Source: Blastococcus xanthinilyticus (GTDB lineage Bacteria; Actinomycetota; Actinomycetes; Mycobacteriales; Geodermatophilaceae). From it: a stretch of 64,000 nt of DNA. The DNA lies in the NCBI RefSeq assembly GCF_008124835.1, contig NZ_VNHW01000003.1, positions 62,001-126,000 of the forward strand, in the 5' to 3' direction. This document shows positions 1 through 64,000 of this stretch, in pieces. Position numbers and translations under genes: made by a program. Every line of letters begins with the position of its first letter. Position 1 is the stretch's first letter. The notes below the pieces were generated by a model, which did no database searches, was not told where the DNA came from, and was given only the letters and a program-made list of their open reading frames with translations.

Positions 1-409
1 CGCGATCCGGGCCGTGGTGCCCGAGCCGCCGGCCGTGCTGCCGCGCGCCGCGGCGCAGGAGCCGGGGGCCGGCGCCGACGACGACGAGTTCCCGCCGTCC
101 CCGGCGATCCCGTCGTTCGATTCGCTGCGCGGTCCGCGGCGCCGGTCGGCGGTCGACCTGCTGCTGCCCGACGCCCCTGCGCCGCAGGAGCCCGCCGTCC
201 CGTCGCCGCCGACCCCGGTCCCGGCCCCGCCCACGATCCGGTTCCCGGCGGCCGCGCCGGGCCCGGAGCACGCTCCGCCGCCGGTCCGGCCCCCGGACTA
301 CGCCGACCTGCTCCGCCTCGGCGTGCACGTCGCCCGCGCGCTCGCCGTCGCCCCGGCCCGGATCACCGTCTGGTCGGTGGAGCACCTGCGCCGGCTGCTC
401 GCGGGGTAG
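1..409 (+). CDS. C-terminal part of a proline-rich hypothetical protein (5' truncated by window edge)
   Basis: The reading frame is open from the first base of the window to a TAG stop, so the gene very probably begins upstream; an internal GTG at 14 is only the first possible start inside the window. The visible part (about 135 residues) is rich in Pro and Ala and acidic residues, as expected of a disordered linker, and ends with an alpha-helical stretch, YADLLRLGVHVARALAVAPA. No family is recognised. It lies 45 bp upstream of and codirectional with the polymerase-like gene. It is one of several genes here that terminate with UAG, which matters for the recoded UAG near 44.3 kb. Confidence 0.5.
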   Translation, partial: AIRAVVPEPPAVLPRAAAQEPGAGADDDEFPPSPAIPSFDSLRGPRRRSAVDLLLPDAPAPQEPAVPSPPTPVPAPPTIRFPAAAPGPEHAPPPVRPPDYADLLRLGVHVARALAVAPARITVWSVEHLRRLLAG

Positions 410-454
410 CGGGGCGGCCGCCGCGCCGTCGGCCCGGTCGGCGAGACTGCGGCG

Positions 455-2107
455 GTGGACCGGGTGGTGCTCCGGCGGCGGGACGCCGTCGTGGAGGCGC
501 ACGAGCTCGCCGTGGACGGCGGTACGTCGGCCGTCACGCGGTTCCCGGCCGAGGAGCTGGCCGGGCACGTCCGGGAGCGGGAGGCGGCCGGGATCCGCTG
601 GGTGTGGGACGACACCACCCGCTGGTACCCGGCGCTGCTCGCGGCCGGCGTCCGGATCGAGCGCTGCACCGACCTGCGCCTCGCGCACGCGGTGCTGCGG
701 CGGTCGCCGTTCCCCGACCAGGCGCTGCTGACCTGCGACGAGACCGCCGGCTGGGACCAGCTGCAGCCGGTCGGGCCGGTCGCCCCCGCGCTCTTCCCGC
801 CGGAGGACCCGGCCGACCGGCTCGACCCGGTCGCCGAGCACACCCGCCAGCAGGCCGCGCTGGCCGCCGCACCGCGGTCGGAGCGGCTGGCGCTGCTGCT
901 CGCCGCGGAGTCCGCCGGTGCCCTGGTGGCGGCGGAGATGACGCACGCCGGCCTGCCGTGGCGCGCCGACGTCCACTCCCGGCTGCTCACCGACCTGCTC
1001 GGGCCGCGGCCGCCCGGCGGGGGCCGGCCGGTGGTGCTCGAGCGGCTGCTCGGGGAGATCCGCGAGGCGTTCGGCGCCCCGGCCCTCAACCCGGACTCGC
1101 CGGCGGACCTGCTGCGGGTGCTGCGGGGGGCCGGCCTGCCGGTCGAGGACACCCGCTCGTGGACGCTCGAGCAGCTCGACCACCCCGGGGTGCCGCCGCT
1201 GCTGGAGTACCGGAAGCTCAGCCGCCTGCTCACCGCCAACGGCTGGAGCTGGCTGGACAGCTGGGTGCGGGAGGGCCGCTTCCGCGCCACCTTCCTCCCC
1301 GGCGGGGTGGTCACCGGGCGGTGGGCGTCCAACGGCGGCGGGGCGCTGTCCGTGCCGGTGCAGATCCGGCCGGCCGCGGTGGCCGACGACGGCTGGTGCC
1401 TCGTGGTCGCCGACGTCGCGCAGCTCGAGCCCCGGGTCCTGGCCGGCATGAGCGGTGACACGGCCATGGCGGAGGCCGCGCGCGCGTCGGACCTCTACGC
1501 GGGCATGGTCGCCGCGGGGGTGGTCGCGACCCGGGCGGAGGCCAAGCTCGGCATCCTGGGCGCGATGTACGGCGGCACCCGCGGCGAGAGCGGCCGGATG
1601 ATGCCCCGGCTGGCCCGCCGCTATCCCCGCGCCGTCGGCCTGGTCGAGGACGCCGCCCGCGAGGGCGAGCGGGGCGAGGTGGTGCACACCCTGCTCGGCC
1701 GCGGCTCGCCCCGGCCGGCCGGCCCGTGGGCCCGGCAGGCGACGGACGATGGGGATCCGGACGGCGTCCCGCGCGAGGACCGCGACCGCGCCCGCCGGGC
1801 CTGGGGCCGGTTCACCCGCAACTTCGTCGTCCAGGGGACGGGTGCGGAGTGGGCGCTGTGCTGGCTGGCCGACCTGCGCAACCGGCTCTGGCGGCTCGGT
1901 GGCACCGGGCCGCTCGACCAGCGGCCGCACCTGGTGTTCTTCCTCCACGACGAGGTGGTGGTGCACGCTCCCGAGCACCTCGCCGACGACGTGGCGGCGG
2001 CCGTGCGGGCCGCCGCCGCGACGGCCGGGCGGCTGCTGTTCGGCACCTTTCCGGTCGACTTCCCCCTCGACGTCGCGGTCGTCCGGTCGTGGGCCGACGC
2101 CGGCTGA
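455..2107 (+). CDS. Bifunctional 3'-5' exonuclease/DNA polymerase (DNA polymerase I-like, actinobacterial short form)
   Basis: A 550-residue family-A DNA polymerase homologue. Motif A is visible as VADVAQLEPRVLAG (about residues 320-335), motif B as AKLGILGAMYGGTRGE (about 355-370), and motif C as FFLHDEVVV (about 490-500) with the catalytic HDE. The N-terminal third corresponds to the exonuclease-like domain, but the canonical DEDD residues are not obvious, so exonuclease activity is uncertain. It is much shorter than full PolA (about 900 residues) and lacks the 5' nuclease domain; this short form is widespread in Actinobacteria beside the true polA. A role in repair synthesis is inferred. 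The start is GTG; no strong ribosome binding site is seen. Confidence 0.85.
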   Translation: MDRVVLRRRDAVVEAHELAVDGGTSAVTRFPAEELAGHVREREAAGIRWVWDDTTRWYPALLAAGVRIERCTDLRLAHAVLRRSPFPDQALLTCDETAGWDQLQPVGPVAPALFPPEDPADRLDPVAEHTRQQAALAAAPRSERLALLLAAESAGALVAAEMTHAGLPWRADVHSRLLTDLLGPRPPGGGRPVVLERLLGEIREAFGAPALNPDSPADLLRVLRGAGLPVEDTRSWTLEQLDHPGVPPLLEYRKLSRLLTANGWSWLDSWVREGRFRATFLPGGVVTGRWASNGGGALSVPVQIRPAAVADDGWCLVVADVAQLEPRVLAGMSGDTAMAEAARASDLYAGMVAAGVVATRAEAKLGILGAMYGGTRGESGRMMPRLARRYPRAVGLVEDAAREGERGEVVHTLLGRGSPRPAGPWARQATDDGDPDGVPREDRDRARRAWGRFTRNFVVQGTGAEWALCWLADLRNRLWRLGGTGPLDQRPHLVFFLHDEVVVHAPEHLADDVAAAVRAAAATAGRLLFGTFPVDFPLDVAVVRSWADAG

Positions 2108-2187
2108 CCGCGCCGTCGAGGTACACCGGGGCGGGACCTCCCGGGGTGCCGCGACACGCATCACGCCCGCGAATTCGTCGCGCACAA

Positions 2188-2217
2188 TTGTCACGTCTGC
2201 ATAACGGCGGCTACCGT
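2188..2217 (+). promoter_or_regulatory. Candidate promoter for the riboswitch transcript
   Basis: TTGTCA (2188-2193) and TACCGT (2212-2217) are separated by 18 bp. They lie just upstream of the conserved riboswitch core and match the general form of a housekeeping sigma promoter in a GC-rich actinobacterium. This is inference from spacing and sequence only. The rest of 2108-2261 shows no gene. Confidence 0.35.
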
Positions 2218-2261
2218 GGCGGGGTCCGTTCGGTCGCACCTCCCCATCCGGGGAGTCCGGG

Positions 2262-2432
2262 CGGGCGCCGCCGAGTCACCCAGAGCCTTCCAGCCGCGGG
2301 TGGGCCGGGGACCCACCGCAGCACTGGGGTGAATCCTGCGCCGGGCACGTCCCGACGCGGGTAGGGCCACTTCCCGCCCGAATCCGTCAGCTAACCCGGT
2401 AGGCGGCACACGGAAGAACGGAGAGCCGCCGG
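2262..2432 (+). promoter_or_regulatory. c-di-AMP riboswitch (ydaO-yuaA class)
   Basis: The leader carries the hallmark blocks of the ydaO/yuaA class in order: GGGGTGAATCC (2326-2336), GGTAGGGCCA (2360-2369), CCCGAATCCGTCAGCTAACC (2377-2396) and GGTAGGCGG (2398-2406), followed by GGAAGAACGGAGAG. This class binds cyclic di-AMP and in Actinobacteria commonly controls cell-wall hydrolase genes such as rpf and NlpC/P60 genes. Here it precedes an exported M15-like wall protein, which fits. The outer limits are approximate. About 260 nt of leader (2433-2693) without recognisable features separate it from the start codon. Confidence 0.88.
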
Positions 2433-2693
2433 ATGGCGCGCCCTTGCCCTGCCGCACGACCCTGCTCGACCCCGCGCCGCCGCATCCGGGTCCGCCCGCG
2501 GAGCTGACCGCCCGCCGCCCGGGTCCGCCGCCGGCGGCCCACCACACCGAGCACACCCGCTCGACCGGCTGATCGCCGTTCCGTGGTGGCCCCCGACCGG
2601 CCGCGCCCCGCCGTGGCGCCGTCCCCGCAGTCCCGCACCCCCGCCGCAGCCGTGCCCCGCCGGCCGCGCGATCTCCCCGGAGCAGACGAACCC

Positions 2694-3590
2694 GTGAACC
2701 CCCGCACCACGACCGGCCGCCGCGGCGCGGCGCCCCGTGCCCGCCGTCGCCCCCCGGCGACCGTCCGCCGTCCCGCCCTCTACCTCGGGGTGGCCGCCGC
2801 CGGCGCCATCCTGGTCAACGCCTTCGTCGGCGTGGAGCCCACCGCCCAGGCCGAGGGCGAGGCGCTGCAGTCGGTGAGCGTCGCCGAGCAGCTCGGCCTC
2901 AGCGCCCAGGCCACCCCGATCGACGTGACCGAGGACCTGGAGCCGCTGGAGGACCTCGCGGTCAGCCGCAGCGCCCGGGCGGCCGAGCAGACCGCCGCGC
3001 AGCAGGTCCAGGCCGCGGCGGACCAGGCGGAGCTGGACCGGCAGAAGGCCGAGGCCGAGGCGGCCGCCCGCGCCGAGGCCGAGGCCAAGGCCGCGGCGGA
3101 GGCCGCCGCCGCCGAGGCCGCCGCCGAGGCCGCCGCCCAGGCCGAGGCAGCGGCCGCGCCGGCGCCCGCCGGCCGCACGCAGGCGCGGGAGGCCGCTCCC
3201 GCCGCCTCCTCGGTGGCCGCGACGGCGGTCGCCCGGATCAGCAACAGCTCCGGGTCGGTGCGCTCGCAGGTCCAGGCCGCGGCCGACGCCGTGGTGAGCA
3301 ACGTGTCCGGGGCCGCGGGCATCACCCTCGGCGGCACCCGGCCCAGCGCGGCGGACCCCAACGGGCACCCCTCGGGGCTGGCCCTGGACTACATGGTCCT
3401 CTCCAATGCCGCGTTGGGCGACGCGATCGTCGCCTACCACCGGGCGCACTGGAACGAGCTGGGCGTGGACTACCTGATCTGGCAGCAGCGGATGCTGTCC
3501 TCCCCGGACGGTTCCTGGAAGGGGATGGAGAACCGGGGCAGCGCGACCGCCAACCACTACGACCACGTGCACGTGAACTACCGGGGCTGA
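2694..3590 (+). CDS. Exported coiled-coil protein with C-terminal M15-like (ARB_07466-type) domain
   Basis: A 298-residue protein with a basic N terminus and one membrane or signal segment (LYLGVAAAGAILVNAFVG). A long Ala/Glu-rich coiled coil follows (about residues 100-165), and then a C-terminal domain with HPSGLALDYM, YLIWQQR and NHYDHVHVNY. This resembles the D-Ala-D-Ala carboxypeptidase-like (M15) domain often found beside NlpC/P60 or transglycosylase modules in actinobacterial wall proteins. A cell-wall remodelling role is inferred. The GTG at 2694 is preferred over an upstream GTG at 2583 because GGAG stands about 11 nt before it and the membrane segment then falls near the N terminus. 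It is controlled by the c-di-AMP riboswitch upstream. Confidence 0.75.
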   Translation: MNPRTTTGRRGAAPRARRRPPATVRRPALYLGVAAAGAILVNAFVGVEPTAQAEGEALQSVSVAEQLGLSAQATPIDVTEDLEPLEDLAVSRSARAAEQTAAQQVQAAADQAELDRQKAEAEAAARAEAEAKAAAEAAAAEAAAEAAAQAEAAAAPAPAGRTQAREAAPAASSVAATAVARISNSSGSVRSQVQAAADAVVSNVSGAAGITLGGTRPSAADPNGHPSGLALDYMVLSNAALGDAIVAYHRAHWNELGVDYLIWQQRMLSSPDGSWKGMENRGSATANHYDHVHVNYRG

Positions 3591-3904
3591 GCTCCGGGTC
3601 GCGCGTCGCCGCGGAAGCCGGCGGCTGCCGCCGCGGGCTCCGGGTGGCGCACCGGCACCTGCCGGCCGCCGCGGCGGGCGACGTCGAGGTGGTCCTGGAG
3701 CAGGTCACGGCCGGCGACGGACAGCGCCGTCACCGAACCGGCGTCGACCGCGCTGACCGGCACAGGTTCCGCGCCGTAGCGCTGCCGGAACGACGCCACC
3801 GCGCCGGCGTCGACGTCGCCGGCCAGGCACAGGACCGGCCCGCCGGCGGTGTTGAGCAGCCGCACGATGCCCCGGACCGGGGGAGCGGGAAGGGGCGCGG
3901 CCAC
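3578..3904 (-). CDS. STAS-domain protein (anti-anti-sigma factor-like)
   Basis: About 108 residues. The pattern VLCLAGDVDAGAVASF followed by VSAVDAGSVTALSVAGRDLL matches the STAS fold, with the helix after the loop where SpoIIAA-type proteins carry the phosphorylatable Ser (here DAGSVTALS). A partner-switching role is inferred. It converges with the M15-like gene and overlaps its 3' end by 13 bp. The start is uncertain: GTG at 3904 or GTG at 3865, neither with a clear ribosome binding site. The frame is embedded in a longer antisense open frame, so the upstream limit rests on domain content only. Confidence 0.55.
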   Translation of the reverse strand: MAAPLPAPPVRGIVRLLNTAGGPVLCLAGDVDAGAVASFRQRYGAEPVPVSAVDAGSVTALSVAGRDLLQDHLDVARRGGRQVPVRHPEPAAAAAGFRGDARPGAQPR

Positions 3905-4021
3905 CGGTCCAGTGTGCGGCCGACGGTTCAGGACGGCGCGGCGCGGGCACTCCTCTCGATGCGCACGGGAGCAGACGACGTGGCGGGTGCGGCCCGCACC
4001 ACCAGCACGGGGGGACCGGCA

Positions 4022-5692
4022 GTGACCACCGTCGAGACGAGCCACCGGCGCCTGGACGACCGCTACGAGCTCCACCAGCTGATCGCCGTCGGCGGCATGG
4101 GTGAGGTCTGGCGCGGGCGGGACGCCCTGCTCGACCGGCCCGTCGCCGTGAAGCTGCTGCGCAGCGACTGCGCCGGCGACCCGGTGTTCATCGCCCGCTT
4201 CCGCATCGAGGCCCGGCACGCGGCCGCCCTGAGCCACCCGAACATCGCCGCCGTCCTCGACTACGGGGAGACGACGGCCGCCGGCACCGGCGAGCAGCTG
4301 GCCTACCTGGTGATGGAGCTGGTCGAGGGCGAGCCGCTGTCGGCCCGGCTGGCCGAGGAGGGGCCGCTGGACACCGGCACCACGCTGTCGGTGCTCCGCC
4401 AGGCCGCCGCGGGGCTGGCCGAGGCGCACCGCGCCGGCGTGGTGCACCGCGACGTCAAGCCGGCCAACATCCTGGTCCGCCCGGACGGCGCGGTGAAGCT
4501 GACCGACTTCGGCATCTCCTGGTCGGCGGGGAGCGTGCCGCTCACCCGCACCGGCCAGGTGATCGGCACGGCGCAGTACATGTCGCCCGAGCAGGCGATG
4601 GGCGAGGCGGTCAGCCCGGCCAGCGACGTCTACGCGCTCGGCATGGTCGGTTACGAGTCGCTCACCGGGCACACCGCCTTCGAGGGCGACAACCCGGTCA
4701 CCGTCGCGCTGAAGCAGGTGCGCGAGCACCCCGAGCCGCTCCCCGCCGACCTCCCGCCCGAGGTCCGCGCCATCATCGACGCCGCCCTGGTCAAGGACCC
4801 GGGGGAGCGGCTGCCCGACGGCGCGGCGTTCCTGCACGCCGTCGAGGAGACCCTCGACGGGCCCGCGCCCAGCACCCGCCCGGTGGCCGCCGCGACCCGT
4901 GCCCGCCCGCCCGCCGCGCGCCGGCGCTCCCCGCGTGCGGCGCTGGTCGCGCTGCCGGTGCTGGCGCTCCTGGGTCTGGGGGCCGGAGGGATAGTCGTGC
5001 TGGGGAACTCCGCGACGGAGGACGCCGGTGGCGCCGGTACCGCGGTCTCCACGCCCGCCGGCATCCGGCTGGTCGCAGGCGACCACGTGGGCCGCCCGGT
5101 GGCCGACGTCGTCGACGACCTGACCGCCCTCGGCCTGACCGTCCGGCAGGAGACGGAGGTGACCGCCGCCCGCGCGCCGGGCACCGTGACCCGGGTGTCG
5201 CCGACCGGGGTCGAGCTGGCCCCCGGCGCCGAGGTGCTGGTGCGCGTCGCCGCACGCCCGTCGGACGAGCCCGCCCCCGCGCCGGACCAGCCCGCGCCCG
5301 TGCCGGGGGCCGACCCGAACCCGGTGGACCCGCCCGCGGGCGAGGCCCCGACCACGCCGTCGCCCACCGAGGCCGAGGGAACGACGGAACCGCCGACGCC
5401 CTCGGAGCCTGCCGACCCGACGCCGGCCGACCCGACCGTCCCTCCGGAGCCGACGGACCCGCCGACCGAGCCCACGGACCCGCCGACGGACCCGACGGAC
5501 CCGACGGCCGAGCCGACGGACCCGACGGCCGAGCCGACGGACCCGACGGCCGAGCCGACGGACCCGACGGCCGAGCCGACGGACCCGACGGCCGAGCCGA
5601 CGGACCCGACGACCGAGCCGACGGACCCGCCGACCGAGCCGACGGACCCGACGACCGAGCCGACGGACCCGACCACGCCCGCCTCGGTCTGA
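4022..5692 (+). CDS. Membrane Ser/Thr protein kinase with one PASTA-like domain and Thr/Pro repeat tail
   Basis: A 556-residue Hanks-type kinase. The Gly loop is AVGGMGEVWRG, the ATP lysine K44 (VAVKLL), the catalytic loop HRDVKPANIL (D144), the DFG motif 162-164, and the APE-equivalent MSPEQAM near 188. A single membrane segment (about 306-328) is followed by one PASTA-like domain (about 346-411; DVVDDLTALGLTVRQE). A low-complexity extracytoplasmic tail of EPTDPTA heptads follows. PASTA kinases sense muropeptides or lipid II and phosphorylate wall and division proteins; most have several PASTA units, so a single one plus a long repeat stalk is a variant. GTG at 4022 has a G-rich box before it; ATG at 3959 is the alternative start. 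Confidence 0.88.
   Translation: MTTVETSHRRLDDRYELHQLIAVGGMGEVWRGRDALLDRPVAVKLLRSDCAGDPVFIARFRIEARHAAALSHPNIAAVLDYGETTAAGTGEQLAYLVMELVEGEPLSARLAEEGPLDTGTTLSVLRQAAAGLAEAHRAGVVHRDVKPANILVRPDGAVKLTDFGISWSAGSVPLTRTGQVIGTAQYMSPEQAMGEAVSPASDVYALGMVGYESLTGHTAFEGDNPVTVALKQVREHPEPLPADLPPEVRAIIDAALVKDPGERLPDGAAFLHAVEETLDGPAPSTRPVAAATRARPPAARRRSPRAALVALPVLALLGLGAGGIVVLGNSATEDAGGAGTAVSTPAGIRLVAGDHVGRPVADVVDDLTALGLTVRQETEVTAARAPGTVTRVSPTGVELAPGAEVLVRVAARPSDEPAPAPDQPAPVPGADPNPVDPPAGEAPTTPSPTEAEGTTEPPTPSEPADPTPADPTVPPEPTDPPTEPTDPPTDPTDPTAEPTDPTAEPTDPTAEPTDPTAEPTDPTAEPTDPTTEPTDPPTEPTDPTTEPTDPTTPASV
5443..5683 (+). repeat. 21-bp tandem repeat encoding EPTDPTA heptads
   Basis: Imperfect direct repeats of GAGCCGACGGACCCGACGGCC encode about ten Glu-Pro-Thr-Asp-Pro-Thr-Ala/Thr units at the C terminus of the PASTA kinase. 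The middle copies are identical at DNA level, so copy number may vary between strains. The repeat is coding; it is not a CRISPR array, having no spacers. Confidence 0.85.
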
Positions 5693-5753
5693 TCCCCGGC
5701 CTCGTCGGCGTCCGCCGACGCGGCGTACGCCTCGCCGGCGGCCTGGCGCCGCC

Positions 5754-5897
5754 TCAGAGCAGGCGGTCCAGGTCGTCCGGGCCCGGCCCGGTGCCACCGG
5801 AGTCGGGTAGCGGCGAGGTCTCGGGCACGTCGTCGTCCGGGGGTTCGGGCGCGACCGGCCCCTCGGCGTAGAGGGTGTCGGGGTCCTTGGGGTCCAT
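5754..5897 (-). CDS. Small acidic hypothetical protein (47 residues)
   Basis: A short ATG-initiated frame encodes an acidic, Pro-rich peptide beginning MDPKDPDTLYAEGPVAPE and ending DDLDRLL. Its composition (DP and PDDD runs) looks like a disordered protein. It sits in the 268-bp space between the convergent kinase and selO genes, on the same strand as selO and downstream of it. The ribosome binding site is weak (GCGAG). No family is recognised; a chance frame in GC-rich DNA remains possible. Confidence 0.4.
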   Translation of the reverse strand: MDPKDPDTLYAEGPVAPEPPDDDVPETSPLPDSGGTGPGPDDLDRLL

Positions 5898-5960
5898 CTC
5901 GCGCGCCACGGGGGGTCGACTACCCGGAGCGGAGGCGGCCGAACGTCGCCGGACCGGCGG

Positions 5961-7436
5961 TCAGGTGCCGCAGAAGGTGCGGTAGGCCCCGAAGTCCTGC
6001 GGTGCCGGGGCGGCGTAGCGCTCCAGCCCCGGGCGCTCGTCGTACGGCGCGGCGACGGCCGCCAGCAGCCGTTCCAGGGGAGCCAGGTCACCCTCGGTCG
6101 CCGCGTCGAGCGCCTCCTCGACCAGGTGGTTGCGCGGGATGTACACCGGGTTCACCCGGTCCATCGCGGCATCCGGGCTCAGGGCATCCGGGGTCAGGGC
6201 GCGCCAGCGGTCCAGCCAGCCGTCGATCCCGGCGAGGTCGAGGAAGAGCAGCCGGACCGGCTCGGCGTCCCCCCGGGCGGCCGCTGAGAGCGCACGGAAG
6301 AACGACGTGAGGTCGACGTGGTCGCGCTGCAGCAGGGCGAGGGCGTCGTCGGCCAGCGCGGTGACCGCCGCGTCGTCGGTCGAGGCGGGCAGCCCGAGCT
6401 TGGCGCGCAGCCCGGCGACCCAGGCGGCGTCGTACCGCGGCCGGAAGGTGCCGAGGGACTCCACCGCCAGTGCGACGGCCCGCTCCTCGTCGTCGGCGAA
6501 CAGGGGCAGCAGCGCCTCCGCGAGCCGGGCGAGGTTCCACTCGGCCGCGAGCGGCTGGTTGCGGTAGGCGTACCGGCCGCCGGTGTCGATGGAGCTGTAG
6601 ACGGTGGCCGGGTCGAAGGCGTCGAGGAAGGCGCAGGGGCCGTAGTCGATCGTCTCCCCGGAGATGGTCATGTTGTCGGTGTTCATGACCCCGTGCACGA
6701 AGCCGACGAGCATCCACTGCGCCACCAGGTCGGCCTGGGCGGCGGCGACCGCCTCGAACAGCGCGCGGTAGGGGTGCTCCGCGTCGGCCGCCGCCGGGTG
6801 GTGCCGGGCGATCGCGTGGTCGGCGAGCCGGCGCAGCAGGTCGGTGTCGCCGGTGGCACGGGCGTACTGGAAGCTGCCCACCCGCAGGTGGCTGCTCGCC
6901 ACCCGGGCGAGGACGGCGCCCGGCAGCAGGGTCTCCCGGCGCACCGGCCGCCCGGTCGCGACGACGGCGAGGGAACGGGTGGTGGGGATCCCGAGGGCGT
7001 GCATCGCCTCGCTGATCACGTACTCGCGCAGCATCGGGCCGACCGCGGCCAGCCCGTCGCCGCCGCGGGCGAACGGCGTCCGGCCGGAGCCCTTGAGGTG
7101 CAGGTCGCGCAAGCGTCCCTCGGCGTCCTCGAGCTCACCCAGCAGGAGCGCCCGTCCGTCGCCCAGCCGCGGGCTGTACCCGCCGAACTGGTGCCCGGCG
7201 TAGGCCTGCGCGACCGGCGTCGCCGCCTCGGGGACCGCGGTGCCGACCAGCAGTCGCAGTCCGGCCGGGCTGCGCAGGGCCGCGGCGTCCAGCCCCAGCT
7301 CGCCGGCCAGCGGCTCGTTGAGCACGAGCAGCCGGGGATCGGGCGCATCCTCGGCCTGCCAGGGGAGGGCCAGCTCGCCGAGCTCGCGGGCGAACCGGTT
7401 GCCGAGCAGGACGGTCGGGGGCGGTGCGACGGTCAC
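5961..7436 (-). CDS. selO: Protein adenylyltransferase SelO (YdiU/UPF0061 family)
   Basis: A 491-residue pseudokinase-fold protein. Family hallmarks are [21 protein letters not shown] (about residues 77-97), [17 protein letters not shown], the [20 protein letters not shown] helix, and the metal/catalytic segment [12 protein letters not shown] followed by [14 protein letters not shown]. SelO transfers AMP to Ser/Thr/Tyr of target proteins in redox stress. Bacterial SelO lacks the C-terminal selenocysteine of the animal enzyme; this one ends FCGT with an ordinary Cys. The GTG start at 7436 follows from the family N terminus ([20 protein letters not shown]). It lies 38 bp downstream of the thioesterase on the same strand, so cotranscription is possible. 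Confidence 0.9.
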
Positions 7437-7474
7437 CGCATCGAGGGTACGTGGGCGCACCCGCGCCTGGCGGG

Positions 7475-8482
7475 TCAGCGCGGGCGGCGCCGGATCATGC
7501 CCTCCTGCGCCACGGTGGCCACCAGCCGGCCGGCCCGGTCGAACAGCCGGCCACGGCACAGTGTCCGCCCGCCGCCGGCCCAGCTGCTCTGCTGGTCGAA
7601 GAACAGCCACTGGTCGATCCGCACCGGCTCGTGGAACCAGACCGCGTGGTCCAGGCTCGCCGCGGCGACCCCGGGCGCCCCGACCGCCGTCGCGTGCGGC
7701 GCGAGCGAGGTGCCGAGCAGCAGCATGTCCGAGGCGTAGGCGACCCCGCAGCTCTGCGCGAGGGGCTCGTCGGGGAGCGGCTCGCGGCTGCGCAGCCAGA
7801 AGCCCTGGCGCGGGGCGGCCGGTTCGCCGCGCTCCGCGGCGAGCCTGGGCAGGTCGCCGGCGAACCGGAAGTCGAAGGCGTGCCGCTCGGCGAGCCAGTC
7901 GAGCCACTGCCGGACCCGGCCGTCGGCCGCGGCGGCCACCTCCTCCAGCGGGGGCAGCTCCTCCGGCGCGGGGGCGTCGAGCTCGGGCAGCTGGTGCTGC
8001 CACCCGTCCTCCGGCGTCTGGAAGGACGCGGTCAGCGTGAAGACGGCGGCGCCGTGCTGCTCGGCGACGACGGAGCGGGTCGAGAAGCTCCCGCCGTCGC
8101 GGATCGTGCTGACGGTGAGGTCGGTGGGCGCGGTGACGTCGCCCGGCCGCAGGAAGTGCCCGTGCAGCGAGTGGGCGATCCGGCCCGGTGGCGCCGTGCG
8201 CCCCGCGGCCAGCAGCGACTGGGCGGCCACGGCCCCGCCGAACGCGTGCCCGGCGACCGTGCTGCGCGGGCCGGCGCGGAAGCGACCGTCCCCGGCCGGG
8301 GCCAGGTCGAGGAGTCCTGCGAGCCCCGCGGGCCGGCGCCGGACTGCCGGACGGGCGCCGAGGTGACTGGGGGGTGCCCGTCCATGTGCGGCGACGTCTC
8401 CTCCGGGGGCGGGAACACCTGGTCCGACCCGGCGCGCCGGGTCGCGGCCCCACTCTGGCGCACGGCCGGAGGGCCGTCGCAC
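7475..8482 (-). CDS. Acyl-CoA thioesterase II (TesB-like); 5' end uncertain
   Basis: A double-hotdog thioesterase. [33 protein letters not shown] and [13 protein letters not shown] form the first hotdog. The second carries [20 protein letters not shown] and the terminal [14 protein letters not shown]. It hydrolyses acyl-CoA to free acid and CoA. Family similarity starts near residue 52 of the longest frame (LAGLLDLAP). The only in-frame canonical start is GTG at 8482, which has no ribosome binding site. An ATG at 8385 with GGAGGA upstream lies in the neighbouring frame, so a one-base frameshift (natural or sequencing) near 8310-8345 is possible. A second TesB paralogue is at 40652. Confidence 0.8.
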
Positions 8483-8512
8483 CCGGGACCGGCGGGCCGG
8501 CCCGCGGAGGGG

Positions 8513-8878
8513 TCAGGCGCTGATCGTGCCCCGGCGCTGGAGGCGCACCCGGCGACGCTCCCGCTCGGAGAGCCCGCCCCAGATGCCGAACCGCTCGTCG
8601 CTGGCGAGCGCGTACTCCAGGCACTCGGCGCGCACGGGGCAGCCGCCGCAGACCCGCTTGGCGTCCCGCGTGGAGCCGCCCTTGTCCGGGAAGAACGCCT
8701 CGGGGTCGGTCTCGGCGCACAGCGCGTCGAGCCGCCACTCCGCGTCGGCCTCGACCGCAGCCCACTCCTGGGCGTCGAACGGCTGCCGCCACTCGCCGGG
8801 AGCGAGCGCCTCGGGCATGCCCGGCTCGGCGTCGAGGCCGGGGAGCAGGGTCAGGGACGGGCGGGAGAAGGACGGCAC
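8513..8878 (-). CDS. WhiB-family iron-sulfur transcription regulator (WhiB2/WhmD-like)
   Basis: A 121-residue Wbl protein with the four cluster cysteines C54, C77, C80 and C86 in the C-x22-C-x2-C-x5-C pattern, the GIWGG turn (98-102) and a basic C-terminal helix [12 protein letters not shown]. The segment [20 protein letters not shown] is typical of the WhiB2/WhmD/WhiB subgroup, which acts with WhiA in septation and sporulation. The GTG start has a strong GAGGAG ribosome site. The 234-bp gap upstream (8879-9112) contains no gene and presumably the whiB promoter. Confidence 0.92.
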
Positions 8879-9112
8879 GGGAAGCTCCTCGTGAAGACAG
8901 GGGGCGCACGGCCGGCCGCCCTTCCGGGCGCCGCGTGCTTGCTGTCAGTGACGATACGGATACGGAACCGCGTCCACATCGGCACAAAACGTCCGAAACC
9001 GTCCGGTCCCCTTGGAAGGTCCTGCCGTGGCGGCGCCGCGCCGACGTGCCGGTGGGCGAGGCCCGGGGTCGGTGCCCGGCCCTCCCCGAGCCGGGTCACC
9101 GGCCCGCGGTGA

Positions 9113-10918
9113 TCAGCCCCGGCGGGCCCGGCCGCGGGGTCCGCCCTGCCGCCCACCGAGGGCCCGGCCTTCCGCGCGCCCGGCGGTCCGGCGGCCGCCG
9201 GGCCCGGGACGGCGGTCCCGCTCGCCGCCACCGCGCCCGGCGGGGGCGCTGCAGGGCCGGCAGGTGGTGAACCACGGGGCGATGGCGCGGCCGCAGCCGG
9301 TGCACGTCCCCGACCGGCCGAGCGCGATCGCGTCGGGGAGCAGCTCGGTGATCATCTCCGCGCACTCCTCCTCGACCCAGGCGGCGTCCTCGCTGTCCAG
9401 CCCGGCGACGCCCGGGAACTGGCGGAGGAGGGTCTGGGCGTCGCGCGCGGCGGCGGCGGCCTGCTCGTACTCCTCGACCGTGCCGCCTCGCGGGACGTCG
9501 GGCAGCACGGTCTCCGGCGGGACCGGCAGGCCGACGGCGTGCTGCAGCGCGGCCTTGGCGAGCACCAGCCAGCGGGTGCGCCGCGGCGGGTTGTAGTCGA
9601 TGGCCAGGTTGACCAGCCGCCAGACGGTGTTCAGGTCGCCGGCCGCCCCGAGCGGGCCGCGCAGCAGCGGCAGCAGGGCGTGCACCCGGAGGACGAGGCT
9701 CGTGACGTCGTCGGCGGTCATCGCCTGGTCGCGGGTGGCGGCGCGGGCCCACGCCATCCAGCGGGTGAGCGCCTCGGGCAGGTCGACGGCCTCGAAGGCG
9801 CCGAGGTCCTCCAGCTCCGGCCGCAGGCGGGGGGCCCGCTTGGGCAGGTCGCTCATCTCGTCACCGCGGGCGACGGCGGCACCGGCACCGACCAGGGAGG
9901 CCACGGGCTTGAGCCCGCTCACCCCGATGAGGATGCCGACGGCGCCGTGCCCGGTCAGGCCGTAGCGGCCGGCCCGGCCGGCGATCTGGGCGGCCTCCCA
10001 GGTGCGCAGCGGGCGCAGCTCCTGCCCGTCGAACTTCGTCGTCTCCGCGAACAGCACGGTGGTGGCCGGCACGTTGATGCCGTGCCCGATGACGTCGGTG
10101 GTGACCAGCACGTCCAGCTCGCCGCTGGTGAACCGCTCGATGACCTCGCGGCGGGTCGCCGGCGGCAGCGCGCCGTAGAGGACGCCGACCTTGCCGGGGC
10201 GGTGCTGGTCGAGCTCGGCCGCGACGGCGTAGACGGCCTTGCGGGAGAAGGCGACCACGAGGGTCTGCGGGCGGACGGCGTCGGAGCGCACGGGTGCCCG
10301 CAGGACGTCGAGCCGGGACAGCCGCTTGTGGTTGACGACCTCGACGTGCTCGGCGTCGGAGACCAGCGGCTTGAGGACCAGGTAGGCCTCGGCCGCGGAG
10401 ATCAGGTGCATCTGGCGGTACTCGCCGGTGAGCAGCAGCCGGGCCCAGTGGTGGCCGCGGTCGGGGTCGGTGACCCAGTGCGCCTCGTCCAGCACCAGCA
10501 TCTCGCCGCGGTCGGGAGCCTTCTCGACGGTGCAGCAGACGATGGGCGCGAACGGGTCGATCTCCTCCTCGCCGGTGGAGAGACCGACGGTGCCCTCGGG
10601 CAGCTGCGCCGAGAGCTTGGCGTAGGCCTCGTGGGCCAGCTGGCGCAGCGGTGCGGCGTACACGCCGGAGCCGGTGGCCGCCAGCGCCTGCAGCGACTCG
10701 TAGGTCTTGCCGGAGTTGGTCGGGCCGAGGTGGAACACCACGTTCTCCGGCCGCACGGCGCGCACGGGGAGCTCCGGGGCGGCGCCCTCCACCCAGCTCT
10801 GCTGGGCCCGCTTCTCCTCGCGGGCGGCGGCGCGGTCGGTCTCGCGGGCCGCGGACTGGCGGGCGGCGGAGCGCTCCCGGCGGCGCGGGGCGGCGGAGTG
10901 GGCGGGGGACTCGGGCAA
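9113..10918 (-). CDS. Suv3-like superfamily-2 RNA helicase with C-terminal zinc ribbon
   Basis: About 601 residues. Walker A is GPTNSGKT (65-72), the Suv3-type signature, and motif II is LVLDEAHWV (DEAH 144-147). The C-terminal helicase half has TTDVIGHGINVPATTVLF and QIAGRAGRYG (motif VI). Near the end a CTGC...CRPC four-cysteine knuckle is followed by a Gly/Arg-rich tail, both suited to RNA binding. Suv3 is best known as the mitochondrial degradosome helicase; a bacterial role in RNA turnover is inferred. TTG at 10918 is preferred because AAGGA lies 7 nt upstream; a TTG at 10939 would add seven residues. No ATG or GTG is available. Confidence 0.82.
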   Translation of the reverse strand: MPESPAHSAAPRRRERSAARQSAARETDRAAAREEKRAQQSWVEGAAPELPVRAVRPENVVFHLGPTNSGKTYESLQALAATGSGVYAAPLRQLAHEAYAKLSAQLPEGTVGLSTGEEEIDPFAPIVCCTVEKAPDRGEMLVLDEAHWVTDPDRGHHWARLLLTGEYRQMHLISAAEAYLVLKPLVSDAEHVEVVNHKRLSRLDVLRAPVRSDAVRPQTLVVAFSRKAVYAVAAELDQHRPGKVGVLYGALPPATRREVIERFTSGELDVLVTTDVIGHGINVPATTVLFAETTKFDGQELRPLRTWEAAQIAGRAGRYGLTGHGAVGILIGVSGLKPVASLVGAGAAVARGDEMSDLPKRAPRLRPELEDLGAFEAVDLPEALTRWMAWARAATRDQAMTADDVTSLVLRVHALLPLLRGPLGAAGDLNTVWRLVNLAIDYNPPRRTRWLVLAKAALQHAVGLPVPPETVLPDVPRGGTVEEYEQAAAAARDAQTLLRQFPGVAGLDSEDAAWVEEECAEMITELLPDAIALGRSGTCTGCGRAIAPWFTTCRPCSAPAGRGGGERDRRPGPGGRRTAGRAEGRALGGRQGGPRGRARRG

Positions 10919-11042
10919 GCGTGATCCTTCAGCAGGCAACGGGGTGCAACGACAGGTGGTTCAGGCACAAGGGGTCGACGCCGCGGGGGCGGCGGACCGT
11001 CCCTCCACCCAACACGGGGGAGCGCCGATCCATGCCCGCGGG

Positions 11043-11073
11043 GGTCGGCCCGGCCGGTGCGGCCGGGCCGACC
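11043..11073 (-). terminator. GC-rich hairpin terminator after the mmpL operon
   Basis: A perfect 13-bp inverted repeat (GGTCGGCCCGGCC / GGCCGGGCCGACC) with a 5-nt loop lies 7 bp past the mmpL stop. There is no T-tract, as is usual for actinobacterial terminators. Confidence 0.6.
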
Positions 11074-11079
11074 GGGGCG

Positions 11080-13275
11080 TCAGCGGGGCGTGCCGACCGG
11101 CTGCCGGTGCCGGCCGTGGGCGGGCTCGGCCTTCTCCAGGGCGGCGCCCTCGACGTCCAGGGTGGGCAGCCAGCGCAGCCACCGCGGCAGCCACCAGGCG
11201 CGGTCGCCGAGCAGCGCCAGCGCCGCCGGCACCAGCACCATCCGGACCACGAAGGCGTCGAACAGGATGCCGGTGGCCAGGGCGAACGCGATCGACTTGA
11301 TCGTGGCCTCGCCGGCCGGGACGAACCCGGCGAACACGGAGAACATGATCAGCGCCGCGGCGACGACGACCGGGGCGGCCTGCCGGAACCCGGTGCGGAT
11401 GGAGTCCATCGCCGAGGCGCCGTGGCTGTGCGCCTCGTGCATCCGCGACACGAGGAAGATCTGGTAGTCCATCGCCAGGCCGAACAGGATGCCGATCACC
11501 AGGATCGGCGTGAGACTGATCAGCGGCCCGGTGGTGTCCAGGTTGACCGCGTCGGCGAGCCAGCCCCACTGGAACACCGCCACCGTGGCGCCGAGCGAGG
11601 CGCCGATGGTGAGCAGGAAGCCCAGCACGCCGACCAGCGGCACGAGCAGCGAGCGGAAGACCAGCACCAGCAGCACCAGCGCCAGGCCCACGACCAGCGC
11701 CAGGTAGACCGGCAGCGCCTCGTCCAGGCTCCGGGCGACGTCGACGCTGACCGCGGTCTGGCCGGTCACCGACGCCTCGACGCCGTCGAGGTCGGCGAGC
11801 TGCGCCCGCAGGTCGGCGACGAGCTGCTCGGTCGCCGGGTCGGTCGGGCCCGACTCGGGGATGACGGTGAGCAGCGCGGCGCTGCCGTCGGCGTTCGGCG
11901 TCGGCGGCGTCACCAGCGCGACGTCGTCCAGCCCGGAGATCGTGGCGCTCTCGCCGGCGGCGGCGCCGGCGGCGTCGTCGCCCTCGAACAGGATGGTGAT
12001 CGGCCCGTTGAAGCCCTCGCCGAAGCCCTGGGAGAGCAGCTCCTGCGCCCGCGCCTGGGTGGAGTCCTCCGCGGGGGTCTGGACCAGCGTGGTCTGCATG
12101 GAGAAGAACGGGATGGCGATGGCGCCGAGCGCCACGATCGCCAGCAGCAGGGACAGGACGCGCTGGCGGGTGACGGTGGTCGCCCAGCCGGCCAGGAAGC
12201 CCCGCCCGCCCCCGTGCGCCGTCGCCCCGCCGCCTGCCCCCTGCGCCGCGGCCCGCTGCTTCTTGGGCAGGGCGCGGGAGCCGAGGAAGCTCAGCACGGC
12301 CGGCACCAGGGTGAGGGCGACGAGGACGGCGATGACGACGGTCAGCGCGGCGGCGACACCCATCTGCGTCAGGAACGGGATGCCGACCACGAACAGCCCG
12401 GCCAGCGCGATGACCACGGTGAGACCGGCGGTGACCACGGCCGACCCGGCGGTGCCGACCGCCGTGCGGATGGCGGTGCCGACGTCGGCGCCCGAGCGCA
12501 GCTCCTGCCGGTGACGGGTGACGATGAACAGGGCGTAGTCGATGCCGACCGCCAGGCCGAGCATCGCCGCCAGCGTGGGGGTGGTGGAGGACAGGTCGAT
12601 GAAGCCGGTGGCGATCGTGACGCCGAGGACGCCGATGCCCACGCCGACGACCGCGGTGAGCAGGTTCATCCCGGCCACGGCGAGCGAGCCGTAGGTGACC
12701 GCGAGGACGACGAGGGCGACGACGACGCCGATGACCTCGGACGGCCCGCCGACGTGCGGCGGCTCCTGGGTGGCCTCGCCGGACGCCTCGACGGTCAGCC
12801 CGCCCTCGCGCGCGTCGTCGAGCGCCTCGAGCAGGGCCTCCTGCTGCGCGGGGGTGACCTCGCCGGGCGCGGCGTCGTAGGTGACCGTGCTGTAGGCGGT
12901 GTCCTGCTGCTGGTTGACCGACGGGGCGGCCGGGTCCAGCGGGTTCGTGGCGTTCACGACGCCGGGCAGCTCGCCGAGCTCGGCGACCAGCCCGATCACC
13001 GCGGCGGCGTTCTCCGGCGTGGTGAGCGTCCCGCCGTCCGGCGCGGCCACGACCACGCGGGCGGTGGCGCCCTCGCCGGTGGCGCCGAACTCCTCGCCGA
13101 TCCGCTCCAGCGCGGTGGTCGACTCCTGCCCGGGGATGGAGAAGCTGCTCGAGGTCTCACCGGCGAGCGTGACCGCGCCGACGCCGCCTCCCACCAGCAG
13201 GACGAGCCAGACGGCGATCACCGGGAGGCGGTGCCGGTGCGAGAACGCACCGAGCCGGGACAACAGAACAGCCAT
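11080..13275 (-). CDS. MMPL/RND-family membrane transporter
   Basis: A 731-residue protein with the MMPL layout: one N-terminal membrane helix, a large periplasmic domain (about 35-180), five or six helices including VGIDYALFIVTRHRQEL, a second periplasmic domain, and a final helix bundle with GLAMDYQIFLVSRMHEAH. The duplicated DYxxF/LVxRxxE motifs carry the proton-relay Asp/Tyr pairs. MMPL proteins export lipids, siderophores or drugs; the substrate here is unknown. It starts 6 bp after the tetR stop on the same strand, so the regulator and pump are an operon controlled by the two palindromes upstream of tetR. Confidence 0.9.
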   Translation of the reverse strand: MAVLLSRLGAFSHRHRLPVIAVWLVLLVGGGVGAVTLAGETSSSFSIPGQESTTALERIGEEFGATGEGATARVVVAAPDGGTLTTPENAAAVIGLVAELGELPGVVNATNPLDPAAPSVNQQQDTAYSTVTYDAAPGEVTPAQQEALLEALDDAREGGLTVEASGEATQEPPHVGGPSEVIGVVVALVVLAVTYGSLAVAGMNLLTAVVGVGIGVLGVTIATGFIDLSSTTPTLAAMLGLAVGIDYALFIVTRHRQELRSGADVGTAIRTAVGTAGSAVVTAGLTVVIALAGLFVVGIPFLTQMGVAAALTVVIAVLVALTLVPAVLSFLGSRALPKKQRAAAQGAGGGATAHGGGRGFLAGWATTVTRQRVLSLLLAIVALGAIAIPFFSMQTTLVQTPAEDSTQARAQELLSQGFGEGFNGPITILFEGDDAAGAAAGESATISGLDDVALVTPPTPNADGSAALLTVIPESGPTDPATEQLVADLRAQLADLDGVEASVTGQTAVSVDVARSLDEALPVYLALVVGLALVLLVLVFRSLLVPLVGVLGFLLTIGASLGATVAVFQWGWLADAVNLDTTGPLISLTPILVIGILFGLAMDYQIFLVSRMHEAHSHGASAMDSIRTGFRQAAPVVVAAALIMFSVFAGFVPAGEATIKSIAFALATGILFDAFVVRMVLVPAALALLGDRAWWLPRWLRWLPTLDVEGAALEKAEPAHGRHRQPVGTPR

Positions 13276-13281
13276 GGGGGA

Positions 13282-13887
13282 TCAGGCCTCCACCTGGTCG
13301 GGACGGGGAAGAGCGGCGCCCGGGCCCTGATGGCCCTGCGCTGAGTGGCCGAGCGCGTCGAAGCAGGTGGCGACGATGAACGGCCGCCAGGTGGCCGCGC
13401 CGTCCTGGTGCCCGGCGGCGAGGGTGAGGACGGCCAGGGCGCTGAGCGCGCCGACCACGCGGACGGTCCGCTCGTCGACGGGCCCGCCGGGCTCGACGCC
13501 GAAGGCGCCGAGGGCGGCGGCGCTCGCGGCGTCCACCTCGGGAGCCGGGTCGCCCTGCATCACCGGGGCGAGGAGCAGGGCCACCAGGCCGGGATGGGCC
13601 ACGGCGACGTCGACGAGGACCTCGAGGGCGTGCCGGTCGCGCACCGGCCCGTCGGGGAGGCCGGCGACCGAGTCGAGCACCCGCCGGCCCAGCGCGCCCG
13701 CCTGCGCGAGGACCGCGCCGTGCAGCGCCTCCTTGCTGGGGAAGTGGTGCAGCAGCCCGGCCTTGGACAGGCCGACGGAGTCGGCGACGTCCTGCACGGA
13801 GGTCTTGGCGAAGCCGCGACGGGCGAAGAGGGTGGCGGCGCGGTCGAGGATGCCCTCGTCCACCTGCTGCCGGAACGGTCGTGCCAC
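13282..13887 (-). CDS. TetR-family repressor of the mmpL operon
   Basis: A 201-residue regulator. The N-terminal helix-turn-helix is FAKTSVQDVADSVGLSKAGLLHHFPSKEAL, with the family YxHFxSKExL element as LLHHFPSKEAL. The C-terminal ligand domain is Ala/Leu-rich and has no recognisable specificity. It is the first gene of the tetR-mmpL operon and reads away from spo0M. Two near-identical palindromes just upstream are its likely operators, so autoregulation with induction by an exported compound is inferred. GTG at 13887 is chosen because the DNA-binding domain starts about ten residues later. Confidence 0.87.
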   Translation of the reverse strand: MARPFRQQVDEGILDRAATLFARRGFAKTSVQDVADSVGLSKAGLLHHFPSKEALHGAVLAQAGALGRRVLDSVAGLPDGPVRDRHALEVLVDVAVAHPGLVALLLAPVMQGDPAPEVDAASAAALGAFGVEPGGPVDERTVRVVGALSALAVLTLAAGHQDGAATWRPFIVATCFDALGHSAQGHQGPGAALPRPDQVEA

Positions 13888-13907
13888 GCGGTCAGAGTAC
13901 GTGCGCA

Positions 13908-13945
13908 CCGACCGGTTCGGTCGGAGGGCCGACCGATCCGGTCGG
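13908..13945. promoter_or_regulatory. Two tandem TetR operators
   Basis: CCGACCG-GTT-CGGTCGG (13908-13924) and CCGACCG-ATC-CGGTCGG (13929-13945) are perfect 7-bp inverted repeats with 3-bp centres. Their centres are 21 bp apart, two helical turns, so both face the same side. They start 21 bp upstream of the tetR start codon and 88 bp before spo0M. Binding by the adjacent TetR protein is inferred from position and symmetry. Confidence 0.75.
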
Positions 13946-14032
13946 TGTACCTGCTCACACGTGCACGGTGGTTCCCGACGGCCGCACCGCCTGCCAGGGT
14001 GGAGGTCCCCGATCCCAGGAGGTAGCGCCGCG

Positions 14033-14812
14033 ATGGCCTTCCGCAACGTCATGGCACGGCTCGGTGCCGGCAGCGCCCAGGTGGAGACCGTCCTGACCTC
14101 GCCCGACACCACACCCGGCGGCTCGGTGGCGGGCACCGTCACCCTCACCGGCGGCTCGGTGGCCCAGCAGTTCGACCAGGTCCGGGTCGAGCTGGTGGCC
14201 ACGGTCGAGGTCGAGGGGCGCGACCACTCCTGGCACGAGGACGTCACTTTCGGTGCCGCCGCGGTGGCCGAGGCCTCGACCATCGAGGCCGGGGAGCAGC
14301 GCAGCATCCCGTTCGGCTTCGGCGTCCCCTGGCAGTGCCCGTTCACGGCCGTGGGCCAGTGGCACCTGCGCGGCATGCGGGTGGGGCTGCGCACCCGCGT
14401 CGACATCCCCGGTGGGGTGGACCCCGGCGACCTCGACGCGGTGCACGTGCGGCCGCTGCCCGTGCAGGCCACGGTCCTGGAGGCGCTCGACCGGCTGGGC
14501 TTCGCGTTCCGCGGCGCCGACGTCGAGAAGGGGCGGATCGGCGGCGGCGAGCTGCCGTTCTACCAGGAGGTGGAGTTCGCGCCGCCGCGGGACCTGCGGG
14601 GCCGGATCAACGAGCTCGAGGTGACCTTCCTCGCCGATCCGCAGGGCACCGACGTCGTCCTGGAGGTGGACCGCCGCGGCGGTCTGCTCAGCGAGGGCCG
14701 GGACGTCGGCGGCCGGCTGCGGCTGACCCACCAGGAGACCGACGTGGCCGCGGTCGCCGCCCGACTGGACGCCGCGGTGCGGCAGCTGGGCGCGCGGCGC
14801 GGGTGGCTCTGA
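14033..14812 (+). CDS. Sporulation control protein Spo0M family (arrestin-like fold)
   Basis: A 259-residue Spo0M-type protein. The N terminus MAFRNVMARLGAGSAQVETV and the two beta-sandwich halves (PGGSVAGTVTLTGGSV, then GGRLRLTHQE) fit the arrestin-like family. A central segment, VEKGRIGGGELPFYQEVEF, is also typical. In Bacillus, Spo0M modulates sporulation and cell division; in Actinobacteria the function is unclear. A strong AGGAGG lies about 11 nt before the ATG. It is divergent from tetR-mmpL and close to the tandem operators, so it might share that regulation. Confidence 0.85.
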   Translation: MAFRNVMARLGAGSAQVETVLTSPDTTPGGSVAGTVTLTGGSVAQQFDQVRVELVATVEVEGRDHSWHEDVTFGAAAVAEASTIEAGEQRSIPFGFGVPWQCPFTAVGQWHLRGMRVGLRTRVDIPGGVDPGDLDAVHVRPLPVQATVLEALDRLGFAFRGADVEKGRIGGGELPFYQEVEFAPPRDLRGRINELEVTFLADPQGTDVVLEVDRRGGLLSEGRDVGGRLRLTHQETDVAAVAARLDAAVRQLGARRGWL

Positions 14813-14821
14813 GCGCCGGGA

Positions 14822-14851
14822 CCGAGGGCCGGCCGGCGGGCCGGCCCTCGG
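14822..14851. terminator. Bidirectional hairpin between convergent spo0M and hydrolase genes
   Basis: A perfect 13-bp stem (CCGAGGGCCGGCC / GGCCGGCCCTCGG) with a GGCG loop lies between the two convergent stop codons and can serve both transcripts. Confidence 0.65.
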
Positions 14852-14879
14852 CGGAGGCGGGCGCCCGGGTGCGCACCGG

Positions 14880-16055
14880 TCAGCGGCTCAGCTCGGCGAA
14901 GGTGTCGGCCACCCAGTCGGCGACGTAGCTGCTGACGTGCGGCAGGTGGTCCAGGCCGATGTGCTCGGTCGCGCCCTCCTCGGGCGTGAACACCCGCAGC
15001 TCGCGCTTCGGCGAGTTCACCGCCTGGTCGTAGGAGCGGTGCGCCATCTCCAGCGGGATCTGCCGGTCGTTCTGCCCGTGCGCGACGAGGAACGGCACGG
15101 TGATCTGCTCGACCACGCCCTCGAGGGTGACGGCGTCGGCGAAGTCGAGGAACGCGTCGAGGTCGTTCTCGTCGCCGGGCTGCCCCCACACCCACAGCAC
15201 GTGCGACCAGTAGTGCGGAACGGGGCGCTCGCCCTCGCGCTCCTTGCGGCGGCGCTGGACCGAGCCCCAGTCGTGGTTGGCGCCCCACGCCACGCAGAGC
15301 GCGAACCGCTTCTCGAAGGCTGCCGCGCGGGGCGCGTAGTAGCCGCCCAGCGACCAGCCGACGATGCCGATGCGGGCGGCGTCGACGTCGTCGCGGGTCT
15401 CCAGCCAGTCGACCGCCGCGCCGGCCCACGCCTCGGCGTCGATCCGCGCGGTCAGCCCCTGCAGGCGCAGCGACTCGCCGGTGCCGGGCTGGTCCAGCAT
15501 CAGGCAGGAGATGCCGCGGGCGGCCAGCTCCGCCCAGTGGTTCGAGGCGTACATGTGCTCCTTGGTGGAGTCCAGCCCGTTGACCAGCACGACCACCGGG
15601 GCGGGGCCGTCGTCCGTGGCCGGCGCGGCGCTGAAGTACGCCGGCAGCGTCGTCCCCTCGTAGGGGATCTCGACCCGTGAGACCCGCGGGCTGTGCGTCT
15701 CGAACGCCTCCTCCGCGATCTCCAGCATCCGCCGGTAGGTGGGCACCCGGTCCGGGCTGGAGTGGGCCAGCATCCGTTCGGCCTGGGCCAGGTAGTTGCT
15801 GGCCCGGAAGTACAGCTGCCCCGCGGTGCGGATGTGCCCGGCCTTCTCGGCGTCCTCGGCCTGGCCGACCAGCTGGTCGGTCAGGGCCCGCCAGGCGCGC
15901 AGGAAGTCCGGCGTCCCGGCGTCCTCCCCGGCGTTCGCGGCGTCCTTGATCGGCCGGCAGGCGCGGTCGACCTCGTCGATCAGCCCGCCGGAGTTCAGCG
16001 TCGCGACGACGCCGAGGTTCCAGGTGTAGGGGCCGGTGGGGAAGTACTCGAACAC
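14880..16055 (-). CDS. Alpha/beta hydrolase of the 2,6-dihydroxypseudooxynicotine hydrolase-like group
   Basis: A 391-residue protein with a helical N-terminal cap domain (about 1-130) and a serine-hydrolase domain. The nucleophile elbow is GIVGWSLGGYYAPRAAAF, an oxyanion region VVVLVNGLDSTKEHMY precedes it, and a late HGQNDRQIP (Asp) and TEHIGLDHLP (His) complete the triad. This architecture matches C-C bond hydrolases such as 2,6-dihydroxypseudooxynicotine hydrolase. It is the last gene of the five-gene ring-cleavage operon, 35 bp after the FAA-hydrolase gene, so hydrolysis of a ring-derived ketone or cleavage product is inferred. The GTG start at 16055 has GAGAGGAA upstream. Confidence 0.8.
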   Translation of the reverse strand: MFEYFPTGPYTWNLGVVATLNSGGLIDEVDRACRPIKDAANAGEDAGTPDFLRAWRALTDQLVGQAEDAEKAGHIRTAGQLYFRASNYLAQAERMLAHSSPDRVPTYRRMLEIAEEAFETHSPRVSRVEIPYEGTTLPAYFSAAPATDDGPAPVVVLVNGLDSTKEHMYASNHWAELAARGISCLMLDQPGTGESLRLQGLTARIDAEAWAGAAVDWLETRDDVDAARIGIVGWSLGGYYAPRAAAFEKRFALCVAWGANHDWGSVQRRRKEREGERPVPHYWSHVLWVWGQPGDENDLDAFLDFADAVTLEGVVEQITVPFLVAHGQNDRQIPLEMAHRSYDQAVNSPKRELRVFTPEEGATEHIGLDHLPHVSSYVADWVADTFAELSR

Positions 16056-16090
16056 GGGTGGTTCCTCTCGCGGGTGCGGTGGTGCAGGAG

Positions 16091-17047
16091 TCAGCGGGTG
16101 CGCGTGCGGGGTCGTGGGCGCGCGGGCGCGACCGGCGGGAGGTCGATGCCGGGCACGACGCGGTTGCGGATGGTGCCGAGGCCCTCGACCGTCATCCCGA
16201 CGACGTCGCCGGGCCGCAGCGGCGGGGGAGCGGCGTCGCCCCGGATGCCCCACAGCTCGGCCAGGCAGCCGCCGTTGCCGCAGGTGCCCGAGCCGAGCAC
16301 GTCGCCGGCCCGTACCTCCGTGCCGCGGGAGGCGTAGGAGATGAGCTCCTCGAACGGCCAGCCCATGTTGGAGAGCAGGTCGTGGCCGATTTCGGTGTCG
16401 TTGACCGACACCCGCATGTCCAGGGCGAGGAACCCGTCGGCATCGCGGTAGGGCTCCAGCTCGTCGGCGGTCACCAGCCACGGCCCGAGCGTGGTCGCGG
16501 AGTCCTTCCCCTTGGCCGGGCCGAGCTTGACCGCCATCTCCCGCATCTGGAGGTCGCGGGCGGACCAGTCGTTGAGCACCGTGTAGCCGAAGACGTGGTC
16601 CCGGGCCTGCTCGGGGCTGAGCGATGCGCCGTCCCGCCCGACGACGACGGCGACCTCGAGCTCGAAGTCGAAGCGCTGCGAGCCCGGCGGCACCGCGACG
16701 TCGTCGTGGGCACCGACGAGCGCGTACGGGTTGGTGAAGTAGAAGGTCGGCGCCTGGTACCACTCCGGCGGCACGCTCTCGCCGCCCGGCGCCACCATCC
16801 CCTCCACGTGCTCCTCGAACGCGACGAAGTCGCGGACCGTCGGCGGCTCCAGCGGTGGCAGCAGCCGCACCGACTCCACCGGCACGGCGGGCCCGTCGAG
16901 GGCCGCGGCCCCGGCCTCGAGCGCTGCCGGCAGCCCGGCGCGGACGAGGTCGAGCACCGTCGTCCGCGGGGGGAGCTCGTGCAGTCCGGCGTCGGAGACG
17001 ACGCCCGCGGACACCCGGCCCTGGGACTCCCAGGTGGCGAAGCGCAT
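16091..17047 (-). CDS. Fumarylacetoacetate hydrolase family protein
   Basis: A 318-residue FAH-fold enzyme. The metal-binding segment is FDFELEVAVVVGR, followed by DHVFGYTVLNDWSARDLQ, KGKDSATTLGPWLV and GSGTCGNGGCLAE. These are typical of FAH-family acylpyruvate hydrolases, isomerases and decarboxylases that process ring-cleavage products. It cleaves or isomerises a dicarboxylic ketone, with the exact substrate unknown. Its ATG overlaps the stop of the upstream extradiol dioxygenase gene (shared T at 17047), which implies translational coupling and a sequential step in one pathway. Confidence 0.88.
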   Translation of the reverse strand: MRFATWESQGRVSAGVVSDAGLHELPPRTTVLDLVRAGLPAALEAGAAALDGPAVPVESVRLLPPLEPPTVRDFVAFEEHVEGMVAPGGESVPPEWYQAPTFYFTNPYALVGAHDDVAVPPGSQRFDFELEVAVVVGRDGASLSPEQARDHVFGYTVLNDWSARDLQMREMAVKLGPAKGKDSATTLGPWLVTADELEPYRDADGFLALDMRVSVNDTEIGHDLLSNMGWPFEELISYASRGTEVRAGDVLGSGTCGNGGCLAELWGIRGDAAPPPLRPGDVVGMTVEGLGTIRNRVVPGIDLPPVAPARPRPRTRTR

Positions 17048-17985
17048 CAGACGGGCGGGGCCACGAAGAGACCCTTGTCGGGGTCGTTGAACGACTTCTG
17101 CGCGACGAACTCGTTCATCGCGTTCGCCGTGCCCCACTGGTCGGAGACCTCGGGGTTGCTGATGTCGTACAGGTGCGGGTGCCAGGTGTCCTCGTCGAGG
17201 GTCTCCAGCTCCGTCGTGTACTCGACGGTGTTGCCGTGCGGGTCGAGGAAGTAGCTGAAGGTGTTGTTGCCCGCCAGGTGCCGGCCCGGGCCCCAGATCT
17301 TCTCGACGCCGGCCCGCAGCAGCCGGCCGGTGCCGCGCATGTACTCGTCGACGCCGCGCATCTCGAAGGAGGCGTGGTGCAGCGAGGCGTGCGGGCCGCG
17401 GGCGACCGCCATGCTGTGGTGCCAGGCGTTGGTGCGCAGGAACCACATCATGTTGCCCATGCGCGGGTGCATCAGCGTGTCCGACAGCGAGAAGCCGAGG
17501 TGCTTGTCGTAGAAGGCGACGGTTCCCTCGGGGTCGGTGGAGTTGAGGACGACGTGCGACAGCCGCACCGGGATCGACTCGCCCGCCTCGATCGCGCGGT
17601 GCTGCCGCACCGCCACGTCGGAGCTGATCTCGATCGTGCGGCCCTCGTTGTCGAAGAACCGGAACCCGTGGCCCCCGCCGGGGGTCTGCAGCGTGCCCGG
17701 CTCGGTCACAAGCTGGACGCCGTCGCGGGCGAGCTGCCCGGCGAGGGTGTCGACGTCGGCGGCGTTCGCGGCGCCGAAGGACACCAGGTCGATCCGCTTG
17801 TCGGTCGCCTCGCGCAGCCGGACGATGTACTGCTCCGGTGAGCCCTCGGCCGCCAGGAAGGCCAGCCCGGTGTCGGTGTGCTCGGTGGTGAGGCCCCAGG
17901 TGCCGGCGTAGAAGTCGAGCTGCCTGGCGAAGTCGGGCACCGCGAGGTCGACGTGCCGCAGGTGGGTGATCAGGCGCTGTGTCAT
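17047..17985 (-). CDS. Extradiol ring-cleavage dioxygenase, VOC superfamily
   Basis: A 312-residue two-domain vicinal-oxygen-chelate protein. The N-terminal VOC domain (about 5-125) is followed by the catalytic one with the 2-His-1-carboxylate set: H144 in RLSHVVLNSTD, H203/H204 in SLHHASFEM, and E255 in GNTVEYTTEL. This is the BphC/catechol 2,3-dioxygenase type, which uses Fe(II) to open a vicinal diol ring between C2 and C3. It stands between the FAD monooxygenase (ring hydroxylation) and the FAH gene (product breakdown) in the operon. The start ATG at 17985 lies 17 bp after the monooxygenase stop; the substrate cannot be told from sequence. Confidence 0.9.
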   Translation of the reverse strand: MTQRLITHLRHVDLAVPDFARQLDFYAGTWGLTTEHTDTGLAFLAAEGSPEQYIVRLREATDKRIDLVSFGAANAADVDTLAGQLARDGVQLVTEPGTLQTPGGGHGFRFFDNEGRTIEISSDVAVRQHRAIEAGESIPVRLSHVVLNSTDPEGTVAFYDKHLGFSLSDTLMHPRMGNMMWFLRTNAWHHSMAVARGPHASLHHASFEMRGVDEYMRGTGRLLRAGVEKIWGPGRHLAGNNTFSYFLDPHGNTVEYTTELETLDEDTWHPHLYDISNPEVSDQWGTANAMNEFVAQKSFNDPDKGLFVAPPV

Positions 17986-18002
17986 GGGGGATGTCTCTCC
18001 GG

Positions 18003-19133
18003 TTATGCGGGCTGGCTGGTCAGCTGGGCGATGGAGCGCATGAGGCCCGGGATGTCGCCCTGGACGTGGTCGAGCTGCCACTGGGCGAGGGCGTTGGAGG
18101 CGTCGACGACGGTCTTCGCGCGCTCGAAGCGGCGGGCCGTGAAGCTTTCCCACAGGTCCTGGTCGAGGACGTCGCGCTCGACGAGCAGCTCGGCGAGGAC
18201 GACGGCGTCCTCCAGGGCCATGGCGCCGCCCTGGGCGATGGTGGGCGGGCAGGTGTGCGCGGCGTCGCCGATCAGCACCACCCGGCCGCGGTTCCACGGC
18301 TCGTTCAGGACGTGGGTCTCGAACCAGGTGTAGTTCACCCGGGACGGGTCGGTGAGCGTCTCGCGGATCTCGTCCCACGGCCCGTGGTAGGCCTGCGAGA
18401 GCTGCTTCATGGTGGCCAGCTGCTCGTCGGGAGAGAGCGCGCTGCGGTCCTGGGCGTCCTCGACGATGTAGGCGTAGAGCGAGTCCTCGCCGGTGGGGCA
18501 GTAGCCGGCGATGTAGGACGGGCCTCCGTAGTAGAGGTCGGTGCGGGTCACCGACGCCGGGCGGGGCCCGAAGGCCCGCCAGATGCCCATGCCCACCGAC
18601 CTGGTCTCCAGGTTCACGCCGAGCGCGCGGCGGGTCCAGGAGCGGACGCCGTCGGCGCCCACGACCAGGTCGTACCGGCCGGTCGAGGAGTCGCCGAAGG
18701 AGACGTCGACGCCGGCCTCGTCCTGGGCCAGGCCGGTGTGCGTCGTGCCGTACCGCAGCTTCACGCCGACCTCGGTGGCCCGCTCGCAGAGGATGCGGGC
18801 CAGCTCCGGCCGGGGCATGCCCATGGCGGCGGGCAGGTCCGGGCCCCCGGTCCTGGCGTCCGGGATCTCGGCGACCACCGTGCCGAACGGATCGGGGGCA
18901 CGGATGCCGGTGACGTCGAAGGCGTAGCCGGCCGCCTGCACCTGGTCCCACACCCCCAGGGAGCGCAGTTCGCGCAGGGCGTTGCCCTGCAGCGTGATCC
19001 CGGAGCCGATCGCGGCGATGTCCGGCTTGATCTCGAGGATGTCCACGGCGACCCCGGCGCGGGCCAGGTGGATCGCGGTCGCGGCGCCGGCCAACCCGGC
19101 TCCGACGACGAGGACGGTGTTCACGGCAGGCAC
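18003..19133 (-). CDS. FAD-dependent aromatic-ring monooxygenase
   Basis: A 376-residue class-A flavoprotein monooxygenase. The FAD dinucleotide motif is VVGAGLAGAATAIHLARAG (about 7-25), the DG motif is YDLVVGADGVRSWTR (about 155-170), and GDAAHTCPPTIAQGGAMALED (about 283-303) is the second FAD/NAD(P)H motif. The family includes salicylate, 3-hydroxybenzoate and 3-(3-hydroxyphenyl)propionate hydroxylases. Here it most likely makes the ortho- or para-dihydroxy substrate for the neighbouring extradiol dioxygenase. GTG at 19133 has AGGAG about 7 nt upstream. The frame does not show kynurenine 3-monooxygenase features. Confidence 0.88.
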   Translation of the reverse strand: MPAVNTVLVVGAGLAGAATAIHLARAGVAVDILEIKPDIAAIGSGITLQGNALRELRSLGVWDQVQAAGYAFDVTGIRAPDPFGTVVAEIPDARTGGPDLPAAMGMPRPELARILCERATEVGVKLRYGTTHTGLAQDEAGVDVSFGDSSTGRYDLVVGADGVRSWTRRALGVNLETRSVGMGIWRAFGPRPASVTRTDLYYGGPSYIAGYCPTGEDSLYAYIVEDAQDRSALSPDEQLATMKQLSQAYHGPWDEIRETLTDPSRVNYTWFETHVLNEPWNRGRVVLIGDAAHTCPPTIAQGGAMALEDAVVLAELLVERDVLDQDLWESFTARRFERAKTVVDASNALAQWQLDHVQGDIPGLMRSIAQLTSQPA

Positions 19134-19143
19134 GGCGTGCTCC

Positions 19144-20178
19144 TCACTTGACGGCGATCGGGTTGACCGGGGCGCCGACGGCGCCGGTGACGCGCAGGGG
19201 GGCCGCGGTGAGCCAGAAGTCGTAGCGGCCGTCCTCGGCGCAGTCGGCGGCGAGGGCGTCGAGGTCCCACATCTCGCCGATGAACAGGCCCATGTTCGGG
19301 ATGGCGACCTGGTGCAGCGGCTGGAAGGCGACGTCGAACTCGTTGGGTCGGACCTCGAAGCCCCAGGTGTCGGTGGCGACGCCGGCGATCTCGCTGGTGT
19401 GCAGCCAGTCGGCGGTGGTGAAGGACAGCCCCGGAGCGGCGCCGCCGGCGTAGTCGCCCCAGCCTCGTCCCTCGGCGATGTCGCGCCGCGCACGGGTCAG
19501 CCGCCCGGTGCGCACCAGCAGGAGGTCGCCGCGGCCGACGCGGGAGGACCCGCCCTGCGCCGCGATGGTGGCCGCCAGGTGCTCGGCGGTGATCGCGAAG
19601 CCGTCGGGCAGCTCGCCGTCGGTCCCGAGGGCCGCACCGACGACTCGGCCGACGTCGAGCAGCACGCCGCGGCCGGCGATCAGCGAGGCCACCGTCTCGA
19701 TGCCGGTCACCGAGTCCCCGAAGCTGTTCACGACGTCACCGGCGCGACGGCCGTTCCAGGCGTGGCCGTGGTCGAAGATGTGCCCGAGGCCGTCCCACTG
19801 GGTGGAGGCCTGCAGCGGCATGACGATGTAGTCGTCGGCCCCGCCGATGCCGTGCGGGAAGCCCTGGACGCCGCGCTCGGCATCGACCCCCGTGTCGGTC
19901 ATCGTGTGGACCGGGTTGTTCCGCCGCCGCCAGCCCTTCTGCGGGCCGTTCTCGTCGAAGGACTGCGACAGCGAGAAGCTCGCCCCCCGGCGGACCAGGG
20001 CCGCTCCTTCGCGACGCTTGGCCTCGTCGAGGAAGTTCAGCGTGCCGAGCACGTCGTCGGCGCCCCAGCGACCCCAGTTCGAGCAGCGCTTCGCGGCGGC
20101 GGCGATGGCGCCCTCGGGGTCGGTGCGGTCCAGGTCGGGAGGGGTCTCGGGCACGTCCTCGACAGTGGGCCAGCCCAC
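19144..20178 (-). CDS. Cyclase-family (kynurenine-formamidase-fold) hydrolase
   Basis: A 344-residue protein of the cyclase/KynB fold. The metal-binding signature appears as ASTQWDGLGHIFDHGHAWNG (His/Asp cluster), with RGDLLLVRTG and DTWGFEVRPNE further on. It is much longer than bacterial KynB (about 210 residues) and belongs to the longer group found in aromatic catabolic clusters, where amide or lactone hydrolysis is likely. It is the first gene of the five-gene minus-strand operon, only 26 bp from the divergent lysR gene, whose product probably controls it. The KynB-like fold beside kynA-kynU could suggest formamidase, but an HGGFW enzyme fits that role better. Confidence 0.8.
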   Translation of the reverse strand: MGWPTVEDVPETPPDLDRTDPEGAIAAAAKRCSNWGRWGADDVLGTLNFLDEAKRREGAALVRRGASFSLSQSFDENGPQKGWRRRNNPVHTMTDTGVDAERGVQGFPHGIGGADDYIVMPLQASTQWDGLGHIFDHGHAWNGRRAGDVVNSFGDSVTGIETVASLIAGRGVLLDVGRVVGAALGTDGELPDGFAITAEHLAATIAAQGGSSRVGRGDLLLVRTGRLTRARRDIAEGRGWGDYAGGAAPGLSFTTADWLHTSEIAGVATDTWGFEVRPNEFDVAFQPLHQVAIPNMGLFIGEMWDLDALAADCAEDGRYDFWLTAAPLRVTGAVGAPVNPIAVK

Positions 20179-20204
20179 ACGGGTGAGGGAAGACGGAATG
20201 CCTG

Positions 20205-21200
<996 letters not shown>

Positions 21201-21273
21201 TTTCCGCTCGGCGTCCGGCGTCCCGACACTTCACCGCCAGTGATGCCGGTCACCCGGACCGGCACGCCCGTCG

Positions 21274-22542
21274 ATGGAGACGCCCGTGTCGGAGAACGTC
21301 CTGAGCCCTGAGCGCCCGGCCGAGGAGCCGCTCGTCGGCGAGGTCGCCGTCGATCCCGCCACCGGCCGCCCGGCCGGCCGCGCGCAGGCGCTGGTCCTGC
21401 TGCTGTCCAGCTGCCTGGCCGTCCTGGGCGCCGTGCTGCTCGCGCCGGTGCTGCCCCGCATCCAGGACGCCTTCGCCGACACCCCCGGGGTGGAGGCGCT
21501 GGCACCGATCGTGCTCACCGCCCCGGCGCTGGTCATCGGCCTCACGGCGATGATCGCCGGCCGGATCGTCGACCGGGTCGGCCGCAAGCGCCTGCTCGTC
21601 AGCTCGCTGGTGGTCTACGCCGTCGTCGGGACGGCGCCGCTCTGGCTGCCGTCGCTGGAGCTCGTCGTCGCCAGCCGCGTGCTGCTCGGGCTCACCGAGG
21701 CGGCGATCATGACGTGCTGCACGACGCTGCTGGCCGACTACTTCCACGGCTCCCAGCGGGAGAAGTACTTCGGGTTGCAGGTGGTCTTCACGACCGTCGC
21801 CGCGACCATCTTCTTCGCGGTCGGCGGTGCTCTCGGCGCGGCGAACTGGCGGACGCCGTTCTGGCTGTACGTGGTCAGCCTGCCGCTCGCGGTCGCGGCC
21901 GCGAAGCTGATCTGGCAGCCGGCTCCGCGGGCCCAGGCGGCGGCGCGCGCCTCGACGCTGCCGGGTCTGCCGTGGCACCGGCTCGCCGCGCCACTGGGCG
22001 TGTCCCTGCTGGGCGGGCTGGTCTTCTACGTGCTGATCGTCCAGCTGTCGTTCAAGCTCGACGACATCGGCGTGGAGTCGACGGCGGTCATCGGCGCCGC
22101 CAGCGCGATCGCCTCGCTCGGCACCGCGGTCGGCGGGATCCTGTTCGCCCGCCTCGCCCAGCGGGGTCCGGCGGTCCTCGTGCCGCTGGCCTTCGGCCTC
22201 TCCGGGATCGGCATCATCGGGCTCGGCCTGTTTTCGACGGTCCCCGCCGTGATCGGGTTCGCCGTGGTCACCGGCTTCGGCAACGGGCTGATCCTTCCCT
22301 CGCTGCTCACCTGGGCGCTGGGCTCGCTGGGCTTCGAGCAGCGCGGCCGCGGAACCGGCGCCTGGACGTCGGTCTTCTTCATCGGCCAGTTCGTCTGCCC
22401 GCTCCTCGTCCTCGCGCTCACCGGTGCCATCGGCGGCCTCGGCCCGGCGATCGCCGTCCTCGGCGCGGTGTCCCTGGCAGTCGCCGTCGGGGTCCGCCTG
22501 CTGCGCCCGGTCGGGTCAGGGAGCCCGGTCGCCGCGCACTGA
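21274..22542 (+). CDS. MFS transporter, probable aromatic acid carrier
   Basis: A 422-residue major-facilitator protein with twelve predicted membrane helices. The loop 2-3 motif A is GRIVDRVGRK and a second half-copy follows helix 8 (LAQRGPAVLVPL). The cytoplasmic N terminus of about 35 residues is hydrophilic. It is codirectional with and 73 bp after lysR, opposite the ring-cleavage operon, so uptake of that pathway's substrate is inferred. No specificity can be read from the sequence. The ATG at 21274 is used; GTG at 21286 is an alternative. A strong hairpin follows the stop. Confidence 0.85.
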   Translation: METPVSENVLSPERPAEEPLVGEVAVDPATGRPAGRAQALVLLLSSCLAVLGAVLLAPVLPRIQDAFADTPGVEALAPIVLTAPALVIGLTAMIAGRIVDRVGRKRLLVSSLVVYAVVGTAPLWLPSLELVVASRVLLGLTEAAIMTCCTTLLADYFHGSQREKYFGLQVVFTTVAATIFFAVGGALGAANWRTPFWLYVVSLPLAVAAAKLIWQPAPRAQAAARASTLPGLPWHRLAAPLGVSLLGGLVFYVLIVQLSFKLDDIGVESTAVIGAASAIASLGTAVGGILFARLAQRGPAVLVPLAFGLSGIGIIGLGLFSTVPAVIGFAVVTGFGNGLILPSLLTWALGSLGFEQRGRGTGAWTSVFFIGQFVCPLLVLALTGAIGGLGPAIAVLGAVSLAVAVGVRLLRPVGSGSPVAAH

Positions 22543-22546
22543 CCGG

Positions 22547-22580
22547 CCGGCGGCCCCGCGGGATGCCGCGGGGCCGCCGG
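22547..22580. terminator. Bidirectional hairpin between MFS and kynU
   Basis: A perfect 15-bp stem (CCGGCGGCCCCGCGG / CCGCGGGGCCGCCGG) with a GATG loop lies between the two convergent stop codons. Confidence 0.75.
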
Positions 22581-22593
22581 GCGTGCCCGCCGG

Positions 22594-23844
22594 TCAGTCG
22601 CGCCGGCGCCCGAGGAGCTCCGCGACGTGCCCGAGCGCCGCCGCGACCTCGGTGAAGCTGGTGCTCAGCGGCGAGAGGCCGATCCGCAGCCCGCGCGGCC
22701 GCCGGAAGTCGGGGATCACCCCCCGCCGCCACAGCTCGTCGACCACCTCGCGCATTCGGTCGTGCTCCAGGGTCACGTGGCCGCCGCGCCGCTCGGGGTC
22801 GCGCGGTGAGGCGACGACGACGCCCAGCGGGGCGAGCACCTCGTCGGCGACCGCCACGGTGAACTCGGTGAGCAGCACGGACTTGGCCCGGACGGCGGGC
22901 ATCCCGGCCCGCTCGATGAGGCCCAGCATGTCCTCGACCGGGATCATCCCGAGGATCGGCGGCGTCCCGCTGAGGAAGCGGCGGATGCCCTCGGCCGGGA
23001 CGTAGTCCGGCCCCATCGCGAACGGCTCGGCGTGCCCCATCCACCCGCTGATGGGCTGGGTGAGCTCGGCCTGGAGCCGCCGGGCGACGTAGCCGAACCC
23101 CGGCGCGCCGGGGCCGCCGTTCAGGAACTTGTAGCTGCAGCCCACCGCGAGGTCGACGCCGGCGTCGTCCAGCCGCAGGTCGACGACTCCGACCGCGTGG
23201 CTGAGGTCCCAGAGCACCAGGGCGCCGGCGGCGTGCGCGGCGGCGGTGATCCCGGGCAGGTCGGCGATGTAGGCGGACTTGTAGGCGACGTGGCTCAGCA
23301 GCACCACCGCCGTCCGGTCCGACAGCAGGGCCGCGACCTCGGCCGGCTGCACCCCGGTCGCGGGGTCCGGCTCGATCCAGCGGATCGTCCGGCCGGTCTC
23401 CGCGGCGACCGAGGTGAGCACGAAGCGGTCGGTCGGAAAGTTCTCGGTGTCGGCGATGATCTCCGGGCGGTCGGGCCGGGCGTCGACCGCGGCGCGGAGC
23501 AGCTTGTAGAGCAGCACCGTCGTCGAGTCGCCGACGACGGTCTGCCCCGGTGCCCCGCCGAGCACGACCCGCCCGATGCGGTCGCCCACGACGGTCGGGC
23601 GCTCCATCCACCGCTCGTCCCAGGCCCGGATCAGCCGCTCGCCCCACTCACCGTCGACGAACCGGGCCAGCCGCTCGCGGGTGGCCGCCAGCGGACGGCC
23701 GAGCGAGTTGCCGTCGAGGTAGGCGACCACGCCCTCGGGCAGCACGAACTCGGCGCGGAAGGCGGCCAGGGGGTCGGCCGCGTCGAGGTCGGCAGCGCGG
23801 GCGACGACCTCGGCCGGCAGGGCGCGCACGACGTCCTCAGGCAC
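22594..23844 (-). CDS. kynU: Kynureninase
   Basis: A 416-residue fold-type-I PLP enzyme that splits L-kynurenine into anthranilate and alanine. Recognisable segments are [13 protein letters not shown] (N terminus), [43 protein letters not shown] (PLP Asp) and the PLP-lysine motif [16 protein letters not shown], followed by QPISGWMGH. Length and order match bacterial KynU. It overlaps the 3' end of kynA by 8 bp, so the two are translated from one message. With kynA and the divergent formamidase it completes tryptophan degradation to anthranilate. Confidence 0.95.
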
Positions 23845-24721
23845 CGATCCCGCTCCGCACCGTGTACAGCTCCGGGAAGAAGGTCAGGTCCAGCGCCCGC
23901 TTGAGGAAGTCGACGCCCGAGCTGCCGCCGGTCCCGGTCGCGAAGCCGATGGTCCGCTGCACCGTGCGCAGGTGGCGGAACCGCCACAGCTGGACGGCGT
24001 CCTCCAGGTCGACGAGGTCCTCGCAGGTGGCGTACTGCGGCCAGTGCGCCGCGGTGTCCTCGTAGATCGCCCGGTGCACCGGCACCAGCGCCGGATCTTC
24101 CACCCAGGCCCGGCGCACGTCGCGGTCCAGGACGTGCTGCGGCACGGCGTGCCCGGCGCGGGCCAGGTGGCGCAGGAAGGCGTCGTACACCGTGGGGGAG
24201 TCCAGCAGCTCGGCAAGCAGCTCCTGGGCCACGGGGCGGCCGCGGAAGACCTGGAGGAGCCGCTCGTCCTTGTTGCCGAGGATGAACTCCACGGCCCGGT
24301 ACTGGAACGACTGGAAGCCCGACGAGTGACCGAGGACGCCACGGAATTCCGCGTACTCGCTGGGGGTGAGGGTGGCCAGGACCGACCACTGCTCGGTGAG
24401 GGTGCGGAAGACGTGCTTGACCCGGGCCAGGCCCTTGCGGGCGCGGGGGACGTCGTCGGCGTCCAGGTGCGCCCGGACGGCGCGCAACTCGTGCAGCGAG
24501 AGCTTCAGCCACAGCTCGGTGGTCTGGTGCTGGATGATGAACAGCGGCTCGTCGTGGTGGTCGCTGATCGGCCGCTGCGCCGACAGCAGCGTGTCCAGCG
24601 CCAGGTAGCCGCCGTAGTCCATCTCCGCCCGGAAGTCGGTGCGCACCCCCTCCTCCACGGTGCGGACGCCGTCCTCGATCGCCCTGCTCTTCTCGATCGC
24701 CCTGTTCTCCTCGATCGCCAT
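23837..24721 (-). CDS. kynA: Tryptophan 2,3-dioxygenase
   Basis: A 294-residue haem dioxygenase that opens the indole ring of tryptophan to N-formylkynurenine. Visible hallmarks are [38 protein letters not shown] (with the active-site His), [19 protein letters not shown], and [14 protein letters not shown] with the axial haem His. [13 protein letters not shown] closes the domain. The ATG at 24721 has GGAGGAGGG upstream. The first 15 codons contain an 18-bp tandem duplication giving repeated RAIE, an unusual N-terminal extension. The first gene of the kynA-kynU operon, divergent from the formamidase gene. Confidence 0.95.
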
Positions 24722-24779
24722 GCCACCCTCCTCCGCCCGCGGCACCGCACCCCCGGCGGCCGCCGGCCGCCGCGCTGCG

Positions 24780-25571
24780 ATGCTCGCGCCCATGCTCTCG
24801 CACCCCTCGCCCGAGGACCGCTCCGTGCTGACCCGTCCGGCGTCGGCGCCCGACGAGGTGCTCCGGCACGGCCCGGACGCCGAGCAGGTGGCCGACGTGC
24901 GACTCGCGCGAGGGCCCGCCGGCGACCGGCCGGTGGTGGTGCTGGTGCACGGCGGCTTCTGGCGGCCCGAGTACGACCGGGCGCATCTGGGGCCGATGGC
25001 CGAGGCGCTGGCCGCGGCCGGCTGGCCGACCGTGACGCCGGAGTACCGGCGGGTCCCCGGCCACCCCGGCCTGGCGGTGCAGGACGTGCTCGCGGCGGTG
25101 CGGGCGGTCGCCGGCCGGCCGGACCTCACCCGCGGCCGGCGGGTCCTGCTGGCCGGGCACTCCGCCGGTGGGCACCTCGCGCTCCTGGCCGCCGCACTCC
25201 TGACCGCCGCCGTCCCCGAGCCGGCGGAGGCGCCGGCCGGGGTGCTCGCGCTGGCACCGGTGGCCGACCTCGTGCGCGCCCAGGAACTCGGCCTGGACGG
25301 CGACGCGGTGGTGGCGTTCCTCGGCGGGGACGCCGCGACGCGCCCCGACCTGGACCCGGCGCGGCTGCCCGCCCCGGCGGGTGCGGTCCGGATCCTGCAC
25401 GGCGACGGCGACGGCGTCGTCCCGGCGGAGGTGAGCCGCTCCTACGCCCGGCGGCACCCCGCCGCCGTGCTGACCGAGGTCCCCGGCGGGCACTTCGCCG
25501 TCATCGACCCCCGCAGCGCCGCCTGGCCGGCGGTGCTCGGCGCCCTCGAGGACCTGGCCGCAGGAGCCTGA
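24780..25571 (+). CDS. Alpha/beta hydrolase, probable kynurenine formamidase
   Basis: A 263-residue esterase-fold protein. The oxyanion motif [13 protein letters not shown] carries the HGG(F/Y)W signature of the alpha/beta-hydrolase type of arylformamidase. The nucleophile elbow is [14 protein letters not shown], Asp sits in [13 protein letters not shown], and the His in [11 protein letters not shown]-formylkynurenine hydrolysis is inferred because the gene is divergent from kynA by 58 bp and no other formamidase stands with kynA-kynU. ATG at 24780 or 24792 can start translation. A generic esterase remains possible. It converges with the polysaccharide deacetylase. Confidence 0.78.
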
Positions 25572-25575
25572 CCGG

Positions 25576-26445
25576 TCAGAACGCCGACTCCAGCGCGGCG
25601 AGCAGCGCCGGCCCGTCCCAGGTCGGCGGGGGCATGATCCGGCGGATCGTGAGCAGCGGGTACGCCGGGTCCTGCGGATCGGCCAGCTGGAAGGCCGCCC
25701 GGTAGCCGGCCGCCTCGACCCGCGGCAGCGCCTCCGGCGACCACATGCCGTGGGGGTAGGCCATGACGTCCACCGGGTGGCCGAGGATCCCGGCCAGCTC
25801 GGCGCGCGGCTGGTCCAGCTGCACCGCCCACGCGTCCCCGGTCAGCTGGTCGACCCGCTGGTGGTCCCAGCTGTGCGCGCCGATGGTCATGCCGGCCGCG
25901 TCGAGCTCGCGCAGCTGGTCGGCGCTCAGCCAGTCGGTCTTCCCGAGGACCACGGTCATCGGGAAGAAGGCGCCCGGCCAGCCGAACTCGCGGAGCACCG
26001 GGAGGGCCACCGAGTGGTGGGTCGCCGAGCCGTCGTCGAAGGTGAGCAGCACCGGCCGGTCGGGCAGCGGTGCGCCGAACTGCAGGTGGTCCAGCAGGTC
26101 GGGGACGCCGATGGCGGTCCGCCCGCCGTCGCGCAGCGCCTGCAGCTGGGCGCGGAACACCGGCGGCGGCGTGATGATCGTGCGGGCGTAGGCGCTGTCG
26201 TCGGCGCGGGGCTCCCGCAGCTGGTGGAAGCACAGCACCGGCACGGTGGAGCGGGCCAGCACCTCCTGCGCCGTCGCGGGGGTCGGCGGCGCGCTGGAGG
26301 ACGGCGGCGCGGCCGGGGGCGCCGGGTCGGGGGCCGGCGGCCGGGAGCTGCGGCTCGTCGGGGGAGCCGCCGGGTCGGCGCCGGGGGCGGAGCAGGCGCC
26401 GAGCAGGCCGGCCCCGGCCGCGGCGAGGAAGGTTCGTCGGCGCAC
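25576..26445 (-). CDS. Polysaccharide deacetylase lipoprotein
   Basis: A 289-residue secreted protein. The N terminus RRRTFLAAAGAGLLGACSA combines an Arg-rich (possibly Tat) signal with a lipobox ending at Cys, followed by a long Pro/Ser-rich linker. The NodB-type domain has LLTFDDGSATHH (catalytic Asp pair), GAHSWDHQRVDQL (metal His residues) and MAYPHGMWSP. It deacetylates N-acetylated sugars at the cell surface, as peptidoglycan or chitin-like deacetylases do; the substrate is unknown. GTG at 26445 is chosen because it places the signal peptide at the N terminus. It is divergent from the TSUP gene (136-bp gap). Confidence 0.85.
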   Translation of the reverse strand: MRRRTFLAAAGAGLLGACSAPGADPAAPPTSRSSRPPAPDPAPPAAPPSSSAPPTPATAQEVLARSTVPVLCFHQLREPRADDSAYARTIITPPPVFRAQLQALRDGGRTAIGVPDLLDHLQFGAPLPDRPVLLTFDDGSATHHSVALPVLREFGWPGAFFPMTVVLGKTDWLSADQLRELDAAGMTIGAHSWDHQRVDQLTGDAWAVQLDQPRAELAGILGHPVDVMAYPHGMWSPEALPRVEAAGYRAAFQLADPQDPAYPLLTIRRIMPPPTWDGPALLAALESAF

Positions 26446-26581
26446 GGGCCCACCCTCGCGGTCGGGCTCCCGCCGGGGCAAGGGGCCGCGCGGCATGCCC
26501 CCGGTGACGGGTTCCCCGGCGCGGCCCCTACCGTGGGCGCGCGTGCCCGCGGTGGGCTCGGGACGGGGGGTTCGGAGCCGG

Positions 26582-27421
26582 ATGGGAGACGTCTTCTCCG
26601 GCGACCTGCTGCCCGAGGGGCTGCTTCCCGAGGGCCTAGGCCCCGGCGTGCTGGTCCTGCTGCTCCTGGCCGCGCTGGCCGCCGGGTGGATCGACGCCGT
26701 GGTCGGTGGCGGGGGGCTGGTCCAGCTGCCCGCGCTGCTGCTCGTCCCGGGGATGAGCCCGGTCCAGGCGCTCGCGACGAACAAGCTGGCGTCGATCTTC
26801 GGGACGACGACCAGCGCGGTCACCTACTACCGCCGGGTCCACCCCGACCTGCGGACCGCGCTGCCGATGGCCGTGATCGCCCTGGTCGGCAGCTTCGCCG
26901 GCGCGTCGGTGGCCGCGGCGCTGCCGGCCGCGGTGTTCAAGCCGGTCATCGTCGTAGCGCTGATCGCGATCGCCGCCTTCACCCTGCTCCGCCCGTCGCT
27001 GGGAGAGGTCACGGCGCTGCGGCACTCCGGCCGGCGCCACTACGGCACGGCCGCGGTGGTCGGGGCCGCCATCGGTTTCTACGACGGGATCCTCGGCCCG
27101 GGTACCGGCTCCTTCCTCGTCTTCGCCATGGTCCTGACCCTCGGCTACGACTTCCTGCACGCCAGCGCCAAGGCCAAGATCGTCAACGTCGCCACCAACC
27201 TGGGCGCGCTGCTCTTCTTCGCCCCGCACGGAGCGGTCCTCTGGGGGCTGGGGATCCTCATGGGCGCGGCCAACATGCTCGGCGGCTACCTGGGCTCCCG
27301 GACGGCGACGACCCGCGGGAGCGGCTTCATCCGGGTGGTCTTCCTCGTCGTCGTCACCGCGCTGATCACCCGGCTGGGCTGGGACGTGTGGACGGAGAAC
27401 CTCCGGCCGCTGCTCGACTAG
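26582..27421 (+). CDS. TSUP-family (TauE/SafE) permease
   Basis: A 279-residue integral membrane protein with about eight helices. The two TSUP half-repeats show AGWIDAVVGGGGLVQLPALLL with ATNKLASIFGTTTSA, and GFYDGILGPGTGSFLVFAM with ASAKAKIVNVATNLGALLFF. The family exports or imports sulfonates, sulfite or thiosulfate-like anions; no substrate can be assigned. The ATG has a GGAG element upstream. It terminates with TAG, an ordinary use of UAG in this genome. Past the stop the base composition falls. Confidence 0.88.
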   Translation: MGDVFSGDLLPEGLLPEGLGPGVLVLLLLAALAAGWIDAVVGGGGLVQLPALLLVPGMSPVQALATNKLASIFGTTTSAVTYYRRVHPDLRTALPMAVIALVGSFAGASVAAALPAAVFKPVIVVALIAIAAFTLLRPSLGEVTALRHSGRRHYGTAAVVGAAIGFYDGILGPGTGSFLVFAMVLTLGYDFLHASAKAKIVNVATNLGALLFFAPHGAVLWGLGILMGAANMLGGYLGSRTATTRGSGFIRVVFLVVVTALITRLGWDVWTENLRPLLD

Positions 27422-27497
27422 TTGGACTCACCGGACAGGTTGGTCAAGCAGGTGATGGAACTCAGCACGCGCGTGAGGCCAGGCGAGATCAGTACGC

Positions 27498-28241
27498 CTA
27501 AGCCGGGCGCCAGCCGAGTATGTGGCTCTCATAGGGTGACTCGCGTATTGCCCGATGCAGACGATCCGCCGCCGCAAAGTAGGTCCGGTAATCAGCGGCG
27601 AGCTCAGGGATGAGATCACGCCTCGCCAGCTCGATCGTCCCGCTTCGGATAGGTGCCTGACTGAGCTTGTTCCGGATGATGGACAGGGCGGCGTGAGTCT
27701 CCGCCAGCGCTGCCGCAACCTCCGGCTCCATCAGTGACAGGAATGGACGAAGAGCCTCATAGCTGTGGTCCGTTTTGACTCCTGTCTCTTCGAGCAGGGT
27801 CGTGATAGTCGCGATCGTGCCTATGGAAGACAGAATCTGATTGAATGCTTCCCGGAGTCCGATGAACAGTTCTCCCTCCGGCCCGTACACGTTGACGGCG
27901 TGCCCCACGTCGCCGTCATCGTGCAGAGTCGGCATTGTGGCGTTGCCGTGGAAGAAAATCCAGTGTGCAAAGACATCGCCGAGTCGAGAGATGTTCGTCA
28001 CGTCGAGCGCGACGGCCGAATACAGCCGTTGAAGGGCTTGCCTGCGAGGCAGTTCAACGGCTAGCCAGTGAAAGATCCAACCGGTGAGATAGGCGAAACC
28101 GAGGCCACTGGCTCCGATGCCGAGCTCATGACCGAAGGAAAAACGCTCAGGAACGTCCGAGAGGATCGTCACGGAGAGAGCCGCTGCACCAGCGGGGACA
28201 AGCCATTGGTCCGCCGGCCGCTTCGGCCATAGTCTCGGCAC
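27498..28241 (-). CDS. Orphan membrane-associated protein in a lower-GC segment
   Basis: A 247-residue protein of no recognised family. The N-terminal third has hydrophobic stretches (WLVPAGAAALSVTILS and GASGLGFAYLTGWIFHWLAV) fitting two membrane helices. The remainder is a soluble, mostly helical domain with LRRDLIPELAADYRTYFAA-like amphipathic segments. Codon use is clearly less GC-biased at third positions than in all neighbours (many A/T-ending codons, for example in the NQILSSIGTIATITTLLEE region), consistent with recent acquisition. It stands alone, convergent with TSUP, and beside a gene remnant. The start is GTG. Confidence 0.65.
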   Translation of the reverse strand: MPRLWPKRPADQWLVPAGAAALSVTILSDVPERFSFGHELGIGASGLGFAYLTGWIFHWLAVELPRRQALQRLYSAVALDVTNISRLGDVFAHWIFFHGNATMPTLHDDGDVGHAVNVYGPEGELFIGLREAFNQILSSIGTIATITTLLEETGVKTDHSYEALRPFLSLMEPEVAAALAETHAALSIIRNKLSQAPIRSGTIELARRDLIPELAADYRTYFAAADRLHRAIRESPYESHILGWRPA

Positions 28242-28559
28242 GGTCGGAAGGGTACAGGGCGACTGCAGAACAGGAACGGAGCGCGTGAGGAGCCGACTTC
28301 GTGCGTACTCGCAGTGTGAGGATTGCGCTTTATGTCCACTTGGTAAAGGCGCGCTCGACTAAGGGGTCGCAGAACCCGCATTGCATCGTCGACGTCCCGA
28401 GCGCAGCGCACCTAGCGCTTCGGCAGGCACAACCGTGGTGCCCTCTTGTGGCCTCTTCGGGTGGCGGCGCGCCGCCGTTCGCGTCATGCCGTTGCGGAGT
28501 TCCAGGCGTTCGGTGCAGTATCCCGGCCCCATCGCAGAGGAGGCCGCCGTTGTCGGTCC
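28242..28559. other. Intergenic segment at the edge of the low-GC island
   Basis: About 318 bp without a supported gene. Composition shifts from lower GC on the left back to the local average on the right. Short antisense frames here look random. No tRNA, inverted terminal repeat or transposase fragment was recognised. Confidence 0.4.
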
Positions 28560-28844
28560 GGCGCCCCCATCACCGTGCACACCTCCTCGCACACCGGCGC
28601 CGGCCGGCCGGCGGTGAGGGTCGTCGGTGAGGAGGGCGTCGACCTCACCAAGGTCGTCATCGAAAAGCTGCTACCTCGACTACTTCCGGGCCCGGACGCC
28701 CAGGCGGCCAAGCAGCAGATTGCGCCGAACTGGAACTACACCCACATCAGCCGGGACGTCCTGCCCATGCTCCGCGAGCGCGGGATGACCGAGGAGCAGG
28801 TCCGGCAGCTGCTGGTGGACACGCCGCGGCGGTACTTCGAGTAG
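28560..28844 (+). pseudogene. Phosphotriesterase-family remnant with internal deletion
   Basis: The frame reads GAPITVHTSSHTG...GEEGVDLTKVVI, which corresponds to the middle of phosphotriesterase-related amidohydrolases (metal His in VHT, then EEGVDL-VVIGH in intact proteins). It then jumps after about 13 unrelated residues to PNWNYTHISRDVLPMLRERG and EEQVRQLLVDTPRRYFE, the C terminus of the same family. The N-terminal half and about 100 residues between the two blocks (with the remaining metal ligands) are absent. The frame is still open, but the product could not be an active hydrolase. It ends with TAG and lies next to the low-GC orphan gene, suggesting deletion accompanied an insertion. 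Confidence 0.7.
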
Positions 28845-28996
28845 CCCGCCGGGCCGCTCGGTCGGGAGCACCGGGCGCTGGCCGCCTCCGTGACGGTGCG
28901 CGCACCCTCCGCCACGGGCGCTCGGGAGTGCCTGGCGCGCCGGCTGCCCGGGGTGTCCGATGACCCCCTCGCACCGACGACGTCCGAGGAGTTTCC

Positions 28997-30865
28997 ATGC
29001 CGCGTCCGCGTACCACGCTGCTGGCGGTCACCGTCCTGACCGGCGGCGCCCTGGCGGCCGGCGGGCCCGCCGGTGCCGCCCCCGCCGACACCGCCCCCGC
29101 CGACACCGCCCCGGCCGTCGGCAAGCCGCCGGAGAAGGCCGCGCTCGCCGTCGGCACCGGGGGAGCGGTCGCCACGGTCGACCCCGATGCCACCCGGATC
29201 GGGCTGGAGGTGCTGGCCGCCGGCGGCAACGCCGCGGACGCCGCGGTGGCGACCGCCGCCGCGCTGGGCGTGACCGAGCCCTACTCCGCGGGGATCGGCG
29301 GGGGTGGCTTCTTCGTCTACTACGACGCCGCTACCGGGACGGTCACCACGATCGACGGCCGCGAGACCGCCCCCCTGGCCATGGGCGCGGACGCCTTCCT
29401 CGACGAGGCGGGGGAGCCGATCCCGTTCGGCGAGGCGGTGGCCAGCGGGCTGTCCGTGGGGACGCCGGGCACGCCGGCCACCTGGGTGACGGCGCTGGAG
29501 GAGTTCGGCACCTGGTCGCTGGCGGAGACCCTGCGGGCTCCCGCCCGGCTGGCCGCCCGGGGGTTCGTCGTCGACGAGACCTTCCGGGAGCAGACCGCCG
29601 AGAACGAGGAGAAGTTCCGCACCTTCGCGCCGACCGCCGAGCTCTTCCTCCCCGGCGGCGCGCTCCCCGAGGTGGGCTCGGTGTTCCGCAACCCCGACCT
29701 CGCCCGCACCTACCGGCTGCTGGCCACCCACGGGGTGGAGGAGCTCTACAGCGGGAGGCTCGCCCAGGAGATCGTGCGCACCGCGCAGGACCCGCCCGAG
29801 GCGGCGGGGGTGGCCGACGTCCGGCCGGGTCTCCTGGCCGAGATCGACCTCGAGCTGTACGAGGCGCCGCTGCGGGAGCCCACGAAGATCGACTACCGCG
29901 GCCTGGAGGTCTACGGCATGGCCCCGCCGTCCAGCGGGGGCTCGACCGTCGCCGAGGCGCTGAACATCCTGGAGCCGTTCCCGCTGGACTCGCTGCCCGA
30001 CGTGCCGGTGCTGCACGCCTACCTGGAGGCGAGCGCGCTGGCCTTCGCCGACCGCAACGCCTACGTCGGCGACCCGGCGTACAGCCAGGTCCCGCTGGCC
30101 GAGCTGCTCTCCGATGAGTTCGCCGCGGAGCGGGCCTGCACGTTCTCCCCGGACGCGGCGTTCGAGAAGCCGACCGCCGCCGGCAACCCGGACGGCGAGT
30201 ACGAGCCGTGCCCGGCCGGGGAGGGGCCCACCGTGGGGGAGGGCGCGGAGGGGCCGTCCACCACCCACCTCACCGTCGGTGACGCGCAGGGGAACATCGC
30301 CAGCTACACGCTGACCATCGAGCAGACCGGCGGCAGCGGGATCACCGTGCCCGGCCGCGGGTTCCTGCTCAACAACGAGCTGACCGACTTCACGTTCCAG
30401 GCCGCCGACCCGACGCGGCCCGAGCCCAACCTGCCGGCGCCGGGGAAGCGCCCGCGCAGCTCCATGGCGCCGACGATCGTCCTGGACGACGGCGCACCGG
30501 TGCTGGCCCTCGGCTCACCGGGCGGCAGCACGATCATCACCACGGTGCTGCAGACGCTGGTGAACCGCATCGACCGCGACCTGGACCTCGCCGAGGCGAT
30601 CGCCGCACCCCGGGCCAGCCAGCGCAACACGGCCCAGGTGAGCGCCGAGCCGGCGTTCATCGAGGCCTACGGCGAGCCGCTGCGGGCCCTCGGGCACGAG
30701 TTCACGTCGGTACCGGAGCTGGGCGCGGCCACCGGCATCGAGTACCTGCCCGGCGGGCTGATGCTGGCCGCCGCGGAGGCCGAGCGGCGCGGCGGTGGCA
30801 GCGCCGGCGTGGTGGAGCCGGCCGGGCCGGGTGCGGGGCCGATCGACCCGCCGCTGGGCGACTGA
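28997..30865 (+). CDS. ggt: Gamma-glutamyltransferase, secreted
   Basis: A 622-residue precursor with a signal peptide (TTLLAVTVLTGGALAAGG). The large-subunit landmarks are VDPDATRIGLEVLAAGGNAA, GIGGGGFFVYY and IDGRETAP (substrate Arg). The autocatalytic site is GPSTTHLTV with Thr423 as the probable nucleophile, followed by GNIASYTLTIEQTGGSGITV, NNELTDF and the oxyanion segment GSPGGSTIITTVLQTLVN. The enzyme hydrolyses or transfers the gamma-glutamyl group of glutathione-like compounds; actinobacteria use mycothiol, so its true donor is open. A GAGGAG ribosome site precedes the ATG. A 17-bp direct repeat spans its stop codon. Confidence 0.93.
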   Translation: MPRPRTTLLAVTVLTGGALAAGGPAGAAPADTAPADTAPAVGKPPEKAALAVGTGGAVATVDPDATRIGLEVLAAGGNAADAAVATAAALGVTEPYSAGIGGGGFFVYYDAATGTVTTIDGRETAPLAMGADAFLDEAGEPIPFGEAVASGLSVGTPGTPATWVTALEEFGTWSLAETLRAPARLAARGFVVDETFREQTAENEEKFRTFAPTAELFLPGGALPEVGSVFRNPDLARTYRLLATHGVEELYSGRLAQEIVRTAQDPPEAAGVADVRPGLLAEIDLELYEAPLREPTKIDYRGLEVYGMAPPSSGGSTVAEALNILEPFPLDSLPDVPVLHAYLEASALAFADRNAYVGDPAYSQVPLAELLSDEFAAERACTFSPDAAFEKPTAAGNPDGEYEPCPAGEGPTVGEGAEGPSTTHLTVGDAQGNIASYTLTIEQTGGSGITVPGRGFLLNNELTDFTFQAADPTRPEPNLPAPGKRPRSSMAPTIVLDDGAPVLALGSPGGSTIITTVLQTLVNRIDRDLDLAEAIAAPRASQRNTAQVSAEPAFIEAYGEPLRALGHEFTSVPELGAATGIEYLPGGLMLAAAEAERRGGGSAGVVEPAGPGAGPIDPPLGD

Positions 30866-30893
30866 GGCACTGAAGGGACTGAGGCACTGAGGG
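30860..30893 (+). repeat. 17-bp tandem duplication across the ggt stop codon
   Basis: GACTGAGGCACTGAAGG (30860-30876) is followed at once by GACTGAGGCACTGAGGG, one mismatch. The first copy contains the TGA stop of ggt. Likely a replication-slippage duplication with no coding effect. Confidence 0.7.
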
Positions 30894-30903
30894 GCTGGGG
30901 TCC

Positions 30904-30941
30904 GGTGCTCCCCGCGGCGGGCATCCGCCGCGGGGAGCACC
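30904..30941. terminator. Bidirectional hairpin between ggt and the secreted hydrolase
   Basis: A perfect 17-bp stem (GGTGCTCCCCGCGGCGG / CCGCCGCGGGGAGCACC) with a GCAT loop between convergent stop codons. Confidence 0.8.
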
Positions 30942-30951
30942 GCGCCCGGTC

Positions 30952-32343
30952 TCAGTAGCGCGGGCCGCCCAGCGCGCCGCCGCGGTCACCGAGCCACTCG
31001 GCCGGCCGGTAGGCGTGCAGGTAGTCGGCCGCGCCCAGATCCAGCCGCTCGGCCGCGGCGTCCAGACCGCGCGGGCTCGCCGCGCCGGTCCAGCGGCCGA
31101 GCTCCACCCGCTCGTCCAGCGCGGAGACGGCGGCGACCAGCTCCGCCGGGGTGAAGCCGCAGTGCCCCAGCCGGTGCACGTAGGCCTGCCGCAGCAGCTG
31201 GTGCCGGCCGGCGTCGCGCACCGTCTCCGCGTACTCCTCCTCGACCTGGACGGGGGCGAGGACGTCGTGGGTGGTGTGGATGCTCAGCACCGGGATCTCC
31301 AGGTCCCCGGTCAGCTCCGACGTCGCCCGCGCGCGCTCCAGCGCGGCCGGGTCCGGTGCCACGTCAGCGGTGCGGGTCAGCTCGGCGAGGTCGGCCTGCA
31401 GGTCAAGCCCGGCCTCCCGGTAGAGGATCTCCACCTGCTTGCGCTCGTCGGCCGCGCCCAGGAGCGCCCGGTAGTCGACCCCCACGTTCCACGAGGGGTT
31501 GCCCCCGACGGTGTTCTCGACATCGACCCGGGCCGGGTAGGTGAAGGCGAGCCCGCCGAGCAGCTGCTCGTACTGCGCCTGCTGCTGGGCGACGTGGTCG
31601 CGCGGCCCCGGCTCCGGCTGGCCCTCGGCCCAGCGGGGCAGGTGGTACAGCGCCGCGGCGAGCGCGATCCGTGCCCGGCCCTCGGGGCTGTCCTGGCCGG
31701 CCTCCACCGCGGCGACCATCGTGTCCACGGCCGAGCCGACCGCCGCGAAGTCCCCGCCGTACCCGGCCAGCTGCACCGACTGGCCCTCGGGCACCAGTAG
31801 CTGGGCGACCGCGTGGGCGCCGTCGAGCTGGTAGTTGAGCAGGTCCACGCCGCCGTGCATGAGGCCGCAGGTCGCCAGCGCCCCGTCGATGCCGGTGCCG
31901 CCGCGCTCGGCCAGCTGACCGGTCAAGAGGCCGCCCATCGACGTCCCGAGGGCGAGGACCCGGTCGGGCTCCCCGAAGCGCTCGCCGAACGCGGCGAGCG
32001 TCTGCAGCTGGTCCACCGCGGCGGTGTCCAGGGTCCAGCCGGTGCGCTCGTAGGAGGAGCCGACGAGCGCGTAGCCCCGCGCGAGCAGCGCCTGCGCCGT
32101 CTCCTCGTCGGGAGCGTTCTGGGCGGTGTTCGGGATGCCGAGGAAGGACGGGCGGTACCCGTGGCTGTACAGGATCACGGTGCCGTTCCAGGCGGCCGGG
32201 ACGTCGGCGACCCAGGTCGTCGGCTCGCCCGGGATGGTGCCCTCGACGTGCGTCGGGGCGGGATCGGCGGCGGCAGGAGGGGCGGCCACGACCGAGACGG
32301 CCAGTGCGCACGTCAGGCCGGTGACGAGGGAACGAGGGGACAT
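30952..32343 (-). CDS. Secreted alpha/beta hydrolase
   Basis: A 463-residue protein with a clear signal peptide (LVTGLTCALAVSVVAAPPAAADP). The mature part has VILYSHGYRPSF, the nucleophile elbow LALGTSMGGLLTGQLAERG, and a late Asp/His pair around HTTHDVLAP and HRLGHCGFTP. The long insertion between elbow and Asp is a lid. Similar exported hydrolases of actinobacteria are annotated as DUF6351- or tannase-like esterases; I cannot assign a substrate. It converges with ggt and is divergent from the phosphatase gene with a 289-bp gap, in which only a short GGGTCCGCCG duplication (32460-32485) stands out. Confidence 0.78.
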   Translation of the reverse strand: MSPRSLVTGLTCALAVSVVAAPPAAADPAPTHVEGTIPGEPTTWVADVPAAWNGTVILYSHGYRPSFLGIPNTAQNAPDEETAQALLARGYALVGSSYERTGWTLDTAAVDQLQTLAAFGERFGEPDRVLALGTSMGGLLTGQLAERGGTGIDGALATCGLMHGGVDLLNYQLDGAHAVAQLLVPEGQSVQLAGYGGDFAAVGSAVDTMVAAVEAGQDSPEGRARIALAAALYHLPRWAEGQPEPGPRDHVAQQQAQYEQLLGGLAFTYPARVDVENTVGGNPSWNVGVDYRALLGAADERKQVEILYREAGLDLQADLAELTRTADVAPDPAALERARATSELTGDLEIPVLSIHTTHDVLAPVQVEEEYAETVRDAGRHQLLRQAYVHRLGHCGFTPAELVAAVSALDERVELGRWTGAASPRGLDAAAERLDLGAADYLHAYRPAEWLGDRGGALGGPRY

Positions 32344-32632
32344 GGGAGATCCTCACGACGAGGGCTGGGGGTACCAGGACGCTAGGGCTCCGCTCTGACG
32401 CGCGTCAACGAAAAGTCGAACATTTCCGTGACCCACGACATAGCGCAGGCGGGAGCAACGGGGGTCCGCCGGGGTCCGCCGGGGCCGGGACGCCGCCGTC
32501 GGCGCGCCACCGCGGTCCCGGCGGCGGGGCCGGAGGCCGCTGAGTACCCTGGCCTCTCCGCCTCGGCCGCTGCTTTCCGTTCCCGGTTGCCGATCCCTGC
32601 CGCGGCCAGGCGCAGTCGCCGGAGAGAGGGTC

Positions 32633-34738
32633 ATGACCGAGGTGTTGTGGGCCTGCCGGCCCCGGCCGCAGCCCGACCTCCCGGCGCGCCCGGTGCTGAC
32701 GGCCGTGCCCACCACGGTGGCCGAGCTCCGGTCGCTCCGGCTGGCTCTCCGCGCGTCGGCCACCGACGACGGCCCGGCCGCGGGTGCGGACGCCGACGAC
32801 CTCGACCGCCTCCTGCTGGTGTTCGAGGAGCTGGTCAGCAACGCCCTGCGGCACGGCGGGTCACCGGTCGAGGTGACCGTCACCGAGGTCGCCGGGGGCT
32901 GGCTGCTCGAGGTGGGCGACGCCTCCGGGGAGGTCCCGCCGGTACCGGCCGTCGGCCGGGACGCAGCCCGCGGTGGGCTGGGGCTGTACCTGGTCGCGCA
33001 GCTCGCCGGCGCCCACGGCTGGGTGCCCGACGGGGACGGCCGCAAGGTGGTGTGGGCGCGGGTGGACGTCGCCGCACCGGCCGGGGCACCCGGCCCGCCG
33101 GATGCCACTGCTGCCGCGCCTGCCGCCCCCGCCCCCGGGGGCGCGGGCGTGCCGCCGTCCGCCGCGGGAGCGCCGTCCGACCGGCGCCCGAGGGGGGCCG
33201 CGCTGCGGCGGCTGAGCGTGGCCGTGGCCGCCGGCGTCCTGGCGCTCGCCCTCGCGCTGGCGTGGCTGACGTCGGAGGTCAACGAGAACAACAACGAGCG
33301 GCTGCTGACCCAGCAGGTCGCCGAGGTGACCACCCTGGTGTCCACCCAGGTGGCGGTCCTGGAGAGCCAGCTCGCCGACGCCGCGCAGGTCGCCGTCGTG
33401 ACCGGGGGCGATCCGGACGCCTTCACCCGATTCGCCGCGGCCACGGTCCCGATGCCCGGCCTGTCGCTGTCGCTCTGGCGGGTCAGCGGGGGCGACGCCG
33501 AGCGGATCGCCGTCGAGGGCCCCGAACCGGAGCTCCCGCCCGGGCGCGCCGAGGAGTTCCTCGCCGGCCTGGAGCCGAACGGGGAGCTGGCGGTCGCCGG
33601 CATCGTCGGGGAGCCCGAGCCCCGGCTGGCGTACGCCATCGCGCCGGTCGGGGGCGACGGGGACCTCGTGGTGCACGCCGAGCTGCCGCTGAACCGCAAC
33701 ATCCAGGTACCCGAGGGTGATGCCTACGGCGGCCTGGACCTGGCCGTCTTCCTCGGCCCGGATCCGGATCCCGACCAGCTGCTGCAGACCACCGCCCCGC
33801 TGCCCATCGAGGGCGACGCGGCCACCCGCCAGGTGCCCTTCGGCGACAGCCGGTTCACCGTGGTGGCGGCTGCGCGCGCCTCCCTGACCGGACCGCTCTC
33901 GGCGGCGCTGCCCTGGATCGTCCTGGGGGTCGGCGCGGCGCTGGCCGCCGGCGGGGGAGCGATGGTCGAGACCATGTCGCGGCGCCGGGCGGTCGCCGAG
34001 CGGCTGGCCGCCGACAACGCGCAGCTCTACCGGCGCCAGCGCGGGATCGCCGGCACCCTGCAGCACGCCCTGCTGCCCGAGGTGCCGCAGGTCGCGGGCC
34101 TGGAGCTGGCGGCGCGCTACGTCGCCGGGATCGACGAGCTCCAGGTCGGCGGGGACTGGTACGACGTGATCCGGGGCCCGTCCGGCCGGTGGGTGTTCGT
34201 CGTCGGCGACGTCTCCGGGAAGGGCCTGCCGGCGGCCACGACGATGGCCTCGCTGCGGTACGCGGTGCGCGCCTACGTCGCGCAGGGCGACGACATCGAC
34301 GTCGTCGTCCACAAACTCGGCGCGCTGCTCGACGTGCACACCGACCACCAGTTCGCCACCGTCCTGCTCGGCGAGCTGGCCCCGGACGACGGCGTGGTCC
34401 GGGTGGTCTCCGCGGGGCACTTCCCGCCGCTGCTGCTCGGCCCCGCGGGAGCGGCGCAGCTGCCCTGCCGCGTCGGTCCGCCGGTCGGGGTCGCGACCGG
34501 TGCACCGGTCGTGACCGAGACCCGGGTGGCGGGCCCCGCGACCCTGCTGGCGTTCACCGACGGGGCGGTGGAACGCCGCGGCGAGGACCTCGACACCGGC
34601 TTGGAGCGGCTGCGGTCGGCGGCGGTCGCCGCGGCCGGTCAGCCCCTTCCGGCGATGCTGGACCGGCTCATGCAGCTGCCCGTCGACGACGGCGGCCGGG
34701 ACGACACGGTGCTGCTGGGCCTGCGCTGGGGGAGCTGA
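32633..34738 (+). CDS. Fused HATPase (anti-sigma-like) / membrane sensor / SpoIIE-type PP2C phosphatase
   Basis: A 701-residue protein with three parts. Residues about 25-150 form an RsbW-type HATPase: N box EELVSNALRHG (64-74) and G box GGLGLYLVAQLAG (about 114). Two membrane helices (about 195-215 and 424-447) flank an extracytoplasmic sensor of about 200 residues. A short coiled coil then leads into a PP2C/SpoIIE domain with GGDWYDVI (about 505), GDVSGKGLPAATTMASLR and DDGGRDDTVLLGL (metal Asp residues). It could both phosphorylate and dephosphorylate STAS anti-anti-sigma proteins in response to an external signal. An ATG with GAGAGAGG upstream is the start. Having the kinase fold before the membrane is unusual. 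Confidence 0.85.
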   Translation: MTEVLWACRPRPQPDLPARPVLTAVPTTVAELRSLRLALRASATDDGPAAGADADDLDRLLLVFEELVSNALRHGGSPVEVTVTEVAGGWLLEVGDASGEVPPVPAVGRDAARGGLGLYLVAQLAGAHGWVPDGDGRKVVWARVDVAAPAGAPGPPDATAAAPAAPAPGGAGVPPSAAGAPSDRRPRGAALRRLSVAVAAGVLALALALAWLTSEVNENNNERLLTQQVAEVTTLVSTQVAVLESQLADAAQVAVVTGGDPDAFTRFAAATVPMPGLSLSLWRVSGGDAERIAVEGPEPELPPGRAEEFLAGLEPNGELAVAGIVGEPEPRLAYAIAPVGGDGDLVVHAELPLNRNIQVPEGDAYGGLDLAVFLGPDPDPDQLLQTTAPLPIEGDAATRQVPFGDSRFTVVAAARASLTGPLSAALPWIVLGVGAALAAGGGAMVETMSRRRAVAERLAADNAQLYRRQRGIAGTLQHALLPEVPQVAGLELAARYVAGIDELQVGGDWYDVIRGPSGRWVFVVGDVSGKGLPAATTMASLRYAVRAYVAQGDDIDVVVHKLGALLDVHTDHQFATVLLGELAPDDGVVRVVSAGHFPPLLLGPAGAAQLPCRVGPPVGVATGAPVVTETRVAGPATLLAFTDGAVERRGEDLDTGLERLRSAAVAAAGQPLPAMLDRLMQLPVDDGGRDDTVLLGLRWGS

Positions 34739-34757
34739 CCGCACGCGGGGACGCCGC

Positions 34758-34797
34758 GGAGCCGGCGCGGGACGGGTGCCCCTCCCGCGCCGGCTCC
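34758..34797. terminator. Bidirectional hairpin between phosphatase and stress-protein genes
   Basis: A perfect 15-bp stem (GGAGCCGGCGCGGGA / TCCCGCGCCGGCTCC) with a 10-nt loop lies between the convergent stop codons. Confidence 0.75.
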
Positions 34798-34805
34798 GTC
34801 GGGGA

Positions 34806-35195
34806 TCAAGGCTTGACGGCGAGCACCGGGCGGTCGGCGTCGAGCAGGATCCGCTGGGCACTGCTGCCCATGAGCAGCTTGCCGACGGGGGAGCGCCGCC
34901 GCAGGCCGATGACGATCACCGACGCGTCGACGTCCCGGGCCACCCGCAGCACCTCGTCGGCGGCGTCACCGGAGTGCTCCTCCTGCCGGAGGTCGAGCTG
35001 GACGCCGTCGGCCGCCGCGCGGGCGGTGATCTGCGCGATCGCGTCGTCCGGCGCGACCTCCACGCTGACCGGGGCGCCACCGCGGGCGGAGTTGAGCACC
35101 ACCAGCGGCTCGGACCGGCGCCGCGCCTCCTGCAGCGCGGCGGTGAAGGCGGCCTCGCCCTCGGGGGTGGGGAGGTAACCGACCAGGACGGTCAT
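34806..35195 (-). CDS. Universal stress protein (UspA family)
   Basis: A 129-residue single-domain Usp. The first strand MTVLVGYLPTPEGEAAF, the central DLRQEEHSGDAADEVLRVAR, and the ATP-type signature ASVIVIGLRRRSPVGKLLMG then SSAQRIL match the G-2x-G-9x-G(S/T) pattern in modified form. It is the ATP-binding class by motif, though ATP binding is unproved. It ends VLAVKP, the usual C terminus. The ATG at 35195 follows GAGGAGC. The nearby partner-switch phosphatase suggests a stress-response neighbourhood; no operon partner is visible. Confidence 0.88.
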   Translation of the reverse strand: MTVLVGYLPTPEGEAAFTAALQEARRRSEPLVVLNSARGGAPVSVEVAPDDAIAQITARAAADGVQLDLRQEEHSGDAADEVLRVARDVDASVIVIGLRRRSPVGKLLMGSSAQRILLDADRPVLAVKP

Positions 35196-35365
35196 CCGAG
35201 CTCCTCGGTGTCGCTGCGGCGCCCGGCGGATTGCCGGCGGGCGAAGGGCTGTCGCGGCGGCCGTGCCCATCATCGGCGGGCCACCACGAGGAAGCCTACG
35301 AGCACCGCCGGTACCGCGTCGGGGACGAACTGCCTGCGTGTGCCGCCCGTGGCAGGCTCGGGGCC

Positions 35366-36343
35366 GTGACTCGGGTGGGCCTGGTGCTCGGCGGCGGCGG
35401 CGTCGTCGGGCAGGCCTACCACTCCGGGGTGCTCGCCGTCCTGCAGCACGACGTCGGCTTCGACGCCCGCACCGCCGACGTGGTCGTGGGCACCTCGGCC
35501 GGGTCCATCACCGGCGCGCTGCTGCGGCTGGGGGTCTCCGCGGAGAACCTGGCGGCGTGGACCGTGCGGGCGCCGCTGTCGGGCACCGAGCACGTGCTCC
35601 GGCAGATGGCCGAGGCGCCGGTGCCCGAGCTCGCGCCGTTCCGCCCCTGGGAGCTGCTGCGCCGCCCGCTGCGGCTGCCCGGGCGGCACATGGTGCAGCG
35701 CGCGGTCACCCGGCCGCTGCAGTTCCGGCCGATGGCGGCCGGCATGGCGCTGATGGCGCCTGGGCGGCACGACATCCTCGAGCAGCTGGCCGCTCTCCGG
35801 GAGCTCGAGGGGCCGGGGTGGCCGGAGCCGGACCTGTGGATCTGCGCGGTGCGCCGCCGGGACGGCCGCCGCGTGGTGTTCGGCCGCAGCGGCGCGCCGG
35901 AGGCGCCCCTGCACCTGGCGATCGGGGCGTCGTGCGCCGTGCCGGGCTATTTCGCGCCGGTGACCATCGGGGGCCAGAGCTACCTCGACGGCGGCGTGCA
36001 CTCGCCGACCAACGCCGCCGTCCTGCGCGGGCAGGGCCTCGACATCGTGATCGTCATCGCCCCCATGAGCGGCCCCACCGGCTGGCGGCCCGGCGTCTTC
36101 CCGGCGGCCCGCCGGTACTCCGACCGCCTGCTGCAGCGCGAGGTCAAGGCGCTGGAGGCCGAGGGCGTGCGGACCGTCGTCTTCACGCCCGGCCCCGACG
36201 AGCAGCTCGTCATGGGCAACGACATGATGTCGCGCGCCCGCCTGGACGAGGTGGTCCAGCAGTCGTTCCTGACGGCGGGCGTGCACGCGGCGGCCCCCGG
36301 CGTCGCCGAGCTGCTGCACGCCGCGGCCGGCCGCCCGGGCTGA
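35366..36343 (+). CDS. Patatin-like phospholipase
   Basis: A 325-residue patatin-fold protein. The oxyanion loop is VLGGGGVVGQAYHSGVL, the nucleophile elbow is VVGTSAGSITGALLRLG (GTSAG), and the catalytic Asp is in SYLDGGVHSPTNA (DGG). It should hydrolyse membrane or storage lipids by a Ser-Asp dyad. GTG at 35366 is chosen because the oxyanion loop begins seven residues later, as in the family. It is upstream of and codirectional with the YihY-type gene (98-bp gap). A second patatin lies at 61913. Confidence 0.88.
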   Translation: MTRVGLVLGGGGVVGQAYHSGVLAVLQHDVGFDARTADVVVGTSAGSITGALLRLGVSAENLAAWTVRAPLSGTEHVLRQMAEAPVPELAPFRPWELLRRPLRLPGRHMVQRAVTRPLQFRPMAAGMALMAPGRHDILEQLAALRELEGPGWPEPDLWICAVRRRDGRRVVFGRSGAPEAPLHLAIGASCAVPGYFAPVTIGGQSYLDGGVHSPTNAAVLRGQGLDIVIVIAPMSGPTGWRPGVFPAARRYSDRLLQREVKALEAEGVRTVVFTPGPDEQLVMGNDMMSRARLDEVVQQSFLTAGVHAAAPGVAELLHAAAGRPG

Positions 36344-36441
36344 GCCGGCCCGGACGCGGGTGCCTCCGGCGGGTGCGCCGGGTAGGGCATGCGGGCACCG
36401 CGAGGAAGGGTGGGCACCGCGAGACGGGAGGAGAGGCGCGC

Positions 36442-37671
36442 ATGTCGGTCGTCGAACGGCTCGACGCCTTCCAGGCACGGCATCCCGCGGCCGCGCTCCC
36501 GCTGGGGGTGGCCTACAAGTTCTTCGACGACCGCGGGCCGCACCTGGCCGCGCTGATCACCTACTACGGCTTCGTCTCGCTGTTCCCGCTGCTGCTGATC
36601 CTGACCTCGGCGCTGGGCTTCCTGCTCGACGGCGACCCCGCCCTCCAGCAGCGGATCCTGGAGTCGGCGCTGTCGGACTTCCCGCTGCTGGGCACTGTTC
36701 TCGCGGAGAACATCGGCAGCTTCCAGGGCAGCGGCGGGGCGCTCGTCGTCGGCATCCTCGGCACCCTCTACGGCGGCCTGGGCGTGATGCAGGCGGCCCA
36801 GGCGGCGCTCAACCGGATCTACGCCGTCCCGCGCTTCGCCCAGCCCAACCCGTTCCTGTCCCGGGCGCGCAGCCTCCTGCTCGTCGTCGTCCTCGGGATG
36901 GGGGCGGTGGCCTCGACCGCGCTCACCGCGGTGGTGTCCACGTTCTCCGGTCTGCTGCCGGTGCCCGACGCGGTCGTGACCGCCGGTGGCACCCTGCTCA
37001 GCTTCTCGATCAACGTGGGCATCTTCCTGGTGCTCTACCAGGTGCTGGTGGCCCGACGGCTGGGCTGGCGCAACGTGGCCGTGGGCGCGGCGATCGCCGC
37101 CGTGCTGTGGGAGCTGCTGCACCTGCTGGGCGTCTACTACTTCGGGTCCTACGTGCTGCGCTCCAGCGACGTCTACGGCGTCTTCGGCGTGATCCTCGGC
37201 CTGGTGGTGTGGATCTACCTGCAGGCGCTGGTCGTGGTCCTCGCCGCCGAGATCAACGTGGTCCGCCACCGGCGGCTGTACCCCCGCTCGCTGCTCACGC
37301 CGTTCACCGACGACGTCGACCTGACCCCGGCGGACATCCGCGTCTACACCGGCTACGCGCAGAGCGAGCGGTACAAGGGCTTCGAGCGCGTGGAGACCTC
37401 GTTCCGGAAGGACGCCCCGGTGGATCCGCCGGCCGACGGCTTCCCCGGTGACGTGGCCGAGGACGAGGCGGAGGCGGCCGGCGACCCGGTACCGGAGGGC
37501 GAGTCGCTGCCGGAGGGCGACCCCGACGCGACCCCGGACCCGGCGCCCGAGGGCGAGTCGCTGCCGGAGAGGGCCCCGGGCGCGGCCGGCGACCCGGTGC
37601 CGGAGGACGCCCCGTCGCCGGACGGAGCTGCCGTGGACGGCGCATCGGAGGACGCCCGGCAGCGTCCGTGA
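36442..37671 (+). CDS. YihY/UPF0761-family membrane protein with acidic repeat tail
   Basis: A 409-residue protein. The YihY core (about 1-285) has six membrane helices, with AYKFFDDRGPHLAALITYYG (first helix), TLYGGLGVMQAAQAALNRIY and YGVFGVILGLVVWIYLQALV in the expected order. The cytoplasmic C-terminal 120 residues are acidic and partly repetitive (PEGESLPEG, PDPAPEGESLPE). Often annotated as ribonuclease BN, but that activity belongs to a different protein; function is unknown. GGGAGGAG precedes the ATG. A second member of the family is at 54454. Confidence 0.88.
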   Translation: MSVVERLDAFQARHPAAALPLGVAYKFFDDRGPHLAALITYYGFVSLFPLLLILTSALGFLLDGDPALQQRILESALSDFPLLGTVLAENIGSFQGSGGALVVGILGTLYGGLGVMQAAQAALNRIYAVPRFAQPNPFLSRARSLLLVVVLGMGAVASTALTAVVSTFSGLLPVPDAVVTAGGTLLSFSINVGIFLVLYQVLVARRLGWRNVAVGAAIAAVLWELLHLLGVYYFGSYVLRSSDVYGVFGVILGLVVWIYLQALVVVLAAEINVVRHRRLYPRSLLTPFTDDVDLTPADIRVYTGYAQSERYKGFERVETSFRKDAPVDPPADGFPGDVAEDEAEAAGDPVPEGESLPEGDPDATPDPAPEGESLPERAPGAAGDPVPEDAPSPDGAAVDGASEDARQRP

Positions 37672-37718
37672 GCGCGGGTTATCTGTCGCGAGGGCCGGCG
37701 CCCAGAAAGTGTCAGGGG

Positions 37719-37734
37719 TCGAACGTACGTTCGG
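37719..37734 (+). promoter_or_regulatory. LexA (SOS) box
   Basis: TCGAACGTACGTTCGG matches the actinobacterial LexA consensus TCGAAC-N4-GTTCGA at 15 of 16 informative and spacer positions (the last base differs). It lies just before the DUF222/HNH gene. LexA boxes upstream of 13E12/DUF222 genes are known in Mycobacterium tuberculosis. Confidence 0.8.
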
Positions 37735-37737
37735 TCC

Positions 37738-39207
37738 ATGCAGCCGATGCGAGGGACCTCCGTGGTGGAGAGCCTGCTCGTCGACTGGGTCTACCGCCTC
37801 CCCGACGAGGACGTGGCGGGGCCGCCGGTGGAGCTGCTGGACGCCGGGCAGGTCGCCTCCGAGCTGGCCCGGCTGCAGCGCAACCGCGCCCGGGAGACCG
37901 CGCGGGAGGCGGACCTGATCCTCCGGCTGGCCGAGCTGCGCCCCGACGTCGACGACCCGCCACCGGGCACGCCGGGCGCCCGCAGCCGGACCTGGCGGAC
38001 GACCGACCCGGAGTTCGCCGGGGTCAGCGAGTTCTTCCCCGACGAGCTGGCCCACGCGATCAATCTCGGCCGCGGCACCGCCGTCTTCCGTGCCCGGCGG
38101 GCCTGCACCTGGCGGGAGAAGCTGCCGGCCACGTTCGTCGCGCTGCGCCGCGGCGAGCTCGACGACCGGCGGGCCGGGGTGCTGGCCGATGTCCTGCAGC
38201 ACACGACGGCCGGCCTCGCCACGGAGGTCGAGACGGCGCTGCTCCCGGAGGCTCCCGACCTGTCGCTGGCCGCCCTGCGCCGGCGCGCGCTGGCCCTGCT
38301 GGCCGCACTCGACGGTGCGGCGATGGAGGAGCGGCAGGAGGAGGCGAGGAAGGCCGCCGACGTGCGGGTCGCCGACGCCGGCGACGGGATGGCCACCCTC
38401 ACCGGTGACCTGCCCGCGGATGACGCCGCGGCCTGCTTCGCCGTCATCGACTCGCTGGCCCGGATGGCGAAGGCCGACGGCGACGAGCGGCCGATCGGCG
38501 CCATCCGCGCGGCGATCCACTCGATGCTCATCCTGCGGCCGGCCGACTCCGGGTGCGGCGGGGTGCACGTGCACCTGGCCGTCACCACCACCCTCGACGG
38601 GCTGGCGAACGGCGAGGGCGGGGGAGAGGTCGAGGGGGCGCCGATCACCGCCGGCCAGCTCCGCGCCCTGCTGGCACGGGTCGGCGCCCTCGGCCTGAGC
38701 ACTCCCGACGGCGGCACGCTGACCTTCGCGGTCACCGACGAGGACGGGCGGCTGCTGGCCACCCTGAGCGCCGGCGAACTCGCCCGGCTGGCGGAGCAGG
38801 GATGCCGGCGGCACCCCGGCGCCGAGTGCGGCTGCCCGGTGGCCGGCATGCCACCCGCCACCGGCTCCTACCGGCCCACCGACCGCCAGCACCGGTTCGT
38901 CGACACCCGCGACCGCCGCTGCCGCATGCCCAACTGCGGACAGCGCGCCGGGTGGGCGGACCACGACCACGTCGTTCCGCACGCGCAGGGCGGCCGGACC
39001 ACCTGCACCAACCTGTGCTGCCTGTGCCGCTCCCACCACCGGCTGAAGACCTTCGCCGGCGGCTGGGGATTCCGCATGGACCCCGACGGCACGCTGCACG
39101 TCACCAGCCCGTCCGGGGTCACCCGCACCACCCGGCCACCGGGCCTGCGACTCCGCGGAGCCGGACCGCCGCCGTTCGCGCCGGCGGATGACCCGCCGCC
39201 GTTCTGA
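37738..39207 (+). CDS. DUF222/HNH endonuclease-domain protein (13E12-repeat family)
   Basis: A 489-residue member of the family also called 13E12 repeats. The N-terminal DUF222 domain (about 20-330) includes RRACTWREKLPATFVAL and RRGELDDRRAGVLADVL. The C-terminal HNH domain has CRMPNCGQRAGWADHDHVVP, followed by GGRTTCTNLCCLCRSHHRLK with four zinc cysteines and the HNH histidines. Function is unknown; SOS control suggests a role in DNA damage. The ATG at 37738 is only 3 bp from the LexA box; a GTG at 37762 or 37765, with GAGGG upstream, is a plausible true start. Confidence 0.87.
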   Translation: MQPMRGTSVVESLLVDWVYRLPDEDVAGPPVELLDAGQVASELARLQRNRARETAREADLILRLAELRPDVDDPPPGTPGARSRTWRTTDPEFAGVSEFFPDELAHAINLGRGTAVFRARRACTWREKLPATFVALRRGELDDRRAGVLADVLQHTTAGLATEVETALLPEAPDLSLAALRRRALALLAALDGAAMEERQEEARKAADVRVADAGDGMATLTGDLPADDAAACFAVIDSLARMAKADGDERPIGAIRAAIHSMLILRPADSGCGGVHVHLAVTTTLDGLANGEGGGEVEGAPITAGQLRALLARVGALGLSTPDGGTLTFAVTDEDGRLLATLSAGELARLAEQGCRRHPGAECGCPVAGMPPATGSYRPTDRQHRFVDTRDRRCRMPNCGQRAGWADHDHVVPHAQGGRTTCTNLCCLCRSHHRLKTFAGGWGFRMDPDGTLHVTSPSGVTRTTRPPGLRLRGAGPPPFAPADDPPPF

Positions 39208-39221
39208 TCCGCCGGGCGGCC

Positions 39222-39692
39222 TCAGCGGCGGAGGTGCTCCCGGATCGCGGCGGTGACCATCCGGTGGTCCTCGAGCTGGGGAAGCCCCGACACCGCGATC
39301 ACCCCCACCGGGCCGACGCCCCGGACCAGCAGCGGGAACGCGCCACCGTGCGCGGCGTACCGGGCGGGGTCGAGGCCGAACTCCTCCTCGAAGGTGGTGC
39401 CGCGCTCGATGCTGGCCTGGCGCACGTGCAGCGAGCTGTGCCCGAACCGGTGGACCACCCGTGACTTGCGCTCGATCCAGGTCCAGTTGTCCGGGACTGC
39501 GCCGGTCACCGCGACGGCGAACAGGCGGGAGCCGTTGCGCGAGATCTCCACGGCGACCGGTGCGCCGTCGCGCCGGGCAGCCGCGACCAGCGAGGACCCG
39601 AGGGACCAGGCGTCGTCGTTGCCGAAGGAGTCGAACTGCAGCTCCTGCTCGTCCGCGGCGAGCTCGGCGAGGGAGGGGAAGGAGTCGGTCAC
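39222..39692 (-). CDS. UPF0303-family (haem-degrading-domain-like) protein
   Basis: A 156-residue single-domain protein of the GlcG/HbpS-like UPF0303 group. Characteristic segments are DAWSLGSSLVAAARRDGAPV, WTWIERKSRVVHRFGHSS, and AHGGAFPLLVRGVGPVGVIA then VSGLPQLEDHRMV. Members are annotated as haem-degrading domain proteins, and HbpS-like relatives bind haem, but enzymatic activity is not established for this subgroup. It is 32 bp upstream of nothing on its strand; the siderophore-interacting gene lies just 31 bp before it on the same strand, so cotranscription with iron-linked functions is likely. Confidence 0.8.
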   Translation of the reverse strand: MTDSFPSLAELAADEQELQFDSFGNDDAWSLGSSLVAAARRDGAPVAVEISRNGSRLFAVAVTGAVPDNWTWIERKSRVVHRFGHSSLHVRQASIERGTTFEEEFGLDPARYAAHGGAFPLLVRGVGPVGVIAVSGLPQLEDHRMVTAAIREHLRR

Positions 39693-39723
39693 CCCGCCTT
39701 CCTACCGTGCCGACCCGGCCCGG

Positions 39724-40587
39724 TCAGGAGGCGACCGTGTCCTCGGCCTCGATGGCGGCGTTCCACTCGGGCTTGCCGGCCTGCCAGCGGTCCTCGGTGT
39801 CGCCGCGGCGCCAGTAGCCGGACACCGACGTCCACGCCGGGTCCAGGCCGCGCTCGGCACGCAGGTGCCGGCGCAGCTCCCGGACGGCGTAGGCCTCGCC
39901 GTGCACGAAGACGTGGCCGTCGCCGGCCGGCAGCGGGACCGCCCGCACGGCCTCGACCAGGAGGGCGCCGGGCTCGGCGTCCCCGCGGTGCAGCCACCTC
40001 AGGTCCACCCCGGGGCCCGCCACCAGGTCGGCCTGCTGCTCCTCGGGGCCGGCCACCTCGATGAACACCATCGCGCGGGCGCCGGCGGGAAAGGAGTCCA
40101 GCGTGGCGGCGATGGCCGGCAGCGCGGACTCGTCACCGGCCAGCAGGTGCCAGTCGGCGTCCGGCCGGGGGGTGTAGGCGCCCCCGGGGCCCATGAACTG
40201 GATCCGGTCGCCCGGGCGGGCCGCCGCGGCCCAGGGTCCGGCCACCCCCTCGTCGCCGTGGTGCACGAAGTCGATGGTCAGCTCGCCGGCCGCGGGGTCC
40301 CAGGCGCGGACGGTGTAGGTGCGGGTGACCGGCCACTGGTCCCGCGGCAGCTCGGCCTGCACCTGGTCGACGTCGTACGGCGCGCCGTAGGCCGCACCCG
40401 GGGGCGGGAACATGAGCTTCACGTAGTGGTCGGTGAACTCACCGACCCCCAGGCCCGTCAGGCCGTCGCCGCCGAGCACCACCCGGATCATGTGCGGGGT
40501 GAGCCGCTCGGTGCGGACCACCTCGCCCACCCGTGGGGTGCGCTTGCGCCGCGGTCGCCGGTCGCCGTCCGGTCGTGGCTCGCTCAT
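39724..40587 (-). CDS. Siderophore-interacting protein (FAD-linked ferric reductase)
   Basis: A 287-residue SIP-family flavoprotein. The FAD-binding half has LTPHMIRVVLGGDGLTGL, the Arg-Thr-Tyr-Thr motif VTRTYTVRAWDPAAGELTID and HGDEGVAGPWAAAARPGD. The NAD(P)H half has DADWHLLAGDESALPAIAAT and HVFVHGEAYAVRELRRHL, ending with the family SGYWRRGDTED box. It reduces ferric siderophores in the cytoplasm to release iron. ATG at 40587 is used; a GTG at 40614 would overlap the iron-box-like palindrome. It reads away from the thioesterase gene across that palindrome, so iron repression by a DtxR/IdeR-type protein is inferred. Confidence 0.92.
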   Translation of the reverse strand: MSEPRPDGDRRPRRKRTPRVGEVVRTERLTPHMIRVVLGGDGLTGLGVGEFTDHYVKLMFPPPGAAYGAPYDVDQVQAELPRDQWPVTRTYTVRAWDPAAGELTIDFVHHGDEGVAGPWAAAARPGDRIQFMGPGGAYTPRPDADWHLLAGDESALPAIAATLDSFPAGARAMVFIEVAGPEEQQADLVAGPGVDLRWLHRGDAEPGALLVEAVRAVPLPAGDGHVFVHGEAYAVRELRRHLRAERGLDPAWTSVSGYWRRGDTEDRWQAGKPEWNAAIEAEDTVAS

Positions 40588-40607
40588 CACGACTGGCGAC
40601 GGTACAG

Positions 40608-40649
40608 AGGGCACCCTAAGCCGGTCCGGGCAGCCGGTTAGGGTGCCCT
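40608..40649. promoter_or_regulatory. Inverted pair of iron-box-like sites between sip and tesB
   Basis: AGGGCACCCTAA (40608-40619) and TTAGGGTGCCCT (40638-40649) are exact reverse complements, with partly matching CCGG flanks extending the symmetry inward. Each arm resembles a DtxR/IdeR half-box (TTAGG-N-T-N2-CCT), and the arm centres are 30 bp apart. The right arm ends 2 bp before the tesB start codon, so one bound repressor dimer could block both divergent genes. Regulator identity is inferred. Confidence 0.6.
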
Positions 40650-40651
40650 GC

Positions 40652-41482
40652 GTGGAGACCGTGGCGACCGATCCCGACGGACGCCGGGAGCGCAGGCCGA
40701 CGGTCCTCGACGTCCTCGCGCTGGAGGAGATCGACCGCGATCTCTACCGCAGCACGCTGGTGTTCACCGACCCGTTCCCGCTGTACGGCGGGCAGGTCGC
40801 CGCCCAGGCCCTGTACGCGGCCGGGCGCACCGTCGCCCCCGACCGCCTGCCGCACTCGCTGCACGGCTACTTCCTGCGCAGCGGCGACGCGGCGCGCCCC
40901 ACCGTGTTCCGGGTCGACCGCGACCGGGACGGCGGGTCGTTCTCCGCGCGCCGGGTCGTCGCGCTCCAGGGCGGCGAGGTGGTGTTCAGCATGTCGGCGT
41001 CCTTCCAGGTGCCGGGTGCCGGACCCGACCAGCAGGTGCACGAGACCCCTCAGGTGGAGCCGGCCGGCACGCTGCCGGTCATGGAGCTGCCGCGGCTGTT
41101 CTCCATGGAGAGCCGCCGCCCGCCGCAGCCCTACGACGGGCACTTCCCGACCCGGTTCTGGGCGCGCGCCACCGTGCCGCTGCCGGCGGAGCCGCTGGTG
41201 CACGCCTGCGTGCTCACCTACCTGTCCGACATCGGCACCGGGCTCTCCGCGCTGCCGGAGGACGAGGCCAGCCCCGGGCCCACCATCGACCACGCGCTGT
41301 GGTTCCACCGGGACGCCCGGCTGGACGACTGGGTGCTCATGGACATGGTGCCGCGCACCGTCTCCGGCGGGCGGGGCTGGTACACCGGCTCGATCTCCAC
41401 GGCCGGCGGGACCCTGGTCGCCAGCTTCGCCCAGGAGACGCTGTTCCGGCCCGGCCGCAACCCGTTCCGGCCGGGGCGCTGA
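40652..41482 (+). CDS. Acyl-CoA thioesterase II (TesB-like), second copy
   Basis: A 276-residue double-hotdog thioesterase. The first hotdog shows PLYGGQVAAQALYAAGRT, PHSLHGYFLRSGD and RDGGSFSARRVVALQGGEVV. The second has TIDHALWFHRDARLDDWVLM, with the catalytic Asp, and ends GGTLVASFAQETLFR. It shares these blocks with the copy at 7475 but has an intact N terminus (VLDVLALEEIDRDLYR). The GTG at 40652 immediately follows the iron-box palindrome, so translation may be leaderless; GTG at 40661 is an alternative. It is divergent from the siderophore-interacting gene. Confidence 0.88.
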   Translation: METVATDPDGRRERRPTVLDVLALEEIDRDLYRSTLVFTDPFPLYGGQVAAQALYAAGRTVAPDRLPHSLHGYFLRSGDAARPTVFRVDRDRDGGSFSARRVVALQGGEVVFSMSASFQVPGAGPDQQVHETPQVEPAGTLPVMELPRLFSMESRRPPQPYDGHFPTRFWARATVPLPAEPLVHACVLTYLSDIGTGLSALPEDEASPGPTIDHALWFHRDARLDDWVLMDMVPRTVSGGRGWYTGSISTAGGTLVASFAQETLFRPGRNPFRPGR

Positions 41483-41515
41483 CCGGCCCGGCCGGTCGCG
41501 CGTCGGGTCCATGAT

Positions 41516-41534
41516 CGTCTAGACGTCATGACGT
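41516..41534. promoter_or_regulatory. Overlapping palindromes upstream of pfkA
   Basis: CGTCTAGACG (41516-41525) and ACGTCATGACGT (41523-41534) are perfect palindromes sharing three bases, inside the 95-bp gap before pfkA. The AT-richer core stands out from its surroundings and may be a repressor site or include the pfkA promoter. The binding protein is unknown. Confidence 0.45.
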
Positions 41535-41577
41535 ATGGTCGGGAGCGTTCCGGCCCACGAGCGCGAGGAGCCAGCCG

Positions 41578-42606
41578 GTGCGCATCGGAATCCTGACCGG
41601 AGGCGGGGACTGCCCCGGCCTCAACGCCGTCATCCGTTCGGTGGTCCGCACCGCGGGCTGCCACTACGGCAGCGAGGTGGTCGGCTTCCGCGACGGCTGG
41701 CGGGGCCTGCTGGAGAACCGGTCGACGCCGCTGGACGTCCCCGCGGTCGACAACCTGCTCACCCGCGGCGGGACGATCCTGGGCTCGGCCCGCGTCGCGC
41801 CGGAGAAGCTGCACGCCGGCATCGACGAGATGCGCGGCACGCTGGACGAGCACGGGATCGACGTGCTGATCCCGATCGGCGGCGAGGGCACGCTGACCGC
41901 AGCGCACCTGCTGTCGGAGGCGGGCGTCCCGGTGGTCGGCGTCCCCAAGACGATCGACAACGACATCGACGGCACCGACCTGACCTTCGGCTTCGACACC
42001 GCGGTCAGCATCGCCACCGAGCTCATCGACCGGCTGCACACCACCGCGGAGTCCCACCAGCGGGTGCTGCTCGTGGAGGTGATGGGCCGGCACGCCGGCT
42101 GGATCGCCCTGCACGCGGGCCTCGCCGCCGGGGCGCACCTGACCCTGGTGCCCGAGGAGCCGTTCGACGTCGACGAGGTCGTCCGGCTGGTGTGCGAGCG
42201 CTTCGCACGGGGCGACAAGCACGTCATCGGCGTCGTCGCCGAGGGCGCGACCCCGCTGCCGGGCCAGATGGCCTTCCGGGTGGGCGGGCTCGACGAGTTC
42301 GGCCACCGCCGGTTCACCGGCGTCGCCCAGCAGCTCGGCGAGGAGCTGGAGCGGCGCACCGGCAAGGAGGTGCGCGCCACGGTGTTGGGCCACGTCCAGC
42401 GCGGCGGGACGCCGACGTCCTTCGACCGGGTGCTGGCCACCCGGTTCGGCCTGCACGCCACCGTCGCCGCGCACGAGGGCAAGGTCGGGCAGATGGTCGC
42501 CCTGCACGGGACCGAGATCGAGCTGGTGCCGCTGGCCCGCGCCGTCGCCCGGCTGAAGACCGTCACCCCCTCCCGGCTCGCCGAGATCCGCGCCTTCACC
42601 GGCTGA
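41578..42606 (+). CDS. pfkA: 6-phosphofructokinase (actinobacterial group III)
   Basis: A 342-residue PFK that phosphorylates fructose 6-phosphate in glycolysis. The N terminus GILTGGGDCPGLNAVIRSVV, phosphate loop IPIGGEGTLTAAHL (G104), catalytic VPKTIDNDIDGTDLTFGFDT (base D127, K124), substrate loop VEVMGRHAGWIALHAGLA, and VLGHVQRGGTPTSFDR are all present. Gly104 with Lys124 is the combination of the actinobacterial group, in which Gly104 favours ATP whereas Asp104 marks PPi enzymes. ATP dependence is therefore inferred. GTG start with GAGGAG about 10 nt upstream. Next gene, 65 bp on, is the UGSC-associated protein. Confidence 0.93.
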   Translation: MRIGILTGGGDCPGLNAVIRSVVRTAGCHYGSEVVGFRDGWRGLLENRSTPLDVPAVDNLLTRGGTILGSARVAPEKLHAGIDEMRGTLDEHGIDVLIPIGGEGTLTAAHLLSEAGVPVVGVPKTIDNDIDGTDLTFGFDTAVSIATELIDRLHTTAESHQRVLLVEVMGRHAGWIALHAGLAAGAHLTLVPEEPFDVDEVVRLVCERFARGDKHVIGVVAEGATPLPGQMAFRVGGLDEFGHRRFTGVAQQLGEELERRTGKEVRATVLGHVQRGGTPTSFDRVLATRFGLHATVAAHEGKVGQMVALHGTEIELVPLARAVARLKTVTPSRLAEIRAFTG

Positions 42607-42671
42607 GCCGCCGGGCTGCACCGGATCGCACCGGGCCGCCGCCGGCCGGCGGGTGGGTTACGGTCCGGTCC

Positions 42672-44069
42672 GTGCGGCTCCCCGACGGTCTCGTGGCCGT
42701 GGTCAAGCGCGACTGCCCCACCTGCGTCCTCGTGGAGCCGGTGCTGCGGCGGCTCGGCGCGGCCGTGTGGTGCCAGGACGACGCCGGGTGGTTCGACGGG
42801 GACGACACCGACCTGGAGCTCTCCTACCGGCTGGGGATCGAGACCGTCCCGACGCTCCTCCGGGTGGCCGACGGCGAGGAGCGGGCGCGGGTGGTCGGCT
42901 GGAGCAGGCCGCAGTGGGAGGAGCTGACCGGCGTCGCCGGGCTCGGCGAGGAGCTGCCCGAGCACCGGCCCGGCTGCGGCTCGCTGTCGGTGGACCCGTC
43001 CCGCGTCGATGCCCTGGAGGCGCGGTACGGCGGGAGCGGGCTGGCCAGCCGGCGGGTGGAGCTGGCCGAGCTGGAGGACGAGCACGAGGCGCTGTTCGAC
43101 CGCGGCTGGACCGACGGCCTGCCCGTGGTCCCGCCGACGCCGGAGCGGGTGCTCCGGATGCTGCGCGGCACGACCCGCGACCCCGGGGAGGTGGTCGCCG
43201 TCGTGCCACCGGACCTGGTCGAGTGCACCGTGGAGAAGGTGGCGGTCAACGCGGTCATGGCCGGCTGCCTGCCCGAGCACCTGCCGGTGGTCCTCGCCGC
43301 GCTGGAGGCCGCCACCGCCGAGGAGTTCGCGCTGCACGGGCTGCTCGCGACGACGTACTTCGCCGGCCCGGTCGTGGTGGTCAACGGGCCGGTCGCGGCC
43401 CGCATCGGCATGAACGCCGGCGTCAACGCCCTCGGCCAGGGCAACCGGGCGAACGCCACCATCGGCCGGGCGCTGCAGCTGGTCATCCGCAACGTCGGCG
43501 GGGGACGCCCCGGCGAGGTGGACCGCGCGACCATGGGCAACCCAGGCAAGCTCACCTTCTGCTTCGCCGAGCGCGAGCACGACAGCCCCTTCCCGCCCCT
43601 GGCCGCCGACCGCGGGGTGCCCGGCGACGCGGTGACCCTCGTCGCCGGCTCGGGCGTGCAGCCGGTGGTCGACCAGCTCAGCCGCGACCCGGAGTCCCTG
43701 GCCCGCACCTTCGCCGTGTGCCTCCGGGTGAACGCCCACCCCAAGCTGCCGATGGCGTTCGACGCGATGCTGGTCGTCTCCCCGGAGCACGGCCGGGTGT
43801 TCCGCGAGGCCGGGTGGGACCGCCGCCGCCTGCTGGCCGAGCTCGACGGGCTGCTCGCCCTGCCCGGCGCCGAGCTGGTCCGCGGCGCCGCCGGGATGGT
43901 CGAGGGGGTGCCGGAGGCGCTGGCCGGGAGCACCCTCCCGAAGTTCCGCCCCGGCGGGCTGCTGATCGCCCACGCCGGCGGCGACGCCGGGCTGTTCAGC
44001 GCGATCGTGGGTGGTTGGGTGGCGGGGGAGACCGGCAGCGTTCCGGTGACACGGGAGGTACGGCAGTGA
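42672..44069 (+). CDS. Thioredoxin-like/UGSC-associated protein
   Basis: A 465-residue protein. The first about 90 residues look like a thioredoxin-fold domain with a CPTC motif (C15-x2-C18, KRDCPTCVLVEPVLRRLG) and a cis-Pro region GIETVPTLLRVADG. A linker with HRPGCGSLSVDPS precedes a large domain (about 130-460) holding RGWTDGLPVVPPTPERVLRM, NAVMAGCLPEHLPVVLAALE, VNGPVAARIGMNAGVNALGQ and GNRANATIGRALQLVIRNVG. Proteins of this kind accompany UGSC-family genes; their reaction is unknown. Its TGA overlaps the GTG of the selenoprotein gene (GTGA at 44066-44069), which implies coupled translation and a joint function, perhaps redox handling of the selenocysteine. Confidence 0.7.
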   Translation: MRLPDGLVAVVKRDCPTCVLVEPVLRRLGAAVWCQDDAGWFDGDDTDLELSYRLGIETVPTLLRVADGEERARVVGWSRPQWEELTGVAGLGEELPEHRPGCGSLSVDPSRVDALEARYGGSGLASRRVELAELEDEHEALFDRGWTDGLPVVPPTPERVLRMLRGTTRDPGEVVAVVPPDLVECTVEKVAVNAVMAGCLPEHLPVVLAALEAATAEEFALHGLLATTYFAGPVVVVNGPVAARIGMNAGVNALGQGNRANATIGRALQLVIRNVGGGRPGEVDRATMGNPGKLTFCFAEREHDSPFPPLAADRGVPGDAVTLVAGSGVQPVVDQLSRDPESLARTFAVCLRVNAHPKLPMAFDAMLVVSPEHGRVFREAGWDRRRLLAELDGLLALPGAELVRGAAGMVEGVPEALAGSTLPKFRPGGLLIAHAGGDAGLFSAIVGGWVAGETGSVPVTREVRQ

Positions 44070-44584
44070 AGACGGTCCTGGACCCCACGGGGGAGCGGCA
44101 GCCGGCGGTCCGAGCCCTGCTGCCCCGCCCACCCGCGCTGCACGGCCGCACCGTCGGCCTGCTCGACATCAGCAAGGCGCGCGGCGACGTCGTGCTCGAC
44201 CGCCTCGCGGAGCTGCTGGCCGCCGACGGGGCGCTGGTGCGCCGCTACCGCAAGCCGACCTTCGCCCGCACCGCCCCGGTGGACCTGCGGCACGAGATCG
44301 CCGAGCAGTGCGAGGTGGTCATCGAGGCGCTGGCCGATTAGGGCTCCTGCACGTCGTGCAGTGTGCACGACATCGCCGACCTCGAGCGCCGCGGCGTCGT
44401 CGGGGTGTTCCTCGCCAGCGCCGTGTTCGCCGAGGCCGCCAGCATGCAAGGCGTGGCGCTCGGCTTCCCCGCGCCCTACGTGCTGGTGCCGCACCCGGTG
44501 CAGGACCGCACCGACGCCGAGCTGCGCGCCGTCGCCGAGGAGGTCTACCCCGCGGTGGTGGCGGCGGTGACGGCGGGGAGCTGA
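44066..44584 (+). CDS. UGSC-family selenoprotein with selenocysteine encoded by UAG (codon 92)
   Basis: The frame runs from GTG 44066 to TGA 44582-44584 (172 residues) but is interrupted by an in-frame TAG at 44339-44341. Upstream residues end QCEVVIEALAD; downstream in the same frame come GSCTSCSVHDIADLERRGV and an intact C-terminal half (GFPAPYVLVPHPVQDRTDAE). This is exactly the UGSC-family motif, D-U-G-S-C-T-S-C, with TAG where selenocysteine stands (residue 92). A SECIS-like hairpin begins 11 nt after the TAG. UAG-decoding tRNA-Sec has been described in Geodermatophilus and Blastococcus. Elsewhere in the window UAG is a normal stop. Enzymatic function is unknown. Alternatives: a nonsense mutation or two separate proteins. 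Confidence 0.85.
44353..44371 (+). promoter_or_regulatory. Bacterial SECIS-like stem-loop after the UAG codon
   Basis: GTCGTGCA (44353-44360) pairs perfectly with TGCACGAC (44364-44371) around a GTG loop. The apical GCAG-TG-TGCAC is very close to the E. coli fdhF SECIS apex (GCAGGTCTGCAC), and the loop falls 20-22 nt after the recoded codon, nearly the same distance as in fdhF. An 8-bp stem with a U-containing loop fits SelB recognition. SelB binding is inferred. Confidence 0.75.
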
Positions 44585-44589
44585 GCGGG

Positions 44590-44829
44590 CTACCAGCGGT
44601 CGCGGGCCGCCCGGCGCCTCGCCCGCCGCCACCGCCACCGGACCACCGCCAGCACCACCACCAGCCCGACGGCGCCGGTGACCCAGCCGGCCGCCTCGGC
44701 GCCGGAGGACAGCGACGTCCCGGCGGCGGCGTCGACCAGCCCGGCGAACCACGACCACAGCGCATGGCCGACGACGTAGCCCCCGACGACCGTGAGGAAC
44801 GCCGGGACCGCCAGCACGAGGAGGAACAC
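44590..44829 (-). CDS. Small two-helix membrane protein
   Basis: A 79-residue protein with two membrane helices (FLLVLAVPAFLTVVGGYVVG and AAGWVTGAVGLVVVLAVV) and a strongly basic C terminus, RWRWRRARRRAARDRW. No family is recognised. GTG at 44829 is chosen because GGAGG lies 5 nt upstream; a longer frame continues but no other start has a ribosome site. It converges with the UGSC gene (5 bp between stops). It lies just downstream of the DUF2252 gene on the same strand. Confidence 0.6.
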   Translation of the reverse strand: MFLLVLAVPAFLTVVGGYVVGHALWSWFAGLVDAAAGTSLSSGAEAAGWVTGAVGLVVVLAVVRWRWRRARRRAARDRW

Positions 44830-44927
44830 CCCGACCTCCCATCGGCGCCCGCCCCGGGTGCCCGGGAGTGTTCGTACGGGAACCGGCCGGTGGATGCGCC
44901 GGCCGGGATGCGCGGTCGTGGCCGGCG

Positions 44928-46532
44928 TCAGCGGTAGACGACGTCGACGTTGCGGAAGGCTCCGAGCGCGTGGTCGGCGACGAAGTACTCGTGGTCCTGG
45001 CGCACCCGGGCGGCCGCCTCCTCGGCGAACCGGAGGACGTCGTCGACGAACAGCTCCCGGCTGCCGATCGCCTCGAGGATCGCCGGCTCCACGTCGTAGT
45101 CGACGTTGCCGCTGTCGTCGGACATGGCGTGGGTGTGCGCCAGCACCCGGCCGCAGATCTCGGCGTACTCCTTCCACTCCCGGCGGGACAGCTTCCCCAG
45201 GCTGATCGAGTCCCGGAACGGCGCCCGCTCCCGCACCATGAAGCTGCGGCCGTCGATGTCGACGCTGCCGTAGAAGACGTCGCCGTTGACCAGGTGCACC
45301 CGCTGGGCGTGCCGGATCCGGTCGGCCATGCCGTCCATCTGGTACTCCGACGGCGGCACGAGGCCGGAGAGGGCGGAGCGCCGGGCCTGCTTGAACTCCA
45401 GCAGCAGGTCGTCGGTCCCGTCGGCGCGCGGGCCCTCGATCAGCACGAAGAAGCGGGGGAGGCCGAGCGACGCCGTCCCGGCGCTCTTGCGCTCGGCGAC
45501 GTCCTTCACCCGCATGCGCCCGGCGCGCTCCGGCACGGGCACCTGGTTGCCCTCCACGAACCGCTCGACGACGTCCTGGAACTCGGCGCGGCGGCTGCTG
45601 ACGGGGACGACCTCGTCGTTCGTGCGGAACCCGCCGCGGGTCTCGTCGAGCAGCCCGGCCAGCCACTCCGACCGGGTGGTCTCCAGCGCCCCGGCGATCA
45701 GCTCGGCGATCAGTGGCGGGGCGTTGTCGAGCCGGAGCTGCTCGGAGTCCTCGGTGGCGTCGGCCGCGTAGGAGGCCATGCCCTCGACGTAGCCGGTCAG
45801 GAACCGCCGGGTGATGGCCCGCTGCTTGTCCGGGCCGTGCCCGCCCTTCTCCCCGGCCGCGAGCACGAACCCGACGGCGCCGCGCTTGAGGTCCCAGGTG
45901 AACGGGGCGTAGTAGGCGTCGTCGAAGTCGTTGACGCCGAAGATCGGGACGTTGTCCGCGCTCGGCATCACCCCGAAGTTGCCCGGGTGGACGTCGCCCA
46001 GGGCGAGGACCGTGGGCAGCCGGGCGTCCTCGCCGACCAGGTCGCGGTAGAAGAGCAGGTTCGTGCCGCGGAAGAAGTGGTAGACCGAGCCGGCCAGCTT
46101 GTCGAACTTCTCCTGGGCCTCGATCGCGTGGCCGGCGATGCGCATCTCGTGGTCCTCGCGGACGGTCTGCCGGACGTGGACCCGGCGGTCGTTCCCGGTG
46201 AGCATGCGGGGGATGAGCACCATCTCGCCGGCGGCCCGGGCCTCGGCCATCCGCCGGAACGCCTCCACCCGCGAGGCGATCGCCCGCCCATGGGGCCGCT
46301 GCCCGGCGGTCGGCTGCCCGTCGGTCTGCTGGTCGGGGGCCTTCTGCTCTGGGGCCGGCTGGTCGGGGGCCTGCTGGTCGGCGTCGGGACGGGCGGCCGG
46401 CCCGTCGCGCTCGGCCAGCTCCGCGGCCAGCTGGGCCCGGGTCATCCGGCTGCGGCCGGGGATGCCCTGTTTCCGGGCGAGGCGCAGGAGCTCGTCGCGG
46501 GTGGCGGTGTCGCGCTGGTCGGAGGAGGTCAT
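44928..46532 (-). CDS. DUF2252 family protein (kinase-like fold)
   Basis: A 534-residue protein. The N-terminal 45 residues resemble a Rho-N/SAP-type helical motif (RDELLRLARKQGIPGRSRMT then AQLAAELAER), followed by a Gln/Pro-rich linker. The DUF2252 domain has PRMLTGNDRRVHVRQTVRED, YHFFRGTNLLFYRDLV, LALGDVHPGNFGVM and FGVNDFDDAYYAPFTWDLKR; the GDxHxxN and DFD elements recall aminoglycoside-phosphotransferase-type kinases. Substrate and function are unknown. The start ATG lacks a clear ribosome site. It has no obvious link to the convergent selenoprotein locus. Confidence 0.85.
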   Translation of the reverse strand: MTSSDQRDTATRDELLRLARKQGIPGRSRMTRAQLAAELAERDGPAARPDADQQAPDQPAPEQKAPDQQTDGQPTAGQRPHGRAIASRVEAFRRMAEARAAGEMVLIPRMLTGNDRRVHVRQTVREDHEMRIAGHAIEAQEKFDKLAGSVYHFFRGTNLLFYRDLVGEDARLPTVLALGDVHPGNFGVMPSADNVPIFGVNDFDDAYYAPFTWDLKRGAVGFVLAAGEKGGHGPDKQRAITRRFLTGYVEGMASYAADATEDSEQLRLDNAPPLIAELIAGALETTRSEWLAGLLDETRGGFRTNDEVVPVSSRRAEFQDVVERFVEGNQVPVPERAGRMRVKDVAERKSAGTASLGLPRFFVLIEGPRADGTDDLLLEFKQARRSALSGLVPPSEYQMDGMADRIRHAQRVHLVNGDVFYGSVDIDGRSFMVRERAPFRDSISLGKLSRREWKEYAEICGRVLAHTHAMSDDSGNVDYDVEPAILEAIGSRELFVDDVLRFAEEAAARVRQDHEYFVADHALGAFRNVDVVYR

Positions 46533-46592
46533 GCTGCAACGGCTACCCGCCGGCGCCCGGACCAGGCACGACGCTTGTGTGACAGTCCGCGG

Positions 46593-47531
46593 TCAGCGGG
46601 CCCGCGGGCGCAGCCGGTCCCGGAACCTCGCGGACCGGCCGGCGGCCGGGTCCGGCCCCTGGGACGCGCCGGCCTCCGCGCGCAGCGCCGCGCGCCGGTG
46701 CTCGAGGGCCTCGATCTCGGCCCGGAGGACGACGGCCGCCCGGTCCAGCCGGTCGCGGGCCGCCCCGGCGGCCTCGTCGGCCGCCCGCCGCTGGTCCCGG
46801 CCGGTGGCCAGCATCGCCACGATCTCGGCGCGGGCCCGCTCCCGCGCGGCGACGGCGTCCTCGGCCGCCTGCTGCCGCACGGCCTCGGCCTGCTCGGCGG
46901 CGCGGCGCTCGGTCTCCGCGGCGCCGGCGAGCCGCGCCTCGGCGGCGGCCTGCGCCGCGGCGCGCGTCCGCTGCGCCTCCTCGAGCACCCGGCCGGCGCG
47001 CGCGGTCGTCTCCCGCGCCTCGGTGACCGCCTGCGCGGTGGTCCGTGCGGCCTCGGCGCGGGCGTCCTCGAGCACCTGCTGGGCGAGCTCCAGCACCTGC
47101 TGGGCCTCCGCGGCGGCGGCGGACCGGTGCGCGGACGCCTCGGCCCGCATGCCCTCGGCCTCGTCGGCGGCCGCGGCGAGCAGCGAGCCGACCTGGCGGG
47201 AGACGTCGAGGAGCTCGCCGCCCCCGGAGGAGTGGGTGAGCAGCTCCCGTGCCTCGTCGAGCTCCGTGCAGGTGCGCAGGTGCCGGACCTCCAGGTGGTC
47301 GCGCTCCCGCTCGGCGGTGGCGAGCTGGTCCTCCGCCCACTGGACGTAGGTGTCGACCTGGAATCGGTCGTAGCCGAGCACGACGCGGCGGAACATCGGT
47401 GCGGCCTCGAAGATGGTGGAGAGGTCCCCGGAGACGTTGGGCCGCGTCCGGTCCAGCCCGGCGTCGGTCTCCTCCCCGGCCCGGCGGGACCCGGAGTCCG
47501 GCCGGTGGTCGGTGTCCAGCTGCAGCGTCAT
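46593..47531 (-). CDS. DivIVA-like coiled-coil protein
   Basis: A 312-residue protein. After a disordered N terminus, FRRVVLGYDRFQVDTYVQWA (about 47-66) resembles the DivIVA/GpsB lipid-binding region. It is followed by an almost uninterrupted Ala/Glu/Arg coiled coil (about 66-290) with AEAARTTAQAVTEARETTAR-type heptads. Such proteins (DivIVA, Scy, FilP relatives) organise polar growth and division in Actinobacteria. No partner gene is nearby, so the exact role is open. It reads away from the small membrane protein at 47751. Confidence 0.7.
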   Translation of the reverse strand: MTLQLDTDHRPDSGSRRAGEETDAGLDRTRPNVSGDLSTIFEAAPMFRRVVLGYDRFQVDTYVQWAEDQLATAERERDHLEVRHLRTCTELDEARELLTHSSGGGELLDVSRQVGSLLAAAADEAEGMRAEASAHRSAAAAEAQQVLELAQQVLEDARAEAARTTAQAVTEARETTARAGRVLEEAQRTRAAAQAAAEARLAGAAETERRAAEQAEAVRQQAAEDAVAARERARAEIVAMLATGRDQRRAADEAAGAARDRLDRAAVVLRAEIEALEHRRAALRAEAGASQGPDPAAGRSARFRDRLRPRAR

Positions 47532-47625
47532 GCCACCTGCCTTCCTGTGCGTCGATCGCGAACCGGCGACGCTACGGGCCGGGTGGGGCGGCGGCGCCCG
47601 GTCGCGGGGGCGGCCTCACCCGTCC

Positions 47626-47667
47626 GGGGCGGCGGCCCGCCCGGTGCGGGGAGCGGGCCGCCGCCCC
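47626..47667. other. Strong hairpin in a divergent intergenic region
   Basis: A perfect 15-bp stem (GGGGCGGCGGCCCGC / GCGGGCCGCCGCCCC) with a 12-nt loop lies between two divergent genes, where a terminator is not expected. It may insulate the two transcripts or belong to an untranslated leader. Confidence 0.4.
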
Positions 47668-47750
47668 GTCACCGGGCGTCACTCGCTCGTGCGGGTGAGC
47701 GCACCGGTTCCGGGCGTTCCAGGGCGCCCGGCGGCGCGCACCCTCGTCGC

Positions 47751-47981
47751 ATGGCGCCCGTCCCTTCCACCCCGCCGCCGGGGAACATGACCGTTCCGTT
47801 CCTGGCCGGCTGGGAGTCGCTGCTGGTCGTGGTCGTCGTCGTCCTCCTCAGCGCCCTGGTCTTCGTCGTCCTCCTGGCGGCCGGCGCCGCGCGGACGGGG
47901 CGGTCGGAGTGGCAGGCCTGGCTGGACGGCCGGTCGAGCCGGCGTCCGCGGCGCCCCGCGGGACCGGCCGGCCGCGACTAG
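47751..47981 (+). CDS. Small single-helix membrane protein
   Basis: A 76-residue protein with one strong membrane helix (ESLLVVVVVVLLSALVFVVL) and a basic C-terminal tail ([17 protein letters not shown]). No family is recognised. ATG at 47751 or ATG at 47787 (GGGGAA upstream) can start it; the second would give 64 residues. It terminates with TAG, another ordinary use of that codon. It precedes serA by 107 bp on the same strand. Confidence 0.5.
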   Translation: MAPVPSTPPPGNMTVPFLAGWESLLVVVVVVLLSALVFVVLLAAGAARTGRSEWQAWLDGRSSRRPRRPAGPAGRD

Positions 47982-48088
47982 CGCGGGGGCAGCCGTCGCC
48001 GGGCCGCGGCGGCCAGGCATGCTTAGGCATCGCCGCGGAACCGGGCGGCAGGCGGACGGCGTCCGCGCAGCTCAGCGAGGGAGAACTG

Positions 48089-49297
48089 GTGACTGGCCTG
48101 AAGGCGCTCCTGGTCGAGGGGATCCACCCCGTCGCGGCCGACCTGCTCACCACCTCGGGTATCGAGGTGGAGCGGGAGAGCCGGGCGTTCGGCGGTGACG
48201 AGCTGGTCTCCCGCCTCGCCGGGGTGCAGGTGCTCGGCATCCGCTCCGGCACGCACGTGACCGCCGAGGTGCTCGCGCAGGCTCCTGACCTGCGGGTCAT
48301 CGGCGCCTTCTGCATCGGCACCAACCAGATCGACCTGCAGGCGGCCACCGCGCGCGGCATCGCGGTGTTCAACGCGCCGTTCTCCAACACCCGCAGCGTC
48401 GTCGAGCTGGCGATCGCCGAGATCATCGCGCTGACCCGGCGGCTCACCGTCCAGGACGACGCGATGCACGCGGGTCAGTGGCGGAAGTCGGCCAAGGGCA
48501 GCCACGAGCTGCGCGGCCGGCGGCTCGGCATCGTCGGCTACGGCAAGATCGGCAGCCAGCTCTCGGTGCTCGCCGAGGCGCTGGGCATGCACGTGCGCTT
48601 CTACGATACCGCCGACCGGCTCGCCCTCGGCAACGCCCGGCGGTGCGCGACGCTCGAGGAGCTCCTGGGCGACTCCGACGTCGTCTCGCTGCACGTCGAC
48701 GGCCGGCCCGGCAACAGCGGGATGTTCGGCGACGCGCAGTTCGGGCTCATGCCCCCGGGCGGGATCTTCCTCAACCTCTCGCGCGGCTTCCTGGTCGACC
48801 ACGGGGCCCTGCGCGAGCGGATCGTGAGCGGCCACCTGGCGGGTGCTGCCGTCGACGTCTTCCCGAAAGAGCCCGCCGGCGCGGGCGACCCCTTCGAGTC
48901 GGAGCTGCGCGGGCTGCCCAACGTCATCCTCACCCCGCACATCGGCGGCTCCACCGAGGAGGCGCAGCAGGACATCGGCGACTTCGTCGCCGGCAAGCTG
49001 GTGGGCTACCTGCGGGCCGGCGTCACCGGGCTGTCGGTGAACCTCCCCGAGGTGCAGCTGCCGCGGCTGGGCGGCGCCATCCGGCTGCTCCTGCTGCACC
49101 GGAACCAGCCCGGCGCCCTCGCCCACCTCGCGGGCGTGCTCGCCGAGGGCGGCCTGAACGTCGAGCAGCAGCTGCTCACCACGGCCGGCACGGTCGGGTA
49201 CGCGGTCACCGACGTGCGGGGGACGCTCGGCACCGACGTCACCGACCGGCTGCGCGGGCTGCCCGAGACCATCCGCCTGGACGTCATCCCCGGCTGA
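48089..49297 (+). CDS. serA: D-3-phosphoglycerate dehydrogenase (E. coli-type with ACT domain)
   Basis: A 402-residue 2-hydroxyacid dehydrogenase for the first step of serine synthesis. The N-terminal substrate half has VLGIRSGTHVTAEVL and FCIGTNQIDLQAATARGIAV. The NAD-binding motif is LGIVGYGKIGSQLSVLAEAL, the catalytic Arg/Glu region follows (FLNLSRGFLVDH), and the active-site His is in VILTPHIGGSTEEAQ. A C-terminal ACT domain (about 325-402; HRNQPGALAHLAGVLAEGGL) would give serine feedback. Length matches the E. coli enzyme, not the 530-residue mycobacterial form, so a second SerA may exist elsewhere. GTG start with GAGGGAG upstream. Confidence 0.92.
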   Translation: MTGLKALLVEGIHPVAADLLTTSGIEVERESRAFGGDELVSRLAGVQVLGIRSGTHVTAEVLAQAPDLRVIGAFCIGTNQIDLQAATARGIAVFNAPFSNTRSVVELAIAEIIALTRRLTVQDDAMHAGQWRKSAKGSHELRGRRLGIVGYGKIGSQLSVLAEALGMHVRFYDTADRLALGNARRCATLEELLGDSDVVSLHVDGRPGNSGMFGDAQFGLMPPGGIFLNLSRGFLVDHGALRERIVSGHLAGAAVDVFPKEPAGAGDPFESELRGLPNVILTPHIGGSTEEAQQDIGDFVAGKLVGYLRAGVTGLSVNLPEVQLPRLGGAIRLLLLHRNQPGALAHLAGVLAEGGLNVEQQLLTTAGTVGYAVTDVRGTLGTDVTDRLRGLPETIRLDVIPG

Positions 49298-49326
49298 CCC
49301 CCGGCCGGGGTCGGCCGGCCGCCCGG

Positions 49327-49836
49327 TCAGAACAGGATGCGGCAGCCGTGCGCCCGGTCGCCGGCCTCGGCTGCCAGCAGCATCCGGCGGGCCGGGCGGA
49401 TGTGGCCCTCGCGGAGGCTGCGCGCCTTCGCCGGGTCGTGCCCGGCCAGCGCGGCGCTGGCGGCCAGGTCGTGGCTGTTCTCGGCCAGCTGCACCAGCCG
49501 GGCGAGCGGATCGGCGGCCGCCCGGCGGATCAGCCCGGACATGTACGGCTCGCCCGGGCGCCGGGTGAGCGCGTCGATGGCCGCGACGACGTCCTCGGGG
49601 ACGCCGAGGAGCCGGAGCCGGTCGACGTCGTAGCGGCGCTCGGGGTCGGGGTGGTCGCGGGTGTCCTCGACGATGTCGCGCAGCACCCCGGCCATCTCCG
49701 CGACCGGCCCGAACCGCCGCAGCGCCTCGGCGACCGGCCGCAGGCGGGCCAGGTAGTGGTCCCGGCCCAGCTCGTCCACCTGTCCGTCGTGCGCATCCAG
49801 GGCGAGCAGGTGCGCATCGTGAACGGTGAAAACCAC
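49327..49836 (-). CDS. HD-domain-like protein with altered HD motif
   Basis: A 169-residue helical protein resembling the (p)ppGpp-hydrolase-type HD domain. HDAHLLALDAHDGQVDELGR matches the first helix (normally AxxAHxGQ), AGVLRDIVEDTRDH the HD helix, and LARLVQLAENSHDL the late Asp helix (normally KLADxxHN). In the second, the metal-binding His-Asp pair is RD instead of HD, so hydrolase activity is doubtful. Function unknown; it may bind rather than hydrolyse nucleotides. It is codirectional with the dehydrogenase upstream and convergent with serA. Confidence 0.7.
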   Translation of the reverse strand: MVFTVHDAHLLALDAHDGQVDELGRDHYLARLRPVAEALRRFGPVAEMAGVLRDIVEDTRDHPDPERRYDVDRLRLLGVPEDVVAAIDALTRRPGEPYMSGLIRRAAADPLARLVQLAENSHDLAASAALAGHDPAKARSLREGHIRPARRMLLAAEAGDRAHGCRILF

Positions 49837-49891
49837 GGGCCGAGGCTAGGCGCGGTCCGCGCCGCGCGTACGGCGGCGCCCGGGCTGCGCG

Positions 49892-50863
49892 TCAGGTCAG
49901 CTCGAGCACGATCTTGAACTGGCCGGCGCGTGGCTGGATCGCCGCGGCGAACGCCGCCGTGACGTCCCCGACGGGGTGGACGTCGCTGACGTAGCCGTCC
50001 CGCAGCTCCGGGTGCGCCGCCAGGTAGCTCCCCGCCTCGTGCAGCACCCGCCGCCGGTCGCGCGTGACCCCGGCCCGCAGCGTCAGGTTCTTGCGCACCA
50101 TCGCGTACAGCTCGAGGGGGTAGACCGGGTCGTCGGGGATCCCGTAGTACAGGATCTCGCCGCCGGGCGCGGCGGCGGTCACGCAGTCCCGCAGCGTCGT
50201 CACCTGGTGGCCCACCGCTTCGACGACCAGCGCGGGGCGGTCGGCCTCGGCGAGGCCGGCCGCCCACTGGGTGGCCCCGGAGGTGACCACCTCGTCCACC
50301 CCGAACACCCGGGCGGAGCCGCTGCGGTCCACCCGGTCGACGCCGACCACCCGGCCGGCCCCGCGCTGCTTCAGCACGTGGCTGAACAGCAGCCCGATCG
50401 GCCCCTGGCCGACCACGGCCACCGTGCGGCCGCCCACGTCGCCGAGCTGCTCCACGGCGTAGAGCACGCACGCCAGCGGCTGCAGCATCACCGCGGTCGT
50501 CGCCGGGAGCGCCGGGTCGTAGCCGGCCAGCCCCTCGCCGTCGCTGACCACGAACTCGGCGATGCCGTCGAATGCCGACGCCCAGCCGACGACCAGCTCG
50601 CCGGGGGAGTGCGCGGGGTGCCGGCTGGCGACCACCTCGCCGACGATCTCGTGCAGCGGGAAGCCCGGCGGGGCCGTCGTCCCGCCCGCCGGGGACGCCG
50701 ACTGCTGGAACGGCGCGCCCTTGAAGAAGGGCAGGTCGCTGCCGCAGATGCCCCCGGCCCGCGCGGCGACGAGCACCTGCCCGTCGGCGAGGTCGCCGGG
50801 GCCGGGCGCCTCGACGTCGACCTGCTGGAAGCGGAAGGGTCCGTCCAGGACCTGGGCCCACAT
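49892..50863 (-). CDS. Medium-chain zinc-type alcohol dehydrogenase-like protein
   Basis: A 323-residue MDR-superfamily oxidoreductase. GGICGSDLPFF carries the first catalytic zinc ligand, FPLHEIVGEVV the His-Glu pair, and the Rossmann motif is TVAVVGQGPIGLLFSHVLKQ followed by VVGVDRVDRS (NAD-type Asp). The four-cysteine structural-zinc lobe, normally after the HE motif, is missing; the chain passes directly to SRHPAHSPGELVVG. This suits sorbitol- or threonine-dehydrogenase-like sugar or alcohol oxidation with a reduced zinc content. The substrate is unknown. ATG start; a 120-bp gap separates it from the divergent AhpD-like gene. Confidence 0.82.
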   Translation of the reverse strand: MWAQVLDGPFRFQQVDVEAPGPGDLADGQVLVAARAGGICGSDLPFFKGAPFQQSASPAGGTTAPPGFPLHEIVGEVVASRHPAHSPGELVVGWASAFDGIAEFVVSDGEGLAGYDPALPATTAVMLQPLACVLYAVEQLGDVGGRTVAVVGQGPIGLLFSHVLKQRGAGRVVGVDRVDRSGSARVFGVDEVVTSGATQWAAGLAEADRPALVVEAVGHQVTTLRDCVTAAAPGGEILYYGIPDDPVYPLELYAMVRKNLTLRAGVTRDRRRVLHEAGSYLAAHPELRDGYVSDVHPVGDVTAAFAAAIQPRAGQFKIVLELT

Positions 50864-50983
50864 GTCAGTCGTCTCCGGTTTCCGTGCGCGGCTGGTCGTC
50901 TGCGGGTGCAGTCTCTCCCGGCGCGGCCCGGCGCGGGCGCCGGGACGGGTGCGGCCGGGCGCCCCCGCTGCCAGAGTGGGCCG

Positions 50984-51601
50984 GTGACCCGTACCCCGAT
51001 CAGCCGATTCCCCCTCCGGCCGGCCGGCGAGCTGCCGGCCGACCTCGCCGAGCGCTACGCCGAGGTGCAGGAGCGCTCGGGCTTCCTGCCGAACGTCTTC
51101 GCCGCGCTGGCCTGGCGGCCGGACGAGGCCCGGGCGTTCTTCGCGATGCACGACGCGCTCATGGACAAGGACACCCCGGGGCTGTCGAAGGCCGACCGGG
51201 AGCTGATCGTGGTCGCGACCAGCGCCGGCAACGACTGCCTGTACTGCGTGGTCGCCCACGGCGCGGTCGCGCGGATCCGCTCCCGCGACCCCTACCTGGC
51301 CGACGAGGTGGCCGTCGACTGGCGCAAGGCCCCGCTGTCGCCGCGGATGCACGCCGTCCTGGCGGTGGCCACCCGGCTGGCCGCCGAGCCCGCCGCCGTC
51401 ACCGCCGAGGACCTGGCGGCCCTCACCGGGCACGGCCTCACCGAGGACGACGTCTGGGACGTCGGCATGATCACCTCGTTCTTCGCGCTGTCCAACCGGC
51501 TGGCCCACTTCGCCGCGATCTCGCCGAACCCGGAGTTCTTCCTGATGGGCCGGCTGCCGCGGGAGGGAGCCGGCCCGGCGGCCCCCGAGCCGGCGGGCTG
51601 A
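50984..51601 (+). CDS. AhpD-like peroxidase-related protein (carboxymuconolactone decarboxylase fold)
   Basis: A 205-residue helical protein. The redox motif NDCLYCVVAHGAVARIRSRD has the CxxC and following His of AhpD-type alkylhydroperoxidase subunits, and SRFPLRPAGELPADLAERYAE is the usual N terminus of the peroxidase-related subgroup. It probably acts as a thiol-disulfide reductase or hydroperoxidase. The GTG at 50984 lacks a clear ribosome site. It is divergent from the dehydrogenase and convergent with the P450 gene, 14 bp between stops. Confidence 0.87.
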   Translation: MTRTPISRFPLRPAGELPADLAERYAEVQERSGFLPNVFAALAWRPDEARAFFAMHDALMDKDTPGLSKADRELIVVATSAGNDCLYCVVAHGAVARIRSRDPYLADEVAVDWRKAPLSPRMHAVLAVATRLAAEPAAVTAEDLAALTGHGLTEDDVWDVGMITSFFALSNRLAHFAAISPNPEFFLMGRLPREGAGPAAPEPAG

Positions 51602-51615
51602 GCGCCGGCGCCCGG

Positions 51616-52995
51616 TCAGAAGGTGACCGGCAGCGCCTCGACGCCGTGCACGAACGACAGGCCGCGCCAGGGCAGGTCCGCCTCCGGGACGGCGAGCGCG
51701 AGGTCGGGGAACCGGCGGAACAGCGCGGGAAGGACCACGCGCAGCTCCATGCGGGCGAGCTCGGCGCCGACGCAGCGGTGCACGCCGTGGCCGAACGCGA
51801 GGTGCCCGGGGGTGGGGGAGCGGAACGGGTCGAACTCGTCGGGCGCCGGGCCGGCCCAGGCGGGGTCGCGGTCGGCGGCGCTGAGGGAGGCGGCCACGAC
51901 GTCGCCGGTGCGGACGGGGCACCCGGACAGCTCCAGGTCGCGGGTGGCGAACCGGGGGAAGGCGACCTGCACGACCGTCAGGTAGCGCAGCAGCTCCTCG
52001 ACGAGGCGGTCGAGGTCGGCCGGCGACCCGTCCCGGGCGAGCGCGACGTGCGCCGGGTCGCGCAGCAGCACCGCGGTGCCCAGGGAGATCGTGCTGGCCG
52101 TCGTCTCGTAGCCGCCGGTGACGATGCCGTCGACCAGGCCGGCGAGCTCGTCGTCGGGAATCGCGTCGCCCTCGGCCCGGAGGATCCGGCCGATGAGACC
52201 GGGGCCGGGGGAGCGGCGCTGGCGGGCCACCACGTCGGTGAGGATCTCCTTCTGCGCGGAGACCGCGCCGAACGCGGCGGCGACGCCACCGGTCGCGTCG
52301 AACCGCTGGGTGCCCAGGCGCAGGAAGGCGTCGTGGTCGGAATCCTCGAGGCCGAGCAGGCCGCAGATGGCGTCCATGGGCACCCGCGCGGAGACGTGCT
52401 CGGCGAGATCCGCCGGTGAGCCGGCCGCGGCCAGCTCGTCCAGCCGCTGGTCCACGATCGCCTCGACGGCCGGCCGCAGCCGCTCCACCCGGGCCCGGGT
52501 GAACTCCGGGGCCACCAGCGCGCGCAGCCGGGTGTGCAGCGGCGGATCGGTCTGGCCCAGCCCGCCGACGTCGGCGACCGTGCCGGGGCCGGCGTCCCGG
52601 AACAGGTGCCGCACGTCGTTGCTGTAGGAGATGCGGTCGGCGAGCACCGTGCGGACCTGCTCGTAGCCGGTGACGAGGTGCACCCCGAACCCGAACGGCA
52701 CGTCGAGCCGGTGCACGGGCGCGGCGGCGCGCACGGCGGCGAGCTCGGGCACCGGATCGGTGCCGGAGCGCAGCAGCGGCAGCCGGGCAGCCTCCGGCAG
52801 CAGCGCCAGCGCGGCCAGGTCGATGCCCTTCCGGCGGATCCGCCGGGCCAGGAGGCGGCTCAGCACGGCGCCGGCCAGGGCGCGCGGGCCGCGGCGTCGC
52901 TGCGGGCGGCGTGGCGGCAGCTCCTGGGACGGCAGCTCCTGGGGCGGCAGCTCCTGGGACGGCAGCTCCTGGGGCGGCAGCTCCTGGGACGGCAT
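51616..52995 (-). CDS. Cytochrome P450 with repetitive N-terminal extension
   Basis: A 459-residue bacterial P450. The I-helix oxygen motif is VTGGYETTASTISLG, the K-helix ExxR is LVEELLR-YLTV (EELLR), and the haem loop is LAFGHGVHRCVGAELARMEL with the Cys ligand. SYSNDVRHLF and the GLGQTDPPLHTRLRALV segment (B'-C helix, HTRLR) agree with the soluble CYP105/107-type group. The first 28 residues are five PSQEL/PPQEL pentapeptides from a DNA repeat, then a basic stretch, an unusual extension. The redox partner and substrate are unknown; no ferredoxin gene is adjacent. GAGGAGG precedes the ATG. Confidence 0.92.
   Translation of the reverse strand: MPSQELPPQELPSQELPPQELPSQELPPRRPQRRRGPRALAGAVLSRLLARRIRRKGIDLAALALLPEAARLPLLRSGTDPVPELAAVRAAAPVHRLDVPFGFGVHLVTGYEQVRTVLADRISYSNDVRHLFRDAGPGTVADVGGLGQTDPPLHTRLRALVAPEFTRARVERLRPAVEAIVDQRLDELAAAGSPADLAEHVSARVPMDAICGLLGLEDSDHDAFLRLGTQRFDATGGVAAAFGAVSAQKEILTDVVARQRRSPGPGLIGRILRAEGDAIPDDELAGLVDGIVTGGYETTASTISLGTAVLLRDPAHVALARDGSPADLDRLVEELLRYLTVVQVAFPRFATRDLELSGCPVRTGDVVAASLSAADRDPAWAGPAPDEFDPFRSPTPGHLAFGHGVHRCVGAELARMELRVVLPALFRRFPDLALAVPEADLPWRGLSFVHGVEALPVTF
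52916..52993 (-). repeat. 15/30-bp tandem repeat in the P450 5' end
   Basis: Five copies of a 15-bp unit (CTCCTGGGACGGCAG alternating with CTCCTGGGGCGGCAG on the plus strand) encode PSQEL/PPQEL pentapeptides directly after the start codon. The near-identity of copies suggests recent slippage expansion. Confidence 0.85.
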
Positions 52996-53121
52996 GGTCC
53001 TCCTCGTCGTCGGCAGCCCTTGTCTACGCTGCGACCGACGACGGAGGTGGACCCGGACCGGCCCGGCCGCGCGATGTCATCGATTCGTAGGAACCCGGCC
53101 GCCGGGTCGCCGGAGCGGGGA

Positions 53122-53319
53122 TCAGCGCGCCAGGAAGTGCACGCCCAGCCAGAACCACACCGCCAGGACGGTCAGCCGGCCGCCGGTCGTGCGCATCGCG
53201 GCACCCAGGGCCTCGGCCGCGCGTGCCGGGCTCCCGCTCCGGCGCGCGCGCAGCTCGAGGACGGCGGCGGCGGCGAGCAGGACGAGGAATCCCGCGCCGC
53301 TGACCAGCGGGCCGCTCAC
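53122..53319 (-). CDS. Small membrane protein, DUF6186-like
   Basis: A 65-residue protein with two hydrophobic segments (LVSGAGFLVLLAAAAVLEL and GRLTVLAVWFWLGVHFLAR). The aromatic WFWLGVHFLAR end is typical of the small actinobacterial DUF6186 proteins. Its GTG overlaps the TGA of the upstream gene (GTGA), so the two are translationally coupled. Function is unknown. Confidence 0.65.
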   Translation of the reverse strand: MSGPLVSGAGFLVLLAAAAVLELRARRSGSPARAAEALGAAMRTTGGRLTVLAVWFWLGVHFLAR

Positions 53320-53714
53320 GGCCGGGCCCGCGCCCGCGGTCGGGCGATCAGCCAGGCGCCGGCCGCCAGCCAGCCGAGGGTCGCCGCGCCGCGCACTCCC
53401 GGGTGCGCGAGCAGGGGGTCGGCCAGGTCGCTGAGCGAGGGCTGGCCGTCGCCGGCCAGCGCGACGAGCTCCCAGCCGAGCGCCGCCGCGCACCAGGCGA
53501 GCCACGGCAGGCCGCGCCGGCCCACCGGGGGCGCGGCCGCTCCGGACCGCCGCGCCGCCGCGAGGACGACGACGGCCGACCCCGCGAGCCCCACGGCCAG
53601 CAGCGCGCCCGCCGACAGCTCGCCCGACACCGCCACGGCGACGGCCACGGCGAGCGCGCAGGCGGCCGCCGCCACCGCGGAGGTGAGCCGGCGCGCCCAC
53701 GGGGAAGACCTCAC
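53316..53714 (-). CDS. Hypothetical multi-helix membrane protein
   Basis: A 132-residue protein with about four hydrophobic helices (ACALAVAVAVAVSGELSAGA, LLAVGLAGSAVVVLAAA, LPWLAWCAAALGWELVAL and ATLGWLAAGAWLIA) and short basic loops. No family is recognised, though length and coupling to the DUF6186-like gene suggest a two-component membrane unit. Its GTG start is only 2 bp from the start of the divergent CPBP gene, so both probably have very short or no leaders. Confidence 0.6.
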   Translation of the reverse strand: MRSSPWARRLTSAVAAAACALAVAVAVAVSGELSAGALLAVGLAGSAVVVLAAARRSGAAAPPVGRRGLPWLAWCAAALGWELVALAGDGQPSLSDLADPLLAHPGVRGAATLGWLAAGAWLIARPRARARP

Positions 53715-53716
53715 CG

Positions 53717-54439
53717 GTGGGAGGTCGCCGGGTCGGGAACGCGAGGGTGCTGCTCCTCGCCGTCGTGCTGGTCCTCGTGCTGGCGGTGTGGAACAACGTC
53801 GTCGTGACCCGGCTGCCGGGGTACCCGGCGTCCTACGTGCCGGGCAACGCGGTAGCCACCGTCCTGGTCCTCGTCGCCGCGCGCGGGGCCGGCCTCTCCT
53901 GGGCCGAGCTGGGCCTGGCTCGTGGCCGGCTGGGGGCGGGGCTGCGGTGGGGTGTGGTCTGCGCCGGCCTCGTCGCGGCCGGGTGCGCGGTCGGCGTGGC
54001 GGTCCCCGCGCTCCGGCCGCTGCTCGCCGATGCGCGCGCCGCCGGGACCGGCGCCGGGGCCCTGGCCGTCGAGCTCCTGGTCCGGATCCCGGTCGGCACC
54101 GTGCTGTGGGAGGAGGTCGCCTTCCGGGGCGTCCTGCTCGCCGCGCTGGCCCGGCTGCTGCCGCGGCCGCGGGCGGTCTGGGGCTCGGCCGCCGTCTTCG
54201 GGGTCTGGCACATCCGTCCGACGCTGAGCGCGGCGGCGGCCAACGACCTCACCGGGAGCGGGCCCGGGACGGTGCTGGTGGTGGCCGCGGGCTGCCTGGT
54301 CACCGTCGTCGCCGGAGCGCTGTTCGCCTGGCTGCGGTTGCGCAGCGGCAGCCTGCTCGCGCCGGTCCTGGTGCACCTCGCGACCAACACGCTGGGGCTG
54401 CTCGCCGCGGCCGCGGCGCACCGGCTCGCCGCGGGGTGA
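53717..54439 (+). CDS. CPBP (CAAX-type) intramembrane metalloprotease
   Basis: A 240-residue membrane protein of the ABI/CPBP family. The catalytic motif EExxxR appears as LWEEVAFRGVLLAAL, followed by the FxxxH-type FGVWHIRPTL and a third element APVLVHLATNTLGLL (HxxxN). About six to eight helices surround these. Members process prenylated proteins or confer bacteriocin immunity; no partner peptide is seen. GTG at 53717 is the longest start; GTG at 53750 (after GGGTCGGGAACGCGAG) would leave the first helix intact and avoid overlap with the divergent gene. Confidence 0.85.
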   Translation: MGGRRVGNARVLLLAVVLVLVLAVWNNVVVTRLPGYPASYVPGNAVATVLVLVAARGAGLSWAELGLARGRLGAGLRWGVVCAGLVAAGCAVGVAVPALRPLLADARAAGTGAGALAVELLVRIPVGTVLWEEVAFRGVLLAALARLLPRPRAVWGSAAVFGVWHIRPTLSAAAANDLTGSGPGTVLVVAAGCLVTVVAGALFAWLRLRSGSLLAPVLVHLATNTLGLLAAAAAHRLAAG

Positions 54440-54453
54440 GGGGCCCCGGCCGG

Positions 54454-55461
54454 TCACCCGCGGGGGTACGGCGGCGTGCTGTCGGCGACGACGGCGCCGC
54501 GGGCGCCCGGGGGGCGGTCGGGGCCGACGGTCGAGTCGCAGACGGTCTCCCGCTCGGCCTCGGCGTTCACCGCGGCGCCCACGATGACCAGGAAGACGGT
54601 GGTCCACAGCCAGAACATGCTGATCGCGACGCCGGCGAGGGAGCCGTAGGTCGACTGGTAGCTGCCCAGGTTCCCGACGTAGGTGAAGAAGGCCAGGGTG
54701 GTGGCCAGCCAGGCGAGCGTCGCGACCCCCGAGCCCAGCGTGATCCACCGCCAGCGGGCCTGCTTCCGGTCGGGGGCGAACCGGTAGAGGACGGCCAGCG
54801 CGACGGCGACCACGAGGGCCAGCGCCACCCACGCGGCCACCGAGCCGACGGCGCGCAGCGGGCCGGACAGCCCGGACAGCACCGACGAGACGGCGCCGCT
54901 GGCGAAGGTGAGACCGGCGATCAGCACCGCGCCCGCGAGTACGAACAGGAGGGCCAGGCCGGTGCGGCGCAGCAGCCCGCGGGTCTCCTCCTCGCGGTAG
55001 GCCAGCGTCAGGCCGTCGATGAGGTAGGTCATCGCGGTGGTCGCCGTCGACAGCGCCACGAGCAGGCCGGTGAGCCCCCGCCAGGTCAGCACCTGCCCCG
55101 AGGCGGCGGTGATCGTGGTCAGCTGGTCGATCAGCACCGACCGCAGCTCGGGCGGCAGCATGCCGGCCGCGTCGGACAGCTGCTCGCGCGCCTGTTCCGG
55201 AGTGTTCACGAAGCCGTAGACCGACACCGCCGTCACCAGCACCGGGGCGATGGAGAGCACGGCGAAGAAGGCCACCCCGGCGCTCTGCACCATGAGCCGG
55301 TCGCCGGTCACGTGCGCCAGCACGCGGCGCAGCAGCCGGCGCCAGCCGCGCGCGGAGATCGCCCGCGGCGAGTCCGCGTCGCTCGCCTCGCGCCGGGAAC
55401 CGGCGTCGGGGTCGGGTCCGGCGTCGGCGGCGGCCGGGCGGTCCCTCCGGGCCAGGGCCAT
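54454..55461 (-). CDS. YihY/BrkB-family membrane protein
   Basis: A 335-residue YihY-family protein with six helices. Landmarks are RLMVQSAGVAFFAVLSIAPV, GLTGLLVALSTATTAMTYLI, and SYQSTYGSLAGVAISMFWLW (the conserved G-x3-YGSLAG-helix). Loop AYREEETRGLLRR follows helix 3. It belongs to the UPF0761 family often mislabelled ribonuclease BN; function is unknown. This is a distant second copy relative to 36442, differing in length and tail. It converges with the CPBP protease gene, with only 14 bp between. Confidence 0.88.
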   Translation of the reverse strand: MALARRDRPAAADAGPDPDAGSRREASDADSPRAISARGWRRLLRRVLAHVTGDRLMVQSAGVAFFAVLSIAPVLVTAVSVYGFVNTPEQAREQLSDAAGMLPPELRSVLIDQLTTITAASGQVLTWRGLTGLLVALSTATTAMTYLIDGLTLAYREEETRGLLRRTGLALLFVLAGAVLIAGLTFASGAVSSVLSGLSGPLRAVGSVAAWVALALVVAVALAVLYRFAPDRKQARWRWITLGSGVATLAWLATTLAFFTYVGNLGSYQSTYGSLAGVAISMFWLWTTVFLVIVGAAVNAEAERETVCDSTVGPDRPPGARGAVVADSTPPYPRG

Positions 55462-55607
55462 GCCGCATCAGACACCCGCGTCCGGAACGGCGCAACGCGT
55501 GCGGTGCCCCACGGTCGCGCGCGCGGGCGGTCCCGCGCAGGATCGTCCGGGCAGAGTGCTCAGGTGCCGCGCCAGGGCGGTGCGGAGTCGGCGGAGGGGC
55601 GGTCCGG

Positions 55608-56345
55608 ATGGCGATCGGCGAGGACGAGCTGCGGCGGCGGTGGGCGCGCGGGGAGGCCTGCCACGGCCTGTGGCACATGCTGCCCGGGGCGGTGACGGGG
55701 GAGGTGCTGGCGCGGACCGGCGCCGACTTCGTCGTCGTCGACCTGCAGCACGGGGCCACGGCCGAGGACGACCTGCCGGGGACGGCGGCCGCGATCACGG
55801 CCGCGGGCTCGGTGCCGCTGGTGCGCACCCGCAGCCCGCTGTTCCCCGACGTCGGCCGGCCGCTGGACCTGGGTGCCCGCGGCGTCATCGTGCCGAACGT
55901 CCGGGACGCCGAGCACGCCCGGGAGGTCGTGGCCGCCGGCCGGTACGCGCCGGCCGGGGGGCGGTCGATCGGCCGCCTCTCCGGCGGCGCGGACGAGCCG
56001 CTGGTGGTCGTGATGGTGGAGGCGGCCTCCATGCTCGCCGACCTGGACGCCGTCCTGGGCGTGCCGGGCCTGGACGGGCTGTACGTGGGCCCGGGGGACC
56101 TGGGGCTCTCCCTGCAGCTGGCCGGTCCCGGGAACCGGGCCGAGCTGCGCGGTGTCCTGTCCTCGATCATCGCGCGGGCGTGCGCCGCCGGGGTGCCGGT
56201 GGGGGTGCACGCGCGCACCGGCGAGGAGGCGGCCGGCTACGCGGCCGAGGGCGCCACGATCGTGACGGTCGGGATGGACGCGGTCTTCCTGGGCGAGGCC
56301 GCGGCGCAGCACCTCGGCGTCGCCCGGGGCCGGCCGGGCGGCTGA
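55608..56345 (+). CDS. HpcH/HpaI-family aldolase
   Basis: A 245-residue TIM-barrel aldolase. The substrate/metal segment is DFVVVDLQHGATAEDDL (normally D-x-E/Q-H), PLVRTRSPLFPDVGRPLDLG and GARGVIVPNVRDAEHAR follow, VVVMVEAASMLADL has the metal Glu, and YVGPGDLGLSLQL ends the site. These enzymes cleave 2-keto-3-deoxy or 4-hydroxy-2-oxo acids to pyruvate and an aldehyde. It is not adjacent to the aromatic operon, so its substrate is open. The ATG at 55608 has GGAG upstream. Reads alone; nothing on the same strand before it within 140 bp. Confidence 0.85.
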   Translation: MAIGEDELRRRWARGEACHGLWHMLPGAVTGEVLARTGADFVVVDLQHGATAEDDLPGTAAAITAAGSVPLVRTRSPLFPDVGRPLDLGARGVIVPNVRDAEHAREVVAAGRYAPAGGRSIGRLSGGADEPLVVVMVEAASMLADLDAVLGVPGLDGLYVGPGDLGLSLQLAGPGNRAELRGVLSSIIARACAAGVPVGVHARTGEEAAGYAAEGATIVTVGMDAVFLGEAAAQHLGVARGRPGG

Positions 56346-56437
56346 CGTCGTCCTTCACCCGTCGTACGCCGGGGTCTGGCGGAACCGGCGCTGCTGCGCC
56401 ATGGTGGGCGCCGGCCGACGGCACCCGGGAGGCGGCG

Positions 56438-56536
56438 ATGGACCAGTGGAGCGCCCCCGCGCCGGCCGGGCCGCTCCCCGCACGCGTCGCCCGGCCCAGG
56501 ACGCGATCGGGTCACGATCGCGCGACGGCCGTGTAG
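56438..56536 (+). CDS. Possible 32-residue protein
   Basis: A short frame beginning MDQWSAPAPAGPLPARVARP and ending with an Arg-rich stretch is preceded by GGGAGG 5 nt before the ATG, which is an unusually good ribosome site. It ends with TAG 6 bp before the next gene start at 56543. No family; the coding potential is weak. The rest of 56346-56542 contains nothing else recognisable. Confidence 0.3.
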   Translation: MDQWSAPAPAGPLPARVARPRTRSGHDRATAV

Positions 56537-56542
56537 CCCGCC

Positions 56543-56869
56543 GTGGAACGGGCACGGAACCATCCCGTGATGTACCGCGCCGCAGCCGCCCTGCCGTTCG
56601 ACGACCGGGACCGGGTGACCGCCGGGCTCCGCGGGCAGCTCAGCGTGATGGCCGCGGCGGCTGGCGCCGATCCGGACTGGTCGACGCTGCGCGTGGAGGG
56701 TCCGGCGCGCCGCACCGACCACCACGGGACCGGCCTGTCGGAGTGGTCGGCGACCGTGGTCGTCTCCGGTGACCGCTCCGTCCTGGACGACCGGTTGCTC
56801 GACGCCCTCGTGCCGGCCGCCCTGCGGCGCGCGGGCGCGACGGCCGAGGAGACCTCGCCGCTCATGTGA
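56543..56869 (+). CDS. Hypothetical protein
   Basis: A 108-residue protein with an even alpha/beta pattern (LPFDDRDRVTAGLRGQLSVM, then EWSATVVVSGDRSVLDDRLL). No motif is recognised and no membrane segment is present. GTG at 56543 or ATG at 56570 may be the start, the latter leaving 99 residues and directly following GTG. It converges with the alditol-oxidase-like gene. Confidence 0.55.
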   Translation: MERARNHPVMYRAAAALPFDDRDRVTAGLRGQLSVMAAAAGADPDWSTLRVEGPARRTDHHGTGLSEWSATVVVSGDRSVLDDRLLDALVPAALRRAGATAEETSPLM

Positions 56870-56893
56870 GCGCGCGGCGCACTCCCGCCGCGG

Positions 56894-58192
56894 TCAGTCG
56901 AAGGCGCCGACGGTCCGGTCGAGGTAGTCGTTGCGGAAGGCGCCCCGCGGGTCGTAGCGGCGCACGAGTTCGCGGAACTCCGGCATCCGGGGGTACCGCG
57001 CGGCGAGCTCGTCGGCGCCGGTGGTGAACAGCTTGCCCCAGTGCGGGCGGGCACCGAAGGGGCGCAGCGCGGCCTCGATCTCCGGCAGCAGCGCCCGCAC
57101 CCGCTCCTCGTCGGGGAGCCAGGTGAAGTGCAGCGCCAGGACGTCGCCGCCCTGCGCCGGGCTCAGCCGCAGCTCGTCGGCGGCCACGGTGCGCAGCTCG
57201 CTGACCTGGAGCAGCGGTGCGATCCGCGGCGCCAGGCGGCGCAGCGCGTCGCACGCCTGCTGCCCGTGCCGGCGCGGCACGAAGTACTCCGTCTGCAGCT
57301 CGTCGCCGTTGCTGGGGGTGAAGCCGGTGCGGAAGTGCGGCAGCCGCTCGTGCCACTCCCCGGGCAGGCCCAGCTGGTCGGTGAGGTTCTCGACCGGGGT
57401 GCCCGGGAGCATGTGGGTGGGGACCGTGGCGGCCCGGGCGCCGAAGAACTCCTCCGGGGTGACCTCGGGCTCGTCGGTCCGCGCCTTGACCCACACCTGG
57501 GTCACCTCGTGCCAGTCGGTGAACACGCTGACGCTGTAGGCGGCGTCGGCCACCGCGTCGAAGTCGGCGAACAGGCGGTCCCAGGTCAGCCCGACGAACA
57601 CGGTGGTGCGCACCTGGAACGTCGGCTGGAAGCGCAGCCCGATGCGGGTGACCACCCCGAGGGCGCCGAGGTGCACGACCGCGCCTGGGAGGTCGGGGTG
57701 CCCGGCCGGCAGCCGCACCAGCTCGCCGTCGGACCGGACGATCTCCAGGCCGGTCACGGCGGTGCTGAGCGATCCGTTCCGGTTGCCCGATCCGTGCGTC
57801 CCGGTGGCCGTGGCGCCGACGACGGTGATGTGCGGCAGCGAGGCGAGGTTGTGCAGCGCGAAGCCGCGCTCGGCCAGGCGGGGCAGCAGCTCGCTGTACC
57901 GCGCGCCGCCGGGAACCCAGGCGGTTCCGCCGGACCCGTCGGGGGAGGGCTCGAGCTGCACCTCGCCGGGAAGGCCGTCGAGGGCCACCAGGTCGGCGCG
58001 CGTGTCGGCGATGTCGTTGAAGCAGTGCCGGGAGCCCAGCGCCTTGACCCGCTCGCTGCCGGCGACCACGGCCTGCAGCTCGGCCACGCTCGCCGGCCGG
58101 TGCAGCCGGGCCGCCCGGTAGGTGAGGTTGCCGGCCCAGTTGGTCCCCGGTCGCGAGCCGCCCGCGGGCGGAGTGGACACCGTCTCGTGCAT
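56894..58192 (-). CDS. FAD-linked alditol/sugar-lactone oxidase (AldO-like)
   Basis: A 432-residue VAO-family flavoprotein. The FAD N-terminal domain has NWAGNLTYRAARLHRPASVA, VKALGSRHCFNDIADT (SRH with the His that in Streptomyces AldO binds FAD covalently), PHITVVGATATGTHGSGNRN and GALGVVTRIGLRF. The C-terminal domain includes HWGKLFT and the final RYDPRGAFRNDYLDR typical of arabinono-lactone/xylitol oxidases. It oxidises a polyol or sugar lactone with oxygen to give H2O2. Substrate unknown. ATG start; the AldO length (about 420) fits. Confidence 0.9.
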   Translation of the reverse strand: MHETVSTPPAGGSRPGTNWAGNLTYRAARLHRPASVAELQAVVAGSERVKALGSRHCFNDIADTRADLVALDGLPGEVQLEPSPDGSGGTAWVPGGARYSELLPRLAERGFALHNLASLPHITVVGATATGTHGSGNRNGSLSTAVTGLEIVRSDGELVRLPAGHPDLPGAVVHLGALGVVTRIGLRFQPTFQVRTTVFVGLTWDRLFADFDAVADAAYSVSVFTDWHEVTQVWVKARTDEPEVTPEEFFGARAATVPTHMLPGTPVENLTDQLGLPGEWHERLPHFRTGFTPSNGDELQTEYFVPRRHGQQACDALRRLAPRIAPLLQVSELRTVAADELRLSPAQGGDVLALHFTWLPDEERVRALLPEIEAALRPFGARPHWGKLFTTGADELAARYPRMPEFRELVRRYDPRGAFRNDYLDRTVGAFD

Positions 58193-58385
58193 GGTCGCTC
58201 GCGATCTGCTCGGGGCACGGACCTCCGTGCGGCCCGTCGTGTGCCCCCGATCCTGCTAGACGCCCCGGCGGGGCGGCCGCCGGCACCGGGACCGCCGGTC
58301 GGATCCGTGGTTCGGGTATCGACCCGGGGCCCGGCGGGTAGGGAAGAGCGCACGTCACGACCGAGCACAGGCAGGAGGTGCTGAC

Positions 58386-58466
58386 ATGGGAATCCTCTCC
58401 GGACTGATCAAGGCGAATCTGCTCAAGCGGCTGCTGAGCCGGCTGAGCGGCCGGCGCACCCGCTGA
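58386..58466 (+). CDS. 26-residue basic amphipathic peptide gene
   Basis: The frame encodes MGILSGLIKANLLKRLLSRL followed by SGRRTR. GGAGG lies 7 nt before the ATG, a very strong site, and a perfect 17-bp hairpin follows the stop after 26 bp, so the gene has its own expression unit. The helix alternates hydrophobic and Lys/Arg residues, like membrane-active or phenol-soluble-modulin-like peptides, but also like small regulatory membrane proteins. Function is not known. Confidence 0.6.
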   Translation: MGILSGLIKANLLKRLLSRLSGRRTR

Positions 58467-58492
58467 GCCGCTGACCGGCGGACCAGCGACCA

Positions 58493-58530
58493 CGGCCGGG
58501 CCGGTGCCCTCGCGGGCACCGGCCCGGCCG
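58493..58530 (+). terminator. Strong terminator of the small-peptide transcript
   Basis: A perfect 17-bp stem (CGGCCGGGCCGGTGCCC / GGGCACCGGCCCGGCCG) with a TCGC tetraloop. No T-tract. Confidence 0.8.
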
Positions 58531-58813
58531 CTCGGCCCCGGGAGGGCTAGCATGGGTCCGGCACCGATCACAGGGCGACGACGCGCAACCGGCGACGACC
58601 TCCCAGGCGCGTTCGTCGGCCCAGCTCGACGGGCGGCTCCGGGTTTCCCGGGGGGCTGTCGGCCCCCAGCGTCGACCTCCTGATCGCCACGGAGCGCAGT
58701 CGTGCGCCGTGGCCGCTTCCCGGCGCGCTGCTCGTGGCATCCACCGCCCCGGCCGCGGGGAAGTGGCGGTGCCTGCCTCGGTGTTCGTGCCGGGCATCGA
58801 GGAGGAGGAGTTC

Positions 58814-60934
58814 GTGGCTCGACCAGGGCAGCGCTCGACGCGCACCCGCCGCACCGCCCCGCGCAACCAGCGCCGGGTCCGCGACGGCGACGTCATGTCC
58901 GTGATCGCCCGCGCCGTCCGGGAGGTCGAGGCGGCCGCCGAGCGGGGCCGGGTGACGCCCGCGGTCCGGACCAAGTTCCAGGTCGTGGCCCTGCTGGTGC
59001 GGGAGGAGCACGCCCGGGTCCGGGCGGAGGAGAGCAGCACGCCGGCCCAGCGGGCGGAGCAGCTCAAGCGCCTCGACGGCGTCGCGACGATCCTCGCGAA
59101 GACGGCGGTGCGCGACTCCGGTCTGCTGGCGCTGCTCGCCGAGGACGCCGTCGTGTCGGACGCGGCCCGCGCGCTCAAGCGCGAGATGCTCGAGGCCATC
59201 GGCATCGAGCAGGAGCCGGAGGAGGTCGCGCCGCCGGCGCCCGTGGCCGACGTCGCCGTCGCCGAGCGCCGCGTCGTCCCGCAGTCGGTGGTCTCCCGCC
59301 AGCTGGCCAACCCCTTCCTCGCCCCCGACTTCTCCGCCGCACCCCCGCCCGTCGCGCGGCCGCGCCGGTTGGCCGGCTGGGAGCTGCTGAACCCGCTGCT
59401 GAACTCGTTCGAGCGGGCCGCCGGAGGCGCACCGGCATGCATGCCGCTGCCGGCGCCGGCGTCCCTGCGCGCGGCGGGTGGCCGGGAGCTCATGCCGCAC
59501 CAGGCGCAGGTGGTCGCCGCCGCCGCCGAGGGCCACCGGACCTTCCTGCTCGCCGACGAGCCGGGTCTGGGCAAGACCGCCCAGTCGCTGCTGGCCGCGG
59601 AGGCGGCCGACGCCTACCCGCTGCTGGTCGTGGTGCCGAGCGTGGTGAAGACCAACTGGGCGCGCGAGGCCGGGATCTGGACCCCGCACCGCACGGCCAC
59701 CGTCGTGCACGGGGACGGCGACACGATCGACGGCTTCGCCGACATCGTGGTGGTGAACTACGAGCTGCTGGACCGGCACGTGGGCTGGCTGGGCGGCTTC
59801 GGCTTCCGCGGCATGGTCGTCGACGAGGCGCACTTCATCAAGAACCGGACCTCGCAGCGCTCGCAGCACGTGCTCGAGCTCTCCGACCGGATCCGCACCC
59901 GCACGTTGCGGCCCCTGCTGATGGCCCTCACCGGCACGCCGCTGATCAACGACATCGAGGACTTCCGGGCGATCTGGCAGTTCCTCGGCTGGATCGACGA
60001 GAGCAAGCCGCTGGGCGAGCTCATGGAGGCCCTCGAGGAGACCGGCCTGACGCCCGCGGACCCCGGGTTCTACCCCGCGGCCCGCCGGTGCGTGATCGAC
60101 CTCGGCATCGTGCGCCGGCGCAAGGTCGACGTCGCCGCCGACATCCCCGCCCGCCGCATCGCCGATCTCCCGGTCGAGCTCGACGACAAGGCCGGCCGCT
60201 CCATCCGGGCGGCCGAGCGGGAGCTGGCCCGCCGGCTGGTCAAGCGGTACGAGAGCGCGCTCGCGGCCCGCGAGTCCGCCGACGTCGTCGAGGAGATCGA
60301 CGTCGAGCTGGTGCGCAAGGTCGCCCGCTGGGAGCTCAAGGACGCGACCGCCACGCAGACCGGCGAGAACGTCTTCACGATGATGCGGCGGATCGGCCAG
60401 GCCAAGGCCGGGCCGGCGGCCGACTACGCGGCGCAGCTGGCCCGCAGCGCGGGCAAGGTCGTGTTCTTCGCCAAGCACGTGGACGTGATGGACGCCGCCG
60501 AGGAGACCTTCGCCCGGCAAGGGATCGGGTTCGCCTCCGTCCGCGGCGACCAGACGCCCTCGGCGCGGCAGCGGCACATCGACGCGTTCGTCAACGACCC
60601 CGACGTCGCGGTCGCCGTCTGCTCGCTGACCGCGGCCGGGGTGGGCCTGAACCTGCAGGTGGCGTCCAACATCGTGCTGGCCGAGCTCTCCTGGACCGAC
60701 GCGGAGCAGACCCAGGCGATCGACCGCAGCCACCGCATCGGGCAGACCGAGCCGGTGACCGCGTGGCGGATCATCGCCGCGCAGACCATCGACAGCCGGA
60801 TCGCCGAGCTCATCGACAGCAAGGCCGGGCTCGCCGCCCGGGCGCTGGACGGCTCCGACGAGGAGGTCCAGTCCTCCGCCGACGTGCAGCACGAGGCGCT
60901 GGTCGCCCTGCTGACCGACGCCCTGCGCGCCTGA
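58814..60934 (+). CDS. SNF2-family helicase-like ATPase
   Basis: A 706-residue SF2 protein. A basic, helical N-terminal region (about 1-220) precedes the Swi2/Snf2 core: Walker A LADEPGLGKTAQSLLAAEAA, motif Ia VVPSVVKTNWAREA, motif II VVDEAHFIKNRTSQRS, motif III LLMALTGTPLINDIEDF, and in the second half SLTAAGVGLNLQVASNIVLA with QTQAIDRSHRIGQT (motif VI). The organisation resembles SMARCAL1/HARP-like annealing helicases, but no HARP domain is seen. It probably remodels DNA or DNA-protein complexes. GTG at 58814 follows GGAGGAGGAG. Confidence 0.88.
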   Translation: MARPGQRSTRTRRTAPRNQRRVRDGDVMSVIARAVREVEAAAERGRVTPAVRTKFQVVALLVREEHARVRAEESSTPAQRAEQLKRLDGVATILAKTAVRDSGLLALLAEDAVVSDAARALKREMLEAIGIEQEPEEVAPPAPVADVAVAERRVVPQSVVSRQLANPFLAPDFSAAPPPVARPRRLAGWELLNPLLNSFERAAGGAPACMPLPAPASLRAAGGRELMPHQAQVVAAAAEGHRTFLLADEPGLGKTAQSLLAAEAADAYPLLVVVPSVVKTNWAREAGIWTPHRTATVVHGDGDTIDGFADIVVVNYELLDRHVGWLGGFGFRGMVVDEAHFIKNRTSQRSQHVLELSDRIRTRTLRPLLMALTGTPLINDIEDFRAIWQFLGWIDESKPLGELMEALEETGLTPADPGFYPAARRCVIDLGIVRRRKVDVAADIPARRIADLPVELDDKAGRSIRAAERELARRLVKRYESALAARESADVVEEIDVELVRKVARWELKDATATQTGENVFTMMRRIGQAKAGPAADYAAQLARSAGKVVFFAKHVDVMDAAEETFARQGIGFASVRGDQTPSARQRHIDAFVNDPDVAVAVCSLTAAGVGLNLQVASNIVLAELSWTDAEQTQAIDRSHRIGQTEPVTAWRIIAAQTIDSRIAELIDSKAGLAARALDGSDEEVQSSADVQHEALVALLTDALRA

Positions 60935-60962
60935 GGGCGGACGTCGCGCCCGGGGCCGGGAC

Positions 60963-61109
60963 CTAGGCCGCGGGCACGGGAACCGGGAGGGCGATCACGG
61001 CGCCCTTGCGGGCGGCGCGTCGCACCGGTTCGTGGAAGTCCCGGGCGGTGCAGGCGAACCGCGTGCGGCCGTCGGACCCGCCGAGGGCGCAGGCCGCGCC
61101 GGTCTCACC
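60963..61109 (-). pseudogene. C-terminal remnant of an SMP-30/gluconolactonase-family protein
   Basis: The last about 47 codons read GAACALGGSDGRTRFACTAR, DFHEPVRRAARKGAVIALPV, PVPAA. Intact actinobacterial SMP-30/lactonase proteins end with very similar segments (ACALGGPDGRTLFV-T-A, GAVLALDV-VPAAG). Nothing upstream in this frame continues the beta-propeller, and the region upstream is the tetR start. Probably a decayed gene whose body was deleted. Confidence 0.5.
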
Positions 61110-61176
61110 GCAGCGCGAGGGGGTGCTGCCTGCGAAACTGTGCCGCCGGTCGCGACGATGGGGAGACGGTCTCGGT

Positions 61177-61839
61177 ATGGCCAGACGACAGGCCCGCTTC
61201 ACGCCGCAGGACCTCGAGGGGGACCCGCGGCTCCAGGACGGGTCCCCGGACCTGTGGGGGGACGAGCTCGGTGAGGTGCCGCGCGGGCTGCTGACCTCCG
61301 CGGTCCGCTGCTTCGCCTCGAACGGCTACCACGCGACCACCACTCGGGACATCACCCAGGGCGTGGGCCTGAGTGCGGCGGCTCTCTACGTGCACTTCCC
61401 GTCGAAGGAGCTGGTCCTCTTCGAGATCGTGCGGGCGAGCCACGAGGACGCCCTGGCCTACGTCCGCGACCCCCGGATCGACCAGGCCGGGGACGCGTCG
61501 GAGCGACTGCGCGCGATCGTCTCCCGGTACACGGCCTGGCACGCCCGCCACCACGTCGCCGCGCGGGTGGCCCAGTACGAGCTCAGCGGGCTGTCGGCGG
61601 AGCACTACGCGGAGATCCTGGAGCTGCGCCACGCGACCAACGACATCTTCCGGGACGCGGTCGCCCGGGGCGTCGAGGAGGGCGTCTTCGCGTCGGTGGA
61701 CGTGAACCGGGTCGTGCGCGCGATGCTCTCGATGAGCATCGACCTGATCCGCTGGTACCGCCTCGACGGCTCGGACTCCCCGGAGCAGCTCGGCGACTTC
61801 TACGCCGGCCTCGCGCTGCGCATGCTCTCCGCCGGCTAG
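61177..61839 (+). CDS. TetR-family regulator
   Basis: A 220-residue regulator with an N-terminal extension of about 40 residues before the HTH (CFASNGYHATTTRDITQGVG then LSAAALYVHFPSKELVLFEI). The ligand domain has TAWHARHHVAARVAQYELSG. The ATG at 61177 has GGGGAGA upstream. The stop is TAG. It is codirectional with the patatin and acyltransferase genes downstream (73-bp gap), so it may control lipid functions; this is inference. Confidence 0.85.
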   Translation: MARRQARFTPQDLEGDPRLQDGSPDLWGDELGEVPRGLLTSAVRCFASNGYHATTTRDITQGVGLSAAALYVHFPSKELVLFEIVRASHEDALAYVRDPRIDQAGDASERLRAIVSRYTAWHARHHVAARVAQYELSGLSAEHYAEILELRHATNDIFRDAVARGVEEGVFASVDVNRVVRAMLSMSIDLIRWYRLDGSDSPEQLGDFYAGLALRMLSAG

Positions 61840-61912
61840 CTGCCCGGCTCCCGCGGCTGAGCCGACCACCCCGTCGGCCGACGGCGGCAGCCGGCCACGG
61901 CAGGATGCCCCC

Positions 61913-62782
61913 ATGGCGGAGACCCCGGTGCCGGCTGGGCGCGGCAGCACGGCGTTCGTCCTGGGCGGCGGGGGAGTGCTCGGCGCGGCCGAGGTGGGGA
62001 TGCTCCAGGCGCTGCTCGAGCGCGGCATCCGCCCCGACCTGGTCGTCGGGACGTCGGTGGGCGCCATCAACGGCGCCGTCGTCGCCGCCGATCCCACGCC
62101 GGACGCGGTGGACCGGCTGCGCGTGGTCTGGGGGGACCTCGCCTCGCAGCGGGTGTTCGCGGGGTCCGTGCTGCGGCGGATGAGCACGCTGGTGCGCACC
62201 CGCACCCACCTGCACGCGCGGGAGCCGCTGCGCGAGCTGCTGCTGGCCCACCTGCCGGTCCGGACTTTCGCCGAGCTGGCCGTGCCCTTCCAGTGCGTGG
62301 CGGCCAGCATCGAGCGGGCCGCCGAGCGGTGGTTCAGCGACGGCGCGCTGGTCGATGCGGTGCTCGCCTCCTGCGCCGTCCCCGGTCTGCTGCCGCCGGT
62401 GGAGCTCGCCGGCGAGCACTACGTCGACGGCGGGCTGGTGCACAGCATCCCGGTCGGCCGGGCGGTCGCGCTGGGTGCCGGGACGATCTACGTGCTGCAC
62501 GTCGGGCGGATCGACCGCCCGCTGCGGCCACCGGCGCAGCCGTGGGAGGTCGCCCTGGTCGCCTTCGAGATCGCCCGCCGGCACCGGTTCGCCGCCGACC
62601 TCGCGGCGCTGCCCGCCGACGTGACGGTGCACGTGCTACCCGCCGGGGACGCGGAGCCGCCGGGCACGGGCAACCTCCGCTACCGCGACTTCTCCGGGGC
62701 CCCCGAGAGGATCGAGCGGGCGTACGTCGCGGCCCGCCGCCACCTGGACGGGATCGCCGCCCCGGGAAGCACGGGCGCCTGA
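61913..62782 (+). CDS. Patatin-like phospholipase, second copy
   Basis: A 289-residue patatin-fold protein. The oxyanion loop is FVLGGGGVLGAAEVGMLQAL, the nucleophile elbow VVGTSVGAINGAVVAADP (GTSVG), and the catalytic Asp YVDGGLVHSIPVGRA (DGG). Shared with the copy at 35366 only at motif level. It should deacylate lipids. It starts 73 bp after tetR and ends 1 bp before the acyltransferase GTG, so the last two are an operon: one could remove an acyl chain and the other add one. Confidence 0.9.
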   Translation: MAETPVPAGRGSTAFVLGGGGVLGAAEVGMLQALLERGIRPDLVVGTSVGAINGAVVAADPTPDAVDRLRVVWGDLASQRVFAGSVLRRMSTLVRTRTHLHAREPLRELLLAHLPVRTFAELAVPFQCVAASIERAAERWFSDGALVDAVLASCAVPGLLPPVELAGEHYVDGGLVHSIPVGRAVALGAGTIYVLHVGRIDRPLRPPAQPWEVALVAFEIARRHRFAADLAALPADVTVHVLPAGDAEPPGTGNLRYRDFSGAPERIERAYVAARRHLDGIAAPGSTGA

Positions 62783-62783
62783 C

Positions 62784-63830
62784 GTGCTGCCCCCGCGCCG
62801 GGTCCGCCGGCTGACCGGTCCGCTCCTCCTCGGTGTCCTGCTGGGCTCGGTGGTGCTGCTGCCCGCCCTGGTGCTGGTCGCGGCGGTCGCCTCGGCGTTC
62901 CTGCCCGGTCGCTGGCGGGCCCTCCGGCTGCTCTGCTTCGCCCTCGTCTACCTGGCCCTGGAGGTGGCCGGGCAGGTCGCGGCGGCGGTGCTCTGGGTGC
63001 TCGGCGGCTTCGGCCGCCGAGCGGACGGCCCGACGTCCCGGGCGGCCCACTACACCGTGCTGCGCCTACTGCTCGACGTGCTCATGCGGGTGGCGCAGCG
63101 GCTGTTCGCCCTGCGGCTGGTCACCGACGGGGCGTCCTGGTCGCCGCTGGACGACGGGCTGCCCGGCTCGACCAACGCCATGGTGGTGCTCTCCCGGCAC
63201 GCCGGCCCGGGGGACTCGCTCCTCCTCGTGCACACGCTGATGAGCCGGGACCACCTGCGCCGGCCGCGGATCGTGCTCAAGGACGTCCTGCAGCTGGACC
63301 CGCTGATCGACGTCTACCTCAACCGGCTGCCCAACCACTTCGTGGCGGCGGGCCCCGGGGCGGGGCGCAGCTCCGTCGCCGCGATCACCGACCTCGCCTC
63401 CGACCTGGGCGAGGAGGACGCGCTGCTGATCTTCCCGGAGGGCGCGAACTTCACCGCACGGCGCCGGGTCCGGGCCATCCAGCGGCTCCGCGAGCGCGGT
63501 CTGCTCGGGGCGATGCGCCGGGCGCAGGCGATGCGGCACGTGCTGCCGCCCCGTCCCGCGGGCGTCACGGCCGCGCTCCGCGCGGCACCGCACGCCGACG
63601 TCGTCTTCGTCGCGCACACCGGGCTGGAGCACCTGAGCACGGTGCGCGACGTCTGGCGGGCCCTGCCGATGGACAAGACCCTGCACCTGCGCTGGTGGTT
63701 CGTCCCGGCCGCCGAGGTGCCGCGCGGGGAGGCCGAGCAGACCGACTGGCTCTACGGCTGGTGGGCGACCATCGACGACTGGATCGAGGCGACGCGCGCC
63801 GGGGACCCGGCGCGCCCCGGGAGCCCCTGA
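62784..63830 (+). CDS. Membrane acyltransferase (1-acylglycerol-3-phosphate acyltransferase-like)
   Basis: A 348-residue protein. Two or three N-terminal membrane helices (LLLGVLLGSVVLLPALVLVA, LLCFALVYLALEVAGQVAAA) precede a PlsC-type domain with the HX4D motif VLSRHAGPGDSLLLVHTL, and the conserved block LLIFPEGANFTARRR (FPEG). VFVAHTGLEHLSTVRD and WWFVPAAEVPR follow as in the LPLAT family. It transfers acyl groups to a lyso-lipid. It begins 1 bp after the patatin stop, implying coupled translation and a joint lipid-remodelling role. Confidence 0.87.
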   Translation: MLPPRRVRRLTGPLLLGVLLGSVVLLPALVLVAAVASAFLPGRWRALRLLCFALVYLALEVAGQVAAAVLWVLGGFGRRADGPTSRAAHYTVLRLLLDVLMRVAQRLFALRLVTDGASWSPLDDGLPGSTNAMVVLSRHAGPGDSLLLVHTLMSRDHLRRPRIVLKDVLQLDPLIDVYLNRLPNHFVAAGPGAGRSSVAAITDLASDLGEEDALLIFPEGANFTARRRVRAIQRLRERGLLGAMRRAQAMRHVLPPRPAGVTAALRAAPHADVVFVAHTGLEHLSTVRDVWRALPMDKTLHLRWWFVPAAEVPRGEAEQTDWLYGWWATIDDWIEATRAGDPARPGSP

Positions 63831-63977
63831 CCCCACCCGGCCCGGGACGCCTGTGGCGGGTGGGACGAGCGGACGGCCGGGACCGGTTCCGGTGGACTTC
63901 ACGGCTCCGCGGACGAAACAGGAGACGGGGTCGGCGTGGCCCCGTTCGGTCGGACCCGACCTATCGAGGAGTGCTGC

Positions 63978-64000
63978 ATGGCGCCGAGCTCGTCCGCCCC
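63978..64000 (+). CDS. Start of a gene cut by the window end
   Basis: GAGGAG lies 7 nt before an ATG at 63978, after which MAPSSSAP is readable before the window ends. The 147-bp gap upstream contains nothing else recognised. The product cannot be assigned. Confidence 0.5.

Follow-up and report, generated by a model that had tools for sequence, protein, structure and literature searches.

In the 64,000-nucleotide stretch of Blastococcus xanthinilyticus DNA analysed here (the window; C3:62001-126000 of a 4.6-Mb genome, G000, in 38 contigs), a gene of the UGSC family carries a UAG at codon 92 that is very probably read as selenocysteine (Sec) by the genome's own tRNA-Sec(CUA), likely via SelB at a predicted SECIS hairpin. 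The Sec reading is favoured because the genome has the matching tRNA and the gene has the predicted hairpin. Publications of 2016-2017 reported UAG-encoded Sec in Geodermatophilaceae, also for UGSC genes, and since the same codon switch is already known from this family, the gene is a well-supported new example of it. New here are a census of codons and anticodons, a conserved SECIS, domain fusions that suggest a selenol enzyme fed by thioredoxin, and a single genome with both a CUA and a UCA tRNA-Sec.

The UGSC gene and its in-frame UAG

Table 1 Features of the UGSC locus in the window
Feature	Positions	Strand	Remarks
Partner gene	42672..44069	+	465 aa; 4-nt overlap with the start of UGSC; CPTC thioredoxin-like N-terminus, then unnamed 'DGLPVVPPT' domain
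UGSC-family gene	44066..44584	+	172 codons; codon 92 = UAG; GTG start; TGA stop
UAG at the Sec position	44339..44341	+	Codon 92; motif D-U-G-S-C-T-S-C
Predicted bacterial SECIS hairpin	44353..44371	+	7-bp stem, nt 15-21/27-33; loop AGUGU at 44360-44364

Translation of the gene (Table 1) gives 91 residues before the TAG and 80 residues after it, and ends at a TGA at 44582-44584; the frame after the TAG is intact, as had been proposed. With the TAG taken as a residue, the product matched Pfam PF24696 over residues 3-169 (E 5.5e-42, 144.2 bits, cut-off 25) and NF041046, 'UGSC family (seleno)protein' (140.9 bits, cut-off 125). The site motif reads D, TAG, GSCTSC. These profile matches and the conservation of the TAG bear out the original prediction that the gene is a UGSC-family member with the TAG exactly at U. 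Among the 15 other rows of an alignment with the window protein (A2), 14 have Cys at the site and one, P0004, has Trp. Three UGSC homologues of the protein database, P0004, P0005 and P0008, have Trp, Arg and Gln, respectively, at the Sec position, and each comes from a single-member metagenome cluster; sequencing errors or other codon readings are possible reasons for these residues. No UGSC relatives were found in viral contigs.

An in-frame stop normally means a nonsense mutation or an error, and the standard-code database predictions of the close homologues P0014 and P0022 stop just before the site, at ...EALAD. That the TAG sits in a dying or mis-sequenced gene is nevertheless hardly credible. 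The orthologues of more than 70 % identity in the family, the window gene included, all have a single in-frame stop, which is TAG in 36/36, and in the 33 of those 36 whose position was read it always occupies the Sec site, so the TAG is not there by chance. It was also found at the UGSC site in 27 named public genomes among the best 80 of 356 relatives, all Blastococcus or Geodermatophilus and overlapping in part with the family set. In an in-register comparison of 33 sequences, dN/dS was 0.26 upstream of the TAG and 0.22-0.25 downstream, and judged by these ratios the part after the TAG is still under purifying selection. The genome, moreover, has the Sec machinery. On the sequence evidence, a TAG that is conserved in many species already refutes the nonsense or error explanation.

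Decoding machinery and predicted insertion signal

A tRNA-Sec model gave six matches in the genome, two of them above the cut-off. The one at C6:102862-102953 (64.2 bits, cut-off 47) has the anticodon CTA and fits the Rfam tRNA-Sec over its full length, including the long variable arm. The other, C7:206500-206586 (51.5 bits), is a tRNA-Ser(UGA) according to ARAGORN, which assigned the four matches below the cut-off to Ser, Tyr or Leu tRNAs as well, and therefore one tRNA-Sec (CUA) was counted. Neither the model nor ARAGORN found a tRNA-Sec with UCA. The selA and selB genes adjoin the tRNA-Sec(CUA) on the same strand and selD adjoins it on the opposite strand; they scored 413 (TIGR00474), 287 (TIGR00475) and 386 bits (TIGR00476), respectively, all above the cut-offs. 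The genes and the CUA tRNA that had been suggested for a genome search are all present.

ARAGORN labels the CUA tRNA as tRNA-Pyl, a likely source of mis-annotation. Although this label would suit a UAG read as pyrrolysine, such a reading is highly improbable, given the full-length fit to tRNA-Sec with its long variable arm and a score above the cut-off, the adjoining selA, selB and selD, and the fact that relatives have, at the same site, either Cys or a TGA that goes with a UCA tRNA-Sec. In practice, standard gene callers cut UAG-Sec proteins at the UAG, and the tRNA is labelled as pyrrolysine.

The reading of UAG as Sec would not be confined to the window gene, as a TAG also occupies the Sec site of no fewer than two others in the genome. 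In formate dehydrogenase (FDH) alpha, on C7, the TAG lies between QARI and HSATVPGLG, and in a second UGSC domain (C1:590256-590732) it lies between VGD and GSCSSWSLHD. The latter domain belongs to a fusion with a thioredoxin-reductase (TrxR)-like part.

UAG still ends other genes of the window. A GC3-based gene set of 42 ORFs had 36 TGA, 5 TAG and 1 TAA stops, with two of the five TAG ORFs doubtful and some genes, such as the upstream partner, missed. It had been claimed that at least five other genes stop with TAG. This held for the TAGs at 27421 (TauE) and 61839 (TetR), which end Pfam-supported genes and are not followed by the hairpin; the ORF ending at 409 is coding-like by GC3 with no Pfam match, whereas the one ending at 47981 is antisense to a DUF2252 gene and 56536 ends no ORF of the GC3-based set. 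Since UAG ends Pfam-supported genes, release at UAG must be active. Elsewhere in the window, positions 2274-2420 (+) match a c-di-AMP riboswitch (ydaO/yuaA leader; Rfam RF00379, 66.2 bits).

How UAG could be decoded in one place and terminate in others is suggested by the predicted hairpin. With the Sec codon numbered as nt 1-3, its loop is at nt 22-26 and it starts 11 nt past the codon. PMC13188914 describes bacterial SECIS elements as having a loop of 3-9 nt with G in the first two places and a stem of 4-16 bp, at 16-37 nt from the codon and with an MFE of -7.5 kcal/mol or lower; the window hairpin lies within these bounds (loop AGUGU; stem of 7 bp; distance 18 nt; MFE of the isolated hairpin -10.9 kcal/mol). 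Codons +3 to +11 after the TAG were nearly invariant in 33 sequences, and synonymous choice was frozen at +4, +5, +7 and +8 (for amino acids with four or six codons, permutation p 5e-5), compared to 3/60 such columns elsewhere. The Ser at +7 was AGT in 33/33, while only 2/203 Ser codons elsewhere in these genes were AGT.

The hairpin was compared in 71 Sec-site sequences, 27 of them distinct, from 45 UGSC genes (three subgroups, one with TGA) and 26 FDH genes. The loop was RGUNU in 71/71. All seven stem pairs could form in 19/27 distinct sequences and five or six in the others; the hairpins of subgroup 3 lack two basal pairs. For 17 of the 27 distinct rows, 92.4 % of the pairing cells were paired, compared to 62.5 % in shuffled and at most 47.1 % in slid alignments, and covariation was 0.805 against 0.254 in shuffles (0/500). 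Two of five measures were not clearly above the shuffles, i.e. double-change pairs (48/500) and further pair types (182/500). The hairpin covaries between gene families. When all 279 TAGs of the window on both strands were scanned, an RGUNU loop in register together with at least 6/7 pairs followed a single one, that of the UGSC gene itself, in line with the proposal that decoding depends on local context.

In the mechanism we propose, SelA would convert Ser-tRNA to Sec-tRNA with selenophosphate supplied by SelD, and SelB would bind the predicted hairpin and out-compete release at the UAG of the UGSC gene only, while UAGs without the hairpin would keep terminating. It could also be argued that this UAG mainly terminates, yielding a 91-residue product with a role of its own and a small or selenium-dependent readthrough fraction. 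Release at UAG must be active, as stated above, and the recoding efficiency of UGA to Sec in E. coli is given as 30-40 % in PMC4513850. Against this, the conserved active-site motif U-G-S-C-T-S-C and the final 80 residues start at the UAG, and selection on them is the same as on the part before it, which makes predominant termination very improbable and decoding as Sec the preferred reading.

Codon and anticodon among relatives

The family set comprised 112 genomes, of which 108 had a tRNA-Sec; the four without are 72-82 % complete. Of the 110 tRNA-Sec genes found, 102 have CTA and 8 TCA. CTA occurred in 101/108 genomes and TCA alone in 7, which belong to three genera (g5, g6 and g7), while one genome (G058) has one of each. 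A UGSC match was obtained in 54/112 genomes, 36 of them being the orthologues above 70 % identity; among the more distant paralogues that were read, eleven also have TAG at the site and others have Cys. FDH gave no match in the UCA genera, and the UGSC-like proteins of two of their genomes (G066 and G072) have Cys at the site, so that no matching UGA selenoprotein is available from these genera. Among 296 genomes of the class outside the family, there was one close orthologue (G197, 72 %), with TGA and a UCA tRNA-Sec.

A wide scan of 84,980 species, one genome per species, gave 356 relatives, of which the best 80 were kept; the window gene and G197 were added to make 82. Tabulated by codon, as had been recommended, these orthologues divide into 28 with TAG and 54 with TGA. 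TAG is conserved in the close relatives, and TGA or Cys occupies the site in others. The TGA genomes of this set (best 80 of 356 and G197) are mostly MAGs, of Acidimicrobiia, Frankiales and other Actinomycetota, and in eight TGA loci among the best 80 a tRNA-Sec(UCA) adjoins the UGSC gene. Twenty of these genomes were checked for the tRNA: nine were TAG/CUA, some of them also in the family set, and ten TGA/UCA, while the twentieth (L236) had no tRNA-Sec match. Codon and anticodon thus agreed in 19/19 checked genomes with a tRNA-Sec, one of the TAG genomes (L250, apparently the same record as G058) also having a UCA copy. Three matches were set aside from the reading of the UGSC site, i.e. L117 (15.5 bits), the second match of L209 and L213, which is a formate-dehydrogenase locus; L217, a duplicate of L101, does not figure in later counts.

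In FDH the Sec codon was readable in 26/32 loci, two of which (L092 and L218) are the same gene, and it was TAG in 26/26; the searched motif was absent from L084, L085, L093, L096, L097 and L098. A supposed UGA in the formate dehydrogenase of G079 was dropped, as the Sec-site motif is absent from that locus, which counts neither way.

One identical hairpin sequence follows the Sec codon in 24/28 TAG and 46/54 TGA genes (best 80 of 356 relatives, the window gene and G197). As the hairpin is mostly the same in UAG and UGA genes, letter for letter, the switch apparently required no more than a joint change of codon and anticodon in a few Sec genes, while the insertion signal stayed. On a tree of the same 82 genes the UAG label requires two changes, forced by strongly supported branches, because a UGA-using gene (L236, from the Frankiales MAG RYN_184) falls inside the main UAG clade. 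No tRNA-Sec match was obtained in the RYN_184 genome. Four Geodermatophilus form a separate UGSC lineage, and this and the main lineage both use UAG. The simplest account, although not proven, is that two UGSC lineages were converted at the anticodon switch and that RYN_184 descends from before it; a later reversal or transfer in RYN_184 is possible.

The genome with both anticodons is, by the positions of its tRNA genes, that of Geodermatophilus sp. LHW52908 (G058; L041). Its tRNA-Sec(UCA) lies at 1173-1263 (-) of a 2.76-kb contig, C17 (81.8 bits), which also holds an AhpD-like frame at 1579-2157 (+) with an in-frame TGA in CFYUMESH, followed by a hairpin sequence with the loop AGUUU; its other tRNA-Sec is CUA. 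In 107 other family genomes no close copy of the AhpD-like frame was found, only four distant relatives of 33-40 % identity without an internal stop. The cassette had no close plasmid copy and none in viral contigs, and the insertion-sequence DNA flanking it had no other full copy in that genome. The contig may be a contamination, a plasmid or part of the chromosome. We consider it a tentative and rather doubtful lead that LHW52908 uses two Sec codons with one SelA/SelB set, i.e. UAG with the CUA tRNA for UGSC and FDH and UGA with an imported UCA tRNA for the AhpD-like protein with its RGUNU loop. SelB and SECIS would then be blind to the codon, and for that reason a single anticodon switch would suffice to move Sec to another codon. 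No description of two Sec codons in one genome was met in the related literature, without a search aimed at it.

Putative function and relation to known systems

The partner protein has its best named matches among Blastococcus proteins (90-91 % identity). Its thioredoxin domain with CPTC is assigned with confidence; the match to Pfam Thioredoxin_2 was 21.2 bits, below the cut-off of 27. A DGLP motif was present in the fetched DNA of 59/82 UGSC loci (best 80 of 356, own and G197), some of which end too near the UGSC gene on the upstream side, and it was on the same strand in 59/59. In two genomes (G059, L200, and G023, L201), a UGSC domain with UAG and a DGLP domain are found in one protein. 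The second UGSC domain of the window genome forms the C-terminus of a protein of 482 residues (L199:3206-4654, - strand). The N-terminal 290 residues of this protein match TIGR01292, thioredoxin-disulfide reductase, with 198.6 bits, less than the equivalog cut-off of 343; they retain a CAGC dithiol. Two paralogues of the partner's DGLP domain come after this fusion. No description of a TrxR-UGSC fusion was met in the related literature, which was not searched for it specifically.

In the predicted structure of the UGSC protein (pLDDT 92.1), strands and helices alternate in five units; Sec92 lies after strand 84-90 and before helix 93-108. The PDB matches listed for it include flavodoxin- and receiver-like folds. 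Gene neighbourhood and fusions suggest that the role of UGSC is in thioredoxin-linked redox chemistry. We infer a selenol catalyst reduced by thioredoxin or by a fused reductase because of the CPTC partner, the DGLP neighbourhood and the fusions. The product would be a redox enzyme with a U-x-x-C-x-x-C centre between strand and helix of a predicted alpha/beta fold, receiving electrons from the CPTC thioredoxin partner or, in the paralogue, from the fused TrxR-like domain. The chemistry of UGSC, noted as undescribed in the original prediction, is still so, and the fusions now point in this direction.

The Sec-site motif of GrdB/PrdB is UxxCxxC. A homology of UGSC with these proteins was considered and is not claimed: hhalign aligned the two Sec residues, but E was 0.0063 and the probability 5.9 %, and none of 16 UGSC proteins matched PF07355 with an E of 1 or lower. 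PF07355 was also sought in 149 genomes of the phylum, and seven full-length GrdB-like loci, translated through their TGA, were used in the hhalign comparison. In these genes of other Actinomycetota (L312-L318), the PF07355 match stops at an in-frame TGA that is followed by GTGTR(C/S), and they are probable UGA selenoproteins.

The UGSC genes show how an assignment of the genetic code can move in nature, and they allow a clean test of whether the codon to be decoded matters to SelB and SECIS. The chemistry of a widespread, uncharacterised family becomes approachable through the TrxR-like fusion and through the partner with its thioredoxin domain. UGSC-containing selenoproteins were described in the GOS survey of 2008, with a fusion to an unnamed domain (PMC2398784). 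Family and motif (PF24696; NF041046) are the same in the window gene; unlike the family as given in that source, it has UAG instead of UGA, and its genome also has the TrxR-like/UGSC fusion.

The loop of the E. coli fdhF SECIS is GGUCU at nt 22-26, and the same letters are found in 26/26 Geodermatophilaceae FDH genes. The fdhF gene uses UGA and has a bulged U17, whereas the window gene uses UAG and its stem can pair fully.

The proposal that a tRNA-Sec(CUA) decodes UAG here, in a rare natural reassignment, is supported, but the reassignment is already in print. Section 17 of PMC5330540 (Santesmasses et al. 2017) reports three Geodermatophilaceae genomes with a CUA tRNA-Sec and refers to Mukai 2016 for the occurrence of UAG in genes of FDH and UGSC, as found here, and PMC5133445 states that UAG specifies Sec in Blastococcus. 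Compared to those three genomes, the present work covers the anticodons of 110 tRNA-Sec in 108 genomes of the family and the Sec-site codon of 82 UGSC orthologues (best 80 of 356, own and G197), compares the SECIS between UGA and UAG genes and finds UCA-using genera in the family. According to PMC5133445, Sec is also encoded by UGU in Aeromonas salmonicida, which is likewise a natural case of Sec on another codon; there it is a sense codon, whereas here it is a stop.
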